Of a DNA stretch of 64,000 nucleotides, positions 1-64,000 are shown piece after piece. Source of the DNA: an uncultured Lachnoclostridium sp. (lineage in GTDB: Bacteria; Bacillota; Clostridia; Lachnospirales; Lachnospiraceae); assembly GCA_946415315.1 (NCBI GenBank), contig CAMKRZ010000010.1, forward strand, positions 19,058-83,057. The letters run 5' to 3'. How positions within the stretch are numbered: the first letter of the stretch is position 1; each line of letters opens with the position of its first letter. The notes under the pieces were generated by a model. The model worked only from the letters and a program-made list of their open reading frames with translations, ran no database searches and was not told the origin of the DNA. Both the position numbers and the translations under genes were made by a program.

Positions 1-11
1 AGAGGTAGCCT

Positions 12-683
12 ATGATCACTGCGGTAGTTTTTGATATGGACGGCGTGCTGTTCGACACGGAGCGGCTGTGTCAGACGTGCTGGCTCAAGCTGGCCGAGGA
101 GGACGACATCCCCCATATGCCGGAGGTGTATGCGCTGTGCATCGGCGTCAACGCACAGACGACGGAGCGCATCGTGTATGAGAACTACGGGAAGGATTTT
201 CCGTACGAGGAGTACTGCCGGCGCACAAGCGCCATGTACAACCAATACATTGAGGAGAACGGCGTGCCGGTGAAGAACGGCGTTCGTGAGACGCTTGCAG
301 CGCTCTCCGCGGCGGGGCTGAAGATCGCGGTTGCGTCCTCGACAAGGCGCGAGAAGGTGCTTTGTCATCTGGAAAATGCGGGGATCGCGCAGTACTTCGA
401 GGCGGTGATCGGCGGTGACACGGTGACGCACTCGAAGCCTCACCCCGAGATCTTCCTTACGGCCTGCGAAGCGCTCGGCGTTGAGCCGGAGAAGGCGATC
501 GCGGTGGAGGACTCGCACAACGGGATCCGCGCGGCGCACGCGGCCGGAATGGCGCCTGTGATGGTGCCGGACCTTCTGCCGGTGACGGAGGAGATGCGGA
601 AGTTGTCAGCGTATGTCGCTGAGGACATGAATGACGCCTGCGCATGGATGCTCGCGGCGGCAGGAAAAGAACGAGATAAGTAG
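12..683 (+). CDS. HAD-superfamily hydrolase (beta-phosphoglucomutase-like)
   Basis: FDMDGVLFDTE motif I, ASSTRREKV motif II, VEDSHNGIRAAHAAGM motif IV; full-length 223 aa ORF. Confidence 0.93.
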   Translation: MITAVVFDMDGVLFDTERLCQTCWLKLAEEDDIPHMPEVYALCIGVNAQTTERIVYENYGKDFPYEEYCRRTSAMYNQYIEENGVPVKNGVRETLAALSAAGLKIAVASSTRREKVLCHLENAGIAQYFEAVIGGDTVTHSKPHPEIFLTACEALGVEPEKAIAVEDSHNGIRAAHAAGMAPVMVPDLLPVTEEMRKLSAYVAEDMNDACAWMLAAAGKERDK

Positions 684-725
684 GATGCCGGAATCGGTAT
701 TCGCGGCAGACGACAATAGAAACCA

Positions 726-2438
726 ATGAGAACAGGGGGAGTTGAGACGACAATGGATTCGAACAAAAACCGTGCAGCAGACGGTGAGGCTGCGGAGGCA
801 AATGTTTCAGACGGCACGGCGATCCGCTCGCTTGCGGAGCGTCGACCTATTTTGCGAAAGAGGATGTTTCTCTATCTGACGGAGTTCTTTGCGGGCATGT
901 CCGTGATGGCGGTCGAGCTCGGCGCGAGCCGCCTGCTGGCGCCGTACTTCAGCTCGTCGCAGATCGTGTGGACGATCATCATCGGCACCATCATGATCGC
1001 GATGGCGCTCGGCAACATTTACGGCGGGCACAGCGCTGACAAAAAGCCCGATCCCGACCGGCTCTACGTGCGCGTGCTGATCGCGGCGGTGTGGATCGCG
1101 CTGATCCCGGTGGTCGGCAAATACATCATCCTCGGCATTTCCGCGCTTCTGATCTTCACGGTGAGCAGCAATTTCCTGGTGATCGCGGGCTTCGCGGCGT
1201 GCATGGTGATCTTCGTGTTCCCGCTGTTTCTGCTCGGAACGGTCACCCCGTCCCTCGTCAAATTCGCGACGGACAACCTCGAGGACAACGGCCGCCTTGT
1301 CGGCAACCTGAACGCGTCCAACACGGTAGGCAGCATTATCGGAACCTTCGTTCCGACGTTCATCAGCATTCCGGCGGTCGGAACGGCGATCACGTTCCTG
1401 ATCTTCGCGGGCATCCTTCTGGCGCTTGTCGCGGTGTACTTCATCACCTCCGGGGTGGCGATGCGGAATGTGAAGAAACTTCCGATAGCGGGGATCATTT
1501 TCCTCGCGTGCTGCATCTTCGGGCACAGCAGCAGTTTCGCTTTCTGGCAGAAGGATCTCACCTACGAGGGCGAGTCGATCTACAACTACCTGCAGGTCTA
1601 TGAGGACGACAAGCAGGTGGTGCTTTCGACAAATGTTCTGTTCGGCGTGCAATCCGTCTATCGAAAGGACGGTGCACTGACCGGAATGTACTACGATTAC
1701 GCGATGGCGGCGCCGTTTCTCGCGGGGATCCATGACCGCGAGGTGCTCTCAATCCTCGTGCTCGGCAACGGGTCGGGAACATTTGCCACGCAGTGCAACC
1801 GGTACTTTGACAACGTGACGGTCGAGGGTGTCGAGATCGACGAGAAGATCACGGAGCTGGCGGAGAAGTATTTTGCGCTGTCCCCGGATGTGAAGGTGAC
1901 AACCTACGACGGGCGCGCGTTTCTGAACGCCGTGGACACGAAGTACGACGTCATCATGGTCGATGCGTACCAGGACATCACGATCCCGTTTCAGATGTCC
2001 TCTGTCGAGTTCTTCACGCTTGTGAAGGATCACCTGACAGACGGCGGTGTGATGGTCGTCAACATGAACATGAAGGGCAGCCGCGAGGACGGGATCAACA
2101 TGTATCTCGCGGATACGATCGCGAGCGTGTTCCCGTGGGTGCGGACGGTCGACGTCATCGGTTCGACGAACCAGGAACTCTTCGCCTGCATGAAGGAGCC
2201 CGCGGATCTTACGGCGCAGATCGCCAAGGAAAATAACGCCACTCTCGCGGAGATGATGAACCTTGTCAGGGATAATCTGCAGCCGTATCAGGCGGGCGAC
2301 CGCATCATGACGGACGACCGGGCGCCGGTGGAACTGCTGGGCATGCGCGTGATCGACGATCTCATCCGCGAGGAAGTGGAATACTACCGGGAAATCTACA
2401 AGAAGGGCGGATTGAAGGCACTGCTGGAGGAGTTTTAG
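726..2438 (+). CDS. Spermidine synthase-like protein with N-terminal multi-TM domain
   Basis: Multiple TM segments then SAM-binding fold LVLGNGSGTFATQ...VEGVEIDEKI...YDVIMVDAYQ; 570 aa. Confidence 0.85.
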   Translation: MRTGGVETTMDSNKNRAADGEAAEANVSDGTAIRSLAERRPILRKRMFLYLTEFFAGMSVMAVELGASRLLAPYFSSSQIVWTIIIGTIMIAMALGNIYGGHSADKKPDPDRLYVRVLIAAVWIALIPVVGKYIILGISALLIFTVSSNFLVIAGFAACMVIFVFPLFLLGTVTPSLVKFATDNLEDNGRLVGNLNASNTVGSIIGTFVPTFISIPAVGTAITFLIFAGILLALVAVYFITSGVAMRNVKKLPIAGIIFLACCIFGHSSSFAFWQKDLTYEGESIYNYLQVYEDDKQVVLSTNVLFGVQSVYRKDGALTGMYYDYAMAAPFLAGIHDREVLSILVLGNGSGTFATQCNRYFDNVTVEGVEIDEKITELAEKYFALSPDVKVTTYDGRAFLNAVDTKYDVIMVDAYQDITIPFQMSSVEFFTLVKDHLTDGGVMVVNMNMKGSREDGINMYLADTIASVFPWVRTVDVIGSTNQELFACMKEPADLTAQIAKENNATLAEMMNLVRDNLQPYQAGDRIMTDDRAPVELLGMRVIDDLIREEVEYYREIYKKGGLKALLEEF

Positions 2439-2449
2439 AAATTTTATTT

Positions 2450-3145
2450 ATGAACATGGGGGAAAATTACATGAAACTTTTTCGGAAGCGAGCCGTGATC
2501 GTGGTTTTGGCTCTGCTCATTCTCTGCGGCATCGGAGCGATATCCGTGTATTTTCAATATCAGCACACATCGACGAAACGGTTGCCGGACCGTTACAGCG
2601 GACATATTGAGAAGATTCGCTGCGAGACGGATCACGACGGAGACGGCGTGGACGATCAGACCGACATTCTGGACGGTGCGTGGACGTATCTGAATGAAAA
2701 GCGCCCGAAATACAAGAGCGTTTATTACGCGGCGACCGGCTGGTCGAACGATGAGTACGGCGTATGCACGGATGTGGTCGCCTATGCGCTTCTGGCCGCG
2801 GGGTACAACCTGCAGGAGCTCGTCGACGCGGACATCAAGGCGCACCCGGACGATTACGACATCGAGGAGCCGGATGCGATGATCGATTTCCGGCGTGTGC
2901 GCAATCTGATCGTGTATTTCCGGCATACGGCGATCTCACTGACGACGGACACTTCGAAGATCGCGGAGTGGCAGGGCGGCGACATCGTCATTTACAAAAG
3001 TCATATCGGACTTGTCTCGGACCGTCGGAACAAGGACGGCGTTCCGTATCTGATCCACCACAGCGGCGTGTGGCAGAGCCGCTACGAGGAGGATATGCTG
3101 GCGAGCTGGGGCGAGCCGGTGGGACATTTCCGGATTTCTCAATAG
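2450..3145 (+). CDS. DUF1287-type membrane-anchored/secreted protein
   Basis: N-terminal hydrophobic segment; GVCTDVVAYAL, GDIVIYKSHIGLVSDRR, HHSGV typical of DUF1287; likely start at ATG 2450 or 2471. Confidence 0.8.
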   Translation: MNMGENYMKLFRKRAVIVVLALLILCGIGAISVYFQYQHTSTKRLPDRYSGHIEKIRCETDHDGDGVDDQTDILDGAWTYLNEKRPKYKSVYYAATGWSNDEYGVCTDVVAYALLAAGYNLQELVDADIKAHPDDYDIEEPDAMIDFRRVRNLIVYFRHTAISLTTDTSKIAEWQGGDIVIYKSHIGLVSDRRNKDGVPYLIHHSGVWQSRYEEDMLASWGEPVGHFRISQ

Positions 3146-3172
3146 ACAGTGCAACAGGAGGAGATCACGCCC

Positions 3173-4711
3173 ATGGACAATGTTAACCCTCTCACCCGTA
3201 CGGATTATCCGGATCCCGATGTGATCCGCGTGGATGACACCTACTACATGGTGAGCACGACGATGTATTATATGCCGGGCGGCGTGATCCTGCGATCCTA
3301 CGATCTGGCCAACTGGGAGATCACGGCGTATCTGTTCGATGAACTCGATGGCACACCCGCGGAACGTCTTCAGGACGGGCAGAACTGCTACGGCAAGGGC
3401 ATGTGGGCGGCGAGCCTGCGGTACCATGAGGGACGGTTCTATGTCATTTTCGTAAGCCATGGTCAGGAAAATACGCATCTCTTCACGGCGACCGATATCG
3501 CCGGTCCCTGGGAGCACCGCCGCATCCGCGGGTATTTTCATGACTGCTCGCTGTATTTTGCGGAGGACGGACGAAAGTTCCTTGTCTCCGGCAATACGGA
3601 GATTCACCTGACGGAGCTGTCGGAGGACATGACGGCGCCGAAGGAGGGCGGCATCGACAAGGTGATCGTGCGCGATGACCGCGAGAAGGTGTTCCTCGGA
3701 TACGAAGGCGCGCATCTCTATAAGATTGACGGGCGGTATGTTCTTGCGCTGATCCACTGGCCGAAGGAGACACAGAGGCGCACTGAGGCGGTGTTCATCA
3801 GCGATACCATCGACGGGGATTACGTTGGGCGCGACCTGTTCTGGGACGACGGCGGCTACTGCGGACAGGGAATCGCCCAGGGCGGCCTTGTGGACACGCC
3901 GGACGGGCGGTGGTTCGCCGTTTTGTTCCGAGACTCCGGCGCGGTCGGAAGAATCCCGATGCTTGTGCCGGTGACGTGGAAGGACGGCTGGCCGGTGTAT
4001 GGGGACGACGGTCTGCTGCCCGAGAAGATTGATGTTGTGAGCACAAGACCGGGGTATGAATATGCGCCGCTTTTCGTGTCAGATCGGTTCGACAGTCCTG
4101 AGATCAAGCCGCAGTGGCAGTGGAACCATGTGCCGGATCACGAGAGATGGTCAATCCTGCCGGAGGGCGGACTTGCGATCACGACCGGCGCCGTGTGCGC
4201 GAACCTGACGCAGGCGAGAAATACGCTCACACAGCGGATGCGTTTCCCCGATTGCGAGGCGGAGGTCACTGTGGATGCCTCTGGGCTTACCGACGGCGAT
4301 TTTGCCGGAATGTGCGCTCTGCAGGGCGCGTACATGGCGGTGGGAATCCTCAGGGAGAACGGGCGTAAACTTCTCGCCGTGATCGAGAGGAAGGAGCCTT
4401 CGAAGGGCTTCGGGATCGGCGGCAACGACACGGAGCCGGGTGAGGTGACGTACCGCGAGGAGATCGCGGGGGACGTCATAACCGTCGGGATCCGTGCGGA
4501 CTTTTGGCAAATGAAGGACACGGCGGTTGCGTTCGTGAAGCGCAGCAAAAGGGATGCGGTTCACGGAAGCGGCGAGGCGGAGATCGTCGGCGAGCCGCAC
4601 AAGCTGTATTTCCGGCTGGATCATTTTACGGGGGCGCGGTTCGGACTCTGTGCGTTCTCGAGCGTAACGCCGGGAGGCACGGCGGTGTTCAAGGAGTTTG
4701 TGTATCGCTGA
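3173..4711 (+). CDS. Glycoside hydrolase family 43 (beta-xylosidase/arabinofuranosidase-like)
   Basis: NPLTRTDYPDPDVIRVDDTYYMVSTTMYYMPGG N-terminal GH43 signature; second beta-sandwich domain; ORF 3149..4711 with ATG at 3173. Confidence 0.88.
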   Translation: MDNVNPLTRTDYPDPDVIRVDDTYYMVSTTMYYMPGGVILRSYDLANWEITAYLFDELDGTPAERLQDGQNCYGKGMWAASLRYHEGRFYVIFVSHGQENTHLFTATDIAGPWEHRRIRGYFHDCSLYFAEDGRKFLVSGNTEIHLTELSEDMTAPKEGGIDKVIVRDDREKVFLGYEGAHLYKIDGRYVLALIHWPKETQRRTEAVFISDTIDGDYVGRDLFWDDGGYCGQGIAQGGLVDTPDGRWFAVLFRDSGAVGRIPMLVPVTWKDGWPVYGDDGLLPEKIDVVSTRPGYEYAPLFVSDRFDSPEIKPQWQWNHVPDHERWSILPEGGLAITTGAVCANLTQARNTLTQRMRFPDCEAEVTVDASGLTDGDFAGMCALQGAYMAVGILRENGRKLLAVIERKEPSKGFGIGGNDTEPGEVTYREEIAGDVITVGIRADFWQMKDTAVAFVKRSKRDAVHGSGEAEIVGEPHKLYFRLDHFTGARFGLCAFSSVTPGGTAVFKEFVYR

Positions 4712-4793
4712 GAAAAGGGTTGTACTCGCTGTTCCCGCGGGGGTGCGGGACGGTGATGATATACACGCAGATTACGAACAGACGGAGGAAGGT

Positions 4794-6533
4794 ATGGGGC
4801 ATTACAACAATTTCAAAACGGTGGTGTACATTCCCGCGGAGGTTGCGCAGAAACTGACCGCGGAGAAACTTGCGAGCGACTGGGCGTGGATTGAGAAGTA
4901 CATCGGGCTTGACAAGGTGTATCTGGAGACGCACAGGAACAACATCGATGTTCCGGCGGAGCATCTGCGGATGATCAGGGATTTCCTCGAGAGCAAGGGC
5001 GTGATCGTCTCCGGCGGGATCACCACGACAATCAATGATTTCGATGGCGCCGAGGGCGGCAAACAGCGGCTGTTCGGCACGTTCTGCTACACGGATCCTG
5101 CGATGCGCGCACGGCTCAAAGAGATCTCCGAGTACACGGCAGGGCTGTTCGACGAGATTATTCTGGACGACTTTTATTTTACGAACTGCACGTGTGAGCG
5201 GTGCATCCGCGAGAAGGGCAACCGGGACTGGGTGACGTTCCGGCGCGAGCTGATGAAGGATGTCTCGGAGAACCTTGTAGTGGGACCCGCGAAGGCTGTG
5301 AACCCGAAGGTCCGGATGATCATCAAATACCCGAACTGGCGCGAGTCATATCATTTTACGGGGTATGTGCCTGAGGTGCAGCGGGATATCTTCGACGCGA
5401 CGTACACCGGGACGGAGACGAGAAGCCCGCAGTACACGGATCAGCATTTGCCGGAGTATCTGAGCTACTCTCTGGTCCGCTATATGGAAAATGCGTGGCC
5501 CGGCCGGAACGGCGGCGGTTGGTTCGACACGTACGCATGCTGGTCGATCGACCGTTACCTTGAGCAGGCGTATCTTACCGCGTTTGCGCAGGCGAAGGAA
5601 CTGATGCATTTCCAGTGGAGCGACCTGATCGAGAACCCGATGCTCTCGGCGATGGCGCTGCAGCTCGGCAAGATCGACAAACTGATGGACGGCATCGGCA
5701 AGGCGTGCGGTGTGCCTGTGTACATTCCGTTCGCGTCGAGTGGGGAAAATCATCTCGAGATGCGGTTCGGCATGCTCGGACTTCCGATGGAGCCGACGCC
5801 GTTCTTCCCGGAGGGAGCAGCGAGCATGCTCCTCACCGAGAGCTCGCTGGCGGACGAGGATATTGTGGAGAAACTCGAACAATACGTCCGCGAGGGCGGC
5901 AATGCTGTCGTTACGACCGGGTTCTTCCGCGGGGCGGAGGAGAAACTTCGTGCGGCGGGACTTACCGAGGCACGGCTTTCCGGACGGAGCATTCCGGTGA
6001 CGCGTTACCAGGTGACCGGCGACTTCGCGGGATTTATCGAGCATCGAAAGACGATGTTCTTCCCGGAGATCGTTCACGGCAACAATGACTCGTGGTCGCT
6101 CTTAAACGGCGGCGACGGGGACACCCACAGCGCGCTTGTGCTGCGCCGCGCGTACGGAAAGGGACGGTTGTACATCGCGGCAATCCTGGACGGTGACAGC
6201 GGACTTTACGAGATGCCGAAGGCAGCCGTCGATGTCATCAAGAGAATTCTTACCGGCGGCGAGTATGTGTCCGGAAGAAACGTATCCGCGTTCACGTACG
6301 ACAGCGGTAGAATACTGCTGTATCGCTATGTTAAGGCAGATCTGAGACCGGAGAAGGTGACGCTTTATACCGAGCGGAAGAAGGCTGTTCTTGTCGACGA
6401 TCTGACCGGCATGAAGTATCCTTCTCACGAGGTGAGACGCTGGGAGGACTTCCGTCCGAGCGGCGGATCCTCGGCAGAGGTTTTGCTGCAGCCGGGTAAG
6501 TTTACAAAGGTGCACTGGGAAACCGAAGAGTAG
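4794..6533 (+). CDS. Putative glycoside hydrolase of unassigned family (TIM barrel plus amidotransferase-like domain)
   Basis: LFDEIILDDFYFTNCTCERC barrel-like segment; located between GH43 and GH10; ATG 4794 after GGAGGAAGG RBS. Confidence 0.6.
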   Translation: MGHYNNFKTVVYIPAEVAQKLTAEKLASDWAWIEKYIGLDKVYLETHRNNIDVPAEHLRMIRDFLESKGVIVSGGITTTINDFDGAEGGKQRLFGTFCYTDPAMRARLKEISEYTAGLFDEIILDDFYFTNCTCERCIREKGNRDWVTFRRELMKDVSENLVVGPAKAVNPKVRMIIKYPNWRESYHFTGYVPEVQRDIFDATYTGTETRSPQYTDQHLPEYLSYSLVRYMENAWPGRNGGGWFDTYACWSIDRYLEQAYLTAFAQAKELMHFQWSDLIENPMLSAMALQLGKIDKLMDGIGKACGVPVYIPFASSGENHLEMRFGMLGLPMEPTPFFPEGAASMLLTESSLADEDIVEKLEQYVREGGNAVVTTGFFRGAEEKLRAAGLTEARLSGRSIPVTRYQVTGDFAGFIEHRKTMFFPEIVHGNNDSWSLLNGGDGDTHSALVLRRAYGKGRLYIAAILDGDSGLYEMPKAAVDVIKRILTGGEYVSGRNVSAFTYDSGRILLYRYVKADLRPEKVTLYTERKKAVLVDDLTGMKYPSHEVRRWEDFRPSGGSSAEVLLQPGKFTKVHWETEE

Positions 6534-6616
6534 ACGCACAGATGAAACAGCAGTAATTGCGCAGGATTTTGACAACTGACCTGCGACCATATAAAAATGA
6601 GGAACAGGAGAAAAAC

Positions 6617-7870
6617 ATGAGTCTTGACCACAGAAAAGCAACGAGAAAAGTAAAGGTGACGAATGCGCAGGGACAGGCGCTGGCCAACGCGAAACTTCGC
6701 CTTCATCAGACCAACCATGAGTTTTTGTTCGGCTGCGGCGCATTTGATTTTATGCCGTATCTGCTGAGTATGAACGCGGATGAGGTTCCGCTGAACCGGC
6801 CGGAGCGCTTCCGCCTGGATCCGGAGGTTCTCAAAAAGAAGATCGACCAGTGGCTTGCGGTGTACAACTACGGTACGCTGCCGTTCTACTGGGGCATGTT
6901 CGAGCGCGAGGAGGGCAAGCCCAACACGGAAAATATGCTCAAGACCGCGAAATTCATGCAGGAGAAGGGCATCACCGTCAAGGGACATCCGCTGTGCTGG
7001 CACACGGTCTGCGCGGACTGGCTCCTCAAGTACGACATTGACACGATCTACGAGAAACAGATGAACCGCATCACGCGCGAGGTCACGGACTTCAAGGGTG
7101 TGATCGACATCTGGGACGCGATCAACGAGGTCGTGATCATGCCGATCTTCGACAAATACGACAATGCCGTGACGCGCCTGTGCAACAAGTTCGGCCGCGT
7201 CGGCCTCATCAAGAGAGTGTTCGATCAGGCGAAGGCGGCGAATCCCGACGCGATGCTCCTGATCAATGATTTCAACACGTCGATCTCGTACGAAATCCTG
7301 ATCGACGGCTGCCTCAATGCAGGCGTTCCGATCAGCGCGATCGGCATCCAGTCGCATCAGCACCAGGGCTACTGGGGCGCCGCGAAGGTGGAGGAGGTGC
7401 TGAAGCGCTACGAGCACTTCGGACTGCCGATCCATTTTACGGAAAATACGCTGATCTCCGGAGATCTTATGCCGGCGCACATTGTGGATCTCAACGACTG
7501 GCAGGTGCCGGAGTGGCCGACCACGCCCGAGGGAGAGGAGCGGCAGCGCAGGGAGATGGAGGAGATGTACCGCATTCTCTTCGACCATCCGCTCGTGGAA
7601 GCGATCACGGGATGGGATTTCACGGATGGTGCATGGCTCGGCGCACCGAGCGGCGTGCTCCGCAGGGACGGCTCCGCGAAGCCTTCGTACGAGATGCTCA
7701 AGGATCTCATCAGAGGCGAGTGGTGGACCGACTGCGAGGTGACGACGGACGAGGCGGGTGTTGTGACGCTCACGGGCTTCAAGGGTGACTATGAGCTTTC
7801 GGACGGCACGAAGACGGTTGCGATCGATCTTCGTGAGACAAGCGAGGCTGAGGAAACCGTTGTCCTGTAA
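6617..7870 (+). CDS. Endo-1,4-beta-xylanase, GH10, no signal peptide
   Basis: GHPLCWH, IDIWDAINE acid/base, HFTEN nucleophile, WDFTDGAWLGAPSGVLR; RBS GGAACAGGAG before ATG 6617. Confidence 0.92.
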   Translation: MSLDHRKATRKVKVTNAQGQALANAKLRLHQTNHEFLFGCGAFDFMPYLLSMNADEVPLNRPERFRLDPEVLKKKIDQWLAVYNYGTLPFYWGMFEREEGKPNTENMLKTAKFMQEKGITVKGHPLCWHTVCADWLLKYDIDTIYEKQMNRITREVTDFKGVIDIWDAINEVVIMPIFDKYDNAVTRLCNKFGRVGLIKRVFDQAKAANPDAMLLINDFNTSISYEILIDGCLNAGVPISAIGIQSHQHQGYWGAAKVEEVLKRYEHFGLPIHFTENTLISGDLMPAHIVDLNDWQVPEWPTTPEGEERQRREMEEMYRILFDHPLVEAITGWDFTDGAWLGAPSGVLRRDGSAKPSYEMLKDLIRGEWWTDCEVTTDEAGVVTLTGFKGDYELSDGTKTVAIDLRETSEAEETVVL

Positions 7871-7894
7871 CAAAAGGATCGGAGCGCGATAAGA

Positions 7895-9409
7895 GTGAAA
7901 AACGGGAAACTGAGAAATCTGAGTCTGGGGGTATGGGTGATCCTTCTCGGGGTCATCCTCATGATCCCCGGATATGTGTATATCATGAGCGTCGGGGACG
8001 AGTATGAGTACCGGCAGAACATCAATGAGGAGGGTGTGCTGCATATCTCCTTCGATGAGGAGAGGCCGGAGGACGCGGAGCGGATCGAGGTCGTGAGCGC
8101 GGAGCTCACGGGCGGCGAGGCGGTCATTCGCGTCCGCTCAAAACAAAAATCCGGCAAGGTTTATGTTCTGTTCGCGTCGGAGGCGGAGGTACAGGAGGAC
8201 ATTACGCATATCGCTGTGCTGTATGTTCATCGCAACGGTGTGATCACGAGCGGGGACTTCTTCGGAGACTGCACCGGCATGCTGGCAGTGAATATCGGTT
8301 TCTGTGTCTATCTCGCCGTTCTTCTCGGAATGTTGATCGCAAAGCTGCGAAGAAGCCTTAGGAGTAACCTGTACCGGTACCGGAATATCCTGTATTTCGG
8401 TCTGGTGATCTTTCTGTCGGCCGTGTTTCTTTTCCAACTGATGTATCTGAAATATCGGAACGGCGCGATCGGAATGCTGGAGTCGGCGAAAAATGTTGCG
8501 AGAACGATGGCTGTCGTTTCCTTCCCGCTGATCGCCGTCACGGCGATCATGGTCACCGTGAGCAACATTCAGCTGATCCGCAAAGAGGGACGCACATGGC
8601 GCAACATGCTCGGCTGCATCCTTGGCATTTTCATGGGAATCCTCGCGCTGATGCCGGAGATACTCAACCTGTTCCTTCAAAGGGCGACGTGGATCGATGT
8701 GCACAACTATTCGGGAGTGGGGCGGTTTGTCGCCGAGTTCCTGGATTATACATGCGGAACGATGGCGGCGTACCTCGAGTGTATCCTGCTCGGAACGATC
8801 ATCGTGAGCGTCAAGGCGGCGCGACGGATACCCGCGTTTGACAAGGATTATATCATTATTCACGGTTCACAGATCCGCAAGGACGGCACGCTCACGAAGC
8901 TTCTGCAGTCCCGCGCGGACCGCGCGATCGAGTTCGCTTCGATGCAGAAGGCGGCGACCGGCAAGGATATCACGTTCGGTCCGTCCGGCGGCAAGGGCAG
9001 CGACGAGGTGATCTCCGAGGGTGAGGCGATCCGGAACTATCTGCTTGAGCAGGGAATCCCGGAGGAGCAGATCCTTGTGGAAGACAAGTCGGTTGATACC
9101 GCGGAAAATCTCAAACTGTCCGCGGAGCTGATCCGGGCTCAGGAGAATGGGGAGCAGGCGAAGATCGCGTTCGCCACGACCAACTATCATGTGTTTCGCG
9201 CCGGCATGCTCGGAACCTCGCAGGGGCTTGACATCGAAGGCATCGGAAGCCGCACGAAGCGGTATTTCTGGGTCAACGCGTTCGTGCGAGAGTTCATCGC
9301 GACGATCTACGAGGAGCGCAAGCGTCACGCGTTTATGATGGGCATGATGATCCTGCTCGGACTGGCGCTGGTCGTGATGCTTTACATATCCAATGTGGTG
9401 TTGTCATAA
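7895..9409 (+). CDS. YdcF/SanA-like (DUF218) membrane protein
   Basis: Several TM segments then IIIHGSQIRKDGTLTKLLQSRADRAIEF...GEAIRNYLLEQGIPEEQILVEDKSVDTAENLKLSAELI; GTG start. Confidence 0.88.
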   Translation: MKNGKLRNLSLGVWVILLGVILMIPGYVYIMSVGDEYEYRQNINEEGVLHISFDEERPEDAERIEVVSAELTGGEAVIRVRSKQKSGKVYVLFASEAEVQEDITHIAVLYVHRNGVITSGDFFGDCTGMLAVNIGFCVYLAVLLGMLIAKLRRSLRSNLYRYRNILYFGLVIFLSAVFLFQLMYLKYRNGAIGMLESAKNVARTMAVVSFPLIAVTAIMVTVSNIQLIRKEGRTWRNMLGCILGIFMGILALMPEILNLFLQRATWIDVHNYSGVGRFVAEFLDYTCGTMAAYLECILLGTIIVSVKAARRIPAFDKDYIIIHGSQIRKDGTLTKLLQSRADRAIEFASMQKAATGKDITFGPSGGKGSDEVISEGEAIRNYLLEQGIPEEQILVEDKSVDTAENLKLSAELIRAQENGEQAKIAFATTNYHVFRAGMLGTSQGLDIEGIGSRTKRYFWVNAFVREFIATIYEERKRHAFMMGMMILLGLALVVMLYISNVVLS

Positions 9410-9428
9410 TCGGTTTACGGAGGGATTT

Positions 9429-10130
9429 ATGATCCATGCGATCCTTACGATCGACGATATCGCTTCGGCTAACACGCCGGCGATCGTCGACTACCTGAAC
9501 GAGAAAGGGATCACGGCGCTGATGTTCGCCGTCGGTGAGAACGTCGAGCGGTATTATGACAACGCCGTGTATGCGCTTCAGCACGGAATGATCGTGGGCA
9601 ACCACAGCTTCACGCATCCCGCATTTTCCGAGATATCGTTCGCGGAGGCGAAGGAGGAGATCGAGAGCAATGAGGCGCTTCTCGACCGCCTGTACCGGGA
9701 CGCCGGCGTCGAGCGGAAGTTCCGACCGTTCCGGTTCCCGTACGGAAATCGCGGCGGTGTGAACGAGGCGGCGCTGCAGGCGTATTTTCGGGAGAACGGC
9801 TTTCACAAACTGAAGGACACGCAAATCCCGTACCGCTGGTGGAGAGAGAGCGGGCTTGACCGCAACATCGACACGCTGTGGACGTTTGATTTCGCAGAGT
9901 ATCAGATCCGGCCGGGTTCGGGCTTCACCCTCGACGATGTGTGGAAGCGAGTGGAAGACAAGGCACCCGTGAACGGCGCGCCGCTGCTGGTTGATCCGGG
10001 CAGTCATATCCTGCTTCTGCACGCGCACGACGAGACCGACGAGATGGTGCCGGGATACTATCGTCTGTTCATCGACCGTCTTCTGGAAAACGGTGTGATC
10101 TTCGATGTTCCGGAATTCATTACGCTGTAG
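9429..10130 (+). CDS. Polysaccharide deacetylase (NodB-like) family protein
   Basis: TIDDIASANTPAIVDYLNEKGITALMF, GNHSFTHPAFSE, RPFRFPYGNRGG, LLLHAHDE motifs. Confidence 0.88.
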   Translation: MIHAILTIDDIASANTPAIVDYLNEKGITALMFAVGENVERYYDNAVYALQHGMIVGNHSFTHPAFSEISFAEAKEEIESNEALLDRLYRDAGVERKFRPFRFPYGNRGGVNEAALQAYFRENGFHKLKDTQIPYRWWRESGLDRNIDTLWTFDFAEYQIRPGSGFTLDDVWKRVEDKAPVNGAPLLVDPGSHILLLHAHDETDEMVPGYYRLFIDRLLENGVIFDVPEFITL

Positions 10131-10178
10131 AGATACAGGGGTGTTGCACCGTTAAATTACGGCACTCGAAAAAACGTG

Positions 10179-10207
10179 TTGACATTTTCCGAATGCACCT
10201 GTATAAT
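10179..10207 (+). promoter_or_regulatory. Consensus sigma-A promoter TTGACA-N17-TATAAT upstream of ABC-F leader
   Basis: TTGACA 10179-10184, TATAAT 10202-10207, 17-nt spacer, read directly. Confidence 0.9.
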
Positions 10208-10273
10208 CCGAAACTGTGAGCGTCATCAGACGACAAATACAAATACGCATGAGCGAGAAAGGGAGGTATACAA

Positions 10274-10345
10274 ATGATAGTAACAAAACGTTTTACCAAG
10301 ACACATTTGTATATTGCAGTTGCCTCCCGGAGAAACGCGGAATAA
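10274..10345 (+). CDS. 23-aa putative leader peptide MIVTKRFTKTHLYIAVASRRNAE
   Basis: GGGAGG Shine-Dalgarno just upstream of ATG 10274, TAA at 10343; lies between promoter and terminator upstream of ABC-F. Confidence 0.65.
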   Translation: MIVTKRFTKTHLYIAVASRRNAE

Positions 10346-10351
10346 TGCGGT

Positions 10352-10385
10352 AGTTCTATGCCTGTACTTTGCTTTGCATAGGATT
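10352..10385 (+). other. Leader RNA hairpin AGTTCTATGC / GCATAGGATT
   Basis: 10-bp stem including G-U wobbles, between leader ORF and terminator. Confidence 0.55.
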
Positions 10386-10401
10386 ATTTTGCCGATATTC
10401 A

Positions 10402-10433
10402 GCCCCGACACCGGAAGGTGCCGGGGCATTTTT
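10402..10433 (+). terminator. Intrinsic terminator in ABC-F leader
   Basis: GCCCCGACACC-GGAA-GGTGCCGGGGC stem (one mismatch) followed by ATTTTT; precedes the ABC-F start. Confidence 0.85.
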
Positions 10434-10534
10434 GCGTGCAAGCGAGCGCACGTACATGAGCAAACCGAATGAAATAAGGTTTGTGAAGCGTTTCAGGGGC
10501 AACTTTTTTCGGTAGAAAGGAAGTGATACCCTTC

Positions 10535-12085
10535 ATGTTTCAGATAAAAAATGTTACAATAACTCATAATAAGGATCTTCATACGATCCTGGAGAATTTC
10601 TCTCTTGTGCTGAACGACGGCGATCGTGTCGTGATGATCGGCGAGGAGGGAAACGGAAAGTCCACTCTGATGAAGTGGATCTATGATCCGGAGCTTGTCG
10701 ACGATTACATCGATTACAGCGGCGAGAAGATCATGAGCGGTGAGAAACTCGGATATTTGCCGCAGGAGCTTCCGGAAGAGGCAAAGCACAAGACGGTCTG
10801 CGAGTACTTCTGCGAGAGCGCGGATTTTCTCGACAGGACGCCGAAGGAACTGTCCAAAATGGCGTCGGACTGCCACGTGGAACCGGAGTTTTTCTACCGC
10901 GAGCAGGAGATGTGCACACTCTCCGGCGGCGAGCGCGTGAAGGCGCAGATGATGCGCATCCTCGTGGAAAATCCGACGATCCTGCTGTTGGATGAGCCGT
11001 CGAACGACATTGATATCGAGACGCTTGAGTGGATGGAGGAATTGATCAACAGCTGGCCGCACGCGGTGCTGTTCATCTCACACGATGAGACGCTGATCGA
11101 GCGAACGGCGAACCGCGTGGTGCATTTCGAGCAGTTGAGACGCAAGACAATGTGCCGGCACACCGTGGCCAACGTGCCGTACCGTCAGTACGTTGAGGAG
11201 CGTCAGAATTCGTTTGAGAAGCAGGAACAGATCGCGCAGTGCGAACGGCGCGAGAAGCGCATCCGCGACGAGAAGATCCGGAAGATGGAGCAATCCGTGA
11301 ACTCGCAGCTGAGCAACGCGCACTATTCGTTCCACGACGCGATCGGGCGGCTTCTCAAGAAGAAAATGAAGAGCGTCAAGTCGCTCGAGCATCGCTTCGA
11401 GCGCGAGGACGAGAACATGACCGAGATGCCGGAGCAGGAGGAGGCGATCTTCTTCAAACTCGGCGACGAAAACAGCGCGATCCCGTCCGGCAAGTGGGTC
11501 GTCCAGTGTGACATCCCGGCGCTTACAACGCTGGACGGCAGTCGTGTTCTGTCGGAAAATGTCATCCTGAAGGTACGCGGTTCCGAGAAGATCGGGATCA
11601 TCGGCTACAACGGCTGCGGCAAGACGACGCTGATCTCAAAGATCGCGGAGGAACTGCTGGCAAGGCCGGATCTGCGGGCACAGTACATGCCGCAGAATTA
11701 CGAGGAACTCCTGGATCTTGACGAGACACCGGTTGATTATCTGGACACGACCGGGGACAAGGAGGAGCGGACGCGGATCCGCACGTATCTTGGTTCGCTC
11801 AAGTACACGGCGGATGAGATGGATCATCCGATCCGGGAACTGTCGGGCGGGCAGAAGGCGAAGGTTTTGCTGCTGAAACTCAGTATGTCCGGGGCGAACG
11901 TGCTCATTCTCGACGAGCCGACGCGGAATTTTTCGCCGCTGTCGGGACCGGTGATCCGGCGGATGCTCAAGGATTTTCCGGGCGCGATCATCAGTGTTTC
12001 GCACGACCGCAAATACCTTGTGGAGGTGTGCGATACCATTTATCGAATGAGCGCCGACGGACTGACCGCGGAAGCGCCGATGTGA
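10535..12085 (+). CDS. ABC-F family ATPase (possible ribosomal-protection type)
   Basis: Two ABC domains, Walker A GEEGNGKS and GYNGCGKT, LSGGE/LSGGQ signatures, no TM; alternative GTG start at 10523. Confidence 0.9.
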   Translation: MFQIKNVTITHNKDLHTILENFSLVLNDGDRVVMIGEEGNGKSTLMKWIYDPELVDDYIDYSGEKIMSGEKLGYLPQELPEEAKHKTVCEYFCESADFLDRTPKELSKMASDCHVEPEFFYREQEMCTLSGGERVKAQMMRILVENPTILLLDEPSNDIDIETLEWMEELINSWPHAVLFISHDETLIERTANRVVHFEQLRRKTMCRHTVANVPYRQYVEERQNSFEKQEQIAQCERREKRIRDEKIRKMEQSVNSQLSNAHYSFHDAIGRLLKKKMKSVKSLEHRFEREDENMTEMPEQEEAIFFKLGDENSAIPSGKWVVQCDIPALTTLDGSRVLSENVILKVRGSEKIGIIGYNGCGKTTLISKIAEELLARPDLRAQYMPQNYEELLDLDETPVDYLDTTGDKEERTRIRTYLGSLKYTADEMDHPIRELSGGQKAKVLLLKLSMSGANVLILDEPTRNFSPLSGPVIRRMLKDFPGAIISVSHDRKYLVEVCDTIYRMSADGLTAEAPM

Positions 12086-12180
12086 CCAAAAGCATATGCG
12101 GAAGAGCTGGTTTAGGCACAACGAGGTGCGGAAGACATCAGTCCGGGCGTTATAATTTGATTTCGGGAAAGGGGGAAACG

Positions 12181-12918
12181 ATGAGGAGTACAAAGATTTT
12201 TCAAAGCGGCAGAGGGCTGCTGTTGCTTGCTGTCTTTCTGACATCCATTCTCATGGTCGGATGCGGACCGACGTACGCGACGGACGAGCAGATGAAGGAA
12301 TACGCGGCTACCGTCACGCACGGTGAAAAGGCTGAATTCGTGGAGAAGATCGGCGAGCGCAGGCTGCATTATAAGACCGAACGCGGCGTGGAGTTCGACG
12401 TATGGACATTTGACAAGGATATCCAGATCGACGGAAGTCATGTGTGCTACACGGATGAATACGGGATCGCTGACGATTATGATGACGGAGTCTACAACCT
12501 GTACAAGGAGGAGATCGAGAGACTCATGGAGGGTTGCGGGCTCAACGTGAAACTGTACTCACCGCAGTTTGACTGTCTTTCGGCGTTCACGCTGGCGGTT
12601 GACGAGTCGGTTTTGCAGGAGCAGGCGGGGAAGATCGACACGTTTCTGACCGGACTTCGCGACATTGCGAAGCGCGAGGCAGCGCTGCACTCCGACGGAT
12701 ATTCCGTGAAATTCCCCTGCGAAGTCAAACTGCATGCGGAAGACGGCTACTACAATACGAAGAGCGCGGAAGGATGGACGCTGACGATCACGGCATCCTC
12801 GCCGGACGCGTACCTGGATATACGCAAGTGGGTGCGCTCCGACACGCGCTCGGAAAATGTCGTGTCACCCGACCGGAACGGTGTGCTGGTCGAAGTGACG
12901 GGCAGCGGTACGAACTGA
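12181..12918 (+). CDS. Lipoprotein of unknown function
   Basis: MRSTKIFQSGRGLLLLAVFLTSILMVGC signal peptide and lipobox. Confidence 0.75.
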   Translation: MRSTKIFQSGRGLLLLAVFLTSILMVGCGPTYATDEQMKEYAATVTHGEKAEFVEKIGERRLHYKTERGVEFDVWTFDKDIQIDGSHVCYTDEYGIADDYDDGVYNLYKEEIERLMEGCGLNVKLYSPQFDCLSAFTLAVDESVLQEQAGKIDTFLTGLRDIAKREAALHSDGYSVKFPCEVKLHAEDGYYNTKSAEGWTLTITASSPDAYLDIRKWVRSDTRSENVVSPDRNGVLVEVTGSGTN

Positions 12919-13008
12919 GAACAAAATACGTCATGACGGGCGGGACCATGTGATCCGCGGGATTGCAGGCATTGTGACCGCTATGAGCAGAACAGTAAGC
13001 GAGGAATT

Positions 13009-14148
13009 ATGAATACGATCGGAACAAGAACAATCGAGACGGAGAGACTCATTTTGCGTAGATACCGGATCGAGGACGCAGAGGATATGTTCCATAACTG
13101 GACGTCCGACCCGGAAGTCACGAAGTTTCTCTCGTGGCCGACGCACACAAGTGTTGACTTCACGAGGAGCCTCCTGACGAAGTGGGTTTCGTTCTATGAG
13201 GACGGAAAGACGTACAACTGGGGGATCACCCTGAAGGGCGAGGACCGCGTCATCGGCAACATCGCGGTCGTCGAGCGCGACGAGCGGACGTGCTCCTATG
13301 AGATCGGCTACTGCCTGGGCAAAGCCTGGTGGGGAAAGGGGATCATGCCGGAGGCACTCCGGGCTGTGATCGACTACCTTTTCGAGGGCGAGAGCGATCT
13401 GATGCGGGTCTACGCAACGCACGACCTGCGCAATCCGAAGTCCGGGCGCGTGATGCAGAAAGCAGGCATGCACTATGACGGCATTTTGCGCGGATCGAAG
13501 AAAAATGTCCACGGGATCCACGACACGGCATACTACTCGGTGCTCCGCAGCGACCGCGTGACGCGGGAGCAGTACGAGGCGCTGTTCACGGAGATGTATC
13601 CGAACTTTTTCGAGAATGAGTATGTCCGGAACATCGCGGAGGATGAGGTTGTGTCGGAGCAGATCCTGCGGCTTGCGGAGTTCGACCCGAACTGCTACGA
13701 GAAGTATTTTCCGGGAAATGTGACGTTCGGTTATTACGACGGTGACATCGAGGAGTTGCGCAAGGCTGTGGCGACCGTGGTCGGTCACTGGCCGCAGTTC
13801 TTCAACGAAAACAGCCGCATTTATTGTGGGTTTGTGGACGGCAAGGTGGCGAGTTTCTGCCTGATCGAAGATTTCGGCGAGCGTGTCGTCAACGGCATGA
13901 CCTGGAAGATCGGCGGACCGGGATGCGTGGGAACGCTCATGGAGTATCGCAACCGCGGCATCGGGCTTTCGATGATCCGGAATGTTACGCAGATTCTGCG
14001 GGAAGAATTTTACGATTACAGTTACATTCACTACACATACGAGCCGCAATGGTACGGGCTGCTGGGCTATAAGACAGTGTTGCAGTGGAACGGAAGCGGG
14101 TTCATTGAGAGTGACCGGATTGCGGAGCGGTTCAGAAGTTACGTCTGA
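13009..14148 (+). CDS. Tandem GNAT acetyltransferase (RimJ-like N-terminal, second GNAT C-terminal)
   Basis: IETERLILRRYRIEDAEDMF...EIGYCLGKAWWGKGIMPEA; C-terminal GTLMEYRNRGIGLSMIRNVTQ. Confidence 0.85.
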   Translation: MNTIGTRTIETERLILRRYRIEDAEDMFHNWTSDPEVTKFLSWPTHTSVDFTRSLLTKWVSFYEDGKTYNWGITLKGEDRVIGNIAVVERDERTCSYEIGYCLGKAWWGKGIMPEALRAVIDYLFEGESDLMRVYATHDLRNPKSGRVMQKAGMHYDGILRGSKKNVHGIHDTAYYSVLRSDRVTREQYEALFTEMYPNFFENEYVRNIAEDEVVSEQILRLAEFDPNCYEKYFPGNVTFGYYDGDIEELRKAVATVVGHWPQFFNENSRIYCGFVDGKVASFCLIEDFGERVVNGMTWKIGGPGCVGTLMEYRNRGIGLSMIRNVTQILREEFYDYSYIHYTYEPQWYGLLGYKTVLQWNGSGFIESDRIAERFRSYV

Positions 14149-14171
14149 GAGGACGGGGAGGAAACGACAAA

Positions 14172-14660
14172 ATGACAAACGATTGCGGTTTTTCGAAGGA
14201 CAACGACTGGTTTCGATACCGCGCCGGCGCGATACTGGTGCGGGACGGGAAAATGCTGTTCGTAAGATCGATGTACGGCGGCTACTATTACATGGTCGGC
14301 GGCGGAGTGCATATCTGGGAGACATCGGCGGAATGTGTGGAGCGCGAGACGTTCGAGGAGACCGGAGCGCGCTGCAAGGCAGAGCGGGTTGCCATCATCT
14401 GCGAGAACATTTTCCGGGGAAAGGACGGAGCGATCGACAAGAAAAACTGCCATGTGCTGGAGTTTTATTACCTGATGAGTGTGCCGGACGACGCCGTGTT
14501 CAACGAGAAAAATGACGATGGCGAGGAGCTGGTGTGGGTTCCCGTGGAGGACATTCCGAACGCAGACATCCGCCCCGCATTCCTGCGGGAACGTCTGGCG
14601 GGAGTCTTCGCGGGAGAACCGCTGATGCACGTGATCAACCGGGAGGCAGCGGACAACTGA
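14172..14660 (+). CDS. Nudix hydrolase
   Basis: Nudix box GGGVHIWETSAECVERETFEETGARC. Confidence 0.92.
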   Translation: MTNDCGFSKDNDWFRYRAGAILVRDGKMLFVRSMYGGYYYMVGGGVHIWETSAECVERETFEETGARCKAERVAIICENIFRGKDGAIDKKNCHVLEFYYLMSVPDDAVFNEKNDDGEELVWVPVEDIPNADIRPAFLRERLAGVFAGEPLMHVINREAADN

Positions 14661-14732
14661 GGGGAAGTGACGCGCGGCCTGATCCGCAAACCGGGTTTAG
14701 CAACGAATCAAACAGAAAAGGAGATATCACAC

Positions 14733-15278
14733 ATGATACTGCATGACGGTCGGCCGGCAAGCACAGAGGGGCGTCTGCCGCGCGAGGTGAGGACTTACGA
14801 CTACCTTGACAATCTCGGGATCGTGTATAAGAGAACCGATCACGAGCCGGCGAACACGATGGAGGCGTGCAACGAGATCGACGCGATCCTCGGGGTTATC
14901 ATTTGCAAAAACCTCTTCCTGTGCAATCGCCAGAAGACGAACTTTTATCTGCTGATGATGCCGGGCGACAAGAAGTTCAAGACCAAGGAACTGTCCGCGC
15001 AGATCAACTCGGCGCGTCTGTCGTTCGCGGAACCGGAGGACATGCTCCGGTATCTCGACATTGAGCCGGGTGCCGTGAGTATCATGGGGCTGATGAACGA
15101 TAAAGATCACGCCGTGCAGCTGCTGATCGACGAGGACGTGCTGAAGGACGAGGAGCTCGGCTGCCATCCGTGCGTGTGCACGTCAAGCCTTCGGATGAAG
15201 ACGAAGGATGTGATCGAAAAATTCCTGCCGTCGACCGGGCACACGTACAAGACCGTGCATCTGGTCGGAGAAGACTGA
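14733..15278 (+). CDS. YbaK/ProX-type aminoacyl-tRNA deacylase
   Basis: YLDNLGIVYKRTDHEPANTMEACNEIDAILG.IICKNLFLCN; ELSAQINSARLSFA; PSTGHTYKTVHL; ATG 14733 after AAAGGAG. Confidence 0.88.
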   Translation: MILHDGRPASTEGRLPREVRTYDYLDNLGIVYKRTDHEPANTMEACNEIDAILGVIICKNLFLCNRQKTNFYLLMMPGDKKFKTKELSAQINSARLSFAEPEDMLRYLDIEPGAVSIMGLMNDKDHAVQLLIDEDVLKDEELGCHPCVCTSSLRMKTKDVIEKFLPSTGHTYKTVHLVGED

Positions 15279-15330
15279 GGAAGCGCTGATATCAGCATTT
15301 TCAAAAAACAAGAATTGCGAGGGGAATACA

Positions 15331-16038
15331 ATGAGACTGATCTTAGTACGTCACGGGGATCCGAACTACGAACTGGACTGCTTAACGGAACTGGGGCACA
15401 AACAGGCGAAGGTTGTCGCGAAGAGACTGATGGAGGAGGGGATTGAGGAAATCTACTGCTCTCCGCAGGGACGCGCGCAGCAGACTGCGAAGCCGTTCTC
15501 GGAACTGTCCGGGATCGACACGATCCACACGCTCGATTTTATGCGTGAGCTTCGGTTCGGAAGTCTGGAGAATCTGTACAGAGAGGGAAATCCCTGGCTC
15601 TGCTCGTTCGGGCTGATGCACAAGGGCGTGGATCTGCGGGATCCGAGCTGGCAGGAGTTCGCTGATTTTGCGAACAATACGGCGACCGTCGACGTGAACA
15701 CGGTTCAGGCCGGTGTCGACGAGTGGCTCGCGACGCTTGGCTATAAGCGCGAAGGGCTGTACTACCGCTGCACGAACGAGACCGACGAGAAGAGGACGAT
15801 CGTTCTGTTCAGCCACGGAGGCTCTTCGACGGCGCTTCTTGCCCGCGTGTTCAATATTCCGTTCCCGCACATGTGCGTCATGTTCGGCCATATTCCGCAC
15901 ACCTGCATTACGTCGCTGCGGTTCGATCGCAGGCCGGACAGCCTCTCCATGCCGATCCTCGAGTACTCGGTGGACGCAAGGCATCTGAATACGATGAATG
16001 AGGGAATGACCGGTTCGGTGGAGAGAGCGCAGAGTTGA
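15331..16038 (+). CDS. Histidine phosphatase family protein
   Basis: LILVRHGDPNY, FSHGGSSTALLARVF motifs. Confidence 0.9.
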   Translation: MRLILVRHGDPNYELDCLTELGHKQAKVVAKRLMEEGIEEIYCSPQGRAQQTAKPFSELSGIDTIHTLDFMRELRFGSLENLYREGNPWLCSFGLMHKGVDLRDPSWQEFADFANNTATVDVNTVQAGVDEWLATLGYKREGLYYRCTNETDEKRTIVLFSHGGSSTALLARVFNIPFPHMCVMFGHIPHTCITSLRFDRRPDSLSMPILEYSVDARHLNTMNEGMTGSVERAQS

Positions 16039-16064
16039 ACCCCGGATCTTTCCGGAAGAAACTA

Positions 16065-16087
16065 TTTGCGGGGGTTAATCCCGCAAA
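16065..16087 (+). other. Hairpin TTTGCGGG/CCCGCAAA, competing with AACCCC(16038-16043)/GGGGTT(16071-16076)
   Basis: Perfect 8-bp inverted repeat; alternative pairing shares G16071-G16072. Confidence 0.5.
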
Positions 16088-16107
16088 ACTGAGAAAGGGT
16101 GATTTCA

Positions 16108-16140
16108 ATGGTAATGGTTTTAAGACTTCGGAATATCTGA
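16108..16140 (+). other. Possible 10-codon mini-ORF MVMVLRLRNI in the leader of the 16217 gene
   Basis: AAAGGGTG upstream of ATG 16108, TGA 16138; followed by GCATGAAACC/GGTTTCATGC hairpin. Confidence 0.35.
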
Positions 16141-16142
16141 TC

Positions 16143-16172
16143 GCATGAAACCGTTGATGAATGGTTTCATGC
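16143..16172 (+). other. Hairpin GCATGAAACC-N10-GGTTTCATGC
   Basis: Perfect 10-bp inverted repeat, no T-tract. Confidence 0.6.
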
Positions 16173-16216
16173 TCTGTGTGCATATGAAACTATGAAATCA
16201 AAAGGAGATAAGAAAA

Positions 16217-17338
16217 ATGATATTCCAGGATAATATAATCAAACAGTATTTGAAAAATGTGTACTTTATCGCGGGCACGCCCTGCGGCGGCAAGACGATC
16301 GTATCGCGGGCGCTCGCAAAGAAATACGGGATTCCGGTGTACGACATCGATGAGCGTTTTCCGGAGCACCAGGCAATGTCCGATCCGGCTTCGCAGCCGG
16401 CGATGAACAAAAACTTCCGCGACGCCGATGAGTTCTTCGGAAGAAGCGTGGAGGAGTACAAGGCGTGGCTTCTCAAGAACACGAGAGAGCAGCTCGATTT
16501 CGTCCTGCTCGATCTCATGCGGATGTCGAAGGATCAGATCGTGCTGTGCGACTGTCATCTGACTCTCGAACAGGCAGCGCAGATCACGGATCCCGCGCAC
16601 GTGGCGTTCATGCTGAAGAAGCCGGAAAATCTTGTGGACGAGTATTGCAACCGCCCGGATCATCAGGGCTTCAGTGATTTCATTCACAGTGCGACCGATT
16701 TTGAGAAGGCGAAGGCGACCTGCAACGAGACGCTTCTTTCGCTCAACGCGAAGTATTTTGAGGACGTCAAGGCGAGCGGGTATTTCTGGATCGACCGCGG
16801 GGACGGACTGAGTGTTGAGGAGACCGTGGCGCGCACGGCGAAGCATTTCGGGTTTGACGAGATGTTTCAGAACGCGGGCGCGGCAGCGGAGGACGTGACA
16901 ATCGTCAAAGTCGACAGGGATACGCCGCTTGCGGAAGAGTTCCTTCACTTCGTGGAGAACTGCTCGTGGACGGAAGTGCGCGACCATATCGCGGGTTTGA
17001 TCCGGGGATGGGAGTTCACAGACTGGGAGACGATGTTCGCGGCAGTGAAGAACGGTAAGATCGTCGGTATGGCGTCGCTTCTGAAGACGGACTACTATCC
17101 GTTGCCGGAAATCTTTCCGTGGGTGTCGTGCGTGTTTGTCGAGAAGGAGTACCGCGGAAATCGGATCAGCGGCAGGCTGATCGACGCGGCCAACCGGTTT
17201 GCGAAGGAACAGGGGTTTGCGAAGACCTACATTCCGACGGAGCACATGGGGCTGTATGAGCGGTACGGTTACACGTATGTGCGAGATATCGTCAACTACG
17301 GCGGCGGCACCGACCGCCTCTATATGAAAACGCTGTAA
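16217..17338 (+). CDS. P-loop kinase-like domain fused to C-terminal GNAT acetyltransferase
   Basis: YFIAGTPCGGKTIVSRALAKKYGIPVYDID Walker A; C-terminal CVFVEKEYRGNRISGRLIDAANRFAKEQG GNAT. Confidence 0.85.
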   Translation: MIFQDNIIKQYLKNVYFIAGTPCGGKTIVSRALAKKYGIPVYDIDERFPEHQAMSDPASQPAMNKNFRDADEFFGRSVEEYKAWLLKNTREQLDFVLLDLMRMSKDQIVLCDCHLTLEQAAQITDPAHVAFMLKKPENLVDEYCNRPDHQGFSDFIHSATDFEKAKATCNETLLSLNAKYFEDVKASGYFWIDRGDGLSVEETVARTAKHFGFDEMFQNAGAAAEDVTIVKVDRDTPLAEEFLHFVENCSWTEVRDHIAGLIRGWEFTDWETMFAAVKNGKIVGMASLLKTDYYPLPEIFPWVSCVFVEKEYRGNRISGRLIDAANRFAKEQGFAKTYIPTEHMGLYERYGYTYVRDIVNYGGGTDRLYMKTL

Positions 17339-17426
17339 ACGCCTTAAAACAATGATTCTACTAATGTAGAATGTTGTGGCTGAACAGCACTGCAAAAGGC
17401 GATTCAACGGTGAAGGGGGTGATCCG

Positions 17427-18212
17427 ATGAACATTTTTGTCGAGGGCGTGCAGGGTGCCGGCAAGAGCACACTGGTCGGCCTGCTGGCGGAACATTTTCC
17501 GAAGTACCGGGTGTTTCGTGAGGGCGACTATAACCCCGTGGAACTTGCCTGGTGCGCATACCTGACAGAGGCGCAGTACGCGGAAGTGCTCGCGAAGTAT
17601 GACAGTCTCCGCGGGGAGATCATCGCGAACACGCACACGGAGGGCGATCATCGGATCGTCACCTACACAAGAATCATCACGGATGTTCCGGGGTTCCACA
17701 AGGACCTGGAGCAGTATGAGATTTACAACAATCGGCTGGGCAGGGCGGAGTTTGAGGAGATCATCCTCGGGCGGTACGCGAAGTGGAACGGCGATGAATC
17801 CGTTTTTGAGTGTTCCATGTTTCAGAACATTGTGGAAAATCAGATCCTTTTTTACGAGATGAAAGACGAAGAGATCGTGGATTTTTTCCTGCGGCTTAAG
17901 GCCGTTCTCGCGGGGCGGGACTTCCGGATCTTGTATCTGGAGGCAGATGACATTGCCGGATCTCTTCAGGTCATCCGTAAGGAGCGGGTCGATGAGAACG
18001 GAGTGGAGATGTGGTTCCCTCTGATGGTCGGTTTCCTTGAGGAGAGCCCACACGGCACGCGCCACGGATTGAAAGGCTTTGAAGGACTGGTAAAGCATAT
18101 GGAGCACCGCAAATCCGTGGAGAAGCGGATCCTTCAGGAAGTCTTCCCGGAGAAGGCGGTGATCCTAAGGTCGAAACAGTATGATTTGAATGCGGTTTTG
18201 GCAAATCTTTGA
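17427..18212 (+). CDS. P-loop NTPase/kinase-like protein
   Basis: MNIFVEGVQGAGKSTLVGLLAEHF; ATG 17427 with GAAGGGGGTGATC RBS. Confidence 0.8.
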   Translation: MNIFVEGVQGAGKSTLVGLLAEHFPKYRVFREGDYNPVELAWCAYLTEAQYAEVLAKYDSLRGEIIANTHTEGDHRIVTYTRIITDVPGFHKDLEQYEIYNNRLGRAEFEEIILGRYAKWNGDESVFECSMFQNIVENQILFYEMKDEEIVDFFLRLKAVLAGRDFRILYLEADDIAGSLQVIRKERVDENGVEMWFPLMVGFLEESPHGTRHGLKGFEGLVKHMEHRKSVEKRILQEVFPEKAVILRSKQYDLNAVLANL

Positions 18213-18227
18213 GCCGGACCGCAGGAT

Positions 18228-19301
18228 TTGGAGGACAAAAAGACGAATATTCTTGATCAGGCAAAAGAATTATATGAACTGAACGGTTATGAATTGCATG
18301 CGGTGTCCGGACATGAGGGCGGCCGTAATGAAATTTATATCTGCACGCTCGGCGGTGAGAAGAAGTATGTGCTTCGCATCTCGGCGACGGGCGACCGCAC
18401 GGAGGAGGACTATCTCGCGGAGACTGAGTTCGTGCATTATCTGGCGGAAAAAGGGGCTCCTGTGGCGGATGTGATCCCGTCGAAATGCGGGAAGCTCGTG
18501 GAGCGCATGATCGCGGAACAAGATGCAGCCACAGAGAGTGCTGTTGCAGGAGACAACGCAGTTGCAGGTGACGCCGCAGCTGCCGGAATGCCTGCTTTCG
18601 TGAGTCTCTTCGCGTTTGCGAAGGGCATGCTCATGTACGACAACGGCTATCGGTACCGCGAGGGAGCGCCGCTCACGGAGTACTTTTACAACACCGGTAA
18701 GGCGCTCGGCGCAATCCACCGGATGGCGAAGGATTTTACGCCGAAGCACCGCAGACCGGACTATTTCGACAAGTTCAACATGGACTACATCGGGCAGCTG
18801 ATCCCGGATGAGTTTGCGGAACTGAAGGCGGCGATCGCCGATCGGATCCGACAGTTTACGGAGCTTCCGCAGACTTTGGACAATTACGGGCTTGTGCACT
18901 TCGATTTCTGCGACGGCAACTATCATGTGGATATGAGCAACGGTGATGTGACGGCGTTTGACTTCGACAACTGTTGCTACTGCTGGTACATGTTCGACCT
19001 GGCGCACTTGTGGACACACGGTGTAGGCTGGTTTCAGCATGAGAGTGATGTGAACAGGCGCAGGCAAGGCATGGACTGGTATTTCAGCTACATTCTGGAC
19101 GGCTACCGCAGTGAGACCGCGGTTTCCGAGGAGGAGCTGTCGAAGCTTACACTCTACATCGACATGACGATCATCGAGAGCATCGTGGACGAGTTTGAGT
19201 GTGCGGCGCGCGAGGGCGAGGACGTCGATCCCGAGGACATCGAGGACGATGCGGAGTGCCTGATTAATGGGATTCCTTACGGGGGATTCTTCGAGGAGTA
19301 G
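18228..19301 (+). CDS. Aminoglycoside phosphotransferase-fold (APH/ChoK) kinase
   Basis: LVHFDFCDGNYHVDMSNGDVTAFDFDNCCYCWYMFDLAHL (HxDxxxxN, DFD); TTG start. Confidence 0.85.
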   Translation: MEDKKTNILDQAKELYELNGYELHAVSGHEGGRNEIYICTLGGEKKYVLRISATGDRTEEDYLAETEFVHYLAEKGAPVADVIPSKCGKLVERMIAEQDAATESAVAGDNAVAGDAAAAGMPAFVSLFAFAKGMLMYDNGYRYREGAPLTEYFYNTGKALGAIHRMAKDFTPKHRRPDYFDKFNMDYIGQLIPDEFAELKAAIADRIRQFTELPQTLDNYGLVHFDFCDGNYHVDMSNGDVTAFDFDNCCYCWYMFDLAHLWTHGVGWFQHESDVNRRRQGMDWYFSYILDGYRSETAVSEEELSKLTLYIDMTIIESIVDEFECAAREGEDVDPEDIEDDAECLINGIPYGGFFEE

Positions 19302-19303
19302 AA

Positions 19304-20107
19304 ATGATTTCTTTGACAAGACAACAGATGGAAAATGAGTTTGCCTCATTTTGCGAAGAGTTATTTCGCCTTCCCGAGATCGGGAGCATCAAAGCGAGAA
19401 CCGTTACCGTGCTGCGCGACGATTTGCGGGAGGCTGCGAAAGAGGCCGTCGTGGTCAGTTATCACGACTGCTTCAGCGACATCGACATGGGGATTTGCGT
19501 GTGTCTTCCGGCTGACGGGTCTGTCACTCCGGAAGAGTACATGCGGCGGATCGACCGTCTCGGTGTGACGGAGGAGACCGCGCTCGGATGGATGTTCGTG
19601 CCGGAAAATGCGATGTACCGCATCATTTTCCAAAACGGAATGCGGTATGACTTCGGCTTTGAGTTTACGTATGCGGACGGTGCGAGCGTGGAGCTCGGCG
19701 AGGCGCCGGCGTGTGAGGACAACGCGAACTGGCCGCTGGAGAACATCCGGCGGTTCTGGTTTGTACAGGTTCAGGCACTCGGCAAATTGTACCGCAGGGA
19801 CTACCTGATCGGTGCGCATCTCGCGAACATGAACTGCAACGAGACGCTCGTGATGCAGATGGTGTTGCGGGATCTGAAGTACAGGACCAACCACCATCGC
19901 TACGGATACTCAGAGGAGTCGGAGTACGTGAAGGATCTGGGACGGATGCCGTACCAAAGCGCGGATGCAACGTTTCAGAGAATCGCGGATCAGCTGTATG
20001 CGGCGGCGCTTACGTACGATCGGCTGACGAAGGAATTCTATCCGGAGTACCGCGATCACAGCGGGGATTTCTTCGCAATCTGGGACTGGTATGATAAGAA
20101 TCGGTGA
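19304..20107 (+). CDS. Nucleotidyltransferase-fold protein (aminoglycoside adenylyltransferase-like)
   Basis: SYHDCFSDIDMGICVCLP NT motif; C-terminal helical region; GTGA overlap with next gene. Confidence 0.65.
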   Translation: MISLTRQQMENEFASFCEELFRLPEIGSIKARTVTVLRDDLREAAKEAVVVSYHDCFSDIDMGICVCLPADGSVTPEEYMRRIDRLGVTEETALGWMFVPENAMYRIIFQNGMRYDFGFEFTYADGASVELGEAPACEDNANWPLENIRRFWFVQVQALGKLYRRDYLIGAHLANMNCNETLVMQMVLRDLKYRTNHHRYGYSEESEYVKDLGRMPYQSADATFQRIADQLYAAALTYDRLTKEFYPEYRDHSGDFFAIWDWYDKNR

Positions 20108-20913
20108 GTGATATGGACGATATTATAAACAATCTGCCGGAGGCAATCCGGCAATTAATTGAAGGCAAGCCATACGAGACGGATGACATGGGGCGGTCCG
20201 GTTCGCAGGTGCGGATCTATGATGATGCGGTCCTGAAGATTGAAAAGGAACAGCCCAAGCTTGCGCAGATGGTGGAGATCATGCGGTGGCTTGACGGAAA
20301 ACTGCCGGCGCCGAAGGTCCTCGCGACCGAGGTGAAGGACGGTTACCGGTATCTGCTGATGAGCAAGGTGAAGGGGCGCATGGCCGTCGACGAATACTAC
20401 TTAAACCGCCCGGAGGAGCTGACAACACTGCTTGCGGAGGCGCTCAAGATGCTTTGGAGCGTCGACATCTCCGACTGCCCGAAAACGCTGGACCTGTCGG
20501 CGGAGCTTGAGGCGGCAAAGGACCTTGTCGAACATGGTCAGGTTAACATGAACAATGCGGAACCGGAGACGTTCGGCGAAGGTGGCTTCAAGGATCCTGC
20601 GGAACTTCTGCAGTGGCTGTATGACAATCGGCCGGAGACGGATCCCGTGTTTGCGCACGGCGATTTCTGCCTGCCGAATATCTTCTTTGAGGATGGGAAG
20701 GTGAGTGGATTTATCGACCTTGGGGACGCGGGGATTGCGGATCGGTGGTATGACGTCGCGCTAGGCTACCGAAGCCTCAAACGCAATGTCAACGGAACCT
20801 TCGGCAAGGTCTACGAGGGCGTCGACCCGGACGAGCTGTTCCGCAAGCTGGGAATCGAGCCGGATTGGGGAAAAATCCGGTATTACATTTTGCTTGACGA
20901 GTTGTTCTGTTGA
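20104..20913 (+). CDS. APH(3')-family aminoglycoside phosphotransferase homologue
   Basis: MRWLDGKLPAPKVLATE, VFAHGDFCLPNIFFEDGKVSGFIDLGDAGIADRWYDVALGYRS, GIEPDWGKIRYYILLDELF - APH(3') hallmark blocks including catalytic HGD and C-terminus. Confidence 0.88.
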   Translation: MSDMDDIINNLPEAIRQLIEGKPYETDDMGRSGSQVRIYDDAVLKIEKEQPKLAQMVEIMRWLDGKLPAPKVLATEVKDGYRYLLMSKVKGRMAVDEYYLNRPEELTTLLAEALKMLWSVDISDCPKTLDLSAELEAAKDLVEHGQVNMNNAEPETFGEGGFKDPAELLQWLYDNRPETDPVFAHGDFCLPNIFFEDGKVSGFIDLGDAGIADRWYDVALGYRSLKRNVNGTFGKVYEGVDPDELFRKLGIEPDWGKIRYYILLDELFC

Positions 20914-20959
20914 ACGATCAATCGCAATCGACGGCAGATTATTGAAGGGGGCACAACGC

Positions 20960-21427
20960 ATGGAAATCACGTACAAAAAGATGACGGAGGCGGAGCTCGG
21001 AACGTTTATCAATATGCGGATTACGCAGCTTAAAGAGGAGTACACATCGGAAGGGAACGTGCCGCCGGAGGTTGACCTTGAGGCGGCGCTTTGGGACTTC
21101 TACCACAGGCATATGGCGGACGGGACGTTCGTCTCGTGGCTTGCGATGGACGGGGAGAAGATCGTAGGCACGAGCGGCATGTCATTTGTCGAGAAGCCAC
21201 CGTATTTCAGCTGCCCGACGGGGCGGCTCGGGCTTCTTTCAAGCATGTACACGGACCCCGCGTACCGCCGCATGGGAATCGCGAAGGAGCTTCTTCACCG
21301 CGTGGTGGAGGAGGCGAGAGCGTATGGCTGCGGCGCGGTGCAGATCACGGCGTCGAACATGGGCGTGAAGCTGTACACCGCCTACGGGTTCCGGCACAAC
21401 GGGAACTTTATGCAGTACAAACTATAG
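20960..21427 (+). CDS. GNAT acetyltransferase
   Basis: LLSSMYTDPAYRRMGIAKELLHRVVEEARAYG; ATG 20960. Confidence 0.92.
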   Translation: MEITYKKMTEAELGTFINMRITQLKEEYTSEGNVPPEVDLEAALWDFYHRHMADGTFVSWLAMDGEKIVGTSGMSFVEKPPYFSCPTGRLGLLSSMYTDPAYRRMGIAKELLHRVVEEARAYGCGAVQITASNMGVKLYTAYGFRHNGNFMQYKL

Positions 21428-21472
21428 GGAAAGGGCCTCGCGGACGATGTTCCGCGGGGATCAGGATACAGA

Positions 21473-22000
21473 ATGGATATTTTGAACAATGATATTCGCA
21501 TCCGTAACGCCGGTCCTGCCGACTGTGAGCAACTGGCCGCGTGGTGGAATGACGGAAAAGTAATGGCGCACGCCGGGTTTCCAAACGGACTCGGAACGAC
21601 GCCGGAGCACATCCGCGAGGAGATCGCGGGCGACACCGACGACACGGATCGCCGCTTGATCATTGAGTATAAGGGCGTGTCGATCGGCGAGATGAGCTAC
21701 GGCAACCTGGGCGGAAACGTCGCGGAGATCGGAGTTAAGATCTGCAACACGGACTATCAGGAGAAGGGCCTCGGGCGAACGATCCTGAGCATGCTGATCG
21801 CGGAACTGTTCGCAAGAGGCTACACAAAGATTGTGCTCGACACCAATCTGAAAAATGAGCGCGCCCAGCACGTGTATGAGATGCTCGGGTTCCGCAAACT
21901 GCGCGTGAACATCGACTCGTGGAGGAACCAGCTCGGCGAGCTGCAGTCGTCGGTCGATTACGAGCTTGTGCCGGGGGATTTTGTGGATTATTCCGTTTGA
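21473..22000 (+). CDS. GNAT acetyltransferase
   Basis: EIGVKICNTDYQEKGLGRTILSMLIAELFARGYTKIVLDTNLKNERAQHVYEMLGF. Confidence 0.92.
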   Translation: MDILNNDIRIRNAGPADCEQLAAWWNDGKVMAHAGFPNGLGTTPEHIREEIAGDTDDTDRRLIIEYKGVSIGEMSYGNLGGNVAEIGVKICNTDYQEKGLGRTILSMLIAELFARGYTKIVLDTNLKNERAQHVYEMLGFRKLRVNIDSWRNQLGELQSSVDYELVPGDFVDYSV

Positions 22001-22072
22001 GAAAAACAAAAGGACGGTTTATGAGAACAAAGATAACGGAGCGTCTTGAGTGCTCCGGAATTGGGAGATTAT

Positions 22073-23305
22073 ATGGAAGTACGAAAACTGGTAGGTGAAG
22101 AGCGTTTTGCTGCGTACTTAACGGCCGTGTACTGCTTTCACTCGAGGGTGGAAGATGTCGAGGAGCGGCACGAGCGCAACGTCAATGCCACGATCGAGGA
22201 CTGGGGAGCATTTGACGACAACAATACATTGATGGCCCGCATCATCAACAACAAGTTTGATTTTTATGTGGACGGGACGGCTGTGAAATCCGGCGGAATC
22301 GGTGCCGTGGCAACACTTCCGGAGTATCGGAACAGGGGCGCGATCCGCGCGATCTTTAAAGACCTCCTGCCGGAGGCGTACGCAAACGGTGAGGTGATCT
22401 CGGCGCTCTATCCGTTCAAACATGAGTTTTACCGCAAGTTCGGATATGAGACCGTGATTGGCTGGAGCCGGTATAGTCTCACGCCGGAGCTTCTGTGCCG
22501 CTACCGTTTTGACGGTGAAGTCACGAAGTGGAAACCGGGCGATCCGGTCGACGAATTCATGACCGTGTACAACGCGTTCGCTCCGCAGTACAACATGGCG
22601 CATGCGCGGACGGAAGAGCAGATGGCGGAGCATCTGAAGGTGGAAAAGGAGTATATCGACCGAAAGTTTTCGTATGTGCTGAAGCAGGGCGACGAGCCGA
22701 TCGCTTATGTAATTTTCAAGGATATCAAGAACGATCCGGCGGCGATTCTGAAGGTCGAGGAGTGCGCGTGGACGTGCCGCGACGGCTTCCGTGCGGTGCT
22801 CGGCTTCCTGGCGCGGTTCGAGGCGGACTACGGTACGATCGAGATGCGACTTCCCGCAGGGATCGACCTTCTCCGCGTCGTTGTGACGCCGAACGCGTAC
22901 GCGATCAAAGAGACGGTGTTCCCGAACTTCATGGTGCGCGTCATCAACGCGAAGAAGCTTCTTGAGACGATCCGTAAGCCTGCGGACTGTGATTTTACGA
23001 TTCGGATTACGGATGAGATGATCCCGGAAAATAACCGCACCTACCGTGCGCTTTCCGACCGTGTCGAACTGCTTGGTGAGCGGCTGCCATTGGGTGACGG
23101 AACATTCGATGGTGCAGCAGAACAGGCAAGTGACGCTGACAAAGCGGATATTGACCTCAATGTCCGTGCTCTCGGGCAGCTCGCAATCGGCGGTCTAAAC
23201 CTTGACGAGGCGATGCTTCGCACGGATGTGACCGTGAACGCGAAGGAGGAGATGCTCCGGCGTGTGTTTATCCCGAAGAACATCTTCGTCGGAGAGCAGT
23301 TTTAG
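22073..23305 (+). CDS. Eis-like GNAT acetyltransferase
   Basis: GGIGAVATLPEYRNRGAIRAIFKDLLPEAYANGEVISALYPFKHEFYRKFGYE; sterol-carrier-like C-terminus; ATG 22073. Confidence 0.87.
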   Translation: MEVRKLVGEERFAAYLTAVYCFHSRVEDVEERHERNVNATIEDWGAFDDNNTLMARIINNKFDFYVDGTAVKSGGIGAVATLPEYRNRGAIRAIFKDLLPEAYANGEVISALYPFKHEFYRKFGYETVIGWSRYSLTPELLCRYRFDGEVTKWKPGDPVDEFMTVYNAFAPQYNMAHARTEEQMAEHLKVEKEYIDRKFSYVLKQGDEPIAYVIFKDIKNDPAAILKVEECAWTCRDGFRAVLGFLARFEADYGTIEMRLPAGIDLLRVVVTPNAYAIKETVFPNFMVRVINAKKLLETIRKPADCDFTIRITDEMIPENNRTYRALSDRVELLGERLPLGDGTFDGAAEQASDADKADIDLNVRALGQLAIGGLNLDEAMLRTDVTVNAKEEMLRRVFIPKNIFVGEQF

Positions 23306-23375
23306 ACTGAGAAGAACACCTACGCAGGAGAACATTTTCCAAAAGATCAGAGAATCATTTGTGAGACAGAAAACC

Positions 23376-24167
23376 ATGGACATACACGGTCTTGACAACA
23401 GAAACGAGGCTTTGATCCTGTGCTTTGCGCAGGAGTCCGCGCGGATCCTCGGCGACAACCTTGTCGGCGTCTATCTGCACGGTTCTGCCGTCATGGGATG
23501 TTTTAATCCCGCGAAGAGCGACCTCGATCTTCTGGTTGTGACCGAGCATGGCATGTCCGACGCGGTCAAGCGCGAGTTCATGGACATGGTTGTCTTGCTT
23601 AACGAGGAGGCGCCCGCCAAGGGCATCGAAATGAGCATCGTGAGGCGTGAAGTATGCAAACCGTTCGTGTACCCGACGCCGTTCGAACTTCATTTTTCGA
23701 AAATGCACCTGGGGTGGTACCGGGATGATACAGCGGATTACATTCGAAAGATGAATGGTACCGACCGAGACCTTGCGGCGCATATTACGGTGATCCGCGG
23801 CAGAGGTGTGTGCCTGTACGGCGCGCCGATCGCGGACGTGTTCGGAGAAGTGCCGAAGCGCGATTATATCGACTCGCTTTGGTGCGATATCGAGGAGGCG
23901 GAGAATGACATCGCTGCCGACACAATGTATCTTACGCTCAATCTCACCAGAGTTCTTGCGTACGTAAAGGACGGAAGTGTCCTCTCCAAGCGCGAAGGCG
24001 GCGAGTGGGGGCTTGAGAATCTGCCGGAGGAGTACCACGGTCTTCTTCGGGAAGCATTATCGGAATATCGCGGCGAAACGCCGGGGTATGATATAAGCGT
24101 GGCGAAAAACTACGCAAAATCAATGCTGCGTCTGATCCAAAATACTATGCAACCGCAGAACGAGTAG
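23376..24167 (+). CDS. AadA-like nucleotidyltransferase (DUF4111-type C-terminus)
   Basis: GVYLHGSAVMGCFNPAKSDLDLLVVTE; LTLNLTRVLAYVKDGSVLSKREGGEWGLENLP. Confidence 0.85.
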   Translation: MDIHGLDNRNEALILCFAQESARILGDNLVGVYLHGSAVMGCFNPAKSDLDLLVVTEHGMSDAVKREFMDMVVLLNEEAPAKGIEMSIVRREVCKPFVYPTPFELHFSKMHLGWYRDDTADYIRKMNGTDRDLAAHITVIRGRGVCLYGAPIADVFGEVPKRDYIDSLWCDIEEAENDIAADTMYLTLNLTRVLAYVKDGSVLSKREGGEWGLENLPEEYHGLLREALSEYRGETPGYDISVAKNYAKSMLRLIQNTMQPQNE

Positions 24168-24284
24168 GAGAGCATGACTCCCGCGTGTAAAGAGCACGCG
24201 ATGCGGATTTCGGAGGACGGGCAGAACCAAAGCCCCTCGTGGGCAACGCGGATTGACCGCGAAATTCAAATAAGAAGGTGTAAC

Positions 24285-24689
24285 ATGAAGAAGATCGGAC
24301 TTGTCGGGGGAACCGGGCCGGAATCTACGGCGATGTATTACAAGATTCGGAAAGTAGGCCTTCTCGGGACGGCTTTTACGATGGAACAGGAGTATATGAA
24401 GCAGGATCTGAAGGCGGCAGGCATACAGGTTTTCGTTCCGAATGAACAGGAAAGGGAACTGGTGGCAAGAAGGATCTTCAAGGAGCTTGAGAACGGAATT
24501 GTGAAGAAGGAAACACTTAGGGAGTTTCAGACGATTATGAACAGAATGAAGGAGCAGGACGGTATCGAAGGCGTCATTCTCGGATGTACGGAATTGCCGC
24601 TTCTGCTGAACTCCGAAACCTGTCCGGTACACTGCCTGGATGCGGTACAGATTCACATCCGTAAACTCATTGAGTTAGCGATGGAATAA
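24285..24689 (+). pseudogene. Aspartate/glutamate racemase with in-frame internal deletion
   Basis: MKKIGLVGGTGPESTAMYYKI joins directly to RKVGLLGTAFTMEQEYMKQDL; the ~90-aa middle of the family is missing; C-terminal GCTELPLLL intact. Confidence 0.75.
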
Positions 24690-24713
24690 ACCATCGAACA
24701 AGGAGCAAACGAA

Positions 24714-25388
24714 TTGAATACGCATAGAAACGCGCGACTTCTCGGGCTGTTCAGCGGCTTCCAGGAGCATCATTTTAACGATGCGCACGAGGAGGTCCTT
24801 CGGGCGAATCTTCCGAAGCGGGACAGCATTGTGTTTATCAGTGCCGATCCGGAGAATTTTGCGCAAAATGATGATGACCGCGACGGCATGCACGAGATGT
24901 TCGCTGAGCGCGGACTGGCATTTGCCGAAAAACATGTGATCGACCGGCGCACCGGCGCGGCGGAGGCAGTGAGACTTGTTCGCGAGGCGGACTGCATCTG
25001 GCTCATGGGCGGCGAATCGACGTGGCAGCTTCAGTTGATCCGCGATCTCGGGCTTGATACAGAGCTTCGTGAGAGCAAGGCAGTGATCCTCGGTGTGAGC
25101 GCCGGTTCGATGAATCTCGGACGCACGGTAGCGTACATCTGGGACGACCCGCATTTTTACGAGGCGTTAGGGCTCACGAACATCACGATCAAGGCGCATT
25201 ACGAGGAGGGGGAATGGTTTATCCCGAGGCTTCTCGAAATGTCCAAGACCCATCCGATCGTTGCGATGGTGGACATGAGCGCAATCTTCGTGAAGGGCGA
25301 CGACGTGTGGAAGGTCGGCGACATGCACCTGGTTGACAAGGGTGAGATCGGGCCGATCACGGATGAAAAACTGAAGGAGTTTCTTTGA
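24714..25388 (+). CDS. Peptidase S51 / dipeptidase E-like protein
   Basis: CIWLMGGESTWQLQLI, VILGVSAGSMNLG nucleophile elbow; TTG start. Confidence 0.88.
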   Translation: MNTHRNARLLGLFSGFQEHHFNDAHEEVLRANLPKRDSIVFISADPENFAQNDDDRDGMHEMFAERGLAFAEKHVIDRRTGAAEAVRLVREADCIWLMGGESTWQLQLIRDLGLDTELRESKAVILGVSAGSMNLGRTVAYIWDDPHFYEALGLTNITIKAHYEEGEWFIPRLLEMSKTHPIVAMVDMSAIFVKGDDVWKVGDMHLVDKGEIGPITDEKLKEFL

Positions 25389-25389
25389 C

Positions 25390-25797
25390 ATGACAGAGAT
25401 TATAGAATTAACAGAGGAGCAGTCGGAAGAGCTCAACGAGGCTTTGGAGGAGTTCGATACCGAGCATATCACGTACCGCATGGAGGGCAGTGTGTGCCTT
25501 GGAATGCAGAAGGACGGCGAGCTGATTGCCGGCGTGAACGCGTATGTGACGTGCTTCAAAATCCTGTATATCGAGACGTTGTTCGTGCAGGAGGAGTATC
25601 GCAGAACGGGCCTCGGGAAGCAGCTGATCACCGAGCTGGAACGCCGTGCGAAGAAGATGGGCGTGAACCTCATCCGAGTCGACACGTTTGACTGGCAGGG
25701 CAAGGACTTCTATCTTGCGATGGGGTATGAGCTTGCCGGTCAGTACACCTGCGAAGAGGACGGCTATTCCGAGTATTTCTTCCTAAAACGGATTTAG
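25390..25797 (+). CDS. GNAT acetyltransferase
   Basis: ILYIETLFVQEEYRRTGLGKQLITELERRAKKMG. Confidence 0.92.
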   Translation: MTEIIELTEEQSEELNEALEEFDTEHITYRMEGSVCLGMQKDGELIAGVNAYVTCFKILYIETLFVQEEYRRTGLGKQLITELERRAKKMGVNLIRVDTFDWQGKDFYLAMGYELAGQYTCEEDGYSEYFFLKRI

Positions 25798-25812
25798 ACG
25801 GCTGGGAACCTT

Positions 25813-25836
25813 GGGGACGGGGTTACTGGTCCATTA
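25813..25836 (+). repeat. REP-like repeat copy R1 GGGGACGGGGTTACTGGTCCATTA
   Basis: 23/24 class of repeat shared with R2-R4; read directly. Confidence 0.9.
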
Positions 25837-25910
25837 CGGAAATGGCTTTCAAGTTCAGATTTTGCTGGCGTTGACCCGGAAAGACAAACAAAAACAGGGG
25901 GATTTTGCAT

Positions 25911-26492
25911 ATGGTTATTTGCGAGACAGAGCGCTTGATCTTGCGCGATTTTACGAGAGCGGATATCGATAAGAGAATCGAGTGGGAGACCGTCGACCGC
26001 GAGTGGCTCGACTGGGACGCCCCGTGGGAGCGGGAAAATGACCTCCCGGTCGATGAGATGGTGCAGGGACTCGAGGAGTTCGCCGATATGACGGCGGCCA
26101 AGGGACCCGACGATATGCGCTTCGGTTTTCAGATTGATGTCAAGGAGACCGGCGAGTACATCGGTTGGATCAGCTGCTACTGCATCGATGACAACTATGA
26201 GTACACGGATGACGATGCGTTGTTTGCGTTTGGCATCGACATTCCGCCGCAGTCGTGCCGCGGAAAGGGCTACGGATACGAGGCGTTCAAGGCGGCAATC
26301 GAGTATCTTCAGTCAAAGGGCATGAAGGAAATCTACACACAGACGTGGTCCGGCAACACGCGAATGATCGCGCTTGCCGAGAAACTTGGGTTCCGCGAGA
26401 TCTGCAGGAAGAAGGACTATCGTGAAGTGCGCGGGAAGAAGTACGACGGACTTACGTTTGTGTACCGTGGGGACGGGGTTAGTGGTCCATAA
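25911..26492 (+). CDS. GNAT acetyltransferase; last 7 codons plus stop lie in repeat R2
   Basis: ICETERLILRDFTRADIDKRIEWE...IPPQSCRGKGYGYEAFKAAIEYLQSKG; C-terminus RGDGVSGP* encoded by repeat. Confidence 0.92.
   Translation: MVICETERLILRDFTRADIDKRIEWETVDREWLDWDAPWERENDLPVDEMVQGLEEFADMTAAKGPDDMRFGFQIDVKETGEYIGWISCYCIDDNYEYTDDDALFAFGIDIPPQSCRGKGYGYEAFKAAIEYLQSKGMKEIYTQTWSGNTRMIALAEKLGFREICRKKDYREVRGKKYDGLTFVYRGDGVSGP
26469..26492 (+). repeat. REP-like repeat copy R2 GGGGACGGGGTTAGTGGTCCATAA
   Basis: Matches R1/R3/R4; TAA is the stop codon of the GNAT gene. Confidence 0.9.
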
Positions 26493-26541
26493 TCTGGTTT
26501 TCCGGTCGCGGGAGACTGCATTCGAAAGAGAGAATAACAAT

Positions 26542-28842
26542 ATGCTTACAGCAATCAAACCGAAGAGCAGACAAATCACCGACGCGGAGCGCACGGAAGA
26601 CGGAGTAGTATTCCGTTCGGAGTTTGAAATGCTCCGCGTGCAGGTCAAAACACCGGAAATCGTGAGGATTACCGCGACTCCGTGCGAGCATTTTTCGAAG
26701 AAAGAGCGGCCGGGCACAGTCTGTGACAGAGTGAGCGACGAGTATTCAATCGGCGAAGACTGCGGCGAGTATATACTTACGACAAATGCCGTGACCGTGT
26801 ATGTGGACAAGGCTTCCGGAGCGATCCGTTTCAATGATCCCGACGGGCGTGAAATGCTGCGCGAGAACCGTCATGCGGCAAGAACGTATGAGGAGTTTGA
26901 GACGTATACGCTTGCGGGAACGGAGCAGAAGACGCGCATCATCGATACTGCGGACGGAAAGAAGGAAGTGCTCGAGCAGCCGCTTAAGATCCCTACAGGA
27001 AAGAGCTTTCATATCCGGCTTTTGCTGGAACTCGGAGACGAGGCACTTTATGGGTTCGGTCAGCATGAGCAGACGATGGGGTCTCTTCGTAACAAGACAC
27101 TGTATCTGCACCAGGCCAACCGGCAGATCGCCGTTCCCATGGTTGTTTCGACCAAGGGATACGGTATTCTTTTTGATGCGTATTGTCCCATGATCTTCCG
27201 GGAGGATGAGAGCGGGGCAGTCGTTCATCTGGAGGCGGACCGCGAGCTGGATTACTATGTCATGGTTGGCGGGATGAACCGGGTAATCCGCAATTATCGT
27301 GTGCTCACCGGCAAGGCAGTGATGCTTCCGAAGTGGGCATTCGGCTATATTCAGTCGCAGGAGCGCTATGAGACGCAGGAGGAGATCCTGCGGACGGCAG
27401 CGAAATCCCGGGAACTGGGTATCGGCATGGATTGCATCGTGCTCGACTGGATCAGCTGGGGAGAAAACCAGTGGGGTCAGAAGAGCTACGACGAGAAGCG
27501 TTTTCCGGCGCCGAAGGAGATGATCGGGACGCTGCACAACGAGCATGTTCGTTTTATGATCTCGCTTTGGCCGACCATGGCAGCGCAGACGGAGGATCAC
27601 AGAGAATTTGCCGAACAGGGGCTGTTCCTTCCGGCAAGCGACATTTACAACGTGTTTCGCAAGGAAGCGCGGGAACTATATTGGAAACAGTTGGAACGGA
27701 AGCATTTTGCGTACGGAACGGATGCATGGTGGTGTGACAGCAGCGAGCCGATCACGCCCGAGTGGAATCATGTGGAGCGGCCGGAACCGTCGCGCCTGTA
27801 CGAGGAGTATTGCTCGGAGGCGGGACTTCGGCTGCCGTATGAATACTGCAATGCGTTTCCTCTTTATCACGCGATGGGAATCTATGAGAACCAACGCGAG
27901 TGCATGAACCGGAAGAAGGCGACAGCAGCGGATTACCGGGAGAAGCGCGTGTGTAATCTGACACGGAGCGCATACACGGGGCAGCAGCGGTATGGAACGA
28001 TCATGTGGTCGGGCGACACCGCGGCGAGCTGGGAAACGCTTCGGGCACAGGTCACGGCAGGGCTTCATTTCTGCGCAAGCGGACTTCCGTACTGGACAAT
28101 GGATATCGGAGCATTTTTCGTAAAATCCGGTGTTCAGTGGTACTGGGACGGCAGATATGACAATACGGTGGAAGATAAAGCGTACTGTGAGTTGTTTGTG
28201 CGCTGGTATCAGCTGGGATGTTTTCTGCCGGTCTTCCGTGGTCACGGAACCGATTGCAGGCGGGAACTCTGGAACTTCAAGGGTGAGTTTTACGATGCGC
28301 TGATTAAGGCGAACCGCCTGAGGTATCAGCTCATTCCGTATATCTACTCCGAGGCCGGCAAAGTGTGGCTGGACGACACATCCATGATCCGCTGGCTGGC
28401 GTTTGATGATCCGGACGACCGTGAGGTGTGGAACATCACGGACCAGTATCTGTTCGGGGACTCTCTTATGATCTGCCCGGTGCTTTGGCCGATGTACTAT
28501 GACGAGGGCGGAACAAAGGTTGAGAATCCGGTATTGACGCGACAGGTGTATTTTCCGAAAGGATGCGGCTGGTATGATCTGTATACCGGCCGACGCTACC
28601 CCGGCGGAAGCCACGCAGTTGTTTCGGCGGCGCTTGATGAGATTCCGGTGTTTGTGAAGGCGGGCAGTGTCATTCCGATGTGTGAGGCAGCGATGTCCAC
28701 GGATGAACTCGGCGAGGTGACGTTCCGTGCATACGGCGATGGCGAGTGCCGGTATCGTTATTACACGGACGCTGGTGACGGCTATGGATACGAGAATGGC
28801 GAGTACACAGTGCGGGAGATTACGGAAAATAAAACCGTTTAG
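26542..28842 (+). CDS. Glycoside hydrolase family 31 (alpha-xylosidase/alpha-glucosidase-like)
   Basis: GMDCIVLDWISWGENQWG, DAWWCDSSEPITPEW, MWSGDTAASWETL; ATG 26542. Confidence 0.92.
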   Translation: MLTAIKPKSRQITDAERTEDGVVFRSEFEMLRVQVKTPEIVRITATPCEHFSKKERPGTVCDRVSDEYSIGEDCGEYILTTNAVTVYVDKASGAIRFNDPDGREMLRENRHAARTYEEFETYTLAGTEQKTRIIDTADGKKEVLEQPLKIPTGKSFHIRLLLELGDEALYGFGQHEQTMGSLRNKTLYLHQANRQIAVPMVVSTKGYGILFDAYCPMIFREDESGAVVHLEADRELDYYVMVGGMNRVIRNYRVLTGKAVMLPKWAFGYIQSQERYETQEEILRTAAKSRELGIGMDCIVLDWISWGENQWGQKSYDEKRFPAPKEMIGTLHNEHVRFMISLWPTMAAQTEDHREFAEQGLFLPASDIYNVFRKEARELYWKQLERKHFAYGTDAWWCDSSEPITPEWNHVERPEPSRLYEEYCSEAGLRLPYEYCNAFPLYHAMGIYENQRECMNRKKATAADYREKRVCNLTRSAYTGQQRYGTIMWSGDTAASWETLRAQVTAGLHFCASGLPYWTMDIGAFFVKSGVQWYWDGRYDNTVEDKAYCELFVRWYQLGCFLPVFRGHGTDCRRELWNFKGEFYDALIKANRLRYQLIPYIYSEAGKVWLDDTSMIRWLAFDDPDDREVWNITDQYLFGDSLMICPVLWPMYYDEGGTKVENPVLTRQVYFPKGCGWYDLYTGRRYPGGSHAVVSAALDEIPVFVKAGSVIPMCEAAMSTDELGEVTFRAYGDGECRYRYYTDAGDGYGYENGEYTVREITENKTV

Positions 28843-28901
28843 GTTGGGATTGCGGAAAATAAGCGTTCAGGACGGAGATTACGGAAATAAAACCTTTCCG
28901 G
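28816..28901 (+). repeat. Three degenerate ~30-nt tandem units (GAGATTACGGAAAATAAAACCGTTTAG-like)
   Basis: 28816 gagattacggaaaataaaaccgtttag; 28846 gggattgcggaaaataagcgttcag; 28875 gagattacggaaataaaacctttccgg. Confidence 0.65.
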
Positions 28902-28937
28902 CTAAGAGTAAATGGAAAAGAATTGAGGAAACAAACA

Positions 28938-29450
28938 ATGGATAAGGGTAAAATAATTTTTTTGAACGGAGTGACGAGCTCCGGCAAAACTTCGATCGTT
29001 GAGGCGCTTCAGGAGCGCAGAGATCAATTTTTCTATGTTGTTGCGAACGATCTGTTCGCGGAGATGGTCGGTGAGCAATACTTAGAGGAGAACTACTGGA
29101 AGTATCTCGCGGACGTGATCATCATGATGTATCACACGGCGAAGCTGTACTCCGATCTCGGGAAAAATGTGCTGATCGACGGCATCCTGGTTGAGCGTGA
29201 CGAGATCAAACCGCACTATGAGAAACTCATGGAGATCATGAAGGACAGCCCGCTTAGCATCGTGGAGGTGTACTGTCCGCTTGATGTGTGCAGACAGCGA
29301 AACATCGAGCGCGGCGACCGCTTTGAGAGCCAGTCGGACGAGCAGGCGGAGCTGATGAGCAAGGACATCAAGTACACGATGCGCGTCGATACGAGCGTGA
29401 ACTCCCCCGCGGAGTGCGCAGAGCAGATTGTGAAGGCGCTGTTTGAGTAA
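28938..29450 (+). CDS. Chloramphenicol phosphotransferase-like (CPT) P-loop kinase
   Basis: GKIIFLNGVTSSGKTSIVEALQ, NDLFAEM, LIDGILVE, VYCPLDVCRQRNIERGDR. Confidence 0.82.
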   Translation: MDKGKIIFLNGVTSSGKTSIVEALQERRDQFFYVVANDLFAEMVGEQYLEENYWKYLADVIIMMYHTAKLYSDLGKNVLIDGILVERDEIKPHYEKLMEIMKDSPLSIVEVYCPLDVCRQRNIERGDRFESQSDEQAELMSKDIKYTMRVDTSVNSPAECAEQIVKALFE

Positions 29451-29537
29451 ACGGCAGCGGTGCTGCCTGCAAAGACGGAAGCGCGGAACAGATCCGCGTT
29501 TCCGCCTGACGGAAATCCGGACAGGAGGAATTGAACT

Positions 29538-30056
29538 ATGGTATTATTGGCAATCGATCTTCAGAAAGGTCTGGTTGTAGAAGATTTGTATAACTTTGAA
29601 GGGTTTGTTGCGAACATGAAGAAGCTTCTCGCGGAGGCGAGAGCACGCGGCGTGGAGGTCATCTATGTGCGGCACGACGCAGGCGAGGGAAGCGGCATGA
29701 GCGAGGGCGACGAGGATTTTGAATTTTACGAAGAACTTGCGCCTCTGCTCGGCGAGAAGATGTTCGTGAAGACCGTTAACAGCTGTTTCAGCAACAAGGA
29801 GCTTTGCAAATATCTCGAGGAGAAGGGCGAGGAGACGATGATCATCGCCGGACTTCAGACCAACTACTGCATCGACGCGTCGATCAAGTCCGCGTTTGAC
29901 CGCGACTACGGCGTGATCGTGCCCGAGGGCTGCAATTCCACATTTGACAACGACTACATGACCGGCGAAACCACATACCGTTACTACAACGAGGACATAT
30001 GGGAAGCTTTCGCGTACTTAGTCAGCATTGAAGAAGCATTTGAGGTAGAAGAATGA
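29538..30056 (+). CDS. Isochorismatase-family cysteine hydrolase
   Basis: VLLAIDLQKGLV, VKTVNSCFSNKELCKYLEEKG, IIAGLQTNYCIDASIKSAFDRDYGV. Confidence 0.9.
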   Translation: MVLLAIDLQKGLVVEDLYNFEGFVANMKKLLAEARARGVEVIYVRHDAGEGSGMSEGDEDFEFYEELAPLLGEKMFVKTVNSCFSNKELCKYLEEKGEETMIIAGLQTNYCIDASIKSAFDRDYGVIVPEGCNSTFDNDYMTGETTYRYYNEDIWEAFAYLVSIEEAFEVEE

Positions 30057-30643
30057 AAAGAGAACACAACATTGTAGCATTGCCGAAGGAGGATTGGAAG
30101 GGAGTTCCGATTCCGCTTCGGTACACCACAGAGGAGTATTTCGACGTGGAGATCACGGAGACTCCGGACGCTTACGAGGCGAAGCTGGTCAAGAAGAAGT
30201 TTGAGACGCCGGTGACGCACACGCCGGAGGAGTATGATTTTCCGGATGGGCTGTATCAGGACCACTGGGAGAAGGCTGAGGCGTACGGCATGTACTCCGA
30301 GGAGAACGGCGAGCGGAAGCTCTTGGCGTGCATCGAGGTATGCCCCGAGGAATGGAGCAACCGTCTGATGGTGACGGAACTGTGGGTGGACGATTCCCTG
30401 CACCGCCAGGGCGTCGGCACGGCTCTGATGAACAAGGCGAAGGAGATCGCAAAAGCGCAGGGGCGTCGGGCGGTCATTCTGGAGACGCAAAACTGCAACG
30501 TGAGAGCGATCGCGTTCTACAAGAGCCAGGGCTTTCAGCTGCTTGGCTTCGATACCTGCTGCTACACAAACCGTGACATCGAACGACATGAAGTGCGGAT
30601 CAACCTTGTGTACTTCATGGACAACCGTGCGGGCCGATTTTAA
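30053..30643 (+). CDS. GNAT acetyltransferase
   Basis: VTELWVDDSLHRQGVGTALMNKAKEIAKAQGRRAVILETQNCNVRAIAFYKSQGFQ; ATGA overlap with previous gene. Confidence 0.93.
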   Translation: MKREHNIVALPKEDWKGVPIPLRYTTEEYFDVEITETPDAYEAKLVKKKFETPVTHTPEEYDFPDGLYQDHWEKAEAYGMYSEENGERKLLACIEVCPEEWSNRLMVTELWVDDSLHRQGVGTALMNKAKEIAKAQGRRAVILETQNCNVRAIAFYKSQGFQLLGFDTCCYTNRDIERHEVRINLVYFMDNRAGRF

Positions 30644-30666
30644 GGGCTCCGCAGAACGGAGGCAGT

Positions 30667-31581
30667 ATGATCACGACAAAACAATTTCAGATATTGACCG
30701 ACATCGACCTAGTGTGGAAGTTGATGACACAGGTTTATGATCACGAAGAGAGCAACGGACCTGCGGCACCGTTTTTCGAGTATGCGATCACGTCGCCGTG
30801 GCACGACCGCGATTACGACCGTCTGGACCGGTTCTGGATGGACGGGGATGTGCCGGTTGCATTTGTCTTCTACGAGACGTCTGCGGACGAGCTCTATTTC
30901 GTGCTGCGGCCCGGTTACGAGGCACTTGCGGACGAAATGATCGAGTACGCGGACACGGCGTTTCCGAAGTTTGAGGAGCCGACGGAGTTCGTGCTCGGAA
31001 GCCGCCAGACGGTGTTGATCGAGGCAGCGAAGCGGCGCGGGTATCAGCTTGCGTACGAGAGTTCAGATCTGTATTTTGATTTCCGGACCGGAACGCTTGA
31101 TTATCCGCTCCCGGAGGGGTATCATTTTACGAACCCGAAGGACAACGACCCTCTCAAGGTCGCCAAATGTCTGTGGGACGGCTTTAACAAGGCGGAACAC
31201 GGCGAGTTCAAGGACTGGGAGACGCCGGTGAAGAACGGCGGGATCAGCCCGCACGAGCTTTACCAGAACGTGCTCGGCGCCACGATCGCGCCCGCACCGC
31301 ATGCAACTTACGACTATACCACCGTTATTGCGGATGAGAACGACAATTACGTCTGCTTCTCCGGGATGTGGTGGGTGCCGGAAAATAAACTTGCCTACAT
31401 GGAGCCTCTCTGCACGGTTCCCGAGCATCAGCACAAGGGACTCGCGGCGGCTGCGCTTGCGCACCACGAGCAGGTTCTTCGGCCGCTCGGTGCAGAGGTG
31501 ATCACCGGAGGCGGCAACGACTTCTACCGGAAGATCGGATACAAGGGCGTCCATGTGACAGGGCACTATCGGAAGCAATGA
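30667..31581 (+). CDS. GNAT acetyltransferase (two-domain)
   Basis: AYMEPLCTVPEHQHKGLAAAALAHHEQVLRPLGAEVITGGGNDFYRKIGY. Confidence 0.88.
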   Translation: MITTKQFQILTDIDLVWKLMTQVYDHEESNGPAAPFFEYAITSPWHDRDYDRLDRFWMDGDVPVAFVFYETSADELYFVLRPGYEALADEMIEYADTAFPKFEEPTEFVLGSRQTVLIEAAKRRGYQLAYESSDLYFDFRTGTLDYPLPEGYHFTNPKDNDPLKVAKCLWDGFNKAEHGEFKDWETPVKNGGISPHELYQNVLGATIAPAPHATYDYTTVIADENDNYVCFSGMWWVPENKLAYMEPLCTVPEHQHKGLAAAALAHHEQVLRPLGAEVITGGGNDFYRKIGYKGVHVTGHYRKQ

Positions 31582-31596
31582 ACATTGGTGAGCCCG

Positions 31597-31620
31597 TGGG
31601 ACGGGGTTAGTGGTCCATTA
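31597..31620 (+). repeat. REP-like repeat copy R3 TGGGACGGGGTTAGTGGTCCATTA
   Basis: Same core as R1/R2/R4. Confidence 0.9.
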
Positions 31621-31651
31621 CCGGGCATCATCAAAAGAAATGAGGAGCGAT

Positions 31652-32437
31652 ATGGATTACCTGAAAGAAAACAGTAAAATATGGGATGACCGGTCTGCCA
31701 ACGCGGACCGGTGGTCCGTCCCGGTCTCGAGCGAGGAAGTGGCGCTTGCGAGACAGGGCGAATGGAGCATTTTGCTGACGCCAACGAAGCCGGTCCCGCG
31801 CGACTGGTTTCCGCAGGAGTTGGCCGGAAAGCAGGTTTTGTGCCTCGCGAGCGGAGGCGGCCAGCAGGGCCCGATCCTCGCCGCAACGGGTGCAAACGTG
31901 ACAGTGTTCGACAACAGTAGAACGCAGTTAGATAAGGACTTGTACGTTGCAAACAGGGACGGACTGACAATCGCTACGGCGCAGGGAAACATGCAGGATC
32001 TGTCCGAATTTGCCGACGAGAGTTTTGACCTTGTGATCAATCCGTGGTCGAACAGTTACATCGACAACGTGCTTCCGGTGTGGAAGGAGTGCGCTCGTGT
32101 TCTCAAAAAAGGCGGCATTCTCATCGCCGGCTTCAGCAACGGGGTCGAGAGTATCTTCGACCCGGTGAAGATTGAGCAGGGCGTGCTCAGCGTGGAGTAC
32201 AAGCTTCCGTATGCGGACGTCGATCATCTGGACGATCCGGGGATCAAGCGCATTGCGGAGGCCGAAGGCTACATCTGGGGGCACACGCTCACGGACCAGA
32301 TCGGCGGACAGATCGACGCGGGTTTTGCGATCGTCGGGTTCTATGAGGACCGCGGCGGTACCCCACTTGACAACTTTATGAGCGGCTCGATTGCGACGAA
32401 AGCGGTGAAGCTTGGGGGACCTGAGGGACGGGGTTAG
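31652..32437 (+). CDS. Class I SAM-dependent methyltransferase; stop codon inside repeat R4
   Basis: VLCLASGGGQQGPILAATGANVTVFDNS, FDLVINPWSNSYIDNV; ends ...GGPEGRG* with TAG from the repeat. Confidence 0.88.
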   Translation: MDYLKENSKIWDDRSANADRWSVPVSSEEVALARQGEWSILLTPTKPVPRDWFPQELAGKQVLCLASGGGQQGPILAATGANVTVFDNSRTQLDKDLYVANRDGLTIATAQGNMQDLSEFADESFDLVINPWSNSYIDNVLPVWKECARVLKKGGILIAGFSNGVESIFDPVKIEQGVLSVEYKLPYADVDHLDDPGIKRIAEAEGYIWGHTLTDQIGGQIDAGFAIVGFYEDRGGTPLDNFMSGSIATKAVKLGGPEGRG

Positions 32438-32447
32438 TGGTTCATTA
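32424..32447 (+). repeat. REP-like repeat copy R4 AGGGACGGGGTTAGTGGTTCATTA
   Basis: Same core as R1-R3. Confidence 0.9.
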
Positions 32448-32471
32448 TCAGTATGAAAGAGGATTACGGAT

Positions 32472-33533
32472 ATGAATAAAGACTGGTCGGAAAAGAATAA
32501 AAAGATGCAGGCGCTCATCGGCAGGGAAGCGACGTTCGCCGAGGGAATCGAAGTGCTGATTGACTTGCGAAACGATCTGTTTGGGCAGATATCGTATATT
32601 GCAAATTCGTATCCGGAGGAAGCCTTTTACCGGATGCCGTTTGCGGGAGCTGAAGGATACCACAGTAAGACACTTGCGTATTCCATGTGGCACATCTTCC
32701 GAATCGAGGATATCGTGGCGCATACGCTGATCTGCGGTGACGAGCAGGTCCTTCTCACCGGCAAATGGCAAGGGAAAACAGGCAGTCCCATCATCACTAC
32801 AGGCAATGAGCTGAAGGGCGGAGAGATTGCGGAATTCTCAAAGAAACTCAGTGTCAAAGCCTTGTTTGAGTATTGCAAAGCGGTGATGGATTCCACCAAC
32901 GAGTTTCTGAGAAAGCTTACTTACAAGGATTTGAAACGGAAATTTTCCGACGAGGATAAGAAACGGGTGATCGACAGCCGGTGCGTGAGCACGGACGAGG
33001 ATGCCTTCTGGCTTATCGATTACTGGTGCGGCAAGGATGTCCGGGGACTTTTGAAAATGCCTTTTTCCAGGCATTGGATCATGCATATCGAGGCAATATG
33101 CCGCATCACCGATAAACTGTGTCAGAACGCAAGAAAGGGCGTTGACCCCATCGCCCGCTGCGGCCTGTCCTGCAACCATTGCTTCCTGAGAAAATGGTGC
33201 GGAGGGTGCAGAACGGCTTACAACACCTGTTCCGACGCATGCCGTTATCCCGGAAAGGTATGCCCCAACACTGCCTGCTGCATGGAAAAGGGCATCGACG
33301 GCTGCTACGATTGCGATGCGCTTGCGACTTGCCGGAAAGGCTTCTACGAATACGATGACGTGAACGCCATCAAGGCGATGGCGATGTTCATCAATAAGTA
33401 CGGGAAAGAGGAACTTTTGAAAACCATGGATCAGCTTCACAGAGAGCATGATTTCGAAAAAATTCAGGAGGTTCTCGGGAACGACATCAAAGAAGGACTC
33501 AGGATACTGGAGGAAACTCACCACGAAGGGTGA
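32472..33533 (+). CDS. DinB-like N-terminal domain fused to Cys-rich DUF3795-type domain
   Basis: SMWHIFRIEDIVAHTLI...HWIMHIEAICRI; ARCGLSCNHCFLRKWCGGCRTAYNTCSDACRYPGKVCPNTACCMEKGIDGCYDCDALATCRKGFY. Confidence 0.7.
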   Translation: MNKDWSEKNKKMQALIGREATFAEGIEVLIDLRNDLFGQISYIANSYPEEAFYRMPFAGAEGYHSKTLAYSMWHIFRIEDIVAHTLICGDEQVLLTGKWQGKTGSPIITTGNELKGGEIAEFSKKLSVKALFEYCKAVMDSTNEFLRKLTYKDLKRKFSDEDKKRVIDSRCVSTDEDAFWLIDYWCGKDVRGLLKMPFSRHWIMHIEAICRITDKLCQNARKGVDPIARCGLSCNHCFLRKWCGGCRTAYNTCSDACRYPGKVCPNTACCMEKGIDGCYDCDALATCRKGFYEYDDVNAIKAMAMFINKYGKEELLKTMDQLHREHDFEKIQEVLGNDIKEGLRILEETHHEG

Positions 33534-33593
33534 GCGCAGTGACCATACGAAGTGCCTGCCGGAAAACTCGCGTGAAATGGGAGTCTTGGAATA

Positions 33594-34208
33594 ATGATCG
33601 TAAAGGAAGAAATCAACGGAATCGAGATCGTCTGCGAGACCGGGGAGTATTATTTTTCACCGAAAAATGTGGACCGCGGTACGCGATTGATGCTTGAGAC
33701 CGTGCCCGTCCGCGAGGGCGACAAGGTGCTCGACCTCGGCTGCGGCTACGGCGTTGTCGGGATTTATGCGGCGAAGCTGCTCGGAGGAGACCATGTCGTG
33801 ATGTGCGATATCCTCGAGGACGCGGTGGCGCTCTCGACGGAGAATCTCGCGCGAAATGGGATCGAGGGCGCGAAGGTGCTGCAGAGCGACGGCCTGAAGG
33901 GCGTGGAAGAGCGGGATTTTACGCTGATCTATTCGAATCCGCCTTACCATACAGACTTTTCGGTGGCGAAAGAGTTCATTGAGGACGGCTTTCGGAAGCT
34001 TGCGGTTGGCGGGCGGATGGTCATGGTGACCAAGCGGCTTGACTGGTACCGGAACAAACTGAAGACCGTGTTCGGCGGCGTGAAGGTGTTCGAGGCGGAG
34101 GATTATTTCATCTTCCTCAGCGAGAAGCGCGCGGCGCGCGTGGAGAAGCCGAAGAAGAACACGCAGACGATGTCGAAGAAGCTGCAGCGCAAGTACGGAA
34201 AGAAGTAA
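33594..34208 (+). CDS. Class I SAM methyltransferase (RsmC/MTS-like)
   Basis: VLDLGCGYGVVGIYAAKLLG, LIYSNPPYHTDFSVAKEFIEDGFRKLAVGGRMVMVTK. Confidence 0.92.
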   Translation: MIVKEEINGIEIVCETGEYYFSPKNVDRGTRLMLETVPVREGDKVLDLGCGYGVVGIYAAKLLGGDHVVMCDILEDAVALSTENLARNGIEGAKVLQSDGLKGVEERDFTLIYSNPPYHTDFSVAKEFIEDGFRKLAVGGRMVMVTKRLDWYRNKLKTVFGGVKVFEAEDYFIFLSEKRAARVEKPKKNTQTMSKKLQRKYGKK

Positions 34209-34217
34209 GGAGCGAAG

Positions 34218-34700
34218 ATGATCATTCATCCGATTTCGCCTGTGTTTGACAGGGATTCCCGAGTGTTGATCCTCGGCAGCTTTCCGTCGGTCAAGTCGCG
34301 GGAGGCGGGATTTTTCTACGGGCATTCGCAGAACCGTTTCTGGAAGGTGACGGCGGCGGTGTTCGGCGAGGACGTGCCGCGGACAATCGAAGAAAAACGG
34401 GCGTTTTTGCTGAGAAATCACATCGCGGTCTGGGACGTGATCCACTCGTGCGAGATCGAGGGTTCCTCGGACGCGAGCATACGGGACGTTGTGGCGAATG
34501 ACCTTCGGGTGATCCTGGACGCAGCGACGATTGAAGCGATTTACGTAAACGGTAAAACCGCACTCAAATATTACGAAAAATACATACAACCGACAATCCA
34601 TCGGCCGGCGACCTGCCTTCCGTCCACAAGCCCCGCAAATGCGGCGTGGAGCACGGAGCGGCTTGTCGCGGAATGGAAGCGGGTTCGAATCGATCGGTGA
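34218..34700 (+). CDS. DNA-deoxyinosine glycosylase / UDG superfamily
   Basis: VLILGSFPSVKSREAGFFYGHSQNRFWKV, VWDVIHSCEIEGSSDASI, LPSTSPAN. Confidence 0.9.
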   Translation: MIIHPISPVFDRDSRVLILGSFPSVKSREAGFFYGHSQNRFWKVTAAVFGEDVPRTIEEKRAFLLRNHIAVWDVIHSCEIEGSSDASIRDVVANDLRVILDAATIEAIYVNGKTALKYYEKYIQPTIHRPATCLPSTSPANAAWSTERLVAEWKRVRIDR

Positions 34701-34761
34701 ACTCGGATTCAGGAGGAACAATCCGTTACGATCACCGAGACGGAGACAAGGAAAAAGACTT

Positions 34762-36237
34762 ATGAATATTAAACTGAAACCTGTTAATGACAGTAATCGC
34801 GAAGCGGTGCTTGCGCTTTCCGTGCGTGAGGATCAGAGCTTTGTCGCGCCCAATGATGTTTCGTTAAGACAGGCAGACGAGGCAAACGCAGAGCAACCGG
34901 GTTTGGCGCGTCCGTTTGCGATTTACGCGGACGATAAGCTCGTCGGCTTTTGCATGTTTGCCTTCACCCCGGAAGAGGAAGCCCCGGATGACCGGTACTG
35001 GCTCTGGCGCTTCATGATCGACAAGAATGAGCAGGGGAATGGCTTCGGTCAGGCCGCGCTCAAGGAAATCATGAAGTACTTCAGAGAGAACGGCGCGGAC
35101 ATGATCTACCTTTCGACCGAGCCGGAAAATGAACTCGGTTTACACGTATATCACAAACTTGGCTTCCGTGAGACCGGCATAATAAGCGATGGTGAGATCG
35201 TGCTGATGCGGATGCTGAAAGGTCCGAACAAACTGATCAGGGACTTTTACGGGGTCAATGTGGACGAGCCCCTGCACATCAGGGGAAAGAAAGGCTATGG
35301 CGTGAGCGCTGCGGTCAACGACAGCAACGGCGATATCCTGCAATACTGCTCCGGCAGCGGAAGATACGGCGAGGATTTTCCGGTGAACCCGGATATGCTG
35401 TTCCAGGCGGGCTCTGTATCTAAGCCGATGTTTGCTCTGACGCTGCTCAGATATGCGGACAAGGGCAAGATTGACCTTGATGCAGATATCTCAGGCGTAA
35501 TCCCGGAATTTGTCAAAAAGGGCCCCGTCACGTTCGAAGCGTTGCTTTCGCACACGGCGGGCTATAACATCCATGGCTTTCCGGGATACCCGGCGAAGCA
35601 CGAACCGCTTTCCTCGGAAGATGTGCTGGCCGGCCGCGGCAATACGCCGAAGCTGCGCAGGATCAAACCATATGGAAAGCAGTACATCTATTCCGGCGGG
35701 GGCATCACGTTAGCTGAACTTGCATTTACCCGTATCACGGGAACCAACCTCCGCGAAGCGTTCCGAAAGGAGGTAGCAGAACCTCTCGGTCTCAAGCGCA
35801 GCGGCTTCTTCCAGCCGCTTGATGAAGAGATGGTTGCATGTGCCGCGTTTGGCGGAAGGCTTGGCGCAGGGGAAGATCCGGAGCATGGTTATCACTATTA
35901 TCCGGAGCATGCAGCGGCAGGCTTTTGGACCACGCCCACGGAACTTGTGAAGATCGGTGTTGTCTTGTCGAGGAGCTATCGCAGGGGCGGATTCCTCAAA
36001 AAGAAGACCGCACAGCGCATGATGACTCCGGTCATGAATTCTTACGGGTTGTGCATACAATGGTTCAAAGACGACATCGTCGGTCACTGCGGCTGGAACG
36101 AAGGATTTCTGACAAATTGGAGATTTTCACTGAAAAAAGAAATCTGCGTGGCATTGATGTACAACAACGCCACGGTTGCCTCAAGCAAAGCGCTGGACAA
36201 CGTCGCCTGTGAGATTTATAAAAACGCATGTTTATGA
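34762..36237 (+). CDS. GNAT (SpeG/BltD-like) fused to serine beta-lactamase-like hydrolase
   Basis: IDKNEQGNGFGQAALKEIMKYFRENGADMIYLSTEPENELGLHVYHKLGF; QAGSVSKPMFALTLL SxxK, LLSHTAGYNIHGFPGY, YIYSGGGITLAE. Confidence 0.9.
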   Translation: MNIKLKPVNDSNREAVLALSVREDQSFVAPNDVSLRQADEANAEQPGLARPFAIYADDKLVGFCMFAFTPEEEAPDDRYWLWRFMIDKNEQGNGFGQAALKEIMKYFRENGADMIYLSTEPENELGLHVYHKLGFRETGIISDGEIVLMRMLKGPNKLIRDFYGVNVDEPLHIRGKKGYGVSAAVNDSNGDILQYCSGSGRYGEDFPVNPDMLFQAGSVSKPMFALTLLRYADKGKIDLDADISGVIPEFVKKGPVTFEALLSHTAGYNIHGFPGYPAKHEPLSSEDVLAGRGNTPKLRRIKPYGKQYIYSGGGITLAELAFTRITGTNLREAFRKEVAEPLGLKRSGFFQPLDEEMVACAAFGGRLGAGEDPEHGYHYYPEHAAAGFWTTPTELVKIGVVLSRSYRRGGFLKKKTAQRMMTPVMNSYGLCIQWFKDDIVGHCGWNEGFLTNWRFSLKKEICVALMYNNATVASSKALDNVACEIYKNACL

Positions 36238-36298
36238 AAGAGACCATGCAAGCAGGAAAACCATAGAAAATGGTTTGATGTAAGGAGAATATAAGAAC

Positions 36299-36892
36299 AT
36301 GATTACATTTCGTGTCGCGAAGGTTGAGGACGCCTCGCGGATTCTTGAGATTTATGCTTACTACGTGGAATACACGGCGGTTTCGTACGAGTACGAGGTG
36401 CCGTCGCTTGAGGAGTTCACGGAGCGAGTGAGAAATACGCTTGAGAGATATCCGTACATTGTGGCGGAGGAGGACGGCCGGATTGTAGGCTATATCTACG
36501 CGTCGCGTTTTGCGCAGAGAGCGGCTTACGGCTGGGCTGCCGGCACTTCGATCTACATTGATCTGGATTACCATCGAAGAGGCATCGGGAAGCTTCTGTA
36601 CGAGAAGCTTGAGGCGATCCTGAAGCTGCAAAACATCACCAATCTCTACGCCGGCGCGGCGGATCCGATGGACGAGGAGGACCCGTACCTGACGAGAAAC
36701 AGCGAGCATTTTCACGAGGCGATCGGCTACAAGACAGTCGCGCGCTACCACGGCTGCGGCAGCAAATTCGGCCGCTGGTACAACCTTCTGTGGATGGAGA
36801 AGATCATCAACGAGCACAGCGTTCCGCCGAAGGAAGTGATCCCGTTTTCCGAGTTGGACGTGAATGCGGTGCAGGCAATCCTGCAGGATTGA
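36299..36892 (+). CDS. GNAT acetyltransferase (phosphinothricin acetyltransferase-like)
   Basis: FRVAKVEDASRILEIYAYYVEYTAVSYEYEVPSLEEF...IYIDLDYHRRGIGKLLYEKL. Confidence 0.92.
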   Translation: MITFRVAKVEDASRILEIYAYYVEYTAVSYEYEVPSLEEFTERVRNTLERYPYIVAEEDGRIVGYIYASRFAQRAAYGWAAGTSIYIDLDYHRRGIGKLLYEKLEAILKLQNITNLYAGAADPMDEEDPYLTRNSEHFHEAIGYKTVARYHGCGSKFGRWYNLLWMEKIINEHSVPPKEVIPFSELDVNAVQAILQD

Positions 36893-36902
36893 GGAACGGA
36901 AA

Positions 36903-37373
36903 ATGCTGATACGTGAAATGAAGGCGGAGGAAGCCGGCATTTTGAAAGACTTCCTATACGAGGCGATCTTTATTCCGGAGGGCGTGGAGCCGCCGGATCG
37001 GTCGATCGTCGAGCTGCCGGAACTTCGGATGTATTACGAGGACTTCGGCAGCGGTCGCGCGGACTATTGTATGGTCGTGGAAGATAACGGGCGGGTGGTC
37101 GGCGCTGCGTGGACGCGCATCATGAACGACTACGGGCATGTGGACGACGAGACGCCTTCATTTGCCATCTCGCTGTACAGGGAATATCGCGGCAGGGGGG
37201 CCGGAACGCGGCTTATGAAAGGAATGATCGGGCTATTGAGAACCAAGGGCTTCCGGCGAGCATCGCTCGCGGTGCAGAAGGCCAACAAAGCAGCGATACG
37301 AGTGTATGAGAAGGTCGGCTTTCGGACAGTGGACGAAAATGCCGAGGAGTATATCATGGTCTGTGACCTGTGA
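36903..37373 (+). CDS. GNAT acetyltransferase
   Basis: SFAISLYREYRGRGAGTRLMKGMIGLLRTKGFRRASLAVQKANKAAIRVYEKVGF. Confidence 0.93.
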   Translation: MLIREMKAEEAGILKDFLYEAIFIPEGVEPPDRSIVELPELRMYYEDFGSGRADYCMVVEDNGRVVGAAWTRIMNDYGHVDDETPSFAISLYREYRGRGAGTRLMKGMIGLLRTKGFRRASLAVQKANKAAIRVYEKVGFRTVDENAEEYIMVCDL

Positions 37374-37425
37374 GGAGCGCTGAAAGCAGTGTGCTGACGG
37401 CGTAGATTGCAGTAAGGAGCTGAGA

Positions 37426-37875
37426 ATGGACAGAACGGAACGAGTGGAACTGGCAGTGCTCTGCCTGATCAAGGACGGCGACCGAGTGCTGTTGCAAAAC
37501 CGTGTGAAGAAGGACTGGCAGGGGTACACGCTGCCGGGCGGTCACGTGGAGCGTGGGGAATCCTTCGTCGACGCGGTTGTGCGCGAGATGAAGGAGGAGA
37601 CGGGGCTTACGATCGAGAAGCCCAGGATGGTCGGAATCAAGCAGTTTCCAATCGACGGCGGGCGCTACATCGTGCTTTTGTTCGAGGCGACGCAGTTCAC
37701 GGGCGCGGTTGTTTCGTCCGAGGAGGGCGAGATGACGTGGGTCGACCGCGCGGAGCTCGCGAACATTTCGGCGGTTGACGATCTGCAGGAGCTTTTGAAG
37801 GTTTTCGATGATCCGGAGCTCACGGAGTTTCAATACATTGTGGACGGTGACGAGTGGCTGATCAACCTGAAATGA
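37426..37875 (+). CDS. Nudix hydrolase (MutT-like)
   Basis: GGHVERGESFVDAVVREMKEETGLTI Nudix box. Confidence 0.93.
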   Translation: MDRTERVELAVLCLIKDGDRVLLQNRVKKDWQGYTLPGGHVERGESFVDAVVREMKEETGLTIEKPRMVGIKQFPIDGGRYIVLLFEATQFTGAVVSSEEGEMTWVDRAELANISAVDDLQELLKVFDDPELTEFQYIVDGDEWLINLK

Positions 37876-37903
37876 CCGATTGACGGAAAGGACGAGGCGC
37901 AAA

Positions 37904-39082
37904 ATGAAGAAACCGAAAATGATCCTGTTTGACTACGGCCAGACGCTCATCACGGAGGGGCCGTTCTGCGGCCTAAACGGCACAGCAGCGGTGATGCAGC
38001 ATGCGACGAGAAACCGCTACAACCTTACGCCCGAGCAGGTTCAGGCGGAGGCGGTCGCGGTCATCAAAGAGATGAAGCGCGCGGATCCGAACACGCCGGG
38101 CACCAAAAGCGTTGAAATCCCGAATCACATGTTCACATCGTATCTCTACGAGTCGCTTGGAATTACGATCGACCTGACTTCGGCGGAGATCGACCGCGTG
38201 TTCTGGGATGCGGCGTCGCCCGGAAGACCGACGGAGGGCATGACAGCGTTCCTGCAGTTTCTGTGGGAGCAGGGCATCCGCACGGCGGTACTCAGCAACA
38301 TTTCCTATGACGGAAATATCGTGCGCGAGCGGATTAACAAGGTGCTTCCGGACAATCATTTTGAATTTATCATCCCGACCAGCGAGTATCTGTTCCGCAA
38401 GCCGAATCCGAGGATTTTCCGGCTGGCGCTCGAGAAGGCGGACCTCGCGCCGGAGGATGTCTGGTACATCGGCGACAACTACCGGTGGGACGTCGAGGGT
38501 TCGCGCAGCGTGGGGCTGTTTCCGGTCTGGTACAAGGGGGATGTCGACTACGAGCAGGACGACCACGACGACGTGTTGACGATCATGAAGTGGGACGAAC
38601 TGCGAAAGATTATTGAGGAGAATTTTCCAATGAACGAATTACAATACAAGGCGCTTCGGGAGATCCCGGAGCGTAAGGACGACGCGGCACAGTGGTTCCA
38701 CGAAAAATGGGGCGTGCCCGCGGAGGCGTACCTCGAGTGCATGGACGCCTACCTAAACGGCGAGACCGAGTACGGCTGGTACGTGTGCCTCGATGGTGAC
38801 AGGATCGTCGGCGGACTCGGCGTGATCGAGAACGACTTCCACGACCGCAAGGACCTGACACCCAACGTGTGCGCAGTGTACACCGAGGAAGGCTACCGCT
38901 GCCGCGGCATCGCCGGCAAACTTCTGGACTTCGTCGTGGAGGACCAGCGTGCGCACGGCATCTCGCCGGTGTATCTCGTGACGGACCACACGGGCTTCTA
39001 TGAGCGGTACGGCTGGGAGTTCCACTGCATGGCGCAGGGTGACGATGAGCCGGAGATGACGAGACTGTACATCCATCGGTAA
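37904..39082 (+). CDS. HAD hydrolase fused to C-terminal GNAT acetyltransferase
   Basis: ILFDYGQTL..., AVLSNIS, WYIGDNYRWDVEGSRSVG; C-terminal AVYTEEGYRCRGIAGKLLDFVVEDQRAHG; internal SD+ATG at 38630. Confidence 0.9.
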   Translation: MKKPKMILFDYGQTLITEGPFCGLNGTAAVMQHATRNRYNLTPEQVQAEAVAVIKEMKRADPNTPGTKSVEIPNHMFTSYLYESLGITIDLTSAEIDRVFWDAASPGRPTEGMTAFLQFLWEQGIRTAVLSNISYDGNIVRERINKVLPDNHFEFIIPTSEYLFRKPNPRIFRLALEKADLAPEDVWYIGDNYRWDVEGSRSVGLFPVWYKGDVDYEQDDHDDVLTIMKWDELRKIIEENFPMNELQYKALREIPERKDDAAQWFHEKWGVPAEAYLECMDAYLNGETEYGWYVCLDGDRIVGGLGVIENDFHDRKDLTPNVCAVYTEEGYRCRGIAGKLLDFVVEDQRAHGISPVYLVTDHTGFYERYGWEFHCMAQGDDEPEMTRLYIHR

Positions 39083-39134
39083 AGTAAGCGGAGAGCGTCC
39101 GTAAAAGGACGTTCGAGAAACGGAGATATGAAAC

Positions 39135-39614
39135 ATGCAGGTTCGCGAGTACACGAAAGATGATCTGCCGGACATGATCCGGATCTGGAACGAGGTTGTC
39201 GAGGATGGCATCGCGTTCCCACAGGAAGAGATGCTTGACACGGAGAGCGGGAAAGCATTTTTCGCTTCACAGAGCTACAACGGCGTCGCGGAGGAGGACG
39301 GCAAGGTCTACGGACTTTACATCCTGCATCCGAACAACATCGGTCGGTGCGGGCACATCTGCAACGCGAGTTACGCGGTGTCGTCGGATGCGCGCGGGCG
39401 ACACATCGGCGAGATGCTGGTGAAGGACTGCCTGCGGATGGGCCGGGAGCTTGGCTTCCGCGTTTTGCAGTTCAACGCGGTCGTTGAGCGCAATGTGCAC
39501 GCGCGACACCTTTATGAGCGGCTCGGTTTCATGCAGCTCGGGACGATCCCGGGCGGTTTCCGCATGAAGGACGGGCACTATGAGAACATCTGCCCGTATT
39601 ACCACGAGCTGTAG
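39135..39614 (+). CDS. GNAT acetyltransferase
   Basis: NASYAVSSDARGRHIGEMLVKDCLRMGRELGFRVLQFNAVVERNVHARHLYERLGF. Confidence 0.93.
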   Translation: MQVREYTKDDLPDMIRIWNEVVEDGIAFPQEEMLDTESGKAFFASQSYNGVAEEDGKVYGLYILHPNNIGRCGHICNASYAVSSDARGRHIGEMLVKDCLRMGRELGFRVLQFNAVVERNVHARHLYERLGFMQLGTIPGGFRMKDGHYENICPYYHEL

Positions 39615-39678
39615 AAGATATTGCTGTGCAAGTATTTGAAGGATTGAAGGACAAAGATAAAGAATTGGAGATTTGAGT

Positions 39679-40203
39679 ATGACAGTATATTATGATGACG
39701 GAACCATCAAGGTTCGCAGCATGACTGAGGCGGACGCGAAGGTTCTGTTTGACACGTACAACTCGTACGGTTGGCATCCGCAGATGGAGACGTACGAGGG
39801 TTACCTTCGGGAGCAGGAGGCCGGCGAACGGCTCGTGTTCATTCCGGAATACAAGGGAGAAGTTGTCGGTATCTGCACGCTGGTGCTGCATCCGACGGAA
39901 GGACCTTACGCCGGCAAAGGATGGCCGGAGATCGTGGACCTGTGTGTGTTCTTCCACACCCACAACGCAGGCATCGGCAACAAGCTTCTGGATGTGGCGG
40001 AAGCTGAGGCAGCGAAGATCACGGATCACGTGTTCCTTGCGGTCGGCGTGCACTCCGGGTATGGTCCGGCGCAGCGCATTTACGTGAAGCGAGGTTATAT
40101 TCCGGACGGCAGCGGCGTATGGTACCAGGGCAAGCAGCTCGGGCAGTACGAACCGTGCGTCAACGACGATGATCTGCTGCTGTTTATGGCGAAGGAACTG
40201 TAA
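39679..40203 (+). CDS. GNAT acetyltransferase
   Basis: IVDLCVFFHTHNAGIGNKLLDVAEAEAAKITDHVFLAVGVHSGYGPAQRIYVKRGY. Confidence 0.9.
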   Translation: MTVYYDDGTIKVRSMTEADAKVLFDTYNSYGWHPQMETYEGYLREQEAGERLVFIPEYKGEVVGICTLVLHPTEGPYAGKGWPEIVDLCVFFHTHNAGIGNKLLDVAEAEAAKITDHVFLAVGVHSGYGPAQRIYVKRGYIPDGSGVWYQGKQLGQYEPCVNDDDLLLFMAKEL

Positions 40204-40243
40204 GGGAAGCGCTTTCATTTTTCGAGATAAAGGAGAAAACGGT

Positions 40244-41191
40244 ATGGAACTTTGGGACCTGTTTGACAGCGAGAGAAAGCCGCTCGGACGCACGCACGTG
40301 CGCGGCGAGGCGTTCGGTGAGGGCGAGTACTACGTGTGCGTCGAGGTGTGGATCCGGAATTCGAAGGGCGAGTTTTTGATCACGAAGCGCCACCCGGCCA
40401 AGAAGGCGGGCAATCAGTGGGAATTTGTCGGCGGCGGTACGCTTGCGGGCGAGACCACGCTGCAGTCGGCCGTGCGCGAGATCGCGGAGGAGACCGGCAT
40501 TGTGGCAAAAGAGCATGAGTTCACGCTCTTTACGACATATCAGCGCAAGAACTATTTCCAGGATATCTATCTGTTGCGCAGGGATGTTGACATCGAGGAC
40601 ATCGTGCTTCAGCCGGATGAGGCGGTCGATGCGCGCTGGGCGACGGAGGAGGACATCCTTGCGCTGATCGCGAACCAGGAGTTTGTATACTCACTGGGAC
40701 AGCGGTTTGAGATGTACCGGGACACCGTGCGGCAGCTTCCGGAGCAGTCTTCCTTTCACGACGTAAGCGACCTTCGTACGGACGAGATTTTCCTTCGGCT
40801 GGTGCGCACGTGCGAGGCGAAGCCGGAGAAGCAGTGGGTGCCGGCGTATCATTTTGAGATCTGCCTGTTGGACGGTACGAAGATCGGAATCTGCGACCTG
40901 CGCATCGGACACAACGACAAGCTTTATGTCGGCGGCAACATCGGCTACGGAATCGACGAGCCGTACCGCGGACATCACTATGCAGCGAAGGCATGCGAGC
41001 TGCTGTTTGCGCAGGCGCGCAAGCACGACCTTGGGTACGTGATCATCACGTGCGTTCCGACGAACGACGCGTCCGCGCGCACCTGTGAGCTGGCCGGCGG
41101 AACATATCTGGAGACCGTGGACATTCCTGAGGATAACGAGATGTACGCGGAGGGCAAGCGGCAGGTGAAGGTGTACCGGTTTGAACTTTAG
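40244..41191 (+). CDS. Nudix hydrolase fused to GNAT acetyltransferase
   Basis: GGGTLAGETTLQSAVREIAEETGIV; C-terminal GNIGYGIDEPYRGHHYAAKACELLFAQARKHDL. Confidence 0.9.
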   Translation: MELWDLFDSERKPLGRTHVRGEAFGEGEYYVCVEVWIRNSKGEFLITKRHPAKKAGNQWEFVGGGTLAGETTLQSAVREIAEETGIVAKEHEFTLFTTYQRKNYFQDIYLLRRDVDIEDIVLQPDEAVDARWATEEDILALIANQEFVYSLGQRFEMYRDTVRQLPEQSSFHDVSDLRTDEIFLRLVRTCEAKPEKQWVPAYHFEICLLDGTKIGICDLRIGHNDKLYVGGNIGYGIDEPYRGHHYAAKACELLFAQARKHDLGYVIITCVPTNDASARTCELAGGTYLETVDIPEDNEMYAEGKRQVKVYRFEL

Positions 41192-41197
41192 AAACAG

Positions 41198-41237
41198 CCT
41201 GTGCTTCGGAAAATTCCGGGGCACAGGATATATTTTT
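41198..41237 (+). terminator. Intrinsic terminator after Nudix-GNAT gene
   Basis: CCTGTGCTTCGGAA-AA-TTCCGGGGCACAGG (14-bp with two G-T wobbles) then ATATATTTTT. Confidence 0.75.
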
Positions 41238-41299
41238 CAATGAACATGACATAGAGATGACATGTTTAGCGTGGTAGGATGCGTCAGGAGCGTGAGCAA

Positions 41300-41522
41300 A
41301 TGAAGATTGACAGACTGATCGGCATCTTGTCGATATTGCTGCTCGGAGGGCGAGGACGGCCGGCTGGTGTTTTCGGAGGATTTTACGAATCGGGAGCAGA
41401 TGATCTCATGGCTTCTGGCGTTCGGTGACAAGGCGGAGGTACTCGAACCGCAGGACGTGCGGGAGCAGATTGCGGAGATTGCGGAAGAAATGATCAAAAC
41501 TTACAGGAGGGACGAGCAATGA
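41300..41522 (+). pseudogene. Remnant of YafY/WYL-type HTH transcriptional regulator (large internal deletion plus frameshift)
   Basis: N-terminal MKIDRLIGILSILL and, in another frame, C-terminal EDGRLVFSEDFTNREQMISWLLAFGDKAEVLEPQDVREQIAEIAEEMIKTYRRDEQ*; TGA overlaps ATG of next gene. Confidence 0.8.
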
Positions 41523-42283
41523 AGTACGACTGGATTGACAGCTATCTGATGGAGAAGACCGGTGTGACACAGGATTTTCAGGAGGAGTGGAATTGGATCC
41601 GTTATCATATCGGCGGGAAAATGTTTGCCGCCATATGCCGCGACGATGACAACCAACCCTACTACATCACGCTCAAGCTGGAGCCGCTTGAGGGCGAATT
41701 TCTGCGCAGGGAGTATGAGGACATCATTCCCGGGTACTATATGAACAAGATTCACTGGAACTCGGTGAAGGTGAACGGAAACGTGCCCGACGATGTCGTA
41801 AAGGACTGCCTCGACCACGCGTACGATGTTGTGCTCCGCAGCTTCAGCAAGAAAAAACAAAAGGAAATCCTGGAGGGTACTCAGGGAACGTTGATTGATC
41901 AACGTTCCCTGAGTACCTCCGGTGGATCGCACGAATGCGCAAAGGAAACTGCCCGCTTCGCGGGCGCGCATTCGGCGGCGATTGACGCAGAATGCGTCAA
42001 TCGATCTAATCTGATCAGTTGCTGCGGCTCGGACTGCAGCACATGCTACTGCTACGGAGAGATGTGTAAGGGATGTGACGCCGTGTGCGGCAAGGTATTC
42101 CACATGCCGGACGGACAGATCTGCCCGATCTATGACTGTTGCCGCAACAAAAAGGGTTATCGGTCCTGCGGCGAGTGCGATGATTTGCCGTGTGACATTA
42201 TCCTCGGAATGCGCGATCCGAGTTTCTCCGACGAGGAGTTCGCGAACAATGTGAAGGAGCGCGTACAGAGGCTGAAGGGCTGA
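41519..42283 (+). CDS. MmcQ/YjbR-like domain plus DUF3795-like Cys-rich domain, interrupted in frame by palindromic element
   Basis: WNWIRYHIGGKMFAAICRDDDNQPYYITLKLEP; SCCGSDCSTCYCYGEMCKGCDAVCGKVFHM; linker encoded by hairpins. Confidence 0.85.
   Translation: MKYDWIDSYLMEKTGVTQDFQEEWNWIRYHIGGKMFAAICRDDDNQPYYITLKLEPLEGEFLRREYEDIIPGYYMNKIHWNSVKVNGNVPDDVVKDCLDHAYDVVLRSFSKKKQKEILEGTQGTLIDQRSLSTSGGSHECAKETARFAGAHSAAIDAECVNRSNLISCCGSDCSTCYCYGEMCKGCDAVCGKVFHMPDGQICPIYDCCRNKKGYRSCGECDDLPCDIILGMRDPSFSDEEFANNVKERVQRLKG
41876..42003 (+). repeat. Three-hairpin palindromic element inserted in coding sequence
   Basis: 20-bp perfect IR 41876-41895/41898-41917; 9-bp IR 41932-41940/41966-41974 enclosing GCCCGC-TTC-GCGGGC; 11-bp perfect IR 41979-41989/41993-42003. 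Confidence 0.88.
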
Positions 42284-42380
42284 TTTTCAGCTATACAGAT
42301 TCCGACCGACCGGGTTCCCAAAAAACGGCAGACGCCTGTGCGGCATCCTGTAAAATGCGAGCATCCCGGCGGAATATTCG

Positions 42381-42409
42381 TTGCTTTTAGCCGTATTTCT
42401 CGGTATAAT
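42381..42409 (+). promoter_or_regulatory. Sigma-A promoter TTGCTT-N17-TATAAT upstream of cardiolipin synthase
   Basis: Read directly, 17-nt spacing, 22 nt before the ATG at 42432. Confidence 0.75.
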
Positions 42410-42431
42410 AGACCCATGGGGGGAAGAGAAT

Positions 42432-44096
42432 ATGGCGAAGGCAACGGTTTACGAACGATACTATGACGACGGTGTTTTGCGGCTGACGAAAAGGCGAAAG
42501 AAAGGGCTTCTTTCGTTCTTTTTCAGCCGCTTTTGGATTTTGTTCTTTCTGATGATCCTGCAGTTCACATTGTTCATCACATTTGTGAACTGGCTCGGAG
42601 ATTTCAAGCCCGTGTTTCGCGTGATAAATGTGATCTTCACGATCGCGATGCTCATATACCTCTTCGCGAGCGATATCGACGCGTCGAGCAAGCTGACGTG
42701 GCTGTTCTTCCTCGCGATCATTCCGATCCCGACATCGCTCTTTCTGTTCTACACGCGGATGGGCTTCGGGCACCGGCGCATCCGGGAGCGCATGGAGTCG
42801 CTGTCTGAGGAAACACTCACGAGTATCCCGCAGGATCCCGCGGTGATGGAGCGGCTTGCGTCGGCGGATGACGGCGTGGACGCGTTGGTGCGCTGCATCG
42901 GGCGAAGCGGGTGCTTTCCGGCGTATGCGGAAGAAAAAACGTTGTATTTTCCGTCGGGGGAGGCATTCTTTGAGGCTGCGTTGGAGGAACTCGCGAAGGC
43001 GGAGAAGTTCATTTTCCTTGAGACGTTCATTATCAACGAAGGCTACATGTGGGGCAAGGTGCTCGAGATCCTGATGGAGAAGGCTTCAGAGGGCGTCGAT
43101 GTGCGCGTGATCTACGACGGTATGTGCGGCGTCACGAACCTCTCGATGGACTACGATGCAAGACTCCGGTCGTTCGGCATCCGCGCCAAGGAATTTGCGC
43201 CGATCCATCCGATCGTGTCATCGAGCTACAACTTCCGCGATCATCGGAAAATTCTCATTGTGGACGGCCGTACTGCCTTCACCGGCGGGATTAATTTCGC
43301 GGATGAATATATCAACCGCATCGAGCGTTTCGGAGTCTGGAAGGACTCCGGCTTGATGATTCGCGGAGAAGCGGTGAGAAGCTTTACGCTGATGTTTCTG
43401 CAAATGTGGAACATCGACGAGCCGACGCCTGTGTGGGAACCGTTTATGAGCGCGCCGACCGGAGACGGAGAAACTGCCGAGAGGGCAACCGGGAGCAAAG
43501 AAACTGTTGAGAGTGTGCCCGAAGGCGAGAATGACTATGGTTCGGACGGTTACGTCATCCCGTACGCGGACTGCCCGGTGGATGAGTACAAGGTCGGCGA
43601 GACGGTGTATGTGGATATGTTAAACCGCGCGAAGCGCTACATTTATGTCATGACGCCGTATCTCGTGCTGGACGGAGAGACGGAGGGAGCGCTGAAATAT
43701 GCGGCGCAGCGCGGCGTGGACGTGCGGCTAATCCTTCCGGGAATCCCGGATAAAAAGTATGCATTTGCTCTTGCGAAATCCTACTACCGTGTGCTTCTCG
43801 AAGCCGGGGTGAAGATCTATGAGTACACGCCGGGCTTCGTCCACTCGAAGGTGTTTTTATGTGACGATGAGAGGGCGGTGGTTGGCTCCATCAATCTCGA
43901 TTTCCGGAGTCTCTATCACAACTATGAGTGCGCTGCGTACCTCTATCGTGTGAAGGGGACGATCGCCGGAGTTCGGGAGGATTTTGAGAAGACGCTCCCG
44001 CTGTGTCGCGAGGTTACCCTCGAGACGATCCGGAAGGAGAAGCCGGGATATGTGTTCCTCGGTTTTTTGATGCGGTTTATCGCACCGCTTTTATAA
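42432..44096 (+). CDS. cls: Cardiolipin synthase (PLD superfamily)
   Basis: Two HKD motifs DHRKILIVDGRTAFTGG and HSKVFLCDDERAVVGSINLDFRSL; N-terminal TM segments. Confidence 0.92.
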   Translation: MAKATVYERYYDDGVLRLTKRRKKGLLSFFFSRFWILFFLMILQFTLFITFVNWLGDFKPVFRVINVIFTIAMLIYLFASDIDASSKLTWLFFLAIIPIPTSLFLFYTRMGFGHRRIRERMESLSEETLTSIPQDPAVMERLASADDGVDALVRCIGRSGCFPAYAEEKTLYFPSGEAFFEAALEELAKAEKFIFLETFIINEGYMWGKVLEILMEKASEGVDVRVIYDGMCGVTNLSMDYDARLRSFGIRAKEFAPIHPIVSSSYNFRDHRKILIVDGRTAFTGGINFADEYINRIERFGVWKDSGLMIRGEAVRSFTLMFLQMWNIDEPTPVWEPFMSAPTGDGETAERATGSKETVESVPEGENDYGSDGYVIPYADCPVDEYKVGETVYVDMLNRAKRYIYVMTPYLVLDGETEGALKYAAQRGVDVRLILPGIPDKKYAFALAKSYYRVLLEAGVKIYEYTPGFVHSKVFLCDDERAVVGSINLDFRSLYHNYECAAYLYRVKGTIAGVREDFEKTLPLCREVTLETIRKEKPGYVFLGFLMRFIAPLL

Positions 44097-44149
44097 CGCA
44101 GATGTAAAAGGCGTTAACGGAAATAAGACAGACCACAGGTTGGAAGAAC

Positions 44150-44653
44150 ATGGAAGATACATTCATCTGCAGAATTGCAACGCTTACGGATATGGACCGC
44201 AAATGGGAGTACGAGATCGCGAGGCACGCTGAAGATCCGGGAAACTGGATCGTATGGAAGAAGGGAGCTTTGGAGAACCGCCGCGAGGGAAGGACGCTGC
44301 CGTACTACGGCCTCCTGAACGGGGAGATCATCTGCGAGGCGACCGCTTTTATCAAGCCCGACCCGGACGAGGATTCCGAGGGGCTGATCGATGAGACGAC
44401 CGCGTATCTGTGCGCGTTTCGGACGAACCCTCCGTACCGTGGGAAAGGGTATTTTTCGAAACTGTTTGCATATATGATCGAGGACCTGCGTACGCGCGGG
44501 TACGAGAGAGTGACCGTCGGTGTCGAGCCGGAGGAGGTCGTCAACAAGCAGATCTACGCGCACTACGGGTTTACGGAGTTTCTGAAAACCGACACGGAGA
44601 CGTATCCCGACGGCACGGTGATCGATGTGGAGTACTACGCGAGGAAGCTTTGA
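44150..44653 (+). CDS. GNAT acetyltransferase
   Basis: RTNPPYRGKGYFSKLFAYMIEDLRTRGYERVTVGVEPEEVVNKQIYAHYGF. Confidence 0.9.
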   Translation: MEDTFICRIATLTDMDRKWEYEIARHAEDPGNWIVWKKGALENRREGRTLPYYGLLNGEIICEATAFIKPDPDEDSEGLIDETTAYLCAFRTNPPYRGKGYFSKLFAYMIEDLRTRGYERVTVGVEPEEVVNKQIYAHYGFTEFLKTDTETYPDGTVIDVEYYARKL

Positions 44654-44758
44654 GGGGTTTGTGTAGAGAACGGTTATAAGCGATCGCGATATATTCATTT
44701 GGCGGCCGGCATAGTATCGTATGCCTTGTAAAACACAGGAAAGTGAGGAGCGGATACT

Positions 44759-45505
44759 ATGAAGTACAGAAACGCGAAGGATGTTTTTCCGGAGAAGCTG
44801 CTTCGGCAGATCCAGAAGTATGTCTCGGGCGAGACCATCTACATTCCGGCCGGTGTAGAGAAGAAGGACTGGGGGGAGACCTCGGGATACCAGCAGTATA
44901 TTCGGGAGCGCAACGCAGCAATCCGGGACGCATTCCGTGACGGGAAGGCGATCGAAGCGCTGATGGAAGAGTATTCGCTTTCTTACGATACGATCAAACG
45001 AATTGTTTACAGTAAGAAGGAGGTTACTATGCTAAAGTACAGCGCAACCCTGGATTCCGCATTGGAATACGGCAGGGAAGAGAAAATGGATGCCTGGGTG
45101 CATCTTTACCTGAACGAGGAGGGGAGAAACATTCCGTTCTCGGACGGATTGAAACTGTTTGACCGCTACTTCATCAGTCCGGCACAGTTCCCGATCAGCC
45201 TGTTTCACCGCTGCGCGGGTCCTGAGGAGGATATGAAATACCGTATCGACAAGGGCTGGTGGGAGCACAAGATCACGGAACTCACGAAGGCTGTTAAGGC
45301 AGGCGCGGAGATGCCGCCGATGATCATACACTACGTGGATGGCGAGTTCGAACTCAACGACGGCAACCATCGCCACAAGGTGTATGAGGATCTCGGGATT
45401 GAGACCGCCTGGGTCATCCTCTGGATCACCGAGGAGGCAGAACTTACGGACTTCATGAGCAAGTACGGCGAGTATGTGAAGGACTGCACGATCATCCGGA
45501 GATAG
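44759..45505 (+). CDS. CD3324-like HTH domain fused to ParB-like domain
   Basis: MKYRNAKDVFPEKLLRQIQKYVSGETIYIPAGVEKKDWGETSGYQQYIRERNAAIRDAFRDG; C-terminal ELNDGNHRHKVYEDLGIETAWVILW; internal AAGGAGG-N5-ATG at 45029. Confidence 0.75.
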   Translation: MKYRNAKDVFPEKLLRQIQKYVSGETIYIPAGVEKKDWGETSGYQQYIRERNAAIRDAFRDGKAIEALMEEYSLSYDTIKRIVYSKKEVTMLKYSATLDSALEYGREEKMDAWVHLYLNEEGRNIPFSDGLKLFDRYFISPAQFPISLFHRCAGPEEDMKYRIDKGWWEHKITELTKAVKAGAEMPPMIIHYVDGEFELNDGNHRHKVYEDLGIETAWVILWITEEAELTDFMSKYGEYVKDCTIIRR

Positions 45506-45582
45506 TCCGGGACGACGCTTATGTTTTGGAAAATGCCGGTGCTTCGGTGTTTTCCGACATCGATCAGAATGAAGGAACAGCA

Positions 45583-46071
45583 ATGAAGAAAGTCATTATC
45601 ATCGGGAGCCCCGGCGCGGGCAAGAGCACGTTTGCGAGAAAACTGAGGGACAGGACGGGGCTGCCGCTTTATTACCTCGATCTGTACTACCACCGCGCGG
45701 ACCGAACCACGGTCCCGAGAGAGGAGTTTGACGCGAAACTGGCTGAGATCATGCAGACGGACAGCTGGATCCTCGACGGCAATTTCAACCGGACGATGGA
45801 GTGGCGGATGCAGAATTGCGACACGGTGGTCTTTATGGACTATCCGCTCGAGGTCTGCCTTTCCGGAATCCGACAGCGCGTCGGCGTAAAGCGGGAGGAG
45901 ATGCCGTGGGTTGAGGAGGAACTCGATGAAAAATTCCGGCAGTTTGTGGAGGATTTTCCGAAGACGACGCTGCCTGTGATCTATGAGTTGATCGAACAAT
46001 ACCGCGAGGGGAGAGAGATCCATATTCTTCACTCGCGTGAGGAGGCGGAACGCTTCCTGGAGGGATTATGA
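45583..46071 (+). CDS. Adenylate kinase-like / FlaR-type P-loop kinase
   Basis: KVIIIGSPGAGKSTFARKLRDRTGLPLYYLDLYYHRADRTTVPREEF. Confidence 0.88.
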   Translation: MKKVIIIGSPGAGKSTFARKLRDRTGLPLYYLDLYYHRADRTTVPREEFDAKLAEIMQTDSWILDGNFNRTMEWRMQNCDTVVFMDYPLEVCLSGIRQRVGVKREEMPWVEEELDEKFRQFVEDFPKTTLPVIYELIEQYREGREIHILHSREEAERFLEGL

Positions 46072-46583
46072 GACTGTTTATGATCAGCGGAGCATGCGGC
46101 TCCGGCAAATCAACGATGAAGGATGCGCTCTCGGAGATCATGGATCCCGAGGTGTACGCCTGTATTGACATCGACGAGGTCGGGTTCAACTGGTGGGATT
46201 ACGCCGGGACTGACCATGAGTCAAAGTATCATGACGACTGCATCGAGGAGGCGGTGAAGAGGGCGGGCGACCGTGACCTGATCTTCGTCTCCTGCACGAA
46301 CCCGCAGGATTATATCGAGAAACACGTGCTTCCGGAAAGGGTGGATTCGACGGTGTTCATCATTCTGAATCCGACCGACGAGACGATCTGGGCAAGGCTT
46401 CGCGCCAGACCGGCGGAGCGCGGCTTCACGTCCGATGAGAAGATCCTGCCGCACATTGGGTACAACCAGTGGTTTCGCAGAAACAGAGGGAAATTCCCGC
46501 TTGTTATCGACAACACAACCCAGACGATCGACGAGACTGCGGCGATCATCAAGAGGTTTGTCGAGAGATTTCCGAAACCGTGA
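46068..46583 (+). CDS. P-loop NTPase (nucleotide/shikimate-kinase-like)
   Basis: RLFMISGACGSGKSTMKDALSEI; ATGA overlap with previous gene. Confidence 0.85.
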   Translation: MRLFMISGACGSGKSTMKDALSEIMDPEVYACIDIDEVGFNWWDYAGTDHESKYHDDCIEEAVKRAGDRDLIFVSCTNPQDYIEKHVLPERVDSTVFIILNPTDETIWARLRARPAERGFTSDEKILPHIGYNQWFRRNRGKFPLVIDNTTQTIDETAAIIKRFVERFPKP

Positions 46584-46674
46584 TGCCGGAAAAAGGCAAC
46601 GTATTGCTAAGATTATCCCCGGAGAACGGGGAAGGATATACGGAAGAGTGATCAACTAAGCGAGGAACGCATGG

Positions 46675-47211
46675 ATGTCTGACAAAACCGCACTGGTCGT
46701 GATCGATATGCAGGAGGATTACCTGCGCGAGAATCGAAAGAAGATGTTTTCCTACGATACGGATGCCCTGGTGACTTCGGTCAACAGGGCAATTGCCGTG
46801 TATCGGGAACAGGGCTGCGACGTTTTGTACGTGAAGCAGGTCTTTCAGAACATCATAACGAACCGCGTGTTCATCGGTTTTACGATCAAGGGTACGCCGG
46901 GCGCGGAGATCTACAGCGGGGTGGATGTTGTGTCGGAGATGATGTTCGAGAAGTATTTTTCGGACACATTTTCCGCAAAATCTTTCCGGGAACACGTGGC
47001 GGAGGCAGGGTATACCGGACTTGTGCTGTGCGGGCTTGACGAGTGCGGATGCGTCGGAGCGACGGCAAAGGGGGCTGTCAAGGCAGGCCTCAGGGTGACG
47101 ATGCTCACGGACTGCATCGGCAGAAGGTTTCCGGATAAGAAGGTTCGGAAGATGAGAACGAAACTGCGGTCGCTCGGCGTGGAATATGTGAGCGGGATTC
47201 CGAATTCATGA
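46675..47211 (+). CDS. Isochorismatase-family cysteine hydrolase
   Basis: ALVVIDMQEDYL, GLVLCGLDECGCVGATAKGAVKAGLRVTMLTDC. Confidence 0.9.
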   Translation: MSDKTALVVIDMQEDYLRENRKKMFSYDTDALVTSVNRAIAVYREQGCDVLYVKQVFQNIITNRVFIGFTIKGTPGAEIYSGVDVVSEMMFEKYFSDTFSAKSFREHVAEAGYTGLVLCGLDECGCVGATAKGAVKAGLRVTMLTDCIGRRFPDKKVRKMRTKLRSLGVEYVSGIPNS

Positions 47212-47231
47212 GTGGATCAGAGAGGTAATGT

Positions 47232-47519
47232 ATGACAAACCGGGAATGGTTGGTGGCGAAGGATGAACTTCTTGAGGAGCTTTCCGTGTTGAGATTTCCC
47301 GAAGAACTCGGGGAACTGATCGCACGGCAGCTCGGAAGTCCGAAAGCCATACGCCGCATGAGCTCCTACCTGCGGCAGGTGAAGCCGCGCAATGCGGAGG
47401 AGGTCGTGGATGAGATGCTCGCGATCAGCAGCGAGATCGACGCATGGCGCAGAAAGAAGGCGAGCGAGGAGGCCAACGCTCATTACAACGAGTACCTGCA
47501 GAGCAGGGGAGATGAGTGA
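47232..47519 (+). CDS. Conserved-looking small protein, unknown function
   Basis: 95-aa ORF co-directional with neighbours, ATG 47232 shortly after AGAGAGGTAATGT. Confidence 0.6.
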   Translation: MTNREWLVAKDELLEELSVLRFPEELGELIARQLGSPKAIRRMSSYLRQVKPRNAEEVVDEMLAISSEIDAWRRKKASEEANAHYNEYLQSRGDE

Positions 47520-47528
47520 TCCTCGTTT

Positions 47529-48374
47529 TCAGATCAGATTTTCGAGCAGTTTCGCCTTGTTCTTTCGGAAAATGACGTAGCTGTTGATCACGGGCGTGCG
47601 GAAATCGAGAAGTTTCACCTCGCGGAGTTTGCCCTCGCGGATGTACGCGTCTGCCATGTCCTGCGGGAGAAACGTGTAGTTTTGCTGGCCGAGCAGGTAG
47701 GGCACGATCTTCATACAATCGTCAATCTCGAGCTCGAACTGGTGGAACCGCGGGAAGAGCTTCCGTATATACTGGCCGACATCCTGAAGTGCAAAGTTAC
47801 ACATGAGGTAAGACTCGCTGATGAGCTCCTCCTGGAGAATGCCGTCCTTATGCTTTTCATTGTTGATGTCCGTCACGAGCGTGAGTGCATCCTGGCGGAA
47901 AATCTCGCACGAATAGCTGGCTTTGTTCAGCGGAAGATATGTAAACACAACATCCAACAGATCGCTCTGGAGCTGGTCGATCAGATGGTTTGAGAGACCG
48001 ATGGAGATTTTCAGAGAGTCGGTTGGATGTTTTTGTCTGTAGTCCATAATGAGCGGAGCAAGATGACCTTCGTAGATGGAGTCCGCGCTTCCGATGCGCA
48101 GGTGGTTGTCAAAGCGGCGCGTGTTGGAGATCTCGGCGAGCGAGGTCTGCGTCAGCTCGATGACCTGCTCGGCGTAGAGGCGGAAGCGATCCCCGTCGGG
48201 CGTCAGTTCCACGGTCTTGTTGGTTCTGTGAAAGAGATTCAGTTTCAGTTCCTTCTCAAGCTCGTTGATCCGGTTTGTCACCGTCGACTGTGCGACAAAA
48301 AGCTGGTTTGCGGCCCGGGTGAAACTGCGGGTTGAGGCGAGCGTCAGAAATGTGTTCAGGCTTTCGATGTCCAT
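47529..48374 (-). CDS. LysR-family transcriptional regulator
   Basis: MDIESLNTFLTLASTRSFTRAANQLFVAQSTVTNRINELEKELKLNLFHRTNKTVELTPDG HTH. Confidence 0.95.
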   Translation of the reverse strand: MDIESLNTFLTLASTRSFTRAANQLFVAQSTVTNRINELEKELKLNLFHRTNKTVELTPDGDRFRLYAEQVIELTQTSLAEISNTRRFDNHLRIGSADSIYEGHLAPLIMDYRQKHPTDSLKISIGLSNHLIDQLQSDLLDVVFTYLPLNKASYSCEIFRQDALTLVTDINNEKHKDGILQEELISESYLMCNFALQDVGQYIRKLFPRFHQFELEIDDCMKIVPYLLGQQNYTFLPQDMADAYIREGKLREVKLLDFRTPVINSYVIFRKNKAKLLENLI

Positions 48375-48402
48375 GGTAAGTGTCTTATCTCCTGTATTGA
48401 TG

Positions 48403-48436
48403 ATTCGAAAATCGAATAATTGCTATCACAATTATT
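48403..48436. promoter_or_regulatory. Overlapping inverted repeats in the LysR divergent intergenic region
   Basis: ATTCGA-AAA-TCGAAT (48403-48417) and AATAATTG-N6-CAATTATT (48415-48436). Confidence 0.6.
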
Positions 48437-48531
48437 CATTTTACAAATTATAACACGTATGCATATACTTGTAAAAGATTTTTGAAAAAAAGAATTCCCG
48501 GGAAAGAATACATGCTAGGAGGAGCGGAGAG

Positions 48532-49914
48532 ATGCGTGACATATCCCTGAGCAACAAAACCTATAAACTGGAGCAGGATCCCTACTCGTACCAGCTGCAG
48601 GACGTGGAGAAACCGGAGCTGTTCCGTGAAATGTTCCCGTACACGGAGACGCCGAAGATCGCGTTCAACTACCGCCGTGTGCCGGAGCAGATGGTGGAGG
48701 ACATCTTCATCACCGACACGACATTCCGCGACGGACAACAGTCGAGAGCGCCGTACACCACCGAGCAGATGGTTCACATCTACAAGCTTCTGAACAAGCT
48801 CGGCGGTCCGAACGGCATGATCCGTCAGACGGAGTTTTTCGCGTACTCGGAGAAGGACCGCAAGGCGATCGAGCGCTGCATGGAGCTCGGGCTTCCGTTC
48901 CCGGAGATCACGACTTGGATCCGCGCGAACAAGAAAGATTTTGAACTGGTGAAGTCGATCGGCGTGAAGGAGACCGGCATTCTGGTCAGTTGCTCGGACT
49001 ATCACATTTTTCAGAAAATGGGTCTGACCCGCAAGCAGGCGCTCGACAAATACCTCGGGATCGTCTCGGACTGCATTGAGGCGGGACTCCGTCCGAGATG
49101 CCATTTTGAGGACATCACGAGGGCTGACTTCTACGGCTTTGTTGTGCCGTTTGCGAACCGGCTGATGGAACTCTCGTCGCAGAGCGGCGTGCCGGTGAAG
49201 ATCCGCGCGTGCGATACGATGGGCTACGGAGTTCCGTACCCGGGCGCGGCGCTTCCCCGAAGTGTTTCGGGTATCATTTACGGTCTGCAGCACTACTCCG
49301 ATGTTCCGTCCGAGATGATCGAGTGGCACGGTCACAACGATTTTTACAAGGGCGTTGTGAACGCCACGACTGCCTGGATGTACGGTGCCGCGGGCGTCAA
49401 CTGCTCGCTTCTGGGCATCGGGGAGCGCACGGGCAACGTTCCGCTGGAGGCGATGGTCTTCGAGTACGCATCGCTGCGTGGTCACCTGAACGGAATGGAC
49501 ACGCAGGTGATCACGGAGATCGCCGAGTATATCCAGCATGAGACGAACTATGAGATCCCGCCGATGACGCCTTTCGTCGGCGCCAACTTCAATCTGACGA
49601 GAGCGGGGATCCATGCGGACGGTATGATGAAGAACCCGGAGATCTACAACATTTTCGACACGGGGGCTCTCCTGAACCGGCCGCCGAAGGTCGCGATCTC
49701 GAGCACATCCGGCGTGGCCGGCATCGCCTTCTGGGTCAACGAGTACCGAAAGGCTCGCGGCGAATCCGCGCTTCCGAAGACCGATCCGATCATCACGAGC
49801 ATTTACAACTGGGTAACCTCGGAGTATGACGCCGGCCGGATCACGGTCATCAGCGAGGAGGAACTGGCCGAGCGGTATGTCAGAATGACGCAGTCGAGAT
49901 CGGTTCTCCTTTGA
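48532..49914 (+). CDS. DRE-TIM metallolyase, probable Re-citrate synthase (often annotated 2-isopropylmalate synthase)
   Basis: ITDTTFRDGQQSRAPYTTEQMVHIYKLLNKLGGPNGMIRQTEFF, WHGHNDFYKGVVNATTAWMYGAAGVNCSLLGIGERTGN. Confidence 0.8.
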   Translation: MRDISLSNKTYKLEQDPYSYQLQDVEKPELFREMFPYTETPKIAFNYRRVPEQMVEDIFITDTTFRDGQQSRAPYTTEQMVHIYKLLNKLGGPNGMIRQTEFFAYSEKDRKAIERCMELGLPFPEITTWIRANKKDFELVKSIGVKETGILVSCSDYHIFQKMGLTRKQALDKYLGIVSDCIEAGLRPRCHFEDITRADFYGFVVPFANRLMELSSQSGVPVKIRACDTMGYGVPYPGAALPRSVSGIIYGLQHYSDVPSEMIEWHGHNDFYKGVVNATTAWMYGAAGVNCSLLGIGERTGNVPLEAMVFEYASLRGHLNGMDTQVITEIAEYIQHETNYEIPPMTPFVGANFNLTRAGIHADGMMKNPEIYNIFDTGALLNRPPKVAISSTSGVAGIAFWVNEYRKARGESALPKTDPIITSIYNWVTSEYDAGRITVISEEELAERYVRMTQSRSVLL

Positions 49915-49979
49915 TTTTCCGCGGATGATTTATTCTGTCCTTTTTTACGAAAGATAAAGGACGAAAGAGGTAATTGCTA

Positions 49980-50008
49980 TTGACTTTTTCGTTGCTTTCC
50001 TGTACGAT
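49980..50008 (+). promoter_or_regulatory. Sigma-A promoter TTGACT-N17-TACGAT
   Basis: Read directly, upstream of lipoprotein gene at 50068. Confidence 0.65.
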
Positions 50009-50067
50009 GAAATCGGTCCTGTTCTATTGGGGCATCACGCAGTACGGTACAGCAAAGGAGGATGGAT

Positions 50068-50979
50068 ATGAAGAAAGTTTTAGTTCTGTTTCTTGTTCTT
50101 GTTTTGGTCTTGTCTGGAGTTGCCTGTGGTTCGGATGATAAGGACGGCGATTCGAAGAAGGACGATAAGAAGAACGAAAGTTCTACCAACAACGATAACA
50201 AAAAGGATGACAATAAGAAGGAAGAAGGCAAGGGCGGCGGAGAGATCGTTGCCGTGATCGGTGACAAGCATGCGACCGCGGAGACTTCTCAGGCGCGCAC
50301 TTACTGGCATGCCGTGTCGAGCAGCCGTAATTTCGAGTTCGATGCGGACGGCAAGTGTGTCAAGAACGAGACGATCTACGTGGTGGACGATCCTGCCAAT
50401 TACGGGGAAGCGAATGAGTATCTGATCGGCTTGAATTATACGCCCGTGTGGAGCTCGGACAAGACAACGTTCACGCTCGATGAGGGCTTCCTGAAGAATA
50501 CGGATACGGCGTATGCTCTTGAGTATTTTGACAAGAGATTCTATGCTTACACCATCAAATACGGCAACGGCACCGAGAAGCGTGTCGAAGAGCCGGACGA
50601 TGCTGCGAAGATGGTTAAGATGAAGGAAGTGTTCGGTTTCAGTCTCGATGACGCGAAGGGTGCGCTCGGCGCGTATACCGTGAATTCCTGGCAGCGGGAC
50701 AGTGTTTCCATCCTGATGGGTGAGAATTCGACCGTTGATGATGTCAACGCGCTGTGCGCGAAGATCTTTGAGATCTGCAAGCCGCTCGCTGAAGGCGGGA
50801 CGATGTACGATTGGCTCGGCAAATACGGCGAGACGATCACGGAAGCGCCTGTCACGTCCTCCGAGTTCGACGACGCCACGTTCCATTATTTCTACGGCGG
50901 CAAGGAGATCAAAGTCAGTATCGGCATTTCCCAGAAGCTGAATAAGGTGCTGACGTTCACCATCGGCATCGCCAGCTGA
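50068..50979 (+). CDS. Lipoprotein with low-complexity charged linker
   Basis: MKKVLVLFLVLVLVLSGVAC lipobox; DDKDGDSKKDDKKNESSTNNDNKKDDNKKEEGKGGG linker. Confidence 0.8.
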   Translation: MKKVLVLFLVLVLVLSGVACGSDDKDGDSKKDDKKNESSTNNDNKKDDNKKEEGKGGGEIVAVIGDKHATAETSQARTYWHAVSSSRNFEFDADGKCVKNETIYVVDDPANYGEANEYLIGLNYTPVWSSDKTTFTLDEGFLKNTDTAYALEYFDKRFYAYTIKYGNGTEKRVEEPDDAAKMVKMKEVFGFSLDDAKGALGAYTVNSWQRDSVSILMGENSTVDDVNALCAKIFEICKPLAEGGTMYDWLGKYGETITEAPVTSSEFDDATFHYFYGGKEIKVSIGISQKLNKVLTFTIGIAS

Positions 50980-51019
50980 TATTGCCGGTTGAGTTCGAAA
51001 GATAAATCTGATAAGATTG

Positions 51020-51048
51020 AAAAAGGAGTCCGTGAGGGCTCCTTTTTT
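51020..51048 (+). terminator. Intrinsic terminator after lipoprotein gene
   Basis: AAAAAGGAGTCC-GTGA-GGGCTCCTTTTTT. Confidence 0.88.
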
Positions 51049-51108
51049 CGCAAATGCTGCGGAACATGTTCCTGTGCTTTCGGCGGTATCGCCGGAAAGG
51101 AGCCGCAA

Positions 51109-51654
51109 ATGATCAGCAGACTGTATGAACGGGAAAACTGGGGCGACGATGCGCCGGAAAATCTGTGTTATCGCTATACGGCGCTTGAAATCCGACGACG
51201 CCGCATCAATCCCGAAGCGAACCGGCTGGTGCTCGCGCTCATTGCTCGTTACGGCACGGACCGACAGAGACAGGCAATCTGCACGGCGCTCGGCGTGGAG
51301 AATGCGACAGCGTATGCCGATGAGATCATTGCAGACTATACTTCTGACGGCGTTTTTGACGCGGAGTACCGGCTTGCGGAGGAGCAGATCAGACTGGTGG
51401 ATGACGCGGAGCACCTGAAGGCAGCGGCATACGAGGCGGGGTATTACAAGAGCCGGTTTGCATTCTGCCGCCTCACGGGGTACCGTTATCCGGCGCCGGA
51501 AAACGACGCGTACAGCCACAGGACGTTCTGTTGTGAGCGGCTTGCGACGTTTCCGGAGGAGGAAGTGAAGACATTTTGCGAAGAGATGATACGGAAGAAG
51601 GGACCGTTCGCGAAGGAGGCGGCGGAGGTGCTGTCAGGGAAGACGTTTTGCTGA
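51109..51654 (+). CDS. Hypothetical protein
   Basis: MISRLYERENWGDDAPENLCYRYTALEIRRRR...; start after the terminator with GGAAAGGAG RBS; ORF 50989..51654. Confidence 0.65.
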   Translation: MISRLYERENWGDDAPENLCYRYTALEIRRRRINPEANRLVLALIARYGTDRQRQAICTALGVENATAYADEIIADYTSDGVFDAEYRLAEEQIRLVDDAEHLKAAAYEAGYYKSRFAFCRLTGYRYPAPENDAYSHRTFCCERLATFPEEEVKTFCEEMIRKKGPFAKEAAEVLSGKTFC

Positions 51655-51682
51655 CAGAGCAGCGAGAGAAGGGGTGTGAACG

Positions 51683-53767
51683 ATGGCATATACTGCGTTT
51701 GAGAAGATGAGAAAGTTTAACAGGGGAGAGTTCGGCAGGGACCTCGGACCGATGCAGCCGACGTTGTACGTCAACCGGAGGAACCGTAACGATCTGAAGT
51801 CCGCGGCGCTTCGCTTTCTGCATGAGCGCTGTGAAGGTCTTCAGTTCGATGCCGATGAGGAGAAGCAGGAGAACTGGGAGAAGGGGATTTTCCGCGGAAC
51901 CAGCCTGAAGGCAGGGCAGATCCCGTACAACATGCAGATGGACATCAACCGGCTTTGCCTCGAGAAATCCCTGGAGACGTTCATCGACTCCGGCGTGGCG
52001 GAGGATGCCTATGCGGTTTACTACTGCTATCTGGAGATCTTCTTCGACCGGTACGGAAACGCCAAGAAGATGGTGGAACTCCTGTCGGAGTATGAGCTGA
52101 ACGGAAGCTCCCTTCTGATGAAGCACCGGGACCACTACTCGCACTCGGTCTATGTCTTTGCGCTCGGACTCGCGCTGTATGAGACGAACGCGACGTTCCG
52201 GAACATTTTCCGAAACTACTACGGGATCGAGTCGCCCGACGAGAGCGAAGCGGCCAATCAATTCCTGGAGCTCTGGGGGCTGACATCGTTGTTCCACGAC
52301 ATCGGCTATCCGTTCGAGCTGCCGTTTGAGCAGGTGCTCAGCTATTTTGAGGTGAACAATCAGGAGAGAGACAAGATCGGACTGTATCTGTCGTACCGGG
52401 CAGTGGATTCGCTGACGGAGCTTGACGAGGACTCCCGGGCGCGATGGAAGAAGGAATACGGACGCGACTTCAGCACCATGACCGAGCTGTTTGCGTTTGA
52501 TCTCACTCGGAAAATGGGCGTTGCCTACAACTTTACCGAGGACTACCTGCTCGGTGTGCTGAATGCGAAACCGACGGATCCGAAACAGTTCGGCTGTTAC
52601 ATGGACCACGCATTTTTCAGCGCCGTCCGCCTGTACGCGGAGCTTGCCAGAGCGCTGAAACCGCAGAACCTGACCGCGCGCCATGTGGATGCGCTCACTG
52701 CGATCCTGCTGCACAACAGCCTGTACAAGTTCAGCATCGCATTTTACAAGTCCGGCCCGGACAAGCGCAGGGAGCCTCTCCGTGCGGAGGTCCATCCGCT
52801 CGCATGGCTTCTGATGCTCTGCGACGAACTGCAGTGCTGGGACCGCACGGCGTACGGACGCAAATCGCGCACGGAGCTGCACCCGGTCTCCGCAACGTTT
52901 GATTTTTCAAACGGGGCGGTTACGGCGGAGTACTTCTACGATGCGGCGGAGAAGGCGCTGATCGGGGAGTTCGAGGAGAAACTCGGCGAGTGGACGGCCA
53001 ATCCGGACGGGAAGAAGAAACCGCGCCTGAAGGCGTACAGCGACATGGCCGGGGAGAAACCGGATTTTACGAAGGATATCGAGTCGATCGTGAACACGTC
53101 CTTCGCGCCGCTTACGGTCAGCAAGAGACTGACAAATGTCGACCGGAAGCGGAAGCATACGTATCTGTCCGAGAGCAATTTCCTGCATCTGTATGATTTC
53201 GCGGTGATGCTGCACGCGCGGAGCATGCCGGTCACCAGTTCGATGGAGGAGATGGAGCAGAAGTTTATCTCCTCGTCCCTGGAGTACCAGCTATCCACGC
53301 TCAACAGAGCGCGGAATTTTGCGCGGTATCTGAATGCGATCCGCTGCTTCTACACAGACAAGCCGGTGGATTTCGAGCCTGTCATGAAGTTCACGCCGGG
53401 GGATGCGGCCGTTTTCGCGCCCTTGGAGCACGAGCGCTGGGTGAGGGAGCACCAGGCGATGGGGTGGCGGTACAGCGATGCCTATGTGAAGGCACTGCCG
53501 GTGGAGGCTCCGCCGGAGCAGGAGCAGGCTGCCCGTTCGGCGCTTAGAGAGCGGCTTCGCTGCCATAAACTGACCATGGACGGCAAGCTTACGCACGAGG
53601 AGATCCGGGAGCATTACCGGAAACTTTCGAAAGCGGACCAGGGCAAGGACTGGAAACCGTTCAACAAACTTCTTCAGCTGATGAAAATGCACGACGGACT
53701 GAGGATCTACCGGCTGCAGCTGGAGGACGGTGAGCAGGCAGCGAAAGCGGCACAGTCTGCGCGGTAA
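51683..53767 (+). CDS. HD-domain-like protein with C-terminal EHxRW / RyR-like region
   Basis: HRDHYSHSVYVFALGLALY ... LTSLFHDIGYPFELP HD-type motifs; C-terminal LEHERWVREHQAMGWRYSDA. Confidence 0.65.
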   Translation: MAYTAFEKMRKFNRGEFGRDLGPMQPTLYVNRRNRNDLKSAALRFLHERCEGLQFDADEEKQENWEKGIFRGTSLKAGQIPYNMQMDINRLCLEKSLETFIDSGVAEDAYAVYYCYLEIFFDRYGNAKKMVELLSEYELNGSSLLMKHRDHYSHSVYVFALGLALYETNATFRNIFRNYYGIESPDESEAANQFLELWGLTSLFHDIGYPFELPFEQVLSYFEVNNQERDKIGLYLSYRAVDSLTELDEDSRARWKKEYGRDFSTMTELFAFDLTRKMGVAYNFTEDYLLGVLNAKPTDPKQFGCYMDHAFFSAVRLYAELARALKPQNLTARHVDALTAILLHNSLYKFSIAFYKSGPDKRREPLRAEVHPLAWLLMLCDELQCWDRTAYGRKSRTELHPVSATFDFSNGAVTAEYFYDAAEKALIGEFEEKLGEWTANPDGKKKPRLKAYSDMAGEKPDFTKDIESIVNTSFAPLTVSKRLTNVDRKRKHTYLSESNFLHLYDFAVMLHARSMPVTSSMEEMEQKFISSSLEYQLSTLNRARNFARYLNAIRCFYTDKPVDFEPVMKFTPGDAAVFAPLEHERWVREHQAMGWRYSDAYVKALPVEAPPEQEQAARSALRERLRCHKLTMDGKLTHEEIREHYRKLSKADQGKDWKPFNKLLQLMKMHDGLRIYRLQLEDGEQAAKAAQSAR

Positions 53768-53837
53768 CGCAAGGACTTCAGACCACGGAAAATGCCCTTT
53801 CGGGCGGCCGTGGATCGACAATTACAGAGAATACGGA

Positions 53838-53872
53838 ACAACGCGGGGTATGGCTTTTCAACCCCGCGTTGT
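53838..53872 (+). other. Hairpin ACAACGCGGGGT-N11-ACCCCGCGTTGT
   Basis: Perfect 12-bp inverted repeat after the HD protein gene, no T-tract. Confidence 0.75.
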
Positions 53873-53943
53873 CTGTTTGCGGGAAAAGGCTCATTTTCCG
53901 AAGAAAAATGGCAAAAAAGACATTATTTTTTTGTAAATATCCA

Positions 53944-53972
53944 TTGTCAATCAATAAATATGGTGTTATAAT
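53944..53972 (+). promoter_or_regulatory. Sigma-A promoter TTGTCA-N17-TATAAT
   Basis: Read directly; upstream of lysA-like gene. Confidence 0.8.
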
Positions 53973-54021
53973 GCAACAAGTTTCGTGCCCGAAACAAGAA
54001 TACGAAGAAAGGAGAGTCACG

Positions 54022-55287
54022 ATGAGCAAGAAACCGTTTGTAACCGAACAGCAGATCAAAGAGATCGTGAAGACGTATCCTACGCCTTTCCATATCTATG
54101 ACGAAGCTGCGATCCGTCGCAATGCCCGTGAGTTGCAGAAGGCATTTGCATGGAATCCCGGTTATAAAGAGTTTTTCGCTGTCAAAGCGACTCCCAATCC
54201 GTATATTCTGAAAGTGCTTAAGGAAGAGGGCTGCGGCGCAGACTGCTCCTCCTTCACCGAACTGTGCCTTGCCGACGCGGCGGGCATGAAAGGCGGGGAT
54301 ATTATGTTCTCGTCCAATGAGACACCGTTCGGCGAGTACACCAAGGCACGTGAACTCGGCGCTTATATCAACCTCGACGATATCACGCATATTCCGTTCT
54401 TGCAGGCGGAGTGCGGCATTCCGGAGACCGTTTGCATGCGGTACAATCCGGGCGGAGTCTATGAGCTCGGCAACGGGATCATGGACAACCCGGGAGATGC
54501 CAAGTACGGCTGCACGAAAGAGCAGCTCATCAAGGCATTCCGTGAACTTCAGGCACTCGGCGTGAAGCACTTCGGCGTGCACTCGTTCCTGGTCAGCAAT
54601 ACGACGGCGGAGAATTACTATCCGACGCTCGCGCGGACTCTTTTTGAGTTGGCTGTGGAACTGAAGCGTGAGACCGGCGCGCATATTGCCTTTGTCAACC
54701 TTTCCGGCGGAATCGGTATTCCGTATCGCCCGGAGCAGGAGGCAGTGGATATCGCGGCTGTCGGACGCGGCGTGAAGGAAGTCTATGAGGAAGTGCTGGT
54801 GCCGGCCGGTATGGATGATGTTGCCATCTACACCGAGCTTGGGCGCTTTATGCTTGCGCCTTACGGGGGGCTTGTGGTCAAAGCGATCCACGAGAAGCAT
54901 ATCTACAAGGAGTACATCGGCGTGGATGCCTGCGCCGTCAACCTGATGCGGCCCGCTATGTACGGGGCGTATCACCACATCACGGTTTTGGGGAAGGAGA
55001 ATGAGCCGTGTGATCACACATACGATGTGGTCGGTTCTTTGTGTGAAAATAACGACAAGTTTGCGATCGATCGCAAACTGCCGAAGATCGACATTGGAGA
55101 CTATCTGTTTATTCATGATACCGGTGCCCACGGTTTTGCCATGGGGTACAATTACAACGGTAAGCTGAAATCTGCAGAATTGCTGCTGCGGCCTGACGGG
55201 TCGGTGCAGATGATCCGAAGGGCGGAAAGACCGGCGGATTATTTCGCGACGTTTGATTTCAGCGACATTATGAACGGATATATTTAA
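54022..55287 (+). CDS. lysA: Diaminopimelate decarboxylase-like (group IV PLP decarboxylase)
   Basis: TPFHIYDEAAIRRNARELQKAF...FFAVKATPNPYILKVLKEEGCGADCSS; ELGRFMLAPYGGLV; CENNDKFAIDRKLPKIDIGDYLFIHDTGAHGFAMGYNYNG. Confidence 0.88.
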   Translation: MSKKPFVTEQQIKEIVKTYPTPFHIYDEAAIRRNARELQKAFAWNPGYKEFFAVKATPNPYILKVLKEEGCGADCSSFTELCLADAAGMKGGDIMFSSNETPFGEYTKARELGAYINLDDITHIPFLQAECGIPETVCMRYNPGGVYELGNGIMDNPGDAKYGCTKEQLIKAFRELQALGVKHFGVHSFLVSNTTAENYYPTLARTLFELAVELKRETGAHIAFVNLSGGIGIPYRPEQEAVDIAAVGRGVKEVYEEVLVPAGMDDVAIYTELGRFMLAPYGGLVVKAIHEKHIYKEYIGVDACAVNLMRPAMYGAYHHITVLGKENEPCDHTYDVVGSLCENNDKFAIDRKLPKIDIGDYLFIHDTGAHGFAMGYNYNGKLKSAELLLRPDGSVQMIRRAERPADYFATFDFSDIMNGYI

Positions 55288-55288
55288 T

Positions 55289-55324
55289 GCGGTTTCGGTA
55301 TTTGATCGAAGCCGCTTGTTTTTT
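55289..55324 (+). terminator. Intrinsic terminator after lysA-like gene
   Basis: GCGGTTTCG-N9-CGAAGCCGC then TTGTTTTTT. Confidence 0.8.
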
Positions 55325-55359
55325 ACCTGCCCTTTTTCGGGCAGAGAAATGAGGCTACC

Positions 55360-57744
55360 ATGGGTAAGAAGGATCGGAAGATTTCGGCGGAGATTACGGC
55401 GACCGGAAAGCTTCCGAAGGAGATTGAAAACGGCCTTCGCGAACGCGGGATCGCGGAGTCGGACGTGCTGGTGAGCGTTCGCACGGACATGAACATGTCG
55501 TGTGAATTCACGCCGGGGTGGATGATCGTGACGAAGACGCGGCTCATCACGGCGACAGCCGATCCGCTCGCGGGGGAAGTGCATTATTTTAAGGGAATGG
55601 AGACGCGCAAGACGCGCGCTTCCGACCGTGACCGCGAATGGACCTTCGCGGAGTATGACATTTCGGATGTTAAGAAAGCGTATATCGAGCGCTCGGTGAG
55701 CGGCGGCTTCCTGATCATCGTCCACAAGGACAAGGCGGATCCGGAGGCGGACGGCGCGGCGGAGACCGTGGCGGCTGTGTCCAACCACCGCATGGGTAGC
55801 GCGACGAAGATTGAGCGGATCTGCGAGAAACTCGCGGACGGCAAGGAAATCGACGAGGACATGCTCAAGGACGATGAGAACGAAGACTATTGTCCGAACT
55901 GCGGCACGATGTATCCGGATTCCGACCGGAAAGTGTGCCCGAAGTGCATGAACAAGAAGTCCATTTTCCGAAGAACGATCGCGTATCTGAAGCCGTACAA
56001 ATGGCGCATCCTGGTGATGTTTTTGTGCTACCTTGCGACGGCGGCGCTCAACATCGTATGGCCGTACTTAAACGGTGTCGTACTGTACCGCAAAGTGCTC
56101 GGCAAGGATGAGACGTTCCTGTCGTTCCTGTCGATCGACGGCAACCGCTATGTGGTCATTCTGCTTCTTCTGGTGATCACGATGGTGATGACGAAGATCA
56201 CGATGCAGCTGGTCGGCATCATCCAGGGTGTCATGACGGCGAAGATCGTGCCGAGAGTTGTCAAGACGATGCGCAACGATGTGTTCGGCGCGATGGGCAA
56301 ACTCTCGATCAACTTCTTCACGAGCAAGCAGACCGGATCGCTGATGACCCGTGTCATGTCGGACTCGGACGAGGTTTCGGGTTTCTTCATCGACGGTCTT
56401 CCGTATTTCCTGATCAACGTATTTTCCATCATCGCGATGGCGGTGGTGATGTTTAAATTGAGCGTACCGCTCGCGATCGTGGCGCTGATGTTCATGCCGA
56501 TCACATTCCTGGTGAGCTGGCGCATGCTGCCGAGACTGTGGCATCGCTACGGCCGCAGACACCGCGCGACCCGTTCGCTGAACTCGAAGATCCACGACAA
56601 CTTAAGCGGCGCGCGCGTCGTCAAGGCGTTCGGTCAGGAGAGTAGCGAGGTGGCCCGCTTCGACAAGAGCAATGAGAAGGTACGAAGCGCCGACCTGGCG
56701 GTCATGAACTACGATAACAAATTTTCCGCACTGTATTCGGCCGCGGAAAATCTCGCATCCCTGATGGTGTATATCGTGGGTGCGTACCTGATCCTGATCC
56801 AGAATCGGTTCGACTACGCGATCCTGATCACGTTCGCCGGCTACGTGGGCCAGATGACCGGTCCGATGGACTTCATGTCCTTCTTCTTCCGGTGGTTCAC
56901 CAACTGCATGAACAGCGCGCAGCGTATGTTCGAGATCATCGACGCGGTGCCGGAGATCCAGGAGAAGGAGGACGCCGTCTCGCTCGACTCGATCGAGGGT
57001 ACGATCGAGATGAAGGACGTCACGTTCGGTTATGAGAAGAACAAACCGGTGCTCAAGAACATTTCCATGAAGGTTGAGGGCGGTCGCATGCTCGGCATCG
57101 TCGGCCGGTCCGGCGCGGGCAAGACCACGATCGTCAACCTGATCTCGCGGCTCTACGATCCGCAGGAGGGAACGGTCACGCTCGACGGCGTGAACCTGAA
57201 GGATCTCTCGTTCAAGACGCTCCGTGGCAACGTCGCGATGGTGTCGCAGGAGACCTACATGTTCATGGGCACGGTTGCGGAAAATATCGCTTACGCGAAG
57301 AAAGATGCCTCCCGCGCGGAGATCATCCGGGCGGCGGTGCTGGCCTCGGCACATGATTTCATCTGCCGTATGCCGGACGGTTACGACACGATCATCGGTT
57401 CCTCGGGACGGGAGCTCTCAGGCGGCGAGCGGCAGCGCATTTCCATCGCGCGCGCCATCCTCGCCAACCCGAAGATCCTCATCCTCGATGAGGCGACGGC
57501 GGCGGTCGACACCGAGACGGAGCAGGCGATCCAGCAGTCGATCAACATGCTCATCAAGGGTCGTACGACGATCTCCATCGCGCACCGTCTCTCGACGCTG
57601 CGTGACGCGGATACGCTGATCGTCATCGACGAGGGCAAGATCGCCGAGCAGGGCACACACGAGGAACTTCTCGCGAAGAAGGGCGTGTATTACAAGTTAA
57701 AGGAACTGCAGACGAAGGCACTGGCGCTGAAAGGTATTGAGTAA
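55360..57744 (+). CDS. ABC exporter (TMD-NBD) with N-terminal extension and zinc ribbon
   Basis: YCPNCGTMYPDSDRKVCPKC ribbon; GRSGAGKTT Walker A, LSGGERQRISIARAIL. Confidence 0.93.
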   Translation: MGKKDRKISAEITATGKLPKEIENGLRERGIAESDVLVSVRTDMNMSCEFTPGWMIVTKTRLITATADPLAGEVHYFKGMETRKTRASDRDREWTFAEYDISDVKKAYIERSVSGGFLIIVHKDKADPEADGAAETVAAVSNHRMGSATKIERICEKLADGKEIDEDMLKDDENEDYCPNCGTMYPDSDRKVCPKCMNKKSIFRRTIAYLKPYKWRILVMFLCYLATAALNIVWPYLNGVVLYRKVLGKDETFLSFLSIDGNRYVVILLLLVITMVMTKITMQLVGIIQGVMTAKIVPRVVKTMRNDVFGAMGKLSINFFTSKQTGSLMTRVMSDSDEVSGFFIDGLPYFLINVFSIIAMAVVMFKLSVPLAIVALMFMPITFLVSWRMLPRLWHRYGRRHRATRSLNSKIHDNLSGARVVKAFGQESSEVARFDKSNEKVRSADLAVMNYDNKFSALYSAAENLASLMVYIVGAYLILIQNRFDYAILITFAGYVGQMTGPMDFMSFFFRWFTNCMNSAQRMFEIIDAVPEIQEKEDAVSLDSIEGTIEMKDVTFGYEKNKPVLKNISMKVEGGRMLGIVGRSGAGKTTIVNLISRLYDPQEGTVTLDGVNLKDLSFKTLRGNVAMVSQETYMFMGTVAENIAYAKKDASRAEIIRAAVLASAHDFICRMPDGYDTIIGSSGRELSGGERQRISIARAILANPKILILDEATAAVDTETEQAIQQSINMLIKGRTTISIAHRLSTLRDADTLIVIDEGKIAEQGTHEELLAKKGVYYKLKELQTKALALKGIE

Positions 57745-57858
57745 GGAAAACGGAGCCAGTCCGTGTCGGATCGCCTCTTCGAGGCGGCGTCCGGCGGCTG
57801 TGTAGATGTCTGTGAGTCAGAGATAGTCCGGCAAAGTAGCCGGAGAATAGGAGTTTTC

Positions 57859-58446
57859 ATGGGTTTCAAGAATTTTGAAGGTGCGGACGAGGAATTCGAT
57901 CTGGCGCAGATGGAGGCGGAGACCGAGGAGATGCTTCGGCTTCGCTATCTGAACAAGGACAATGCGGTCTTCGCGCGCACGGCGGGAGGTTTCGTGTCGC
58001 TCGATATCGCCGAGGGTGAGAAGGGCGAGCCGGAGCATTACGACCGCGTGCGTGTCGTGAGAAGTTTTCCGTTTACCGCTCCGACAACCTACATTTCCAT
58101 TCGCACGACGGAGGAGAAGTCGAAGGAGATCGGCATTATCAAGGACATTACCAAAGATGTCTCCAAGGATACGCGGAAAATGCTCGAGGAGCAGATGAGT
58201 CTGCGGTATTTTACGCCGGTCATCACGAAGATCCACGACATCCGGGAAGAGTACGGACATGCGTACTGGGATGTTGAGACGACGGAGGGACCGTGCAAGT
58301 TTGTCATTTACATGAACTCGAGCTCCGTCGTCAGTCTGAGCGACGTGAGACTGTTGATCACCGACCTCGACGGCAATCGGTTTGAGATACCGGATTTTAC
58401 GCAGCTGTCGGCGGGCGAGTTGAAGAAACTGGATCTGTTCCTGTAA
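57859..58446 (+). CDS. DUF1854 family protein
   Basis: VRVVRSFPFTAPTTYISIRTTEEKSKEIGIIKDI...LRYFTPVITKIHDIREEYGHAYWDVETTEGPCKFVI; ATG 57859. Confidence 0.82.
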   Translation: MGFKNFEGADEEFDLAQMEAETEEMLRLRYLNKDNAVFARTAGGFVSLDIAEGEKGEPEHYDRVRVVRSFPFTAPTTYISIRTTEEKSKEIGIIKDITKDVSKDTRKMLEEQMSLRYFTPVITKIHDIREEYGHAYWDVETTEGPCKFVIYMNSSSVVSLSDVRLLITDLDGNRFEIPDFTQLSAGELKKLDLFL

Positions 58447-58482
58447 TTGGATGCTGCCTGTGCAGCGGGAAGGATTACATTT

Positions 58483-60708
58483 ATGAATTTGAAATTTGAT
58501 TTGCCGGCGGCGCAGCAACAAGCGTTTACGCCGGCGGACGGAGAGGAGATCCGGTACTGCTCACCCTATGATATCGGGGCGGACGGCAAGATGAAGCATG
58601 ACGGGTACATCGTCGTGACGAATCAGCGTCTGCTCATCATCTCGGGGCAGGAAGCGGAGACGGAGCTGGCGCTTGCGGACATCACGTACTTAAAATGTGA
58701 TCCGCTCGTGAACAACGGCATCCTGATCGCGCGCACCGTGCAGGAACCGGAAGAGCATATCCTTGCACGGTTTACGATGAAGCACGTTTCGCGTGTGGCA
58801 TTTATCGCGAAGGGTGCGCTGCTGCTCAGGGACGGCGTTCCGAAGCAGGTGATCAGCCGTGAGTATGACAAGACCTGTCCGGTCTGCGGACGTGCGCTGC
58901 GCGGCACGAAGGAGTGCCCGAAGTGCAGCCACAAGCCATCCGTCCTGTGGAAGTTTTTCAAGCTCTGCGGAGCTTACAAGGGAAGGCTTGCCATCATCGC
59001 ATTTCTCATGCTTTGCGTGGCGGTAGTCCAGCTGATGGTGCCGAAGATCCAGCAGGTGTTCATCGACGATTACCTGAAGGCCGGCAAGGGCGGCATGCAG
59101 GAGATCACGCTCTACGCGGCAATCCTGATCAGCGTGACGGGCGTCACCATCATGCTGCACGTGCTGCGGTACTGGATGTGTATCTCGATGGGTACGAAGA
59201 TGAGTATGGACCTTCGCCAAATGCTCTACAAGAAGGTGCAGATCCTGTCGCTTTCGTTCATTCAGGACCGCCGCCCCGGCGAGCTGATGAACCGTATCGT
59301 AAACGATACGCGGCAGGTGCGCCGCTTCATGGAGGAAGCATTTGCCGGTATGTTCTCCTGCATTATCTCGATGATCTCGGTCGTCGTGGTCATGCTGACG
59401 ATGGACTGGAAGCTGACTCTCATGTCGGTCGTGTTTGTGCCGATCGCTCTCGGACTGTCCATCTCGTTCCGGAAGAATATTCACCGCCGGTTCCACATGC
59501 AGTGGCACCGGTTTGACAAGACAAACAGCGGTCTGCAGGACATCCTTGCAGGAATGCGTGTCGTCAAGTCGTTCGGAACAGAGGAGCAGGAGGCGGAGCA
59601 TTTCCGCAAACTCACCGATGATTTTGCGAAGATCCAGGAGAAAAATGAGGTCTTCTGGGCGTCACTGTTCCCGATCATCTCATTTGTCATGGGCATGGGC
59701 GTCTACGTCGTGACCTACTTCGGCGGTCTGGGCGTGCTGGAAGACCGGTTCACGGTAGGCCAGCTGCAGCAGTTCATCAACTACACGTGGATGCTGTACG
59801 GTCCGCTTGGCTGGATGACGTTCCTGCCGCGTATGATCACGCAGCTGATGACGAGTCTTGAGCGAATCTACGATGTCATGGACGAGGAGCCGCTGATCAA
59901 GGATCACGCGGAAGCGGTTGAACTTGACGTCAAGGGCGCTGTGGAGTTCAAGGATGTGACGTTCGGATACCGCTCCTACGAGCCGGTTCTCGAGAAGATC
60001 AATCTGTCGGTGAAGCCGGGGGAGATGATCGGTCTGGTCGGCGCTTCCGGCACCGGTAAGTCAACGCTCATCAACCTGATCATGCGCCTCTACGAGGTCG
60101 ACGACGGTCAGTTGTTGATCGACGGCGTGGATATCAATGATCTCCGCATCGAAAAATATCATTCGCAGATCGGTGTCGTGCTGCAGGAAAACTTCCTGTT
60201 TGCCGGTACGATCTACAACAACCTTCGTTTTGCGAAGCCTGATGCGACCGAGGAGGAGATCATCATGGCGGCCAAGATGGCCAACGCGCATGATTTCATC
60301 GTGAAGACGCCTGACGGCTACAACACATACGTCGGTGAACATGGCTACAGTCTCTCGGGAGGCGAGCGCCAGCGACTTGCGATCGCGCGCGCCATCCTGA
60401 ATAAACCGAAGCTTCTGATCCTCGACGAGGCTACTTCCGCGCTTGACACGGAGAGTGAGTACCTGATCCAGAAGGCGCTGGAGCGACTGACGGCAGGGTG
60501 CACGACATTTGCCATCGCCCATCGTCTGTCGACACTCAAGGATGCGGACCGGCTCGTCGTCATTGACGGTCACCACATCGCGGAGGTCGGCACGCACAAT
60601 GAGCTGATGGAGCAGAAGGGCATTTACTACGGCCTTGTCACGGCACAGCTGCAGATGCAGGCCCTGAAGGGGGAGGACGCCGCGGAGGCAACGGAAGCGT
60701 TGGCATAA
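58483..60708 (+). CDS. ABC exporter (TMD-NBD) with N-terminal extension and zinc ribbon
   Basis: TCPVCGRALRGTKECPKC ribbon; GASGTGKST Walker A, LSGGERQRLAIARAIL. Confidence 0.93.
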   Translation: MNLKFDLPAAQQQAFTPADGEEIRYCSPYDIGADGKMKHDGYIVVTNQRLLIISGQEAETELALADITYLKCDPLVNNGILIARTVQEPEEHILARFTMKHVSRVAFIAKGALLLRDGVPKQVISREYDKTCPVCGRALRGTKECPKCSHKPSVLWKFFKLCGAYKGRLAIIAFLMLCVAVVQLMVPKIQQVFIDDYLKAGKGGMQEITLYAAILISVTGVTIMLHVLRYWMCISMGTKMSMDLRQMLYKKVQILSLSFIQDRRPGELMNRIVNDTRQVRRFMEEAFAGMFSCIISMISVVVVMLTMDWKLTLMSVVFVPIALGLSISFRKNIHRRFHMQWHRFDKTNSGLQDILAGMRVVKSFGTEEQEAEHFRKLTDDFAKIQEKNEVFWASLFPIISFVMGMGVYVVTYFGGLGVLEDRFTVGQLQQFINYTWMLYGPLGWMTFLPRMITQLMTSLERIYDVMDEEPLIKDHAEAVELDVKGAVEFKDVTFGYRSYEPVLEKINLSVKPGEMIGLVGASGTGKSTLINLIMRLYEVDDGQLLIDGVDINDLRIEKYHSQIGVVLQENFLFAGTIYNNLRFAKPDATEEEIIMAAKMANAHDFIVKTPDGYNTYVGEHGYSLSGGERQRLAIARAILNKPKLLILDEATSALDTESEYLIQKALERLTAGCTTFAIAHRLSTLKDADRLVVIDGHHIAEVGTHNELMEQKGIYYGLVTAQLQMQALKGEDAAEATEALA

Positions 60709-60809
60709 GTTGTCGTAAAACCGACAGAAATGTCGGTAAACCATATTAAATATCGCGGTCTGCGGCTTATGCTGCAGACCGTCGGAAAAATCCGGAAGGG
60801 AGGCAGCGC

Positions 60810-61940
60810 ATGAGGAAAGCACGCACGGAAGCTGAACGGTATCGCGAGTCTGTACCCGCGCTTCTGCAATGGTACTCCTACAATGCGCGAGTCCTGCCCT
60901 GGAGAGAGGAGCCGACACCGTATCACGTGTGGATATCGGAGATCATGCTCCAGCAGACAAGAGTGGAGGCCGTTCGGGCATATTACGAGCGGTTTCTGCA
61001 GTTGTTTCCGGATGTACAGGCAGTTGCGTCGGCAAGCGAAGACCGGCTTGTGAAAGCATGGGAAGGACTCGGGTACTATTCGCGTATCCGCAACATCCAT
61101 GCGGCGGCGCAGGTAATCTGCGAACAATACGGCGGGGAACTGCCGGCGGATTACGAACTGCTGCGGAATTTGCCGGGGATTGGGGATTACACAGCAGGCG
61201 CGATCGCGTCTATGGCATTCGGGTTGAGCGCTCCGGCGGTCGACGGAAATGTGCTTCGTGTATATGCGAGGCTGACCGGATACCGCGAGGATATACGCTC
61301 CCCGAAATACAAAAAACAGGTTACAGAAGGCATCGCAGATGCACTTGCGGCATGGGAGCAGAGTGAGGCAGGGCGCGTGAACCAGGCGATCATGGACATC
61401 GGTGCGACCGTTTGCATACCGAACGGAAAGCCGCATTGTGACGTGTGTCCCCTGTCGCACCTGTGCGCGGCGTATGCAGAAGATCTCACGGAAGAGATTC
61501 CGATGAAAACAGCGAAGAAGAGCCGCCCTGTGCAGAAGAAAACCGTGCTGGTGATACGATGCGGAAATCGATACCTTCTTCACCGACGCCCGCGGAAGGG
61601 ATTGCTCGCAGGCATGTGGGAATTTCCGAATGAGGAAGGGCATTTGACGGCGAGAGGGGGCAGAGCATCAGTGATGCAACTTCTGGATACGGTTTTTGGG
61701 AAGCATTTATTTTCCGTGATCCGAACACAACGGCTTTCGGACCATCTTCATGTGTTCAGTCATGTCGAATGGGATATGAGAGGGTATCGTATTGATATCC
61801 GGGAAAAAGAACCGGGTTATCGAACGATGTACACTGCTTCTGACGGGGAGAATGTCGGCTTTGTCTGGGTAACAGCGGAAGAAATTGAACGGGAATATGG
61901 GCTTCCGCAAGCATTTCAAACGCACAGACTACAAGAGTAG
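60810..61940 (+). CDS. mutY: A/G-specific adenine DNA glycosylase
   Basis: WREEPTPYHVWISEIMLQQTRVEAV, LPGIGDYTAGAIASMAF, C-x6-C-x2-C cluster CDVCPLSHLCAAY, C-terminal Nudix-like domain. Confidence 0.95.
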   Translation: MRKARTEAERYRESVPALLQWYSYNARVLPWREEPTPYHVWISEIMLQQTRVEAVRAYYERFLQLFPDVQAVASASEDRLVKAWEGLGYYSRIRNIHAAAQVICEQYGGELPADYELLRNLPGIGDYTAGAIASMAFGLSAPAVDGNVLRVYARLTGYREDIRSPKYKKQVTEGIADALAAWEQSEAGRVNQAIMDIGATVCIPNGKPHCDVCPLSHLCAAYAEDLTEEIPMKTAKKSRPVQKKTVLVIRCGNRYLLHRRPRKGLLAGMWEFPNEEGHLTARGGRASVMQLLDTVFGKHLFSVIRTQRLSDHLHVFSHVEWDMRGYRIDIREKEPGYRTMYTASDGENVGFVWVTAEEIEREYGLPQAFQTHRLQE

Positions 61941-61958
61941 AACTCATAAAGCAAAGGT

Positions 61959-61987
61959 GAGGGCACCGAAAGGCAGCCCTCTTTTTT
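61959..61987 (+). terminator. Intrinsic terminator after mutY
   Basis: GAGGGC-N11-GCCCTC followed by TTTTTT. Confidence 0.88.
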
Positions 61988-62140
61988 ATGTTTACGGATG
62001 AGACAGGGATGTTTGGGAAAAAACATTTTACACAGACTTTTTCGTGGTGGTTATACTGAACTTGTCTTCGAAGAGTACACAAAAAGTCAGACACACAAAA
62101 AACAGGTTTGATTCCGCAAGGGTTATTAAAGGAGGTTACC

Positions 62141-64000
62141 ATGAAAAAGCGACTTATTTCTGCCATAGTAATGATTGCAATGCTGATTTTAGGACTTACA
62201 TCGGTAAATGAGGCAAAAGCCGACAATGTTGGCTACGGCTTGACGCGAAGCGGCGCAGTGAACTGGCTTCGTTCCGTGGAGGGGCGATCCAATCGCGATT
62301 GTGCAACATATTATGATGAGGCCTCGTGTACCGATCTGGTTACAGCCTATATGAATTACTGCTGGTTGACGATCAACGGAGATACCAGAAGTCCTTGGGG
62401 AAGTTATCCGTACGTAATAAAAACAGCATCTGATTATGATAATTATTTTAACGGTCATCCGTGTTGGGATGTTATTACGAGAGACAGCGCAACAATCCCT
62501 CAGCCGGGCGATATTTTCGTCAGCGAGCATAGTTGTGTCAGCGGATATTACAACTGCGGTCATGTAGGAATCATTTTGAGCGCGCAAGAAACAGGAGCCG
62601 AAATTATCGACTTATCGCCCGGTACATCGCCCAGAATTCACAATGTTAAGTGGGACAGCCTGTCGTATGCGGCGGAGCATTTAATCCGCTTCCGTTATTT
62701 CACTCCGGATTGCAGACATGCAAAATATACGAACGGCCGATGTGATTCCTGCGGCGCATGGCAGCATTTCGATGAGAAGGCCAGTGCTTCTCCGGGAACT
62801 TATACGGTGGTGACGGATACCTACATCAGAGTAAACCCGTATGAGCTCTCTAACGCTGCGAACGGTGAGCCGGCGGTATCCCTGCCGAAGAACGCAAAGG
62901 TTATTGTTCAGAAAGATGTGACGAACGGACTCAATCACAAATGGTATGAGGTAAAATACGGAAATGTTATCGGTTACGTCTATTCGGAACGCCTCAGGAA
63001 AACCTCTGATTCGGTTGCCACATCCTTTGTCGGTATCGATGGTTTGCTTGATGGAGTTAACGCGGATAACATCGCAGGCGGTGGTACCTGTGACGTATAT
63101 ATCAACGATAAACTGGTTGCCGATGATGTTTCGGATTTCTATGCGGAGTATCCTGCCGGTACAAAGTATATGATCAAGGACATTAAGCCGGCTTCATGCA
63201 AGCAGTATGTCGGTGCGACCGGTTATAGTGAGTTGTTTGTTGAAGTTAACGATGATATGACGGTTGAATATTGTCCGGCCGGAGCGATCAGCAGCACGAA
63301 GGCAGGAGTTACGATCCGGTTACAGTTCAAAACTAAGGATTCCTGGAGTACCGTAAACGGAGAATATTATATCAAAAACACAGTTACCGGACTTTACCTG
63401 GATGTGCAGGATGGCGGCGACTGGAACGGCTGCAATGTGTGGGTGTGTGCAGGAAACGGAACAAAAGCTCAGTTGTGGAGCATTTACGGAAGCGATCCTT
63501 CCCGTTATCTTGTCAAAGCTGCCAATACTTTGTATAGAATACTGAATCAGCATGGTTACGATGTAGCTTCCGGACATAACATTGACATTTGGGATGATGT
63601 CAATGATGATACGCAGAAATGGTGTTTTGAAGCAGTCCGTGGCGGTTATGTGATCCATTGTTCTGCGAATCCGAACTACGTGCTCGATGTTGATGAAAAT
63701 GCAAATGTGGTCATACGTGAGTACTCCGGAAATGCGTCGCAAATCTGGCAGTTGATTGAGGTCAACGCCGAGCAGGATGAGCCCGTAACAGTTACGGTTC
63801 AACCGACTGACAAGAGTGTAGCGGCAGGAAACACCGCAGTGTTTAAGGTAGCGGCAACCGGCAAGGGAACGCTGAAATATCAGTGGCAGTACCGAAAGAA
63901 TGATTCGTGCGCTTGGGCAAGCTCCGCACAGAGCGGCAACAAGACAGCAACGCTTTCCGTAGCGACAACGGCAGCTCTCAACGGTTATCAGTTCCGCTGT
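62141..64000 (+). CDS. Secreted modular protein: CHAP/NlpC-like domain, SH3b-like, ricin-type beta-trefoil, Ig-like repeat; truncated by window end
   Basis: MKKRLISAIVMIAMLILGLTSVNEAKA signal peptide; QPGDIFVSEHSCVSGYYNCGHVGIILS; QxW motifs AQLWSIY, TQKWCFE, SQIWQLI; VTVQPTDKSVAAGNTAVFKVAATGKGTLKYQWQYR; open reading frame to position 64000 (absent from ORF track because it lacks a stop). Confidence 0.82.
   Translation, partial: MKKRLISAIVMIAMLILGLTSVNEAKADNVGYGLTRSGAVNWLRSVEGRSNRDCATYYDEASCTDLVTAYMNYCWLTINGDTRSPWGSYPYVIKTASDYDNYFNGHPCWDVITRDSATIPQPGDIFVSEHSCVSGYYNCGHVGIILSAQETGAEIIDLSPGTSPRIHNVKWDSLSYAAEHLIRFRYFTPDCRHAKYTNGRCDSCGAWQHFDEKASASPGTYTVVTDTYIRVNPYELSNAANGEPAVSLPKNAKVIVQKDVTNGLNHKWYEVKYGNVIGYVYSERLRKTSDSVATSFVGIDGLLDGVNADNIAGGGTCDVYINDKLVADDVSDFYAEYPAGTKYMIKDIKPASCKQYVGATGYSELFVEVNDDMTVEYCPAGAISSTKAGVTIRLQFKTKDSWSTVNGEYYIKNTVTGLYLDVQDGGDWNGCNVWVCAGNGTKAQLWSIYGSDPSRYLVKAANTLYRILNQHGYDVASGHNIDIWDDVNDDTQKWCFEAVRGGYVIHCSANPNYVLDVDENANVVIREYSGNASQIWQLIEVNAEQDEPVTVTVQPTDKSVAAGNTAVFKVAATGKGTLKYQWQYRKNDSCAWASSAQSGNKTATLSVATTAALNGYQFRC

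Follow-up and report, generated by a model that had tools for sequence, protein, structure and literature searches.

In ermC-type translational attenuation, four RNA regions around a leader ORF pair either as 1:2 and 3:4 or as 2:3. At msrDL, the ribosome blocks the terminator hairpin directly. The chromosomal ABC-F resistance genes vmlR, vmlR2, cplR and lsaA are preceded by uORFs reported to be 3-4 codons long (PMC10201436), and at cplR and vmlR the leader attenuates the ABC-F gene at the level of both translation and transcription (PMC10201436, PMC9226507). The cplR leader of Clostridioides difficile (uORF MRI) contains a terminator stem that hides the Shine-Dalgarno sequence (SD) of the gene (PMC10201436). 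In the vmlR leader of Bacillus subtilis (uORF MIN), the uORF and terminator are followed by a hairpin that sequesters the SD and opens when upstream RNA pairs with it in read-through transcripts (PMC9226507). The leader ORF bmrB of B. subtilis regulates the drug transporter bmrCD through an antiterminator mechanism, with the terminator inside the leader ORF (PMC4191407).

The locus described here lies within a window of 64,000 nucleotides from an uncultured Lachnoclostridium sp. (contig CAMKRZ010000010.1), where a promoter, a uORF and a terminator-like hairpin precede an ABC-F gene, as they do at vmlR and cplR (Table 1). A preliminary description of the window had listed a sigma-A promoter, a 23-codon ORF with its SD, a hairpin, an intrinsic terminator and, about 100 nt beyond it, the ABC-F start, and all of these were located in that order and at those places. 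The promoter, described as perfect, matched the consensus at 12/12 positions (TTGACA at 10179-10184, a 17-nt spacer, TATAAT at 10202-10207), was the sole such site in the 6.5 kb between 7500 and 14000, and was kept as TTGACA-N17-TATAAT or TATCAT in 16 of the 19 loci listed. Two items needed amendment: the first hairpin is present, but measured 6-9 bp on recount rather than 10, and the terminator called strong has its hairpin and A-UUUUU in the window but a weak or lost U-tract in some relatives. At the position of the 5'-end hairpin, relatives carried a hairpin of other sequence (by eye; for example UGUCAG-AGUG-CUGACA in locus L009). The leader region folded at -107.5 kcal/mol, compared with -84.6 kcal/mol in shuffled sequences (z -4.7), and beat all 100 shuffles. 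Two further segments had been missed: the SD-complementary 3' end of the leader ORF (segment A) and a complementary segment past the terminator (segment B).

Table 1 Features of the ABC-F leader region and gene; positions are those of the window.
Feature	Position	Strand	Evidence
Sigma-A promoter TTGACA-N17-TATAAT	10179-10207	+	12/12 match; conservation in 16/19 loci
5'-end hairpin CGUC-AUCA-GACG near the likely transcription start	10221-10232	+	Sequence, read by eye
Small hairpin CGC-AUGA-GCG directly before the leader SD	10246-10255	+	Alignment; 82% of cells paired
Region 1, leader SD GGGAGG, complementary to CCUCCC in A	10261-10266	+	Alignment
Leader ORF MIVTKRFTKTHLYIAVASRRNAE-stop, 23 codons	10274-10345	+	ORF kept in 19/19 loci
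Region 2 (A), leader ORF 3' end AGUUGCCUCCCGGAGAAACGC, alternative partner of regions 1 and 3	10318-10338	+	
Variable middle hairpin CUAUGC...GCAUAG	10356-10381	+	Fold; sequence conserved in near relatives only
Terminator-like hairpin, GNRA loop, short U-tract	10402-10433	+	Hairpin sequence kept wherever readable
Region 3 (B), GCGUUUCAGGGGCAACUU, complementary to A	10488-10505	+	A:B -22.8 kcal/mol; co-evolution test
Region 4, ABC-F SD AAAGGAAG within predicted hairpin AGGGGCAACUUUUUUC-GGUA-GAAAGGAAGUGAUACCCUU	10516-10523	+	Fold
ABC-F protein, 516 aa, two nucleotide-binding domains and helical linker	10535-12085	+	NCBIfam and PDB matches

The distribution of the leader followed that of the gene. 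Thirteen of 22 genomes of the genus carried an orthologue of the ABC-F gene at 80-100% identity, and a covariance model of the leader (R1, built from 17 sequences) matched exactly these 13 genomes and no other; one additional match in the window's own genome was at chance level (E 0.09). Over 397 family genomes, R1 identified two further genera (g74 and g90) in which the leader lies before the same ABC-F gene. A pattern scan of the GTDB collection returned 15 Lachnospiraceae contigs, those with a named source coming mostly from the rumen and related stomach compartments. It also returned four matches, to an archaeal MAG and three Deltaproteobacteria, that ran into long ORFs with no ABC-F gene behind them and were taken as chance. 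Weak model matches at L099, L100, L101, L103 and L095 were set aside as coding or unrelated sequence.

The leader and its A segment were kept in all 19 loci examined, some of which are near-copies. The leader was 22-24 codons long in every locus, beyond the 3-4 codons of very short uORFs, and A occupied the same reading frame at the ORF end throughout. A distance of 21 nt separated the beginning of A from the stop codon in 18 of the 19 loci, and the distance from A to the start codon varied by whole codons. That the leader length thus changes by entire codons, and that loci differ in which stop codon they use (TAA, TAG or TGA), argues that the leader ORF is translated. No Rfam family reached its gathering threshold in the window, the best sub-threshold matches being at chance level, and no description of the element was found in Rfam or in the literature searched. 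The conservation argues against a chance origin, and these comparisons indicate that the element is a conserved leader-ORF regulatory element of the ABC-F gene, probably read by stalled ribosomes. We regard it as a real, conserved variant of ribosome-mediated attenuation with a moderately supported mechanism.

Segment A (GCCUCCCGGAGAAGCGC) is encoded by the last codons of the leader. The leader peptides otherwise varied: the middle codons diverged, while the 3' end GCCUCCCGGAGAAGYGC was constant and its core CCTCC[C/T]GGAG was present in all loci. The leader peptide, which had not been recognised in the preliminary description, belonged to no family in the tools used. SRR stood at the C-terminus of 17 of the 19 leaders listed, as would be expected of a drug- or peptide-specific arrest peptide resembling the macrolide-arrest motifs. 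However, the TCC, CGG and AGA codons of the SRR loci showed zero synonymous changes despite their six-fold degeneracy. The two remaining leaders, L053 (SWR) and L098 (SWS), replace arginine with tryptophan, yet in both CCUCCU accompanies the leader SD AGGAGG in place of CCUCCC with GGGAGG. A ribosome stalled at SRR would, moreover, cover A and leave the switch proposed below in its off state. The arrest peptide was rejected as highly improbable, codons rather than residues having been kept, and the invariant codons and the complementarity in L053 and L098 indicated that the RNA, not the peptide, is conserved. The aligned core of the leader SD and A was paired in 17/17 loci but is nearly invariant, and it therefore carries almost no covariation information. 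The leader SD of vmlR is single-stranded, whereas the one described here is complementary to the last codons of the ORF that it serves.

Segment B, which is complementary to A, lies past the terminator-like hairpin and shortly before the ABC-F ribosome-binding site. In 15/15 loci, A paired with its own downstream region better than did reversed A. Matched A and B segments paired at -23.96 kcal/mol, compared with -21.86 kcal/mol when B was swapped among loci, and 47 of 20,000 permutations were as good (129 of 5,040 for seven subclade representatives), although the close relationship of the loci makes the tests partly dependent on one another and the author chose the B windows after inspection. 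Shuffles of single loci were as good in 0-41 of 300 cases across loci, with a modest 26 of 300 for the window. The pairing reached 14 perfect bp in L005 and 9+8 or more bp in L003, and in L001 the sequence GAAACGC in A was complemented by GCGTTTC in B. The sequence evidence for co-evolution of A and B was good but not conclusive. In 8 of 15 ABC-F loci, B ended 22-31 nt before the ABC-F start and left the SD clear. Because B is located past the terminator, it would act on read-through transcripts only.

The spacer between hairpin and B, which occupies 10434-10487 in the window, ranged from ~10 to ~190 nt among the window, L003, L005, L011 and L034, and GAGCGCACGTACATGAGC-type sequence was common to relatives, a pattern that would suit the insertion of an element. 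A repeat element at this position was considered and discarded, the sequence being single copy in the window's genome (<=2 mismatches).

The alternative 1:2 and 2:3 pairings, with region 2 inside the leader ORF, follow the same logic as ermC-type attenuation, and the leader ORF is of similar length. The locus differs from that type in that SD and anti-SD motifs are themselves the switching strands, the leader is not conserved as an arrest peptide, and a conserved terminator-like hairpin lies between regions 2 and 3, where the ermC type has no terminator between leader and gene. This hairpin (GCCCCGACACC-GGAA-GGTGCCGGGGC, 10402-10427) contains one A.C mismatch and a GNRA loop and is followed by A-UUUUU. 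Its sequence was conserved in all readable loci, L011 being masked by N. The number of T residues in the first nine bases past the stem ranged from 1 in L004, where the tract is lost, through 4 in L006, L009 and L010, up to 8 in L034. Where the U-tract had been lost, the hairpin nevertheless retained both its sequence and its GNRA loop, which is more than an intrinsic terminator requires. Pairing of the hairpin loop CCGGAAGG with CCUCCCGG was dropped as a candidate, since by eye it was broken in L012 and L034 while the GNRA loop was kept.

Classical transcription attenuation, in which stalled ribosomes would allow an antiterminator to prevent the terminator as at vmlR and bmrCD, is consistent with the order of promoter, leader ORF and hairpin, with the U-rich tail of most loci, and with the use of terminators by vmlR, cplR, msrD and bmrCD. 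In addition, before the 3' arm of the hairpin exists, A paired weakly with the 5' arm in the stalled state of several loci. However, when full and truncated transcripts of 15 loci were folded by partition function with ribosome footprint masks, the hairpin formed at ~100% in 15/15 loci, whether there was no ribosome, one stalled at the start or one at the stop codon. The same folding yielded no robust antiterminator that excludes the hairpin, and a conserved antiterminator strand was absent. The stop codon is 53-69 nt before the hairpin, a distance at which a ribosome at the stop could not block the hairpin directly, unlike at msrDL. The lost or weak U-tracts also count against this explanation, which leaves the conserved B segment unaccounted for, and we consider it distinctly unlikely.

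These results divide the earlier proposal of antibiotic-inducible ribosome-mediated attenuation: a conserved leader-ORF element of an ABC-F gene was borne out, but the transcription-attenuation logic was not supported by folding. It had suggested aligning leaders in search of covariation and an antiterminator; folding found no antiterminator of the kind described for vmlR, and co-variation appeared between A and B. The likeness to vmlR-type loci holds for the uORF and terminator before an ABC-F gene, and for a predicted SD-hiding hairpin beyond them that upstream RNA would open on read-through transcripts, and fails in the strict sense, since the uORF has 22-24 codons where that of vmlR has 3.

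A combination of both layers, with a drug-responsive or constitutive terminator keeping the basal transcript low and an A:B translational switch acting beyond it, has a precedent in cplR, where translational and transcriptional attenuation synergise (PMC10201436). The locus shares with cplR the ABC-F gene, uORF, terminator hairpin and, by prediction, a sequestered SD. It differs in that the cplR uORF has 3 codons against 22-24, and in that the 3' end of the leader ORF has its pairing partner in a separate B segment past the hairpin, whereas in cplR the terminator stem hides the SD. Hairpin and A:B features were conserved side by side, but folding revealed nothing in the structure that would tie the hairpin to the position of the ribosome. 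We rate this combination at somewhat less than an even chance; the terminator may add a layer here too, as it does at cplR and vmlR.

In the masked folds, A:B comprised a mean of 12.1 bp with a ribosome at the start codon, 1.0 bp with a ribosome at the stop codon and 10.3 bp with none; in L053 and L098, A:B was not formed in the full-length fold. The ABC-F SD was unpaired at a mean of 0.33 in the stalled state versus 0.23 with a ribosome at the stop, a small effect seen in 10 of 15 loci, and co-evolution between B and the ribosome-binding site was marginal (959 of 20,000). In the window, B was part of the predicted hairpin hiding AAAGGAAG. Given the 21-nt distance from A to the stop codon, a ribosome that reads the leader unhindered should cover A, and one that stalls early should release it. 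The ribosome-free full-length fold already favours A:B, and thus the off state would rest on ribosomes covering A.

We favour, at a probability of about 0.5, a ribosome-controlled translational cis-RNA switch in which pairing of the leader SD with A alternates with pairing of A with B and the terminator-like hairpin lies between the arms. The switch is built on the conservation of the element, the fixed distance from A to the stop codon, the A:B complementarity with its co-evolution and the SD:A complementarity. Stalling, drug dependence, the sign of the effect and the role of the hairpin would enter as follows. Without drug, ribosomes would translate the 23 codons, dwell at the stop codon and cover A; between ribosomes, A would pair with the leader SD (1:2). 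B would then be free and help to hide the ABC-F ribosome-binding site, and some transcripts would terminate at the terminator-like hairpin. An antibiotic would stall the ribosome on the first leader codons, with the leader SD occupied, and the freed A would pair with B in those transcripts that read through, so that the ABC-F SD would stay accessible.

A more elaborate form of this switch is tentative and rather doubtful. In it, A (anti-SD plus SD-like) and B (the reverse complement of A) would each mask one SD while separate and release both on pairing, so that sensor ORF and output gene open together. Such a mirrored anti-SD module would have arisen from a four-codon Met-x-x-Arg uORF extended past its stop and would also have been placed on an ABC exporter operon.

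The ABC-F protein scored 357 bits against NCBIfam ribo_prot_ABC_F, below the cut-off of 380, with Vga, CplR, Msr, Sal and Lsa far below, and no named resistance family of ARE ABC-F proteins was matched above its cut-off. Sequence and fold matches in the PDB included VmlR2, VgaL, Sal and PoxtA and also Uup and EttA, the best fold match being VmlR2. The predicted structure (pLDDT 89.9) had a helical inter-domain linker (helices 216-261 and 269-293) with a tip ~10 residues shorter than that of VmlR2. The second nucleotide-binding domain (11900-11950) reads LILDEPTRNFSPLSGP at Walker B, where DEPTNHLD is usual, and T-R-N-x-S-P-L-S-x-P was invariant in 35 ABC-F orthologues. The sub-threshold score, the mixture of resistance and housekeeping proteins among the PDB matches and the shorter linker loop would suit a housekeeping-like translation factor whose leader would respond to translation stress in general and not to an antibiotic. 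Such a gene would not be expected to be as patchy as this one (13/22 genus genomes and 35/249 family genera), and resistance ABC-F genes typically have inducible uORF leaders; we therefore consider a housekeeping role unlikely. From the patchy distribution and the inducible-type leader, a resistance function is plausible.

The leader was also found before another type of gene. In L050 (Lachnospiraceae RGIG6971; JAFYCS010000024.1, about 4533-5100, reverse strand), the same promoter type, the leader MMSYCIRRHSYIVDIVFTSRRRA with its A segment and the hairpin precede two adjacent ABC exporter genes, a likeness to bmrB-bmrCD. The SD of the exporter itself falls within the stretch that matches A, and the sign of control may consequently be opposite there. 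At L102 (1520-1900), a 24-codon leader, MMIKLRTMKSVHNETVVTSEGFAK, ends in UUACCUC, complementary to its own SD GAGGUAA, and is followed by a hairpin with a U-tract upstream of another ABC exporter; this leader is possibly convergent.

In a family sample, the ABC-F orthologue was present in 36 of 250 genomes (35 of 249 genera). Orthologues at 50-67% identity mostly had no long leader and instead carried a 3-4-codon Met-x-x-Arg-stop uORF behind a GGTGAGG-like sequence, found at 18 loci compared with 0.3 in shuffles and absent from Rfam. At L055-L080, from other Lachnospiraceae genera, the mini-uORF behind GGTGAGG lay within a hairpin (AGATAATTTGATT...GGATTATCGC), on its 5' arm, and terminator-like sequence came after this hairpin. 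These mini-uORF leaders resemble the long leaders in standing upstream of orthologous ABC-F genes, and differ in length and in their hairpins, with no A or B seen. In the protein tree, the ABC-F genes with long leaders formed one group (support 100/100), and five long leaders begin with M-I-I-R or M-T-I-R (L009, L010, L013, L054 and L098). From these sequences, the likeliest history is that the long leader derived by extension of a minimal uORF of the MIN/MRI kind, as in vmlR and cplR. By inference, such a history is in keeping with ribosomes halted at the first codons by drugs whose block falls immediately after translation initiation (PMC10201436).

Within one gene family, a minimal uORF would thus have grown into a leader of 22-24 codons whose last codons form the proposed switching RNA strand. 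The proposed switch has named segments with testable pairing, and the leader element supplies a sequence model for finding inducible ABC-F genes in rumen bacteria.

Follow-up and report, generated by a model that had tools for sequence, protein, structure and literature searches.

The window, by which we mean the whole 64 kb stretch of Lachnoclostridium DNA that was analysed, contains an ORF of 254 aa (41519–42283) that reads in frame straight through an element made up of three hairpins (Table 1). As the original prediction had it, the element lies between a YjbR-like half and a second half. The Pfam family YjbR was matched by residues 12–103, before the element (E 7.6e-23), and DUF3795 was matched after it, weakly and below the cut-off.

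Table 1. Features of the fused gene and of the repeat inserted in it
Feature	Position	Strand	Basis
yjbR-like coding region, first half of fused ORF	41519..41878	+	Pfam YjbR; identity to L058
HP1, perfect 20 bp palindrome with 2 nt centre, left end of element	41876..41917	+	inverted repeat
Inserted repeat, 127 nt replacing 8 nt of the empty site	41880..42006	+	blastn against L058
Element core, match to covariance models R1 and R2	41914..42004	+	R2 98.7 bits, E 1e-19
HP2, 9 bp stem around a 6 bp stem	41932..41974	+	inverted repeat and covariation
HP3, 11 bp hairpin with 3 nt loop, right (3') end of element	41979..42003	+	inverted repeat and covariation
DUF3795-like coding region, second half of fused ORF	42007..42283	+	Pfam; comparison with L058

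Inverted-repeat analysis of the window recovered three consecutive inverted repeats over 128 bases (41876–42003), exactly those described earlier: a 20 bp palindrome, a nested pair of 9 and 6 bp, and an 11 bp hairpin. The 20 nt arms of HP1 (41876–41895 and 41898–41917) are 100% complementary. HP2 has 9 nt outer arms (41932–41940 and 41966–41974) around an inner GCCCGC-TTC-GCGGGC (41951–41965), and the 11 nt arms of HP3 lie at 41979–41989 and 41993–42003. When folded as RNA, the segment 41866–42015 had a free energy of −91.6 kcal/mol, whereas its shuffles averaged −47.5 (z −11.5), and the opposite strand folds equally far from its shuffles (z −11.6). Nothing comparable was found elsewhere in the window, again as predicted. 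Among perfect inverted repeats with arms of 12 bp upwards (loop of at most 10), the HP1 palindrome is the only one, the longest in 20 Markov-simulated windows was at most 12, and the only match to R2, the family model described below, is the element core.

The nearest relative, a Lachnospiraceae MAG (L058), has the same site without the element, and there yjbR and the DUF3795 gene are separate and overlapping. In blastn comparisons, the match between L058 and the window ends at 41879 and picks up again at 42007, leaving 127 nt in the window opposite 8 nt in L058 (1862–1869), with the exact ends of the inserted repeat uncertain by a few nt. The two share 98.9% DNA identity over 41337–41879 and 90.6–98.9% in the flanks closest to the site. 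The yjbR gene of L058 ends ...EILEGKNE* and the DUF3795 gene starts with ATGAGTAATCTG in another frame, the overlap being a few bases. Two separate genes are also present in further relatives, for example L083, L088 and L111, and a short natural yjbR-DUF3795 fusion without any insert is found in L042, L043 and L047. As relatives have either two genes or a short insert-free fusion, we conclude that the long linker in the window is an insertion; the natural fusions also indicate that such a fusion is tolerable. The predicted in-frame insertion, absent from orthologues, was therefore borne out, except that it did not enter a single protein-coding gene but hit the overlap of two and fused them.

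Judged by comparison with L058, the yjbR-DUF3795 fusion is new. The ATG of the DUF3795 gene, present in L058, is missing from the window, so that the DUF3795 domain is probably produced solely within the fusion protein. It would appear that a copy of the element landed at the few bases shared by the yjbR stop codon and the DUF3795 start codon, and that the chance length of the element and its lack of stops joined the two into one frame, from which a 254 aa protein would be translated. The in-frame fusion looks incidental, and the window provides a clean example of an insertion fusing two overlapping genes. An ORF resembling phospholipase D/cardiolipin synthase (by eye; 42381–44096), which separates the fused gene from a GNAT gene in the window, is missing from the corresponding place in L058.

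When the element DNA was used as a query, diverged copies were found in its own genome and in congeners. With R1, a covariance model of the core, 8 out of 22 genomes in the genus proved to have copies, and these include other sequence subfamilies with the same build. A second covariance model, R2, built from 37 copies, was run on 200 genomes from the family Lachnospiraceae, chosen at close to one per genus; 73 had matches, in some cases more than 20. The hosts are bacteria of the gut and rumen. The dispersed copies that had been predicted do exist, and the insert, rather than being conserved in orthologues and confined to this locus, is absent from the former and repeated elsewhere. Near-identical copies are found at unrelated loci in G235, a complete single-contig genome, and in G148. 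In addition to the window site in L058, empty sites were found in close relatives at ybaB-recR, at a GNAT-gene-like site and at a yebC-recN-like site. We are almost certain that the segment represents a single member of a family of small, structured, non-autonomous repeats and that the family is mobile. Its build is HP1–linker–HP2–HP3, it is about 90–235 nt long and non-coding, and it belongs to the Lachnospiraceae.

An HP1-like palindrome (mean stem 14 bp) is located directly upstream of nearly every core copy. In the remainder of the structure, compensatory changes were found in 23 of 29 pairs, with 97.9% of cells paired; 13 of 19 pairs in the two helices of HP2 and all 10 modelled pairs of HP3 have such changes across copies. 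The covariation score was 0.595, compared with 0.033–0.088 for slid structures, and was reached by 0 of 500 shuffles, from an alignment that was fitted to the model and so favours the structure. Despite this, the effect size and the shuffles make chance covariation unlikely.

Apart from the window copy, copies sit between genes, after terminators or at the extreme ends of genes. The stretch shared among copies in G235, G148 and G036 is only about 90–190 bp, and a longer IS element around the repeat was ruled out. In Rfam, the copies from the window genus had no match at E≤1 and other copies had only chance matches to microRNAs and snoRNAs at E≤3. A known RNA family was therefore rejected, as was a group II intron derivative, for which neither domain V-VI nor any other intron RNA signature appeared in the same comparison. 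No copies were found on plasmids, phages or viral contigs, the viral scan having used one exact 25-mer. Literature searches did not turn up this repeat, which is not proof of absence, and on the evidence of the literature searched the family is undescribed and previously unnamed. Tandem or partially tandem units were seen at L002, L025, L029, L206, L208, L213, L231 and L306. At the ybaB-recR junction, a degenerate copy in G014 (L142), apparently of another subfamily, occupies the same intergenic spot as L024 in G013, which suggests from position that this spot may have been targeted repeatedly. Hairpins of the form GAAAACGCTGAnnnATCAGCGTTTTC also stand alone between genes, with no core, at L125, L128, L134 (tpi-gpmI-like junction), L126 and L133, some of them at the identical place in several species. 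They may be what is left of the element, or may belong to a separate family of hairpins.

About 41 main-strand copies were scored for their ends in G235. Both ends are present in about 21, among them a short form with an internal deletion, about 12 are without the 5' part only and 2 without the 3' part only, while the rest are mixed. Hence, 12 of 14 one-end truncations are at the 5' side (binomial p 0.013), although these counts are small and the classes were assigned by hand after the list had been seen. Truncated copies start at 70, 78, 79, 82, 83, 88, 90, 119, 148, 151, 158, 162, 170 and 176 of 234, and the 3' end is intact in nearly all of the 5'-truncated copies, those starting at 82 and 119 also missing a few 3' bases. 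As the truncated copies are mostly 93–99% identical to intact ones, truncation looks contemporary with insertion. Further 5'-truncated cases are L395 and L396 in G135.

Across genera, 29 of the 73 copies that have an HP1 start at the T-run of an intrinsic terminator. The corresponding figures were 49/6000 (0.8%) for random positions and 279/4399 (6.3%) for T5 runs, a control that itself contains real terminators. The subfamily to which the window copy belongs does not have this preference, and in G235 it is rarely seen. Members of the terminator-associated subfamily themselves finish with a hairpin and a run of T's. Terminator T-runs are the target described for group IIC introns (PMC8919778) and, as with these introns, many copies directly follow intrinsic terminators and share their orientation. 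However, the present element has no reverse transcriptase ORF and no Rfam group II match, and is only 90–235 nt.

Together, constant 3' ends, scattered 5' truncation and placement at terminators fit copying from an RNA template. The element would be transcribed, and a reverse transcriptase supplied in trans would begin at the constant 3' end. The 3' end of the RNA would be joined to the target first and copying would often halt short of the 5' end. The resulting copies would be truncated at the 5' side, in a manner similar to SINEs. Eukaryotic SINEs are also short, non-coding, structured repeats with no ORF, and their combination of a constant 3' end with variable 5' truncation, a feature of SINE-like retroelements, was seen in G235 in small numbers. 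The present family differs in being bacterial, in having no target-site duplication (TSD) that we could see and in an RNA step that we infer. A scan for reverse transcriptase motifs covered 1.42 Mb of loci and, in G235, 1.1 Mb (35% of the genome) and found none; nor was a transposase partner found in the sampled 35% of G235. The general view is that small mobile repeats of bacteria move in DNA form and rely on transposases taken from insertion sequences. For the family described here, small structured mobile repeats, RNA-mediated movement is a live possibility that we place somewhat below an even chance. The broader proposal of a Lachnospiraceae-wide class of bacterial SINEs, spread by target-primed reverse transcription partly at terminator T-tracts, using an enzyme acting in trans and occasionally fusing genes, is more tentative. 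As a whole, the best explanation, a non-coding mobile repeat that fused two genes by chance and whose likeliest way of spreading is SINE-like and RNA-copied, is in our judgement evenly poised. A family that is both widespread and recently active, and that combines constant 3' ends with truncated 5' ends and terminator placement, would be a candidate for RNA-copied bacterial short repeats, and would make such copying directly testable.

Movement in trans as single-stranded DNA by a Y1 (IS200/IS605-like) transposase, in the manner of REPINs and palindrome-associated elements, is unlikely but deserves consideration. The element has hairpins at both ends and, by eye, no terminal inverted repeats (TIRs), the HP1 and HP3 ends not being inverted repeats of each other, and no TSD was seen by eye at the recent junctions inspected. 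These features suit a Y1 substrate, and the last two led us to reject a classical MITE. REP, REPIN and palindrome-associated repeats derived from IS200/IS605 are likewise small, non-autonomous hairpin repeats outside genes with no obvious TSD, and Y1 genes exist in the window genus (G000, G016 and G002). Two equal-scoring ones are present in the window genome (G000:C28:1996-2352 and 13070-13426). However, G014, which has the most copies in the genus (17), is without a Y1_Tnp match, and a RAYT/REP origin was set aside for this reason; a single query also gave no Y1 match in the sampled 35% of G235. Copy orientation follows replication direction in G235, but the bias of 34 of 41 copies to the leading strand does not exceed the one among ORFs (77%, p 0.46), and it was discarded as a sign of a replication-linked mechanism. 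Variable 5' truncation beside a constant 3' end is not what Y1 transposition predicts. Both ends would be expected to be fixed in a REP, REPIN or PATE element derived from IS200/IS605, whereas 5' ends vary in G235. The three-hairpin architecture with conserved unpaired motifs also distinguishes this family from REP/REPIN.

Less probable again is a regulatory or terminator-like RNA, spread by ordinary duplication and kept for transcription end or mRNA stability, with template switching keeping the stems perfect. Many copies adjoin terminators, and two pairs of orthologous copies (L029/L038 and L207/L226) have stems altered on both sides, which fits what is expected from template-switch mutation or selection. 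Template switching is a known mutational route to changes in both arms of RNA hairpins (PMC8794818), and the hairpins described there similarly have perfect stems whose arms change together. There, though, the process operates in RNA genes, while here it would act on top of a mobile repeat. Against this reading stand the almost identical copies that G235 and G148 have at unrelated loci and the empty sites in close relatives, and the neighbours of the copies are in mixed orientation with no common neighbour seen.

The element had also been likened to the protein-coding palindromic elements (RPEs) of Rickettsia, which are hairpin-forming, about 105–146 bp long, dispersed and readable in frame within a gene (PMC2229807). 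The likeness extends to a dispersed hairpin repeat of about 100–150 bp that can be read in frame, as the window copy is, and the sequence does differ, as had been said. However, RPEs recur in many protein genes and have TIRs, whereas essentially all other copies here are outside genes and the two ends are not mutually inverted. Among 69 copies examined, none but the window copy was shown to have a recognisable protein gene on both sides, and none of ten long open frames spanning other copies matched a Pfam family. With this single recognised case, a peptide that is not conserved and separate yjbR and DUF3795 genes in L058, use as an RPE-like peptide is not supported and is very improbable. The label 'protein-coding palindromic element' is thus only partly apt and, as a coding element, the window case is probably luck.

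Copying of the inner HP1 arm from the target flank at each insertion, by a guide-like or snap-back process, would explain why outer HP1 arms in the window genus vary among copies and overlap host gene ends yet pair (L023, L024, L030, L037 and L212), but it has very little in its favour. It was dropped because the arms stay constant from one unrelated site to another in the recent copies of G235 and G148 and in most of those of G036. In the window genus, moreover, the overlapping TGA/TAA belongs to a left-end consensus, TRAGGAAACGCTGAT, read by eye. That the consensus carries its own stop codon fits the overlap of HP1 with host stop codons in this genus. What had first favoured copying from the target was that, at three loci, empty sites reveal that the host sequence overlapping the HP1 arms is old. 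Two copies in G235 (L342 and L344) are chimeric, with an HP1 like that of the terminator-associated subfamily and the body of the G235 subfamily. Finally, the motif CCCCCGGAGAAAGGGAAAGGA immediately precedes the start codon in several different genes, and a -10-like TATAAT is often found ahead of it, at L212, L239-L242 (upstream of a recN-like gene), L252 and L256-L258.
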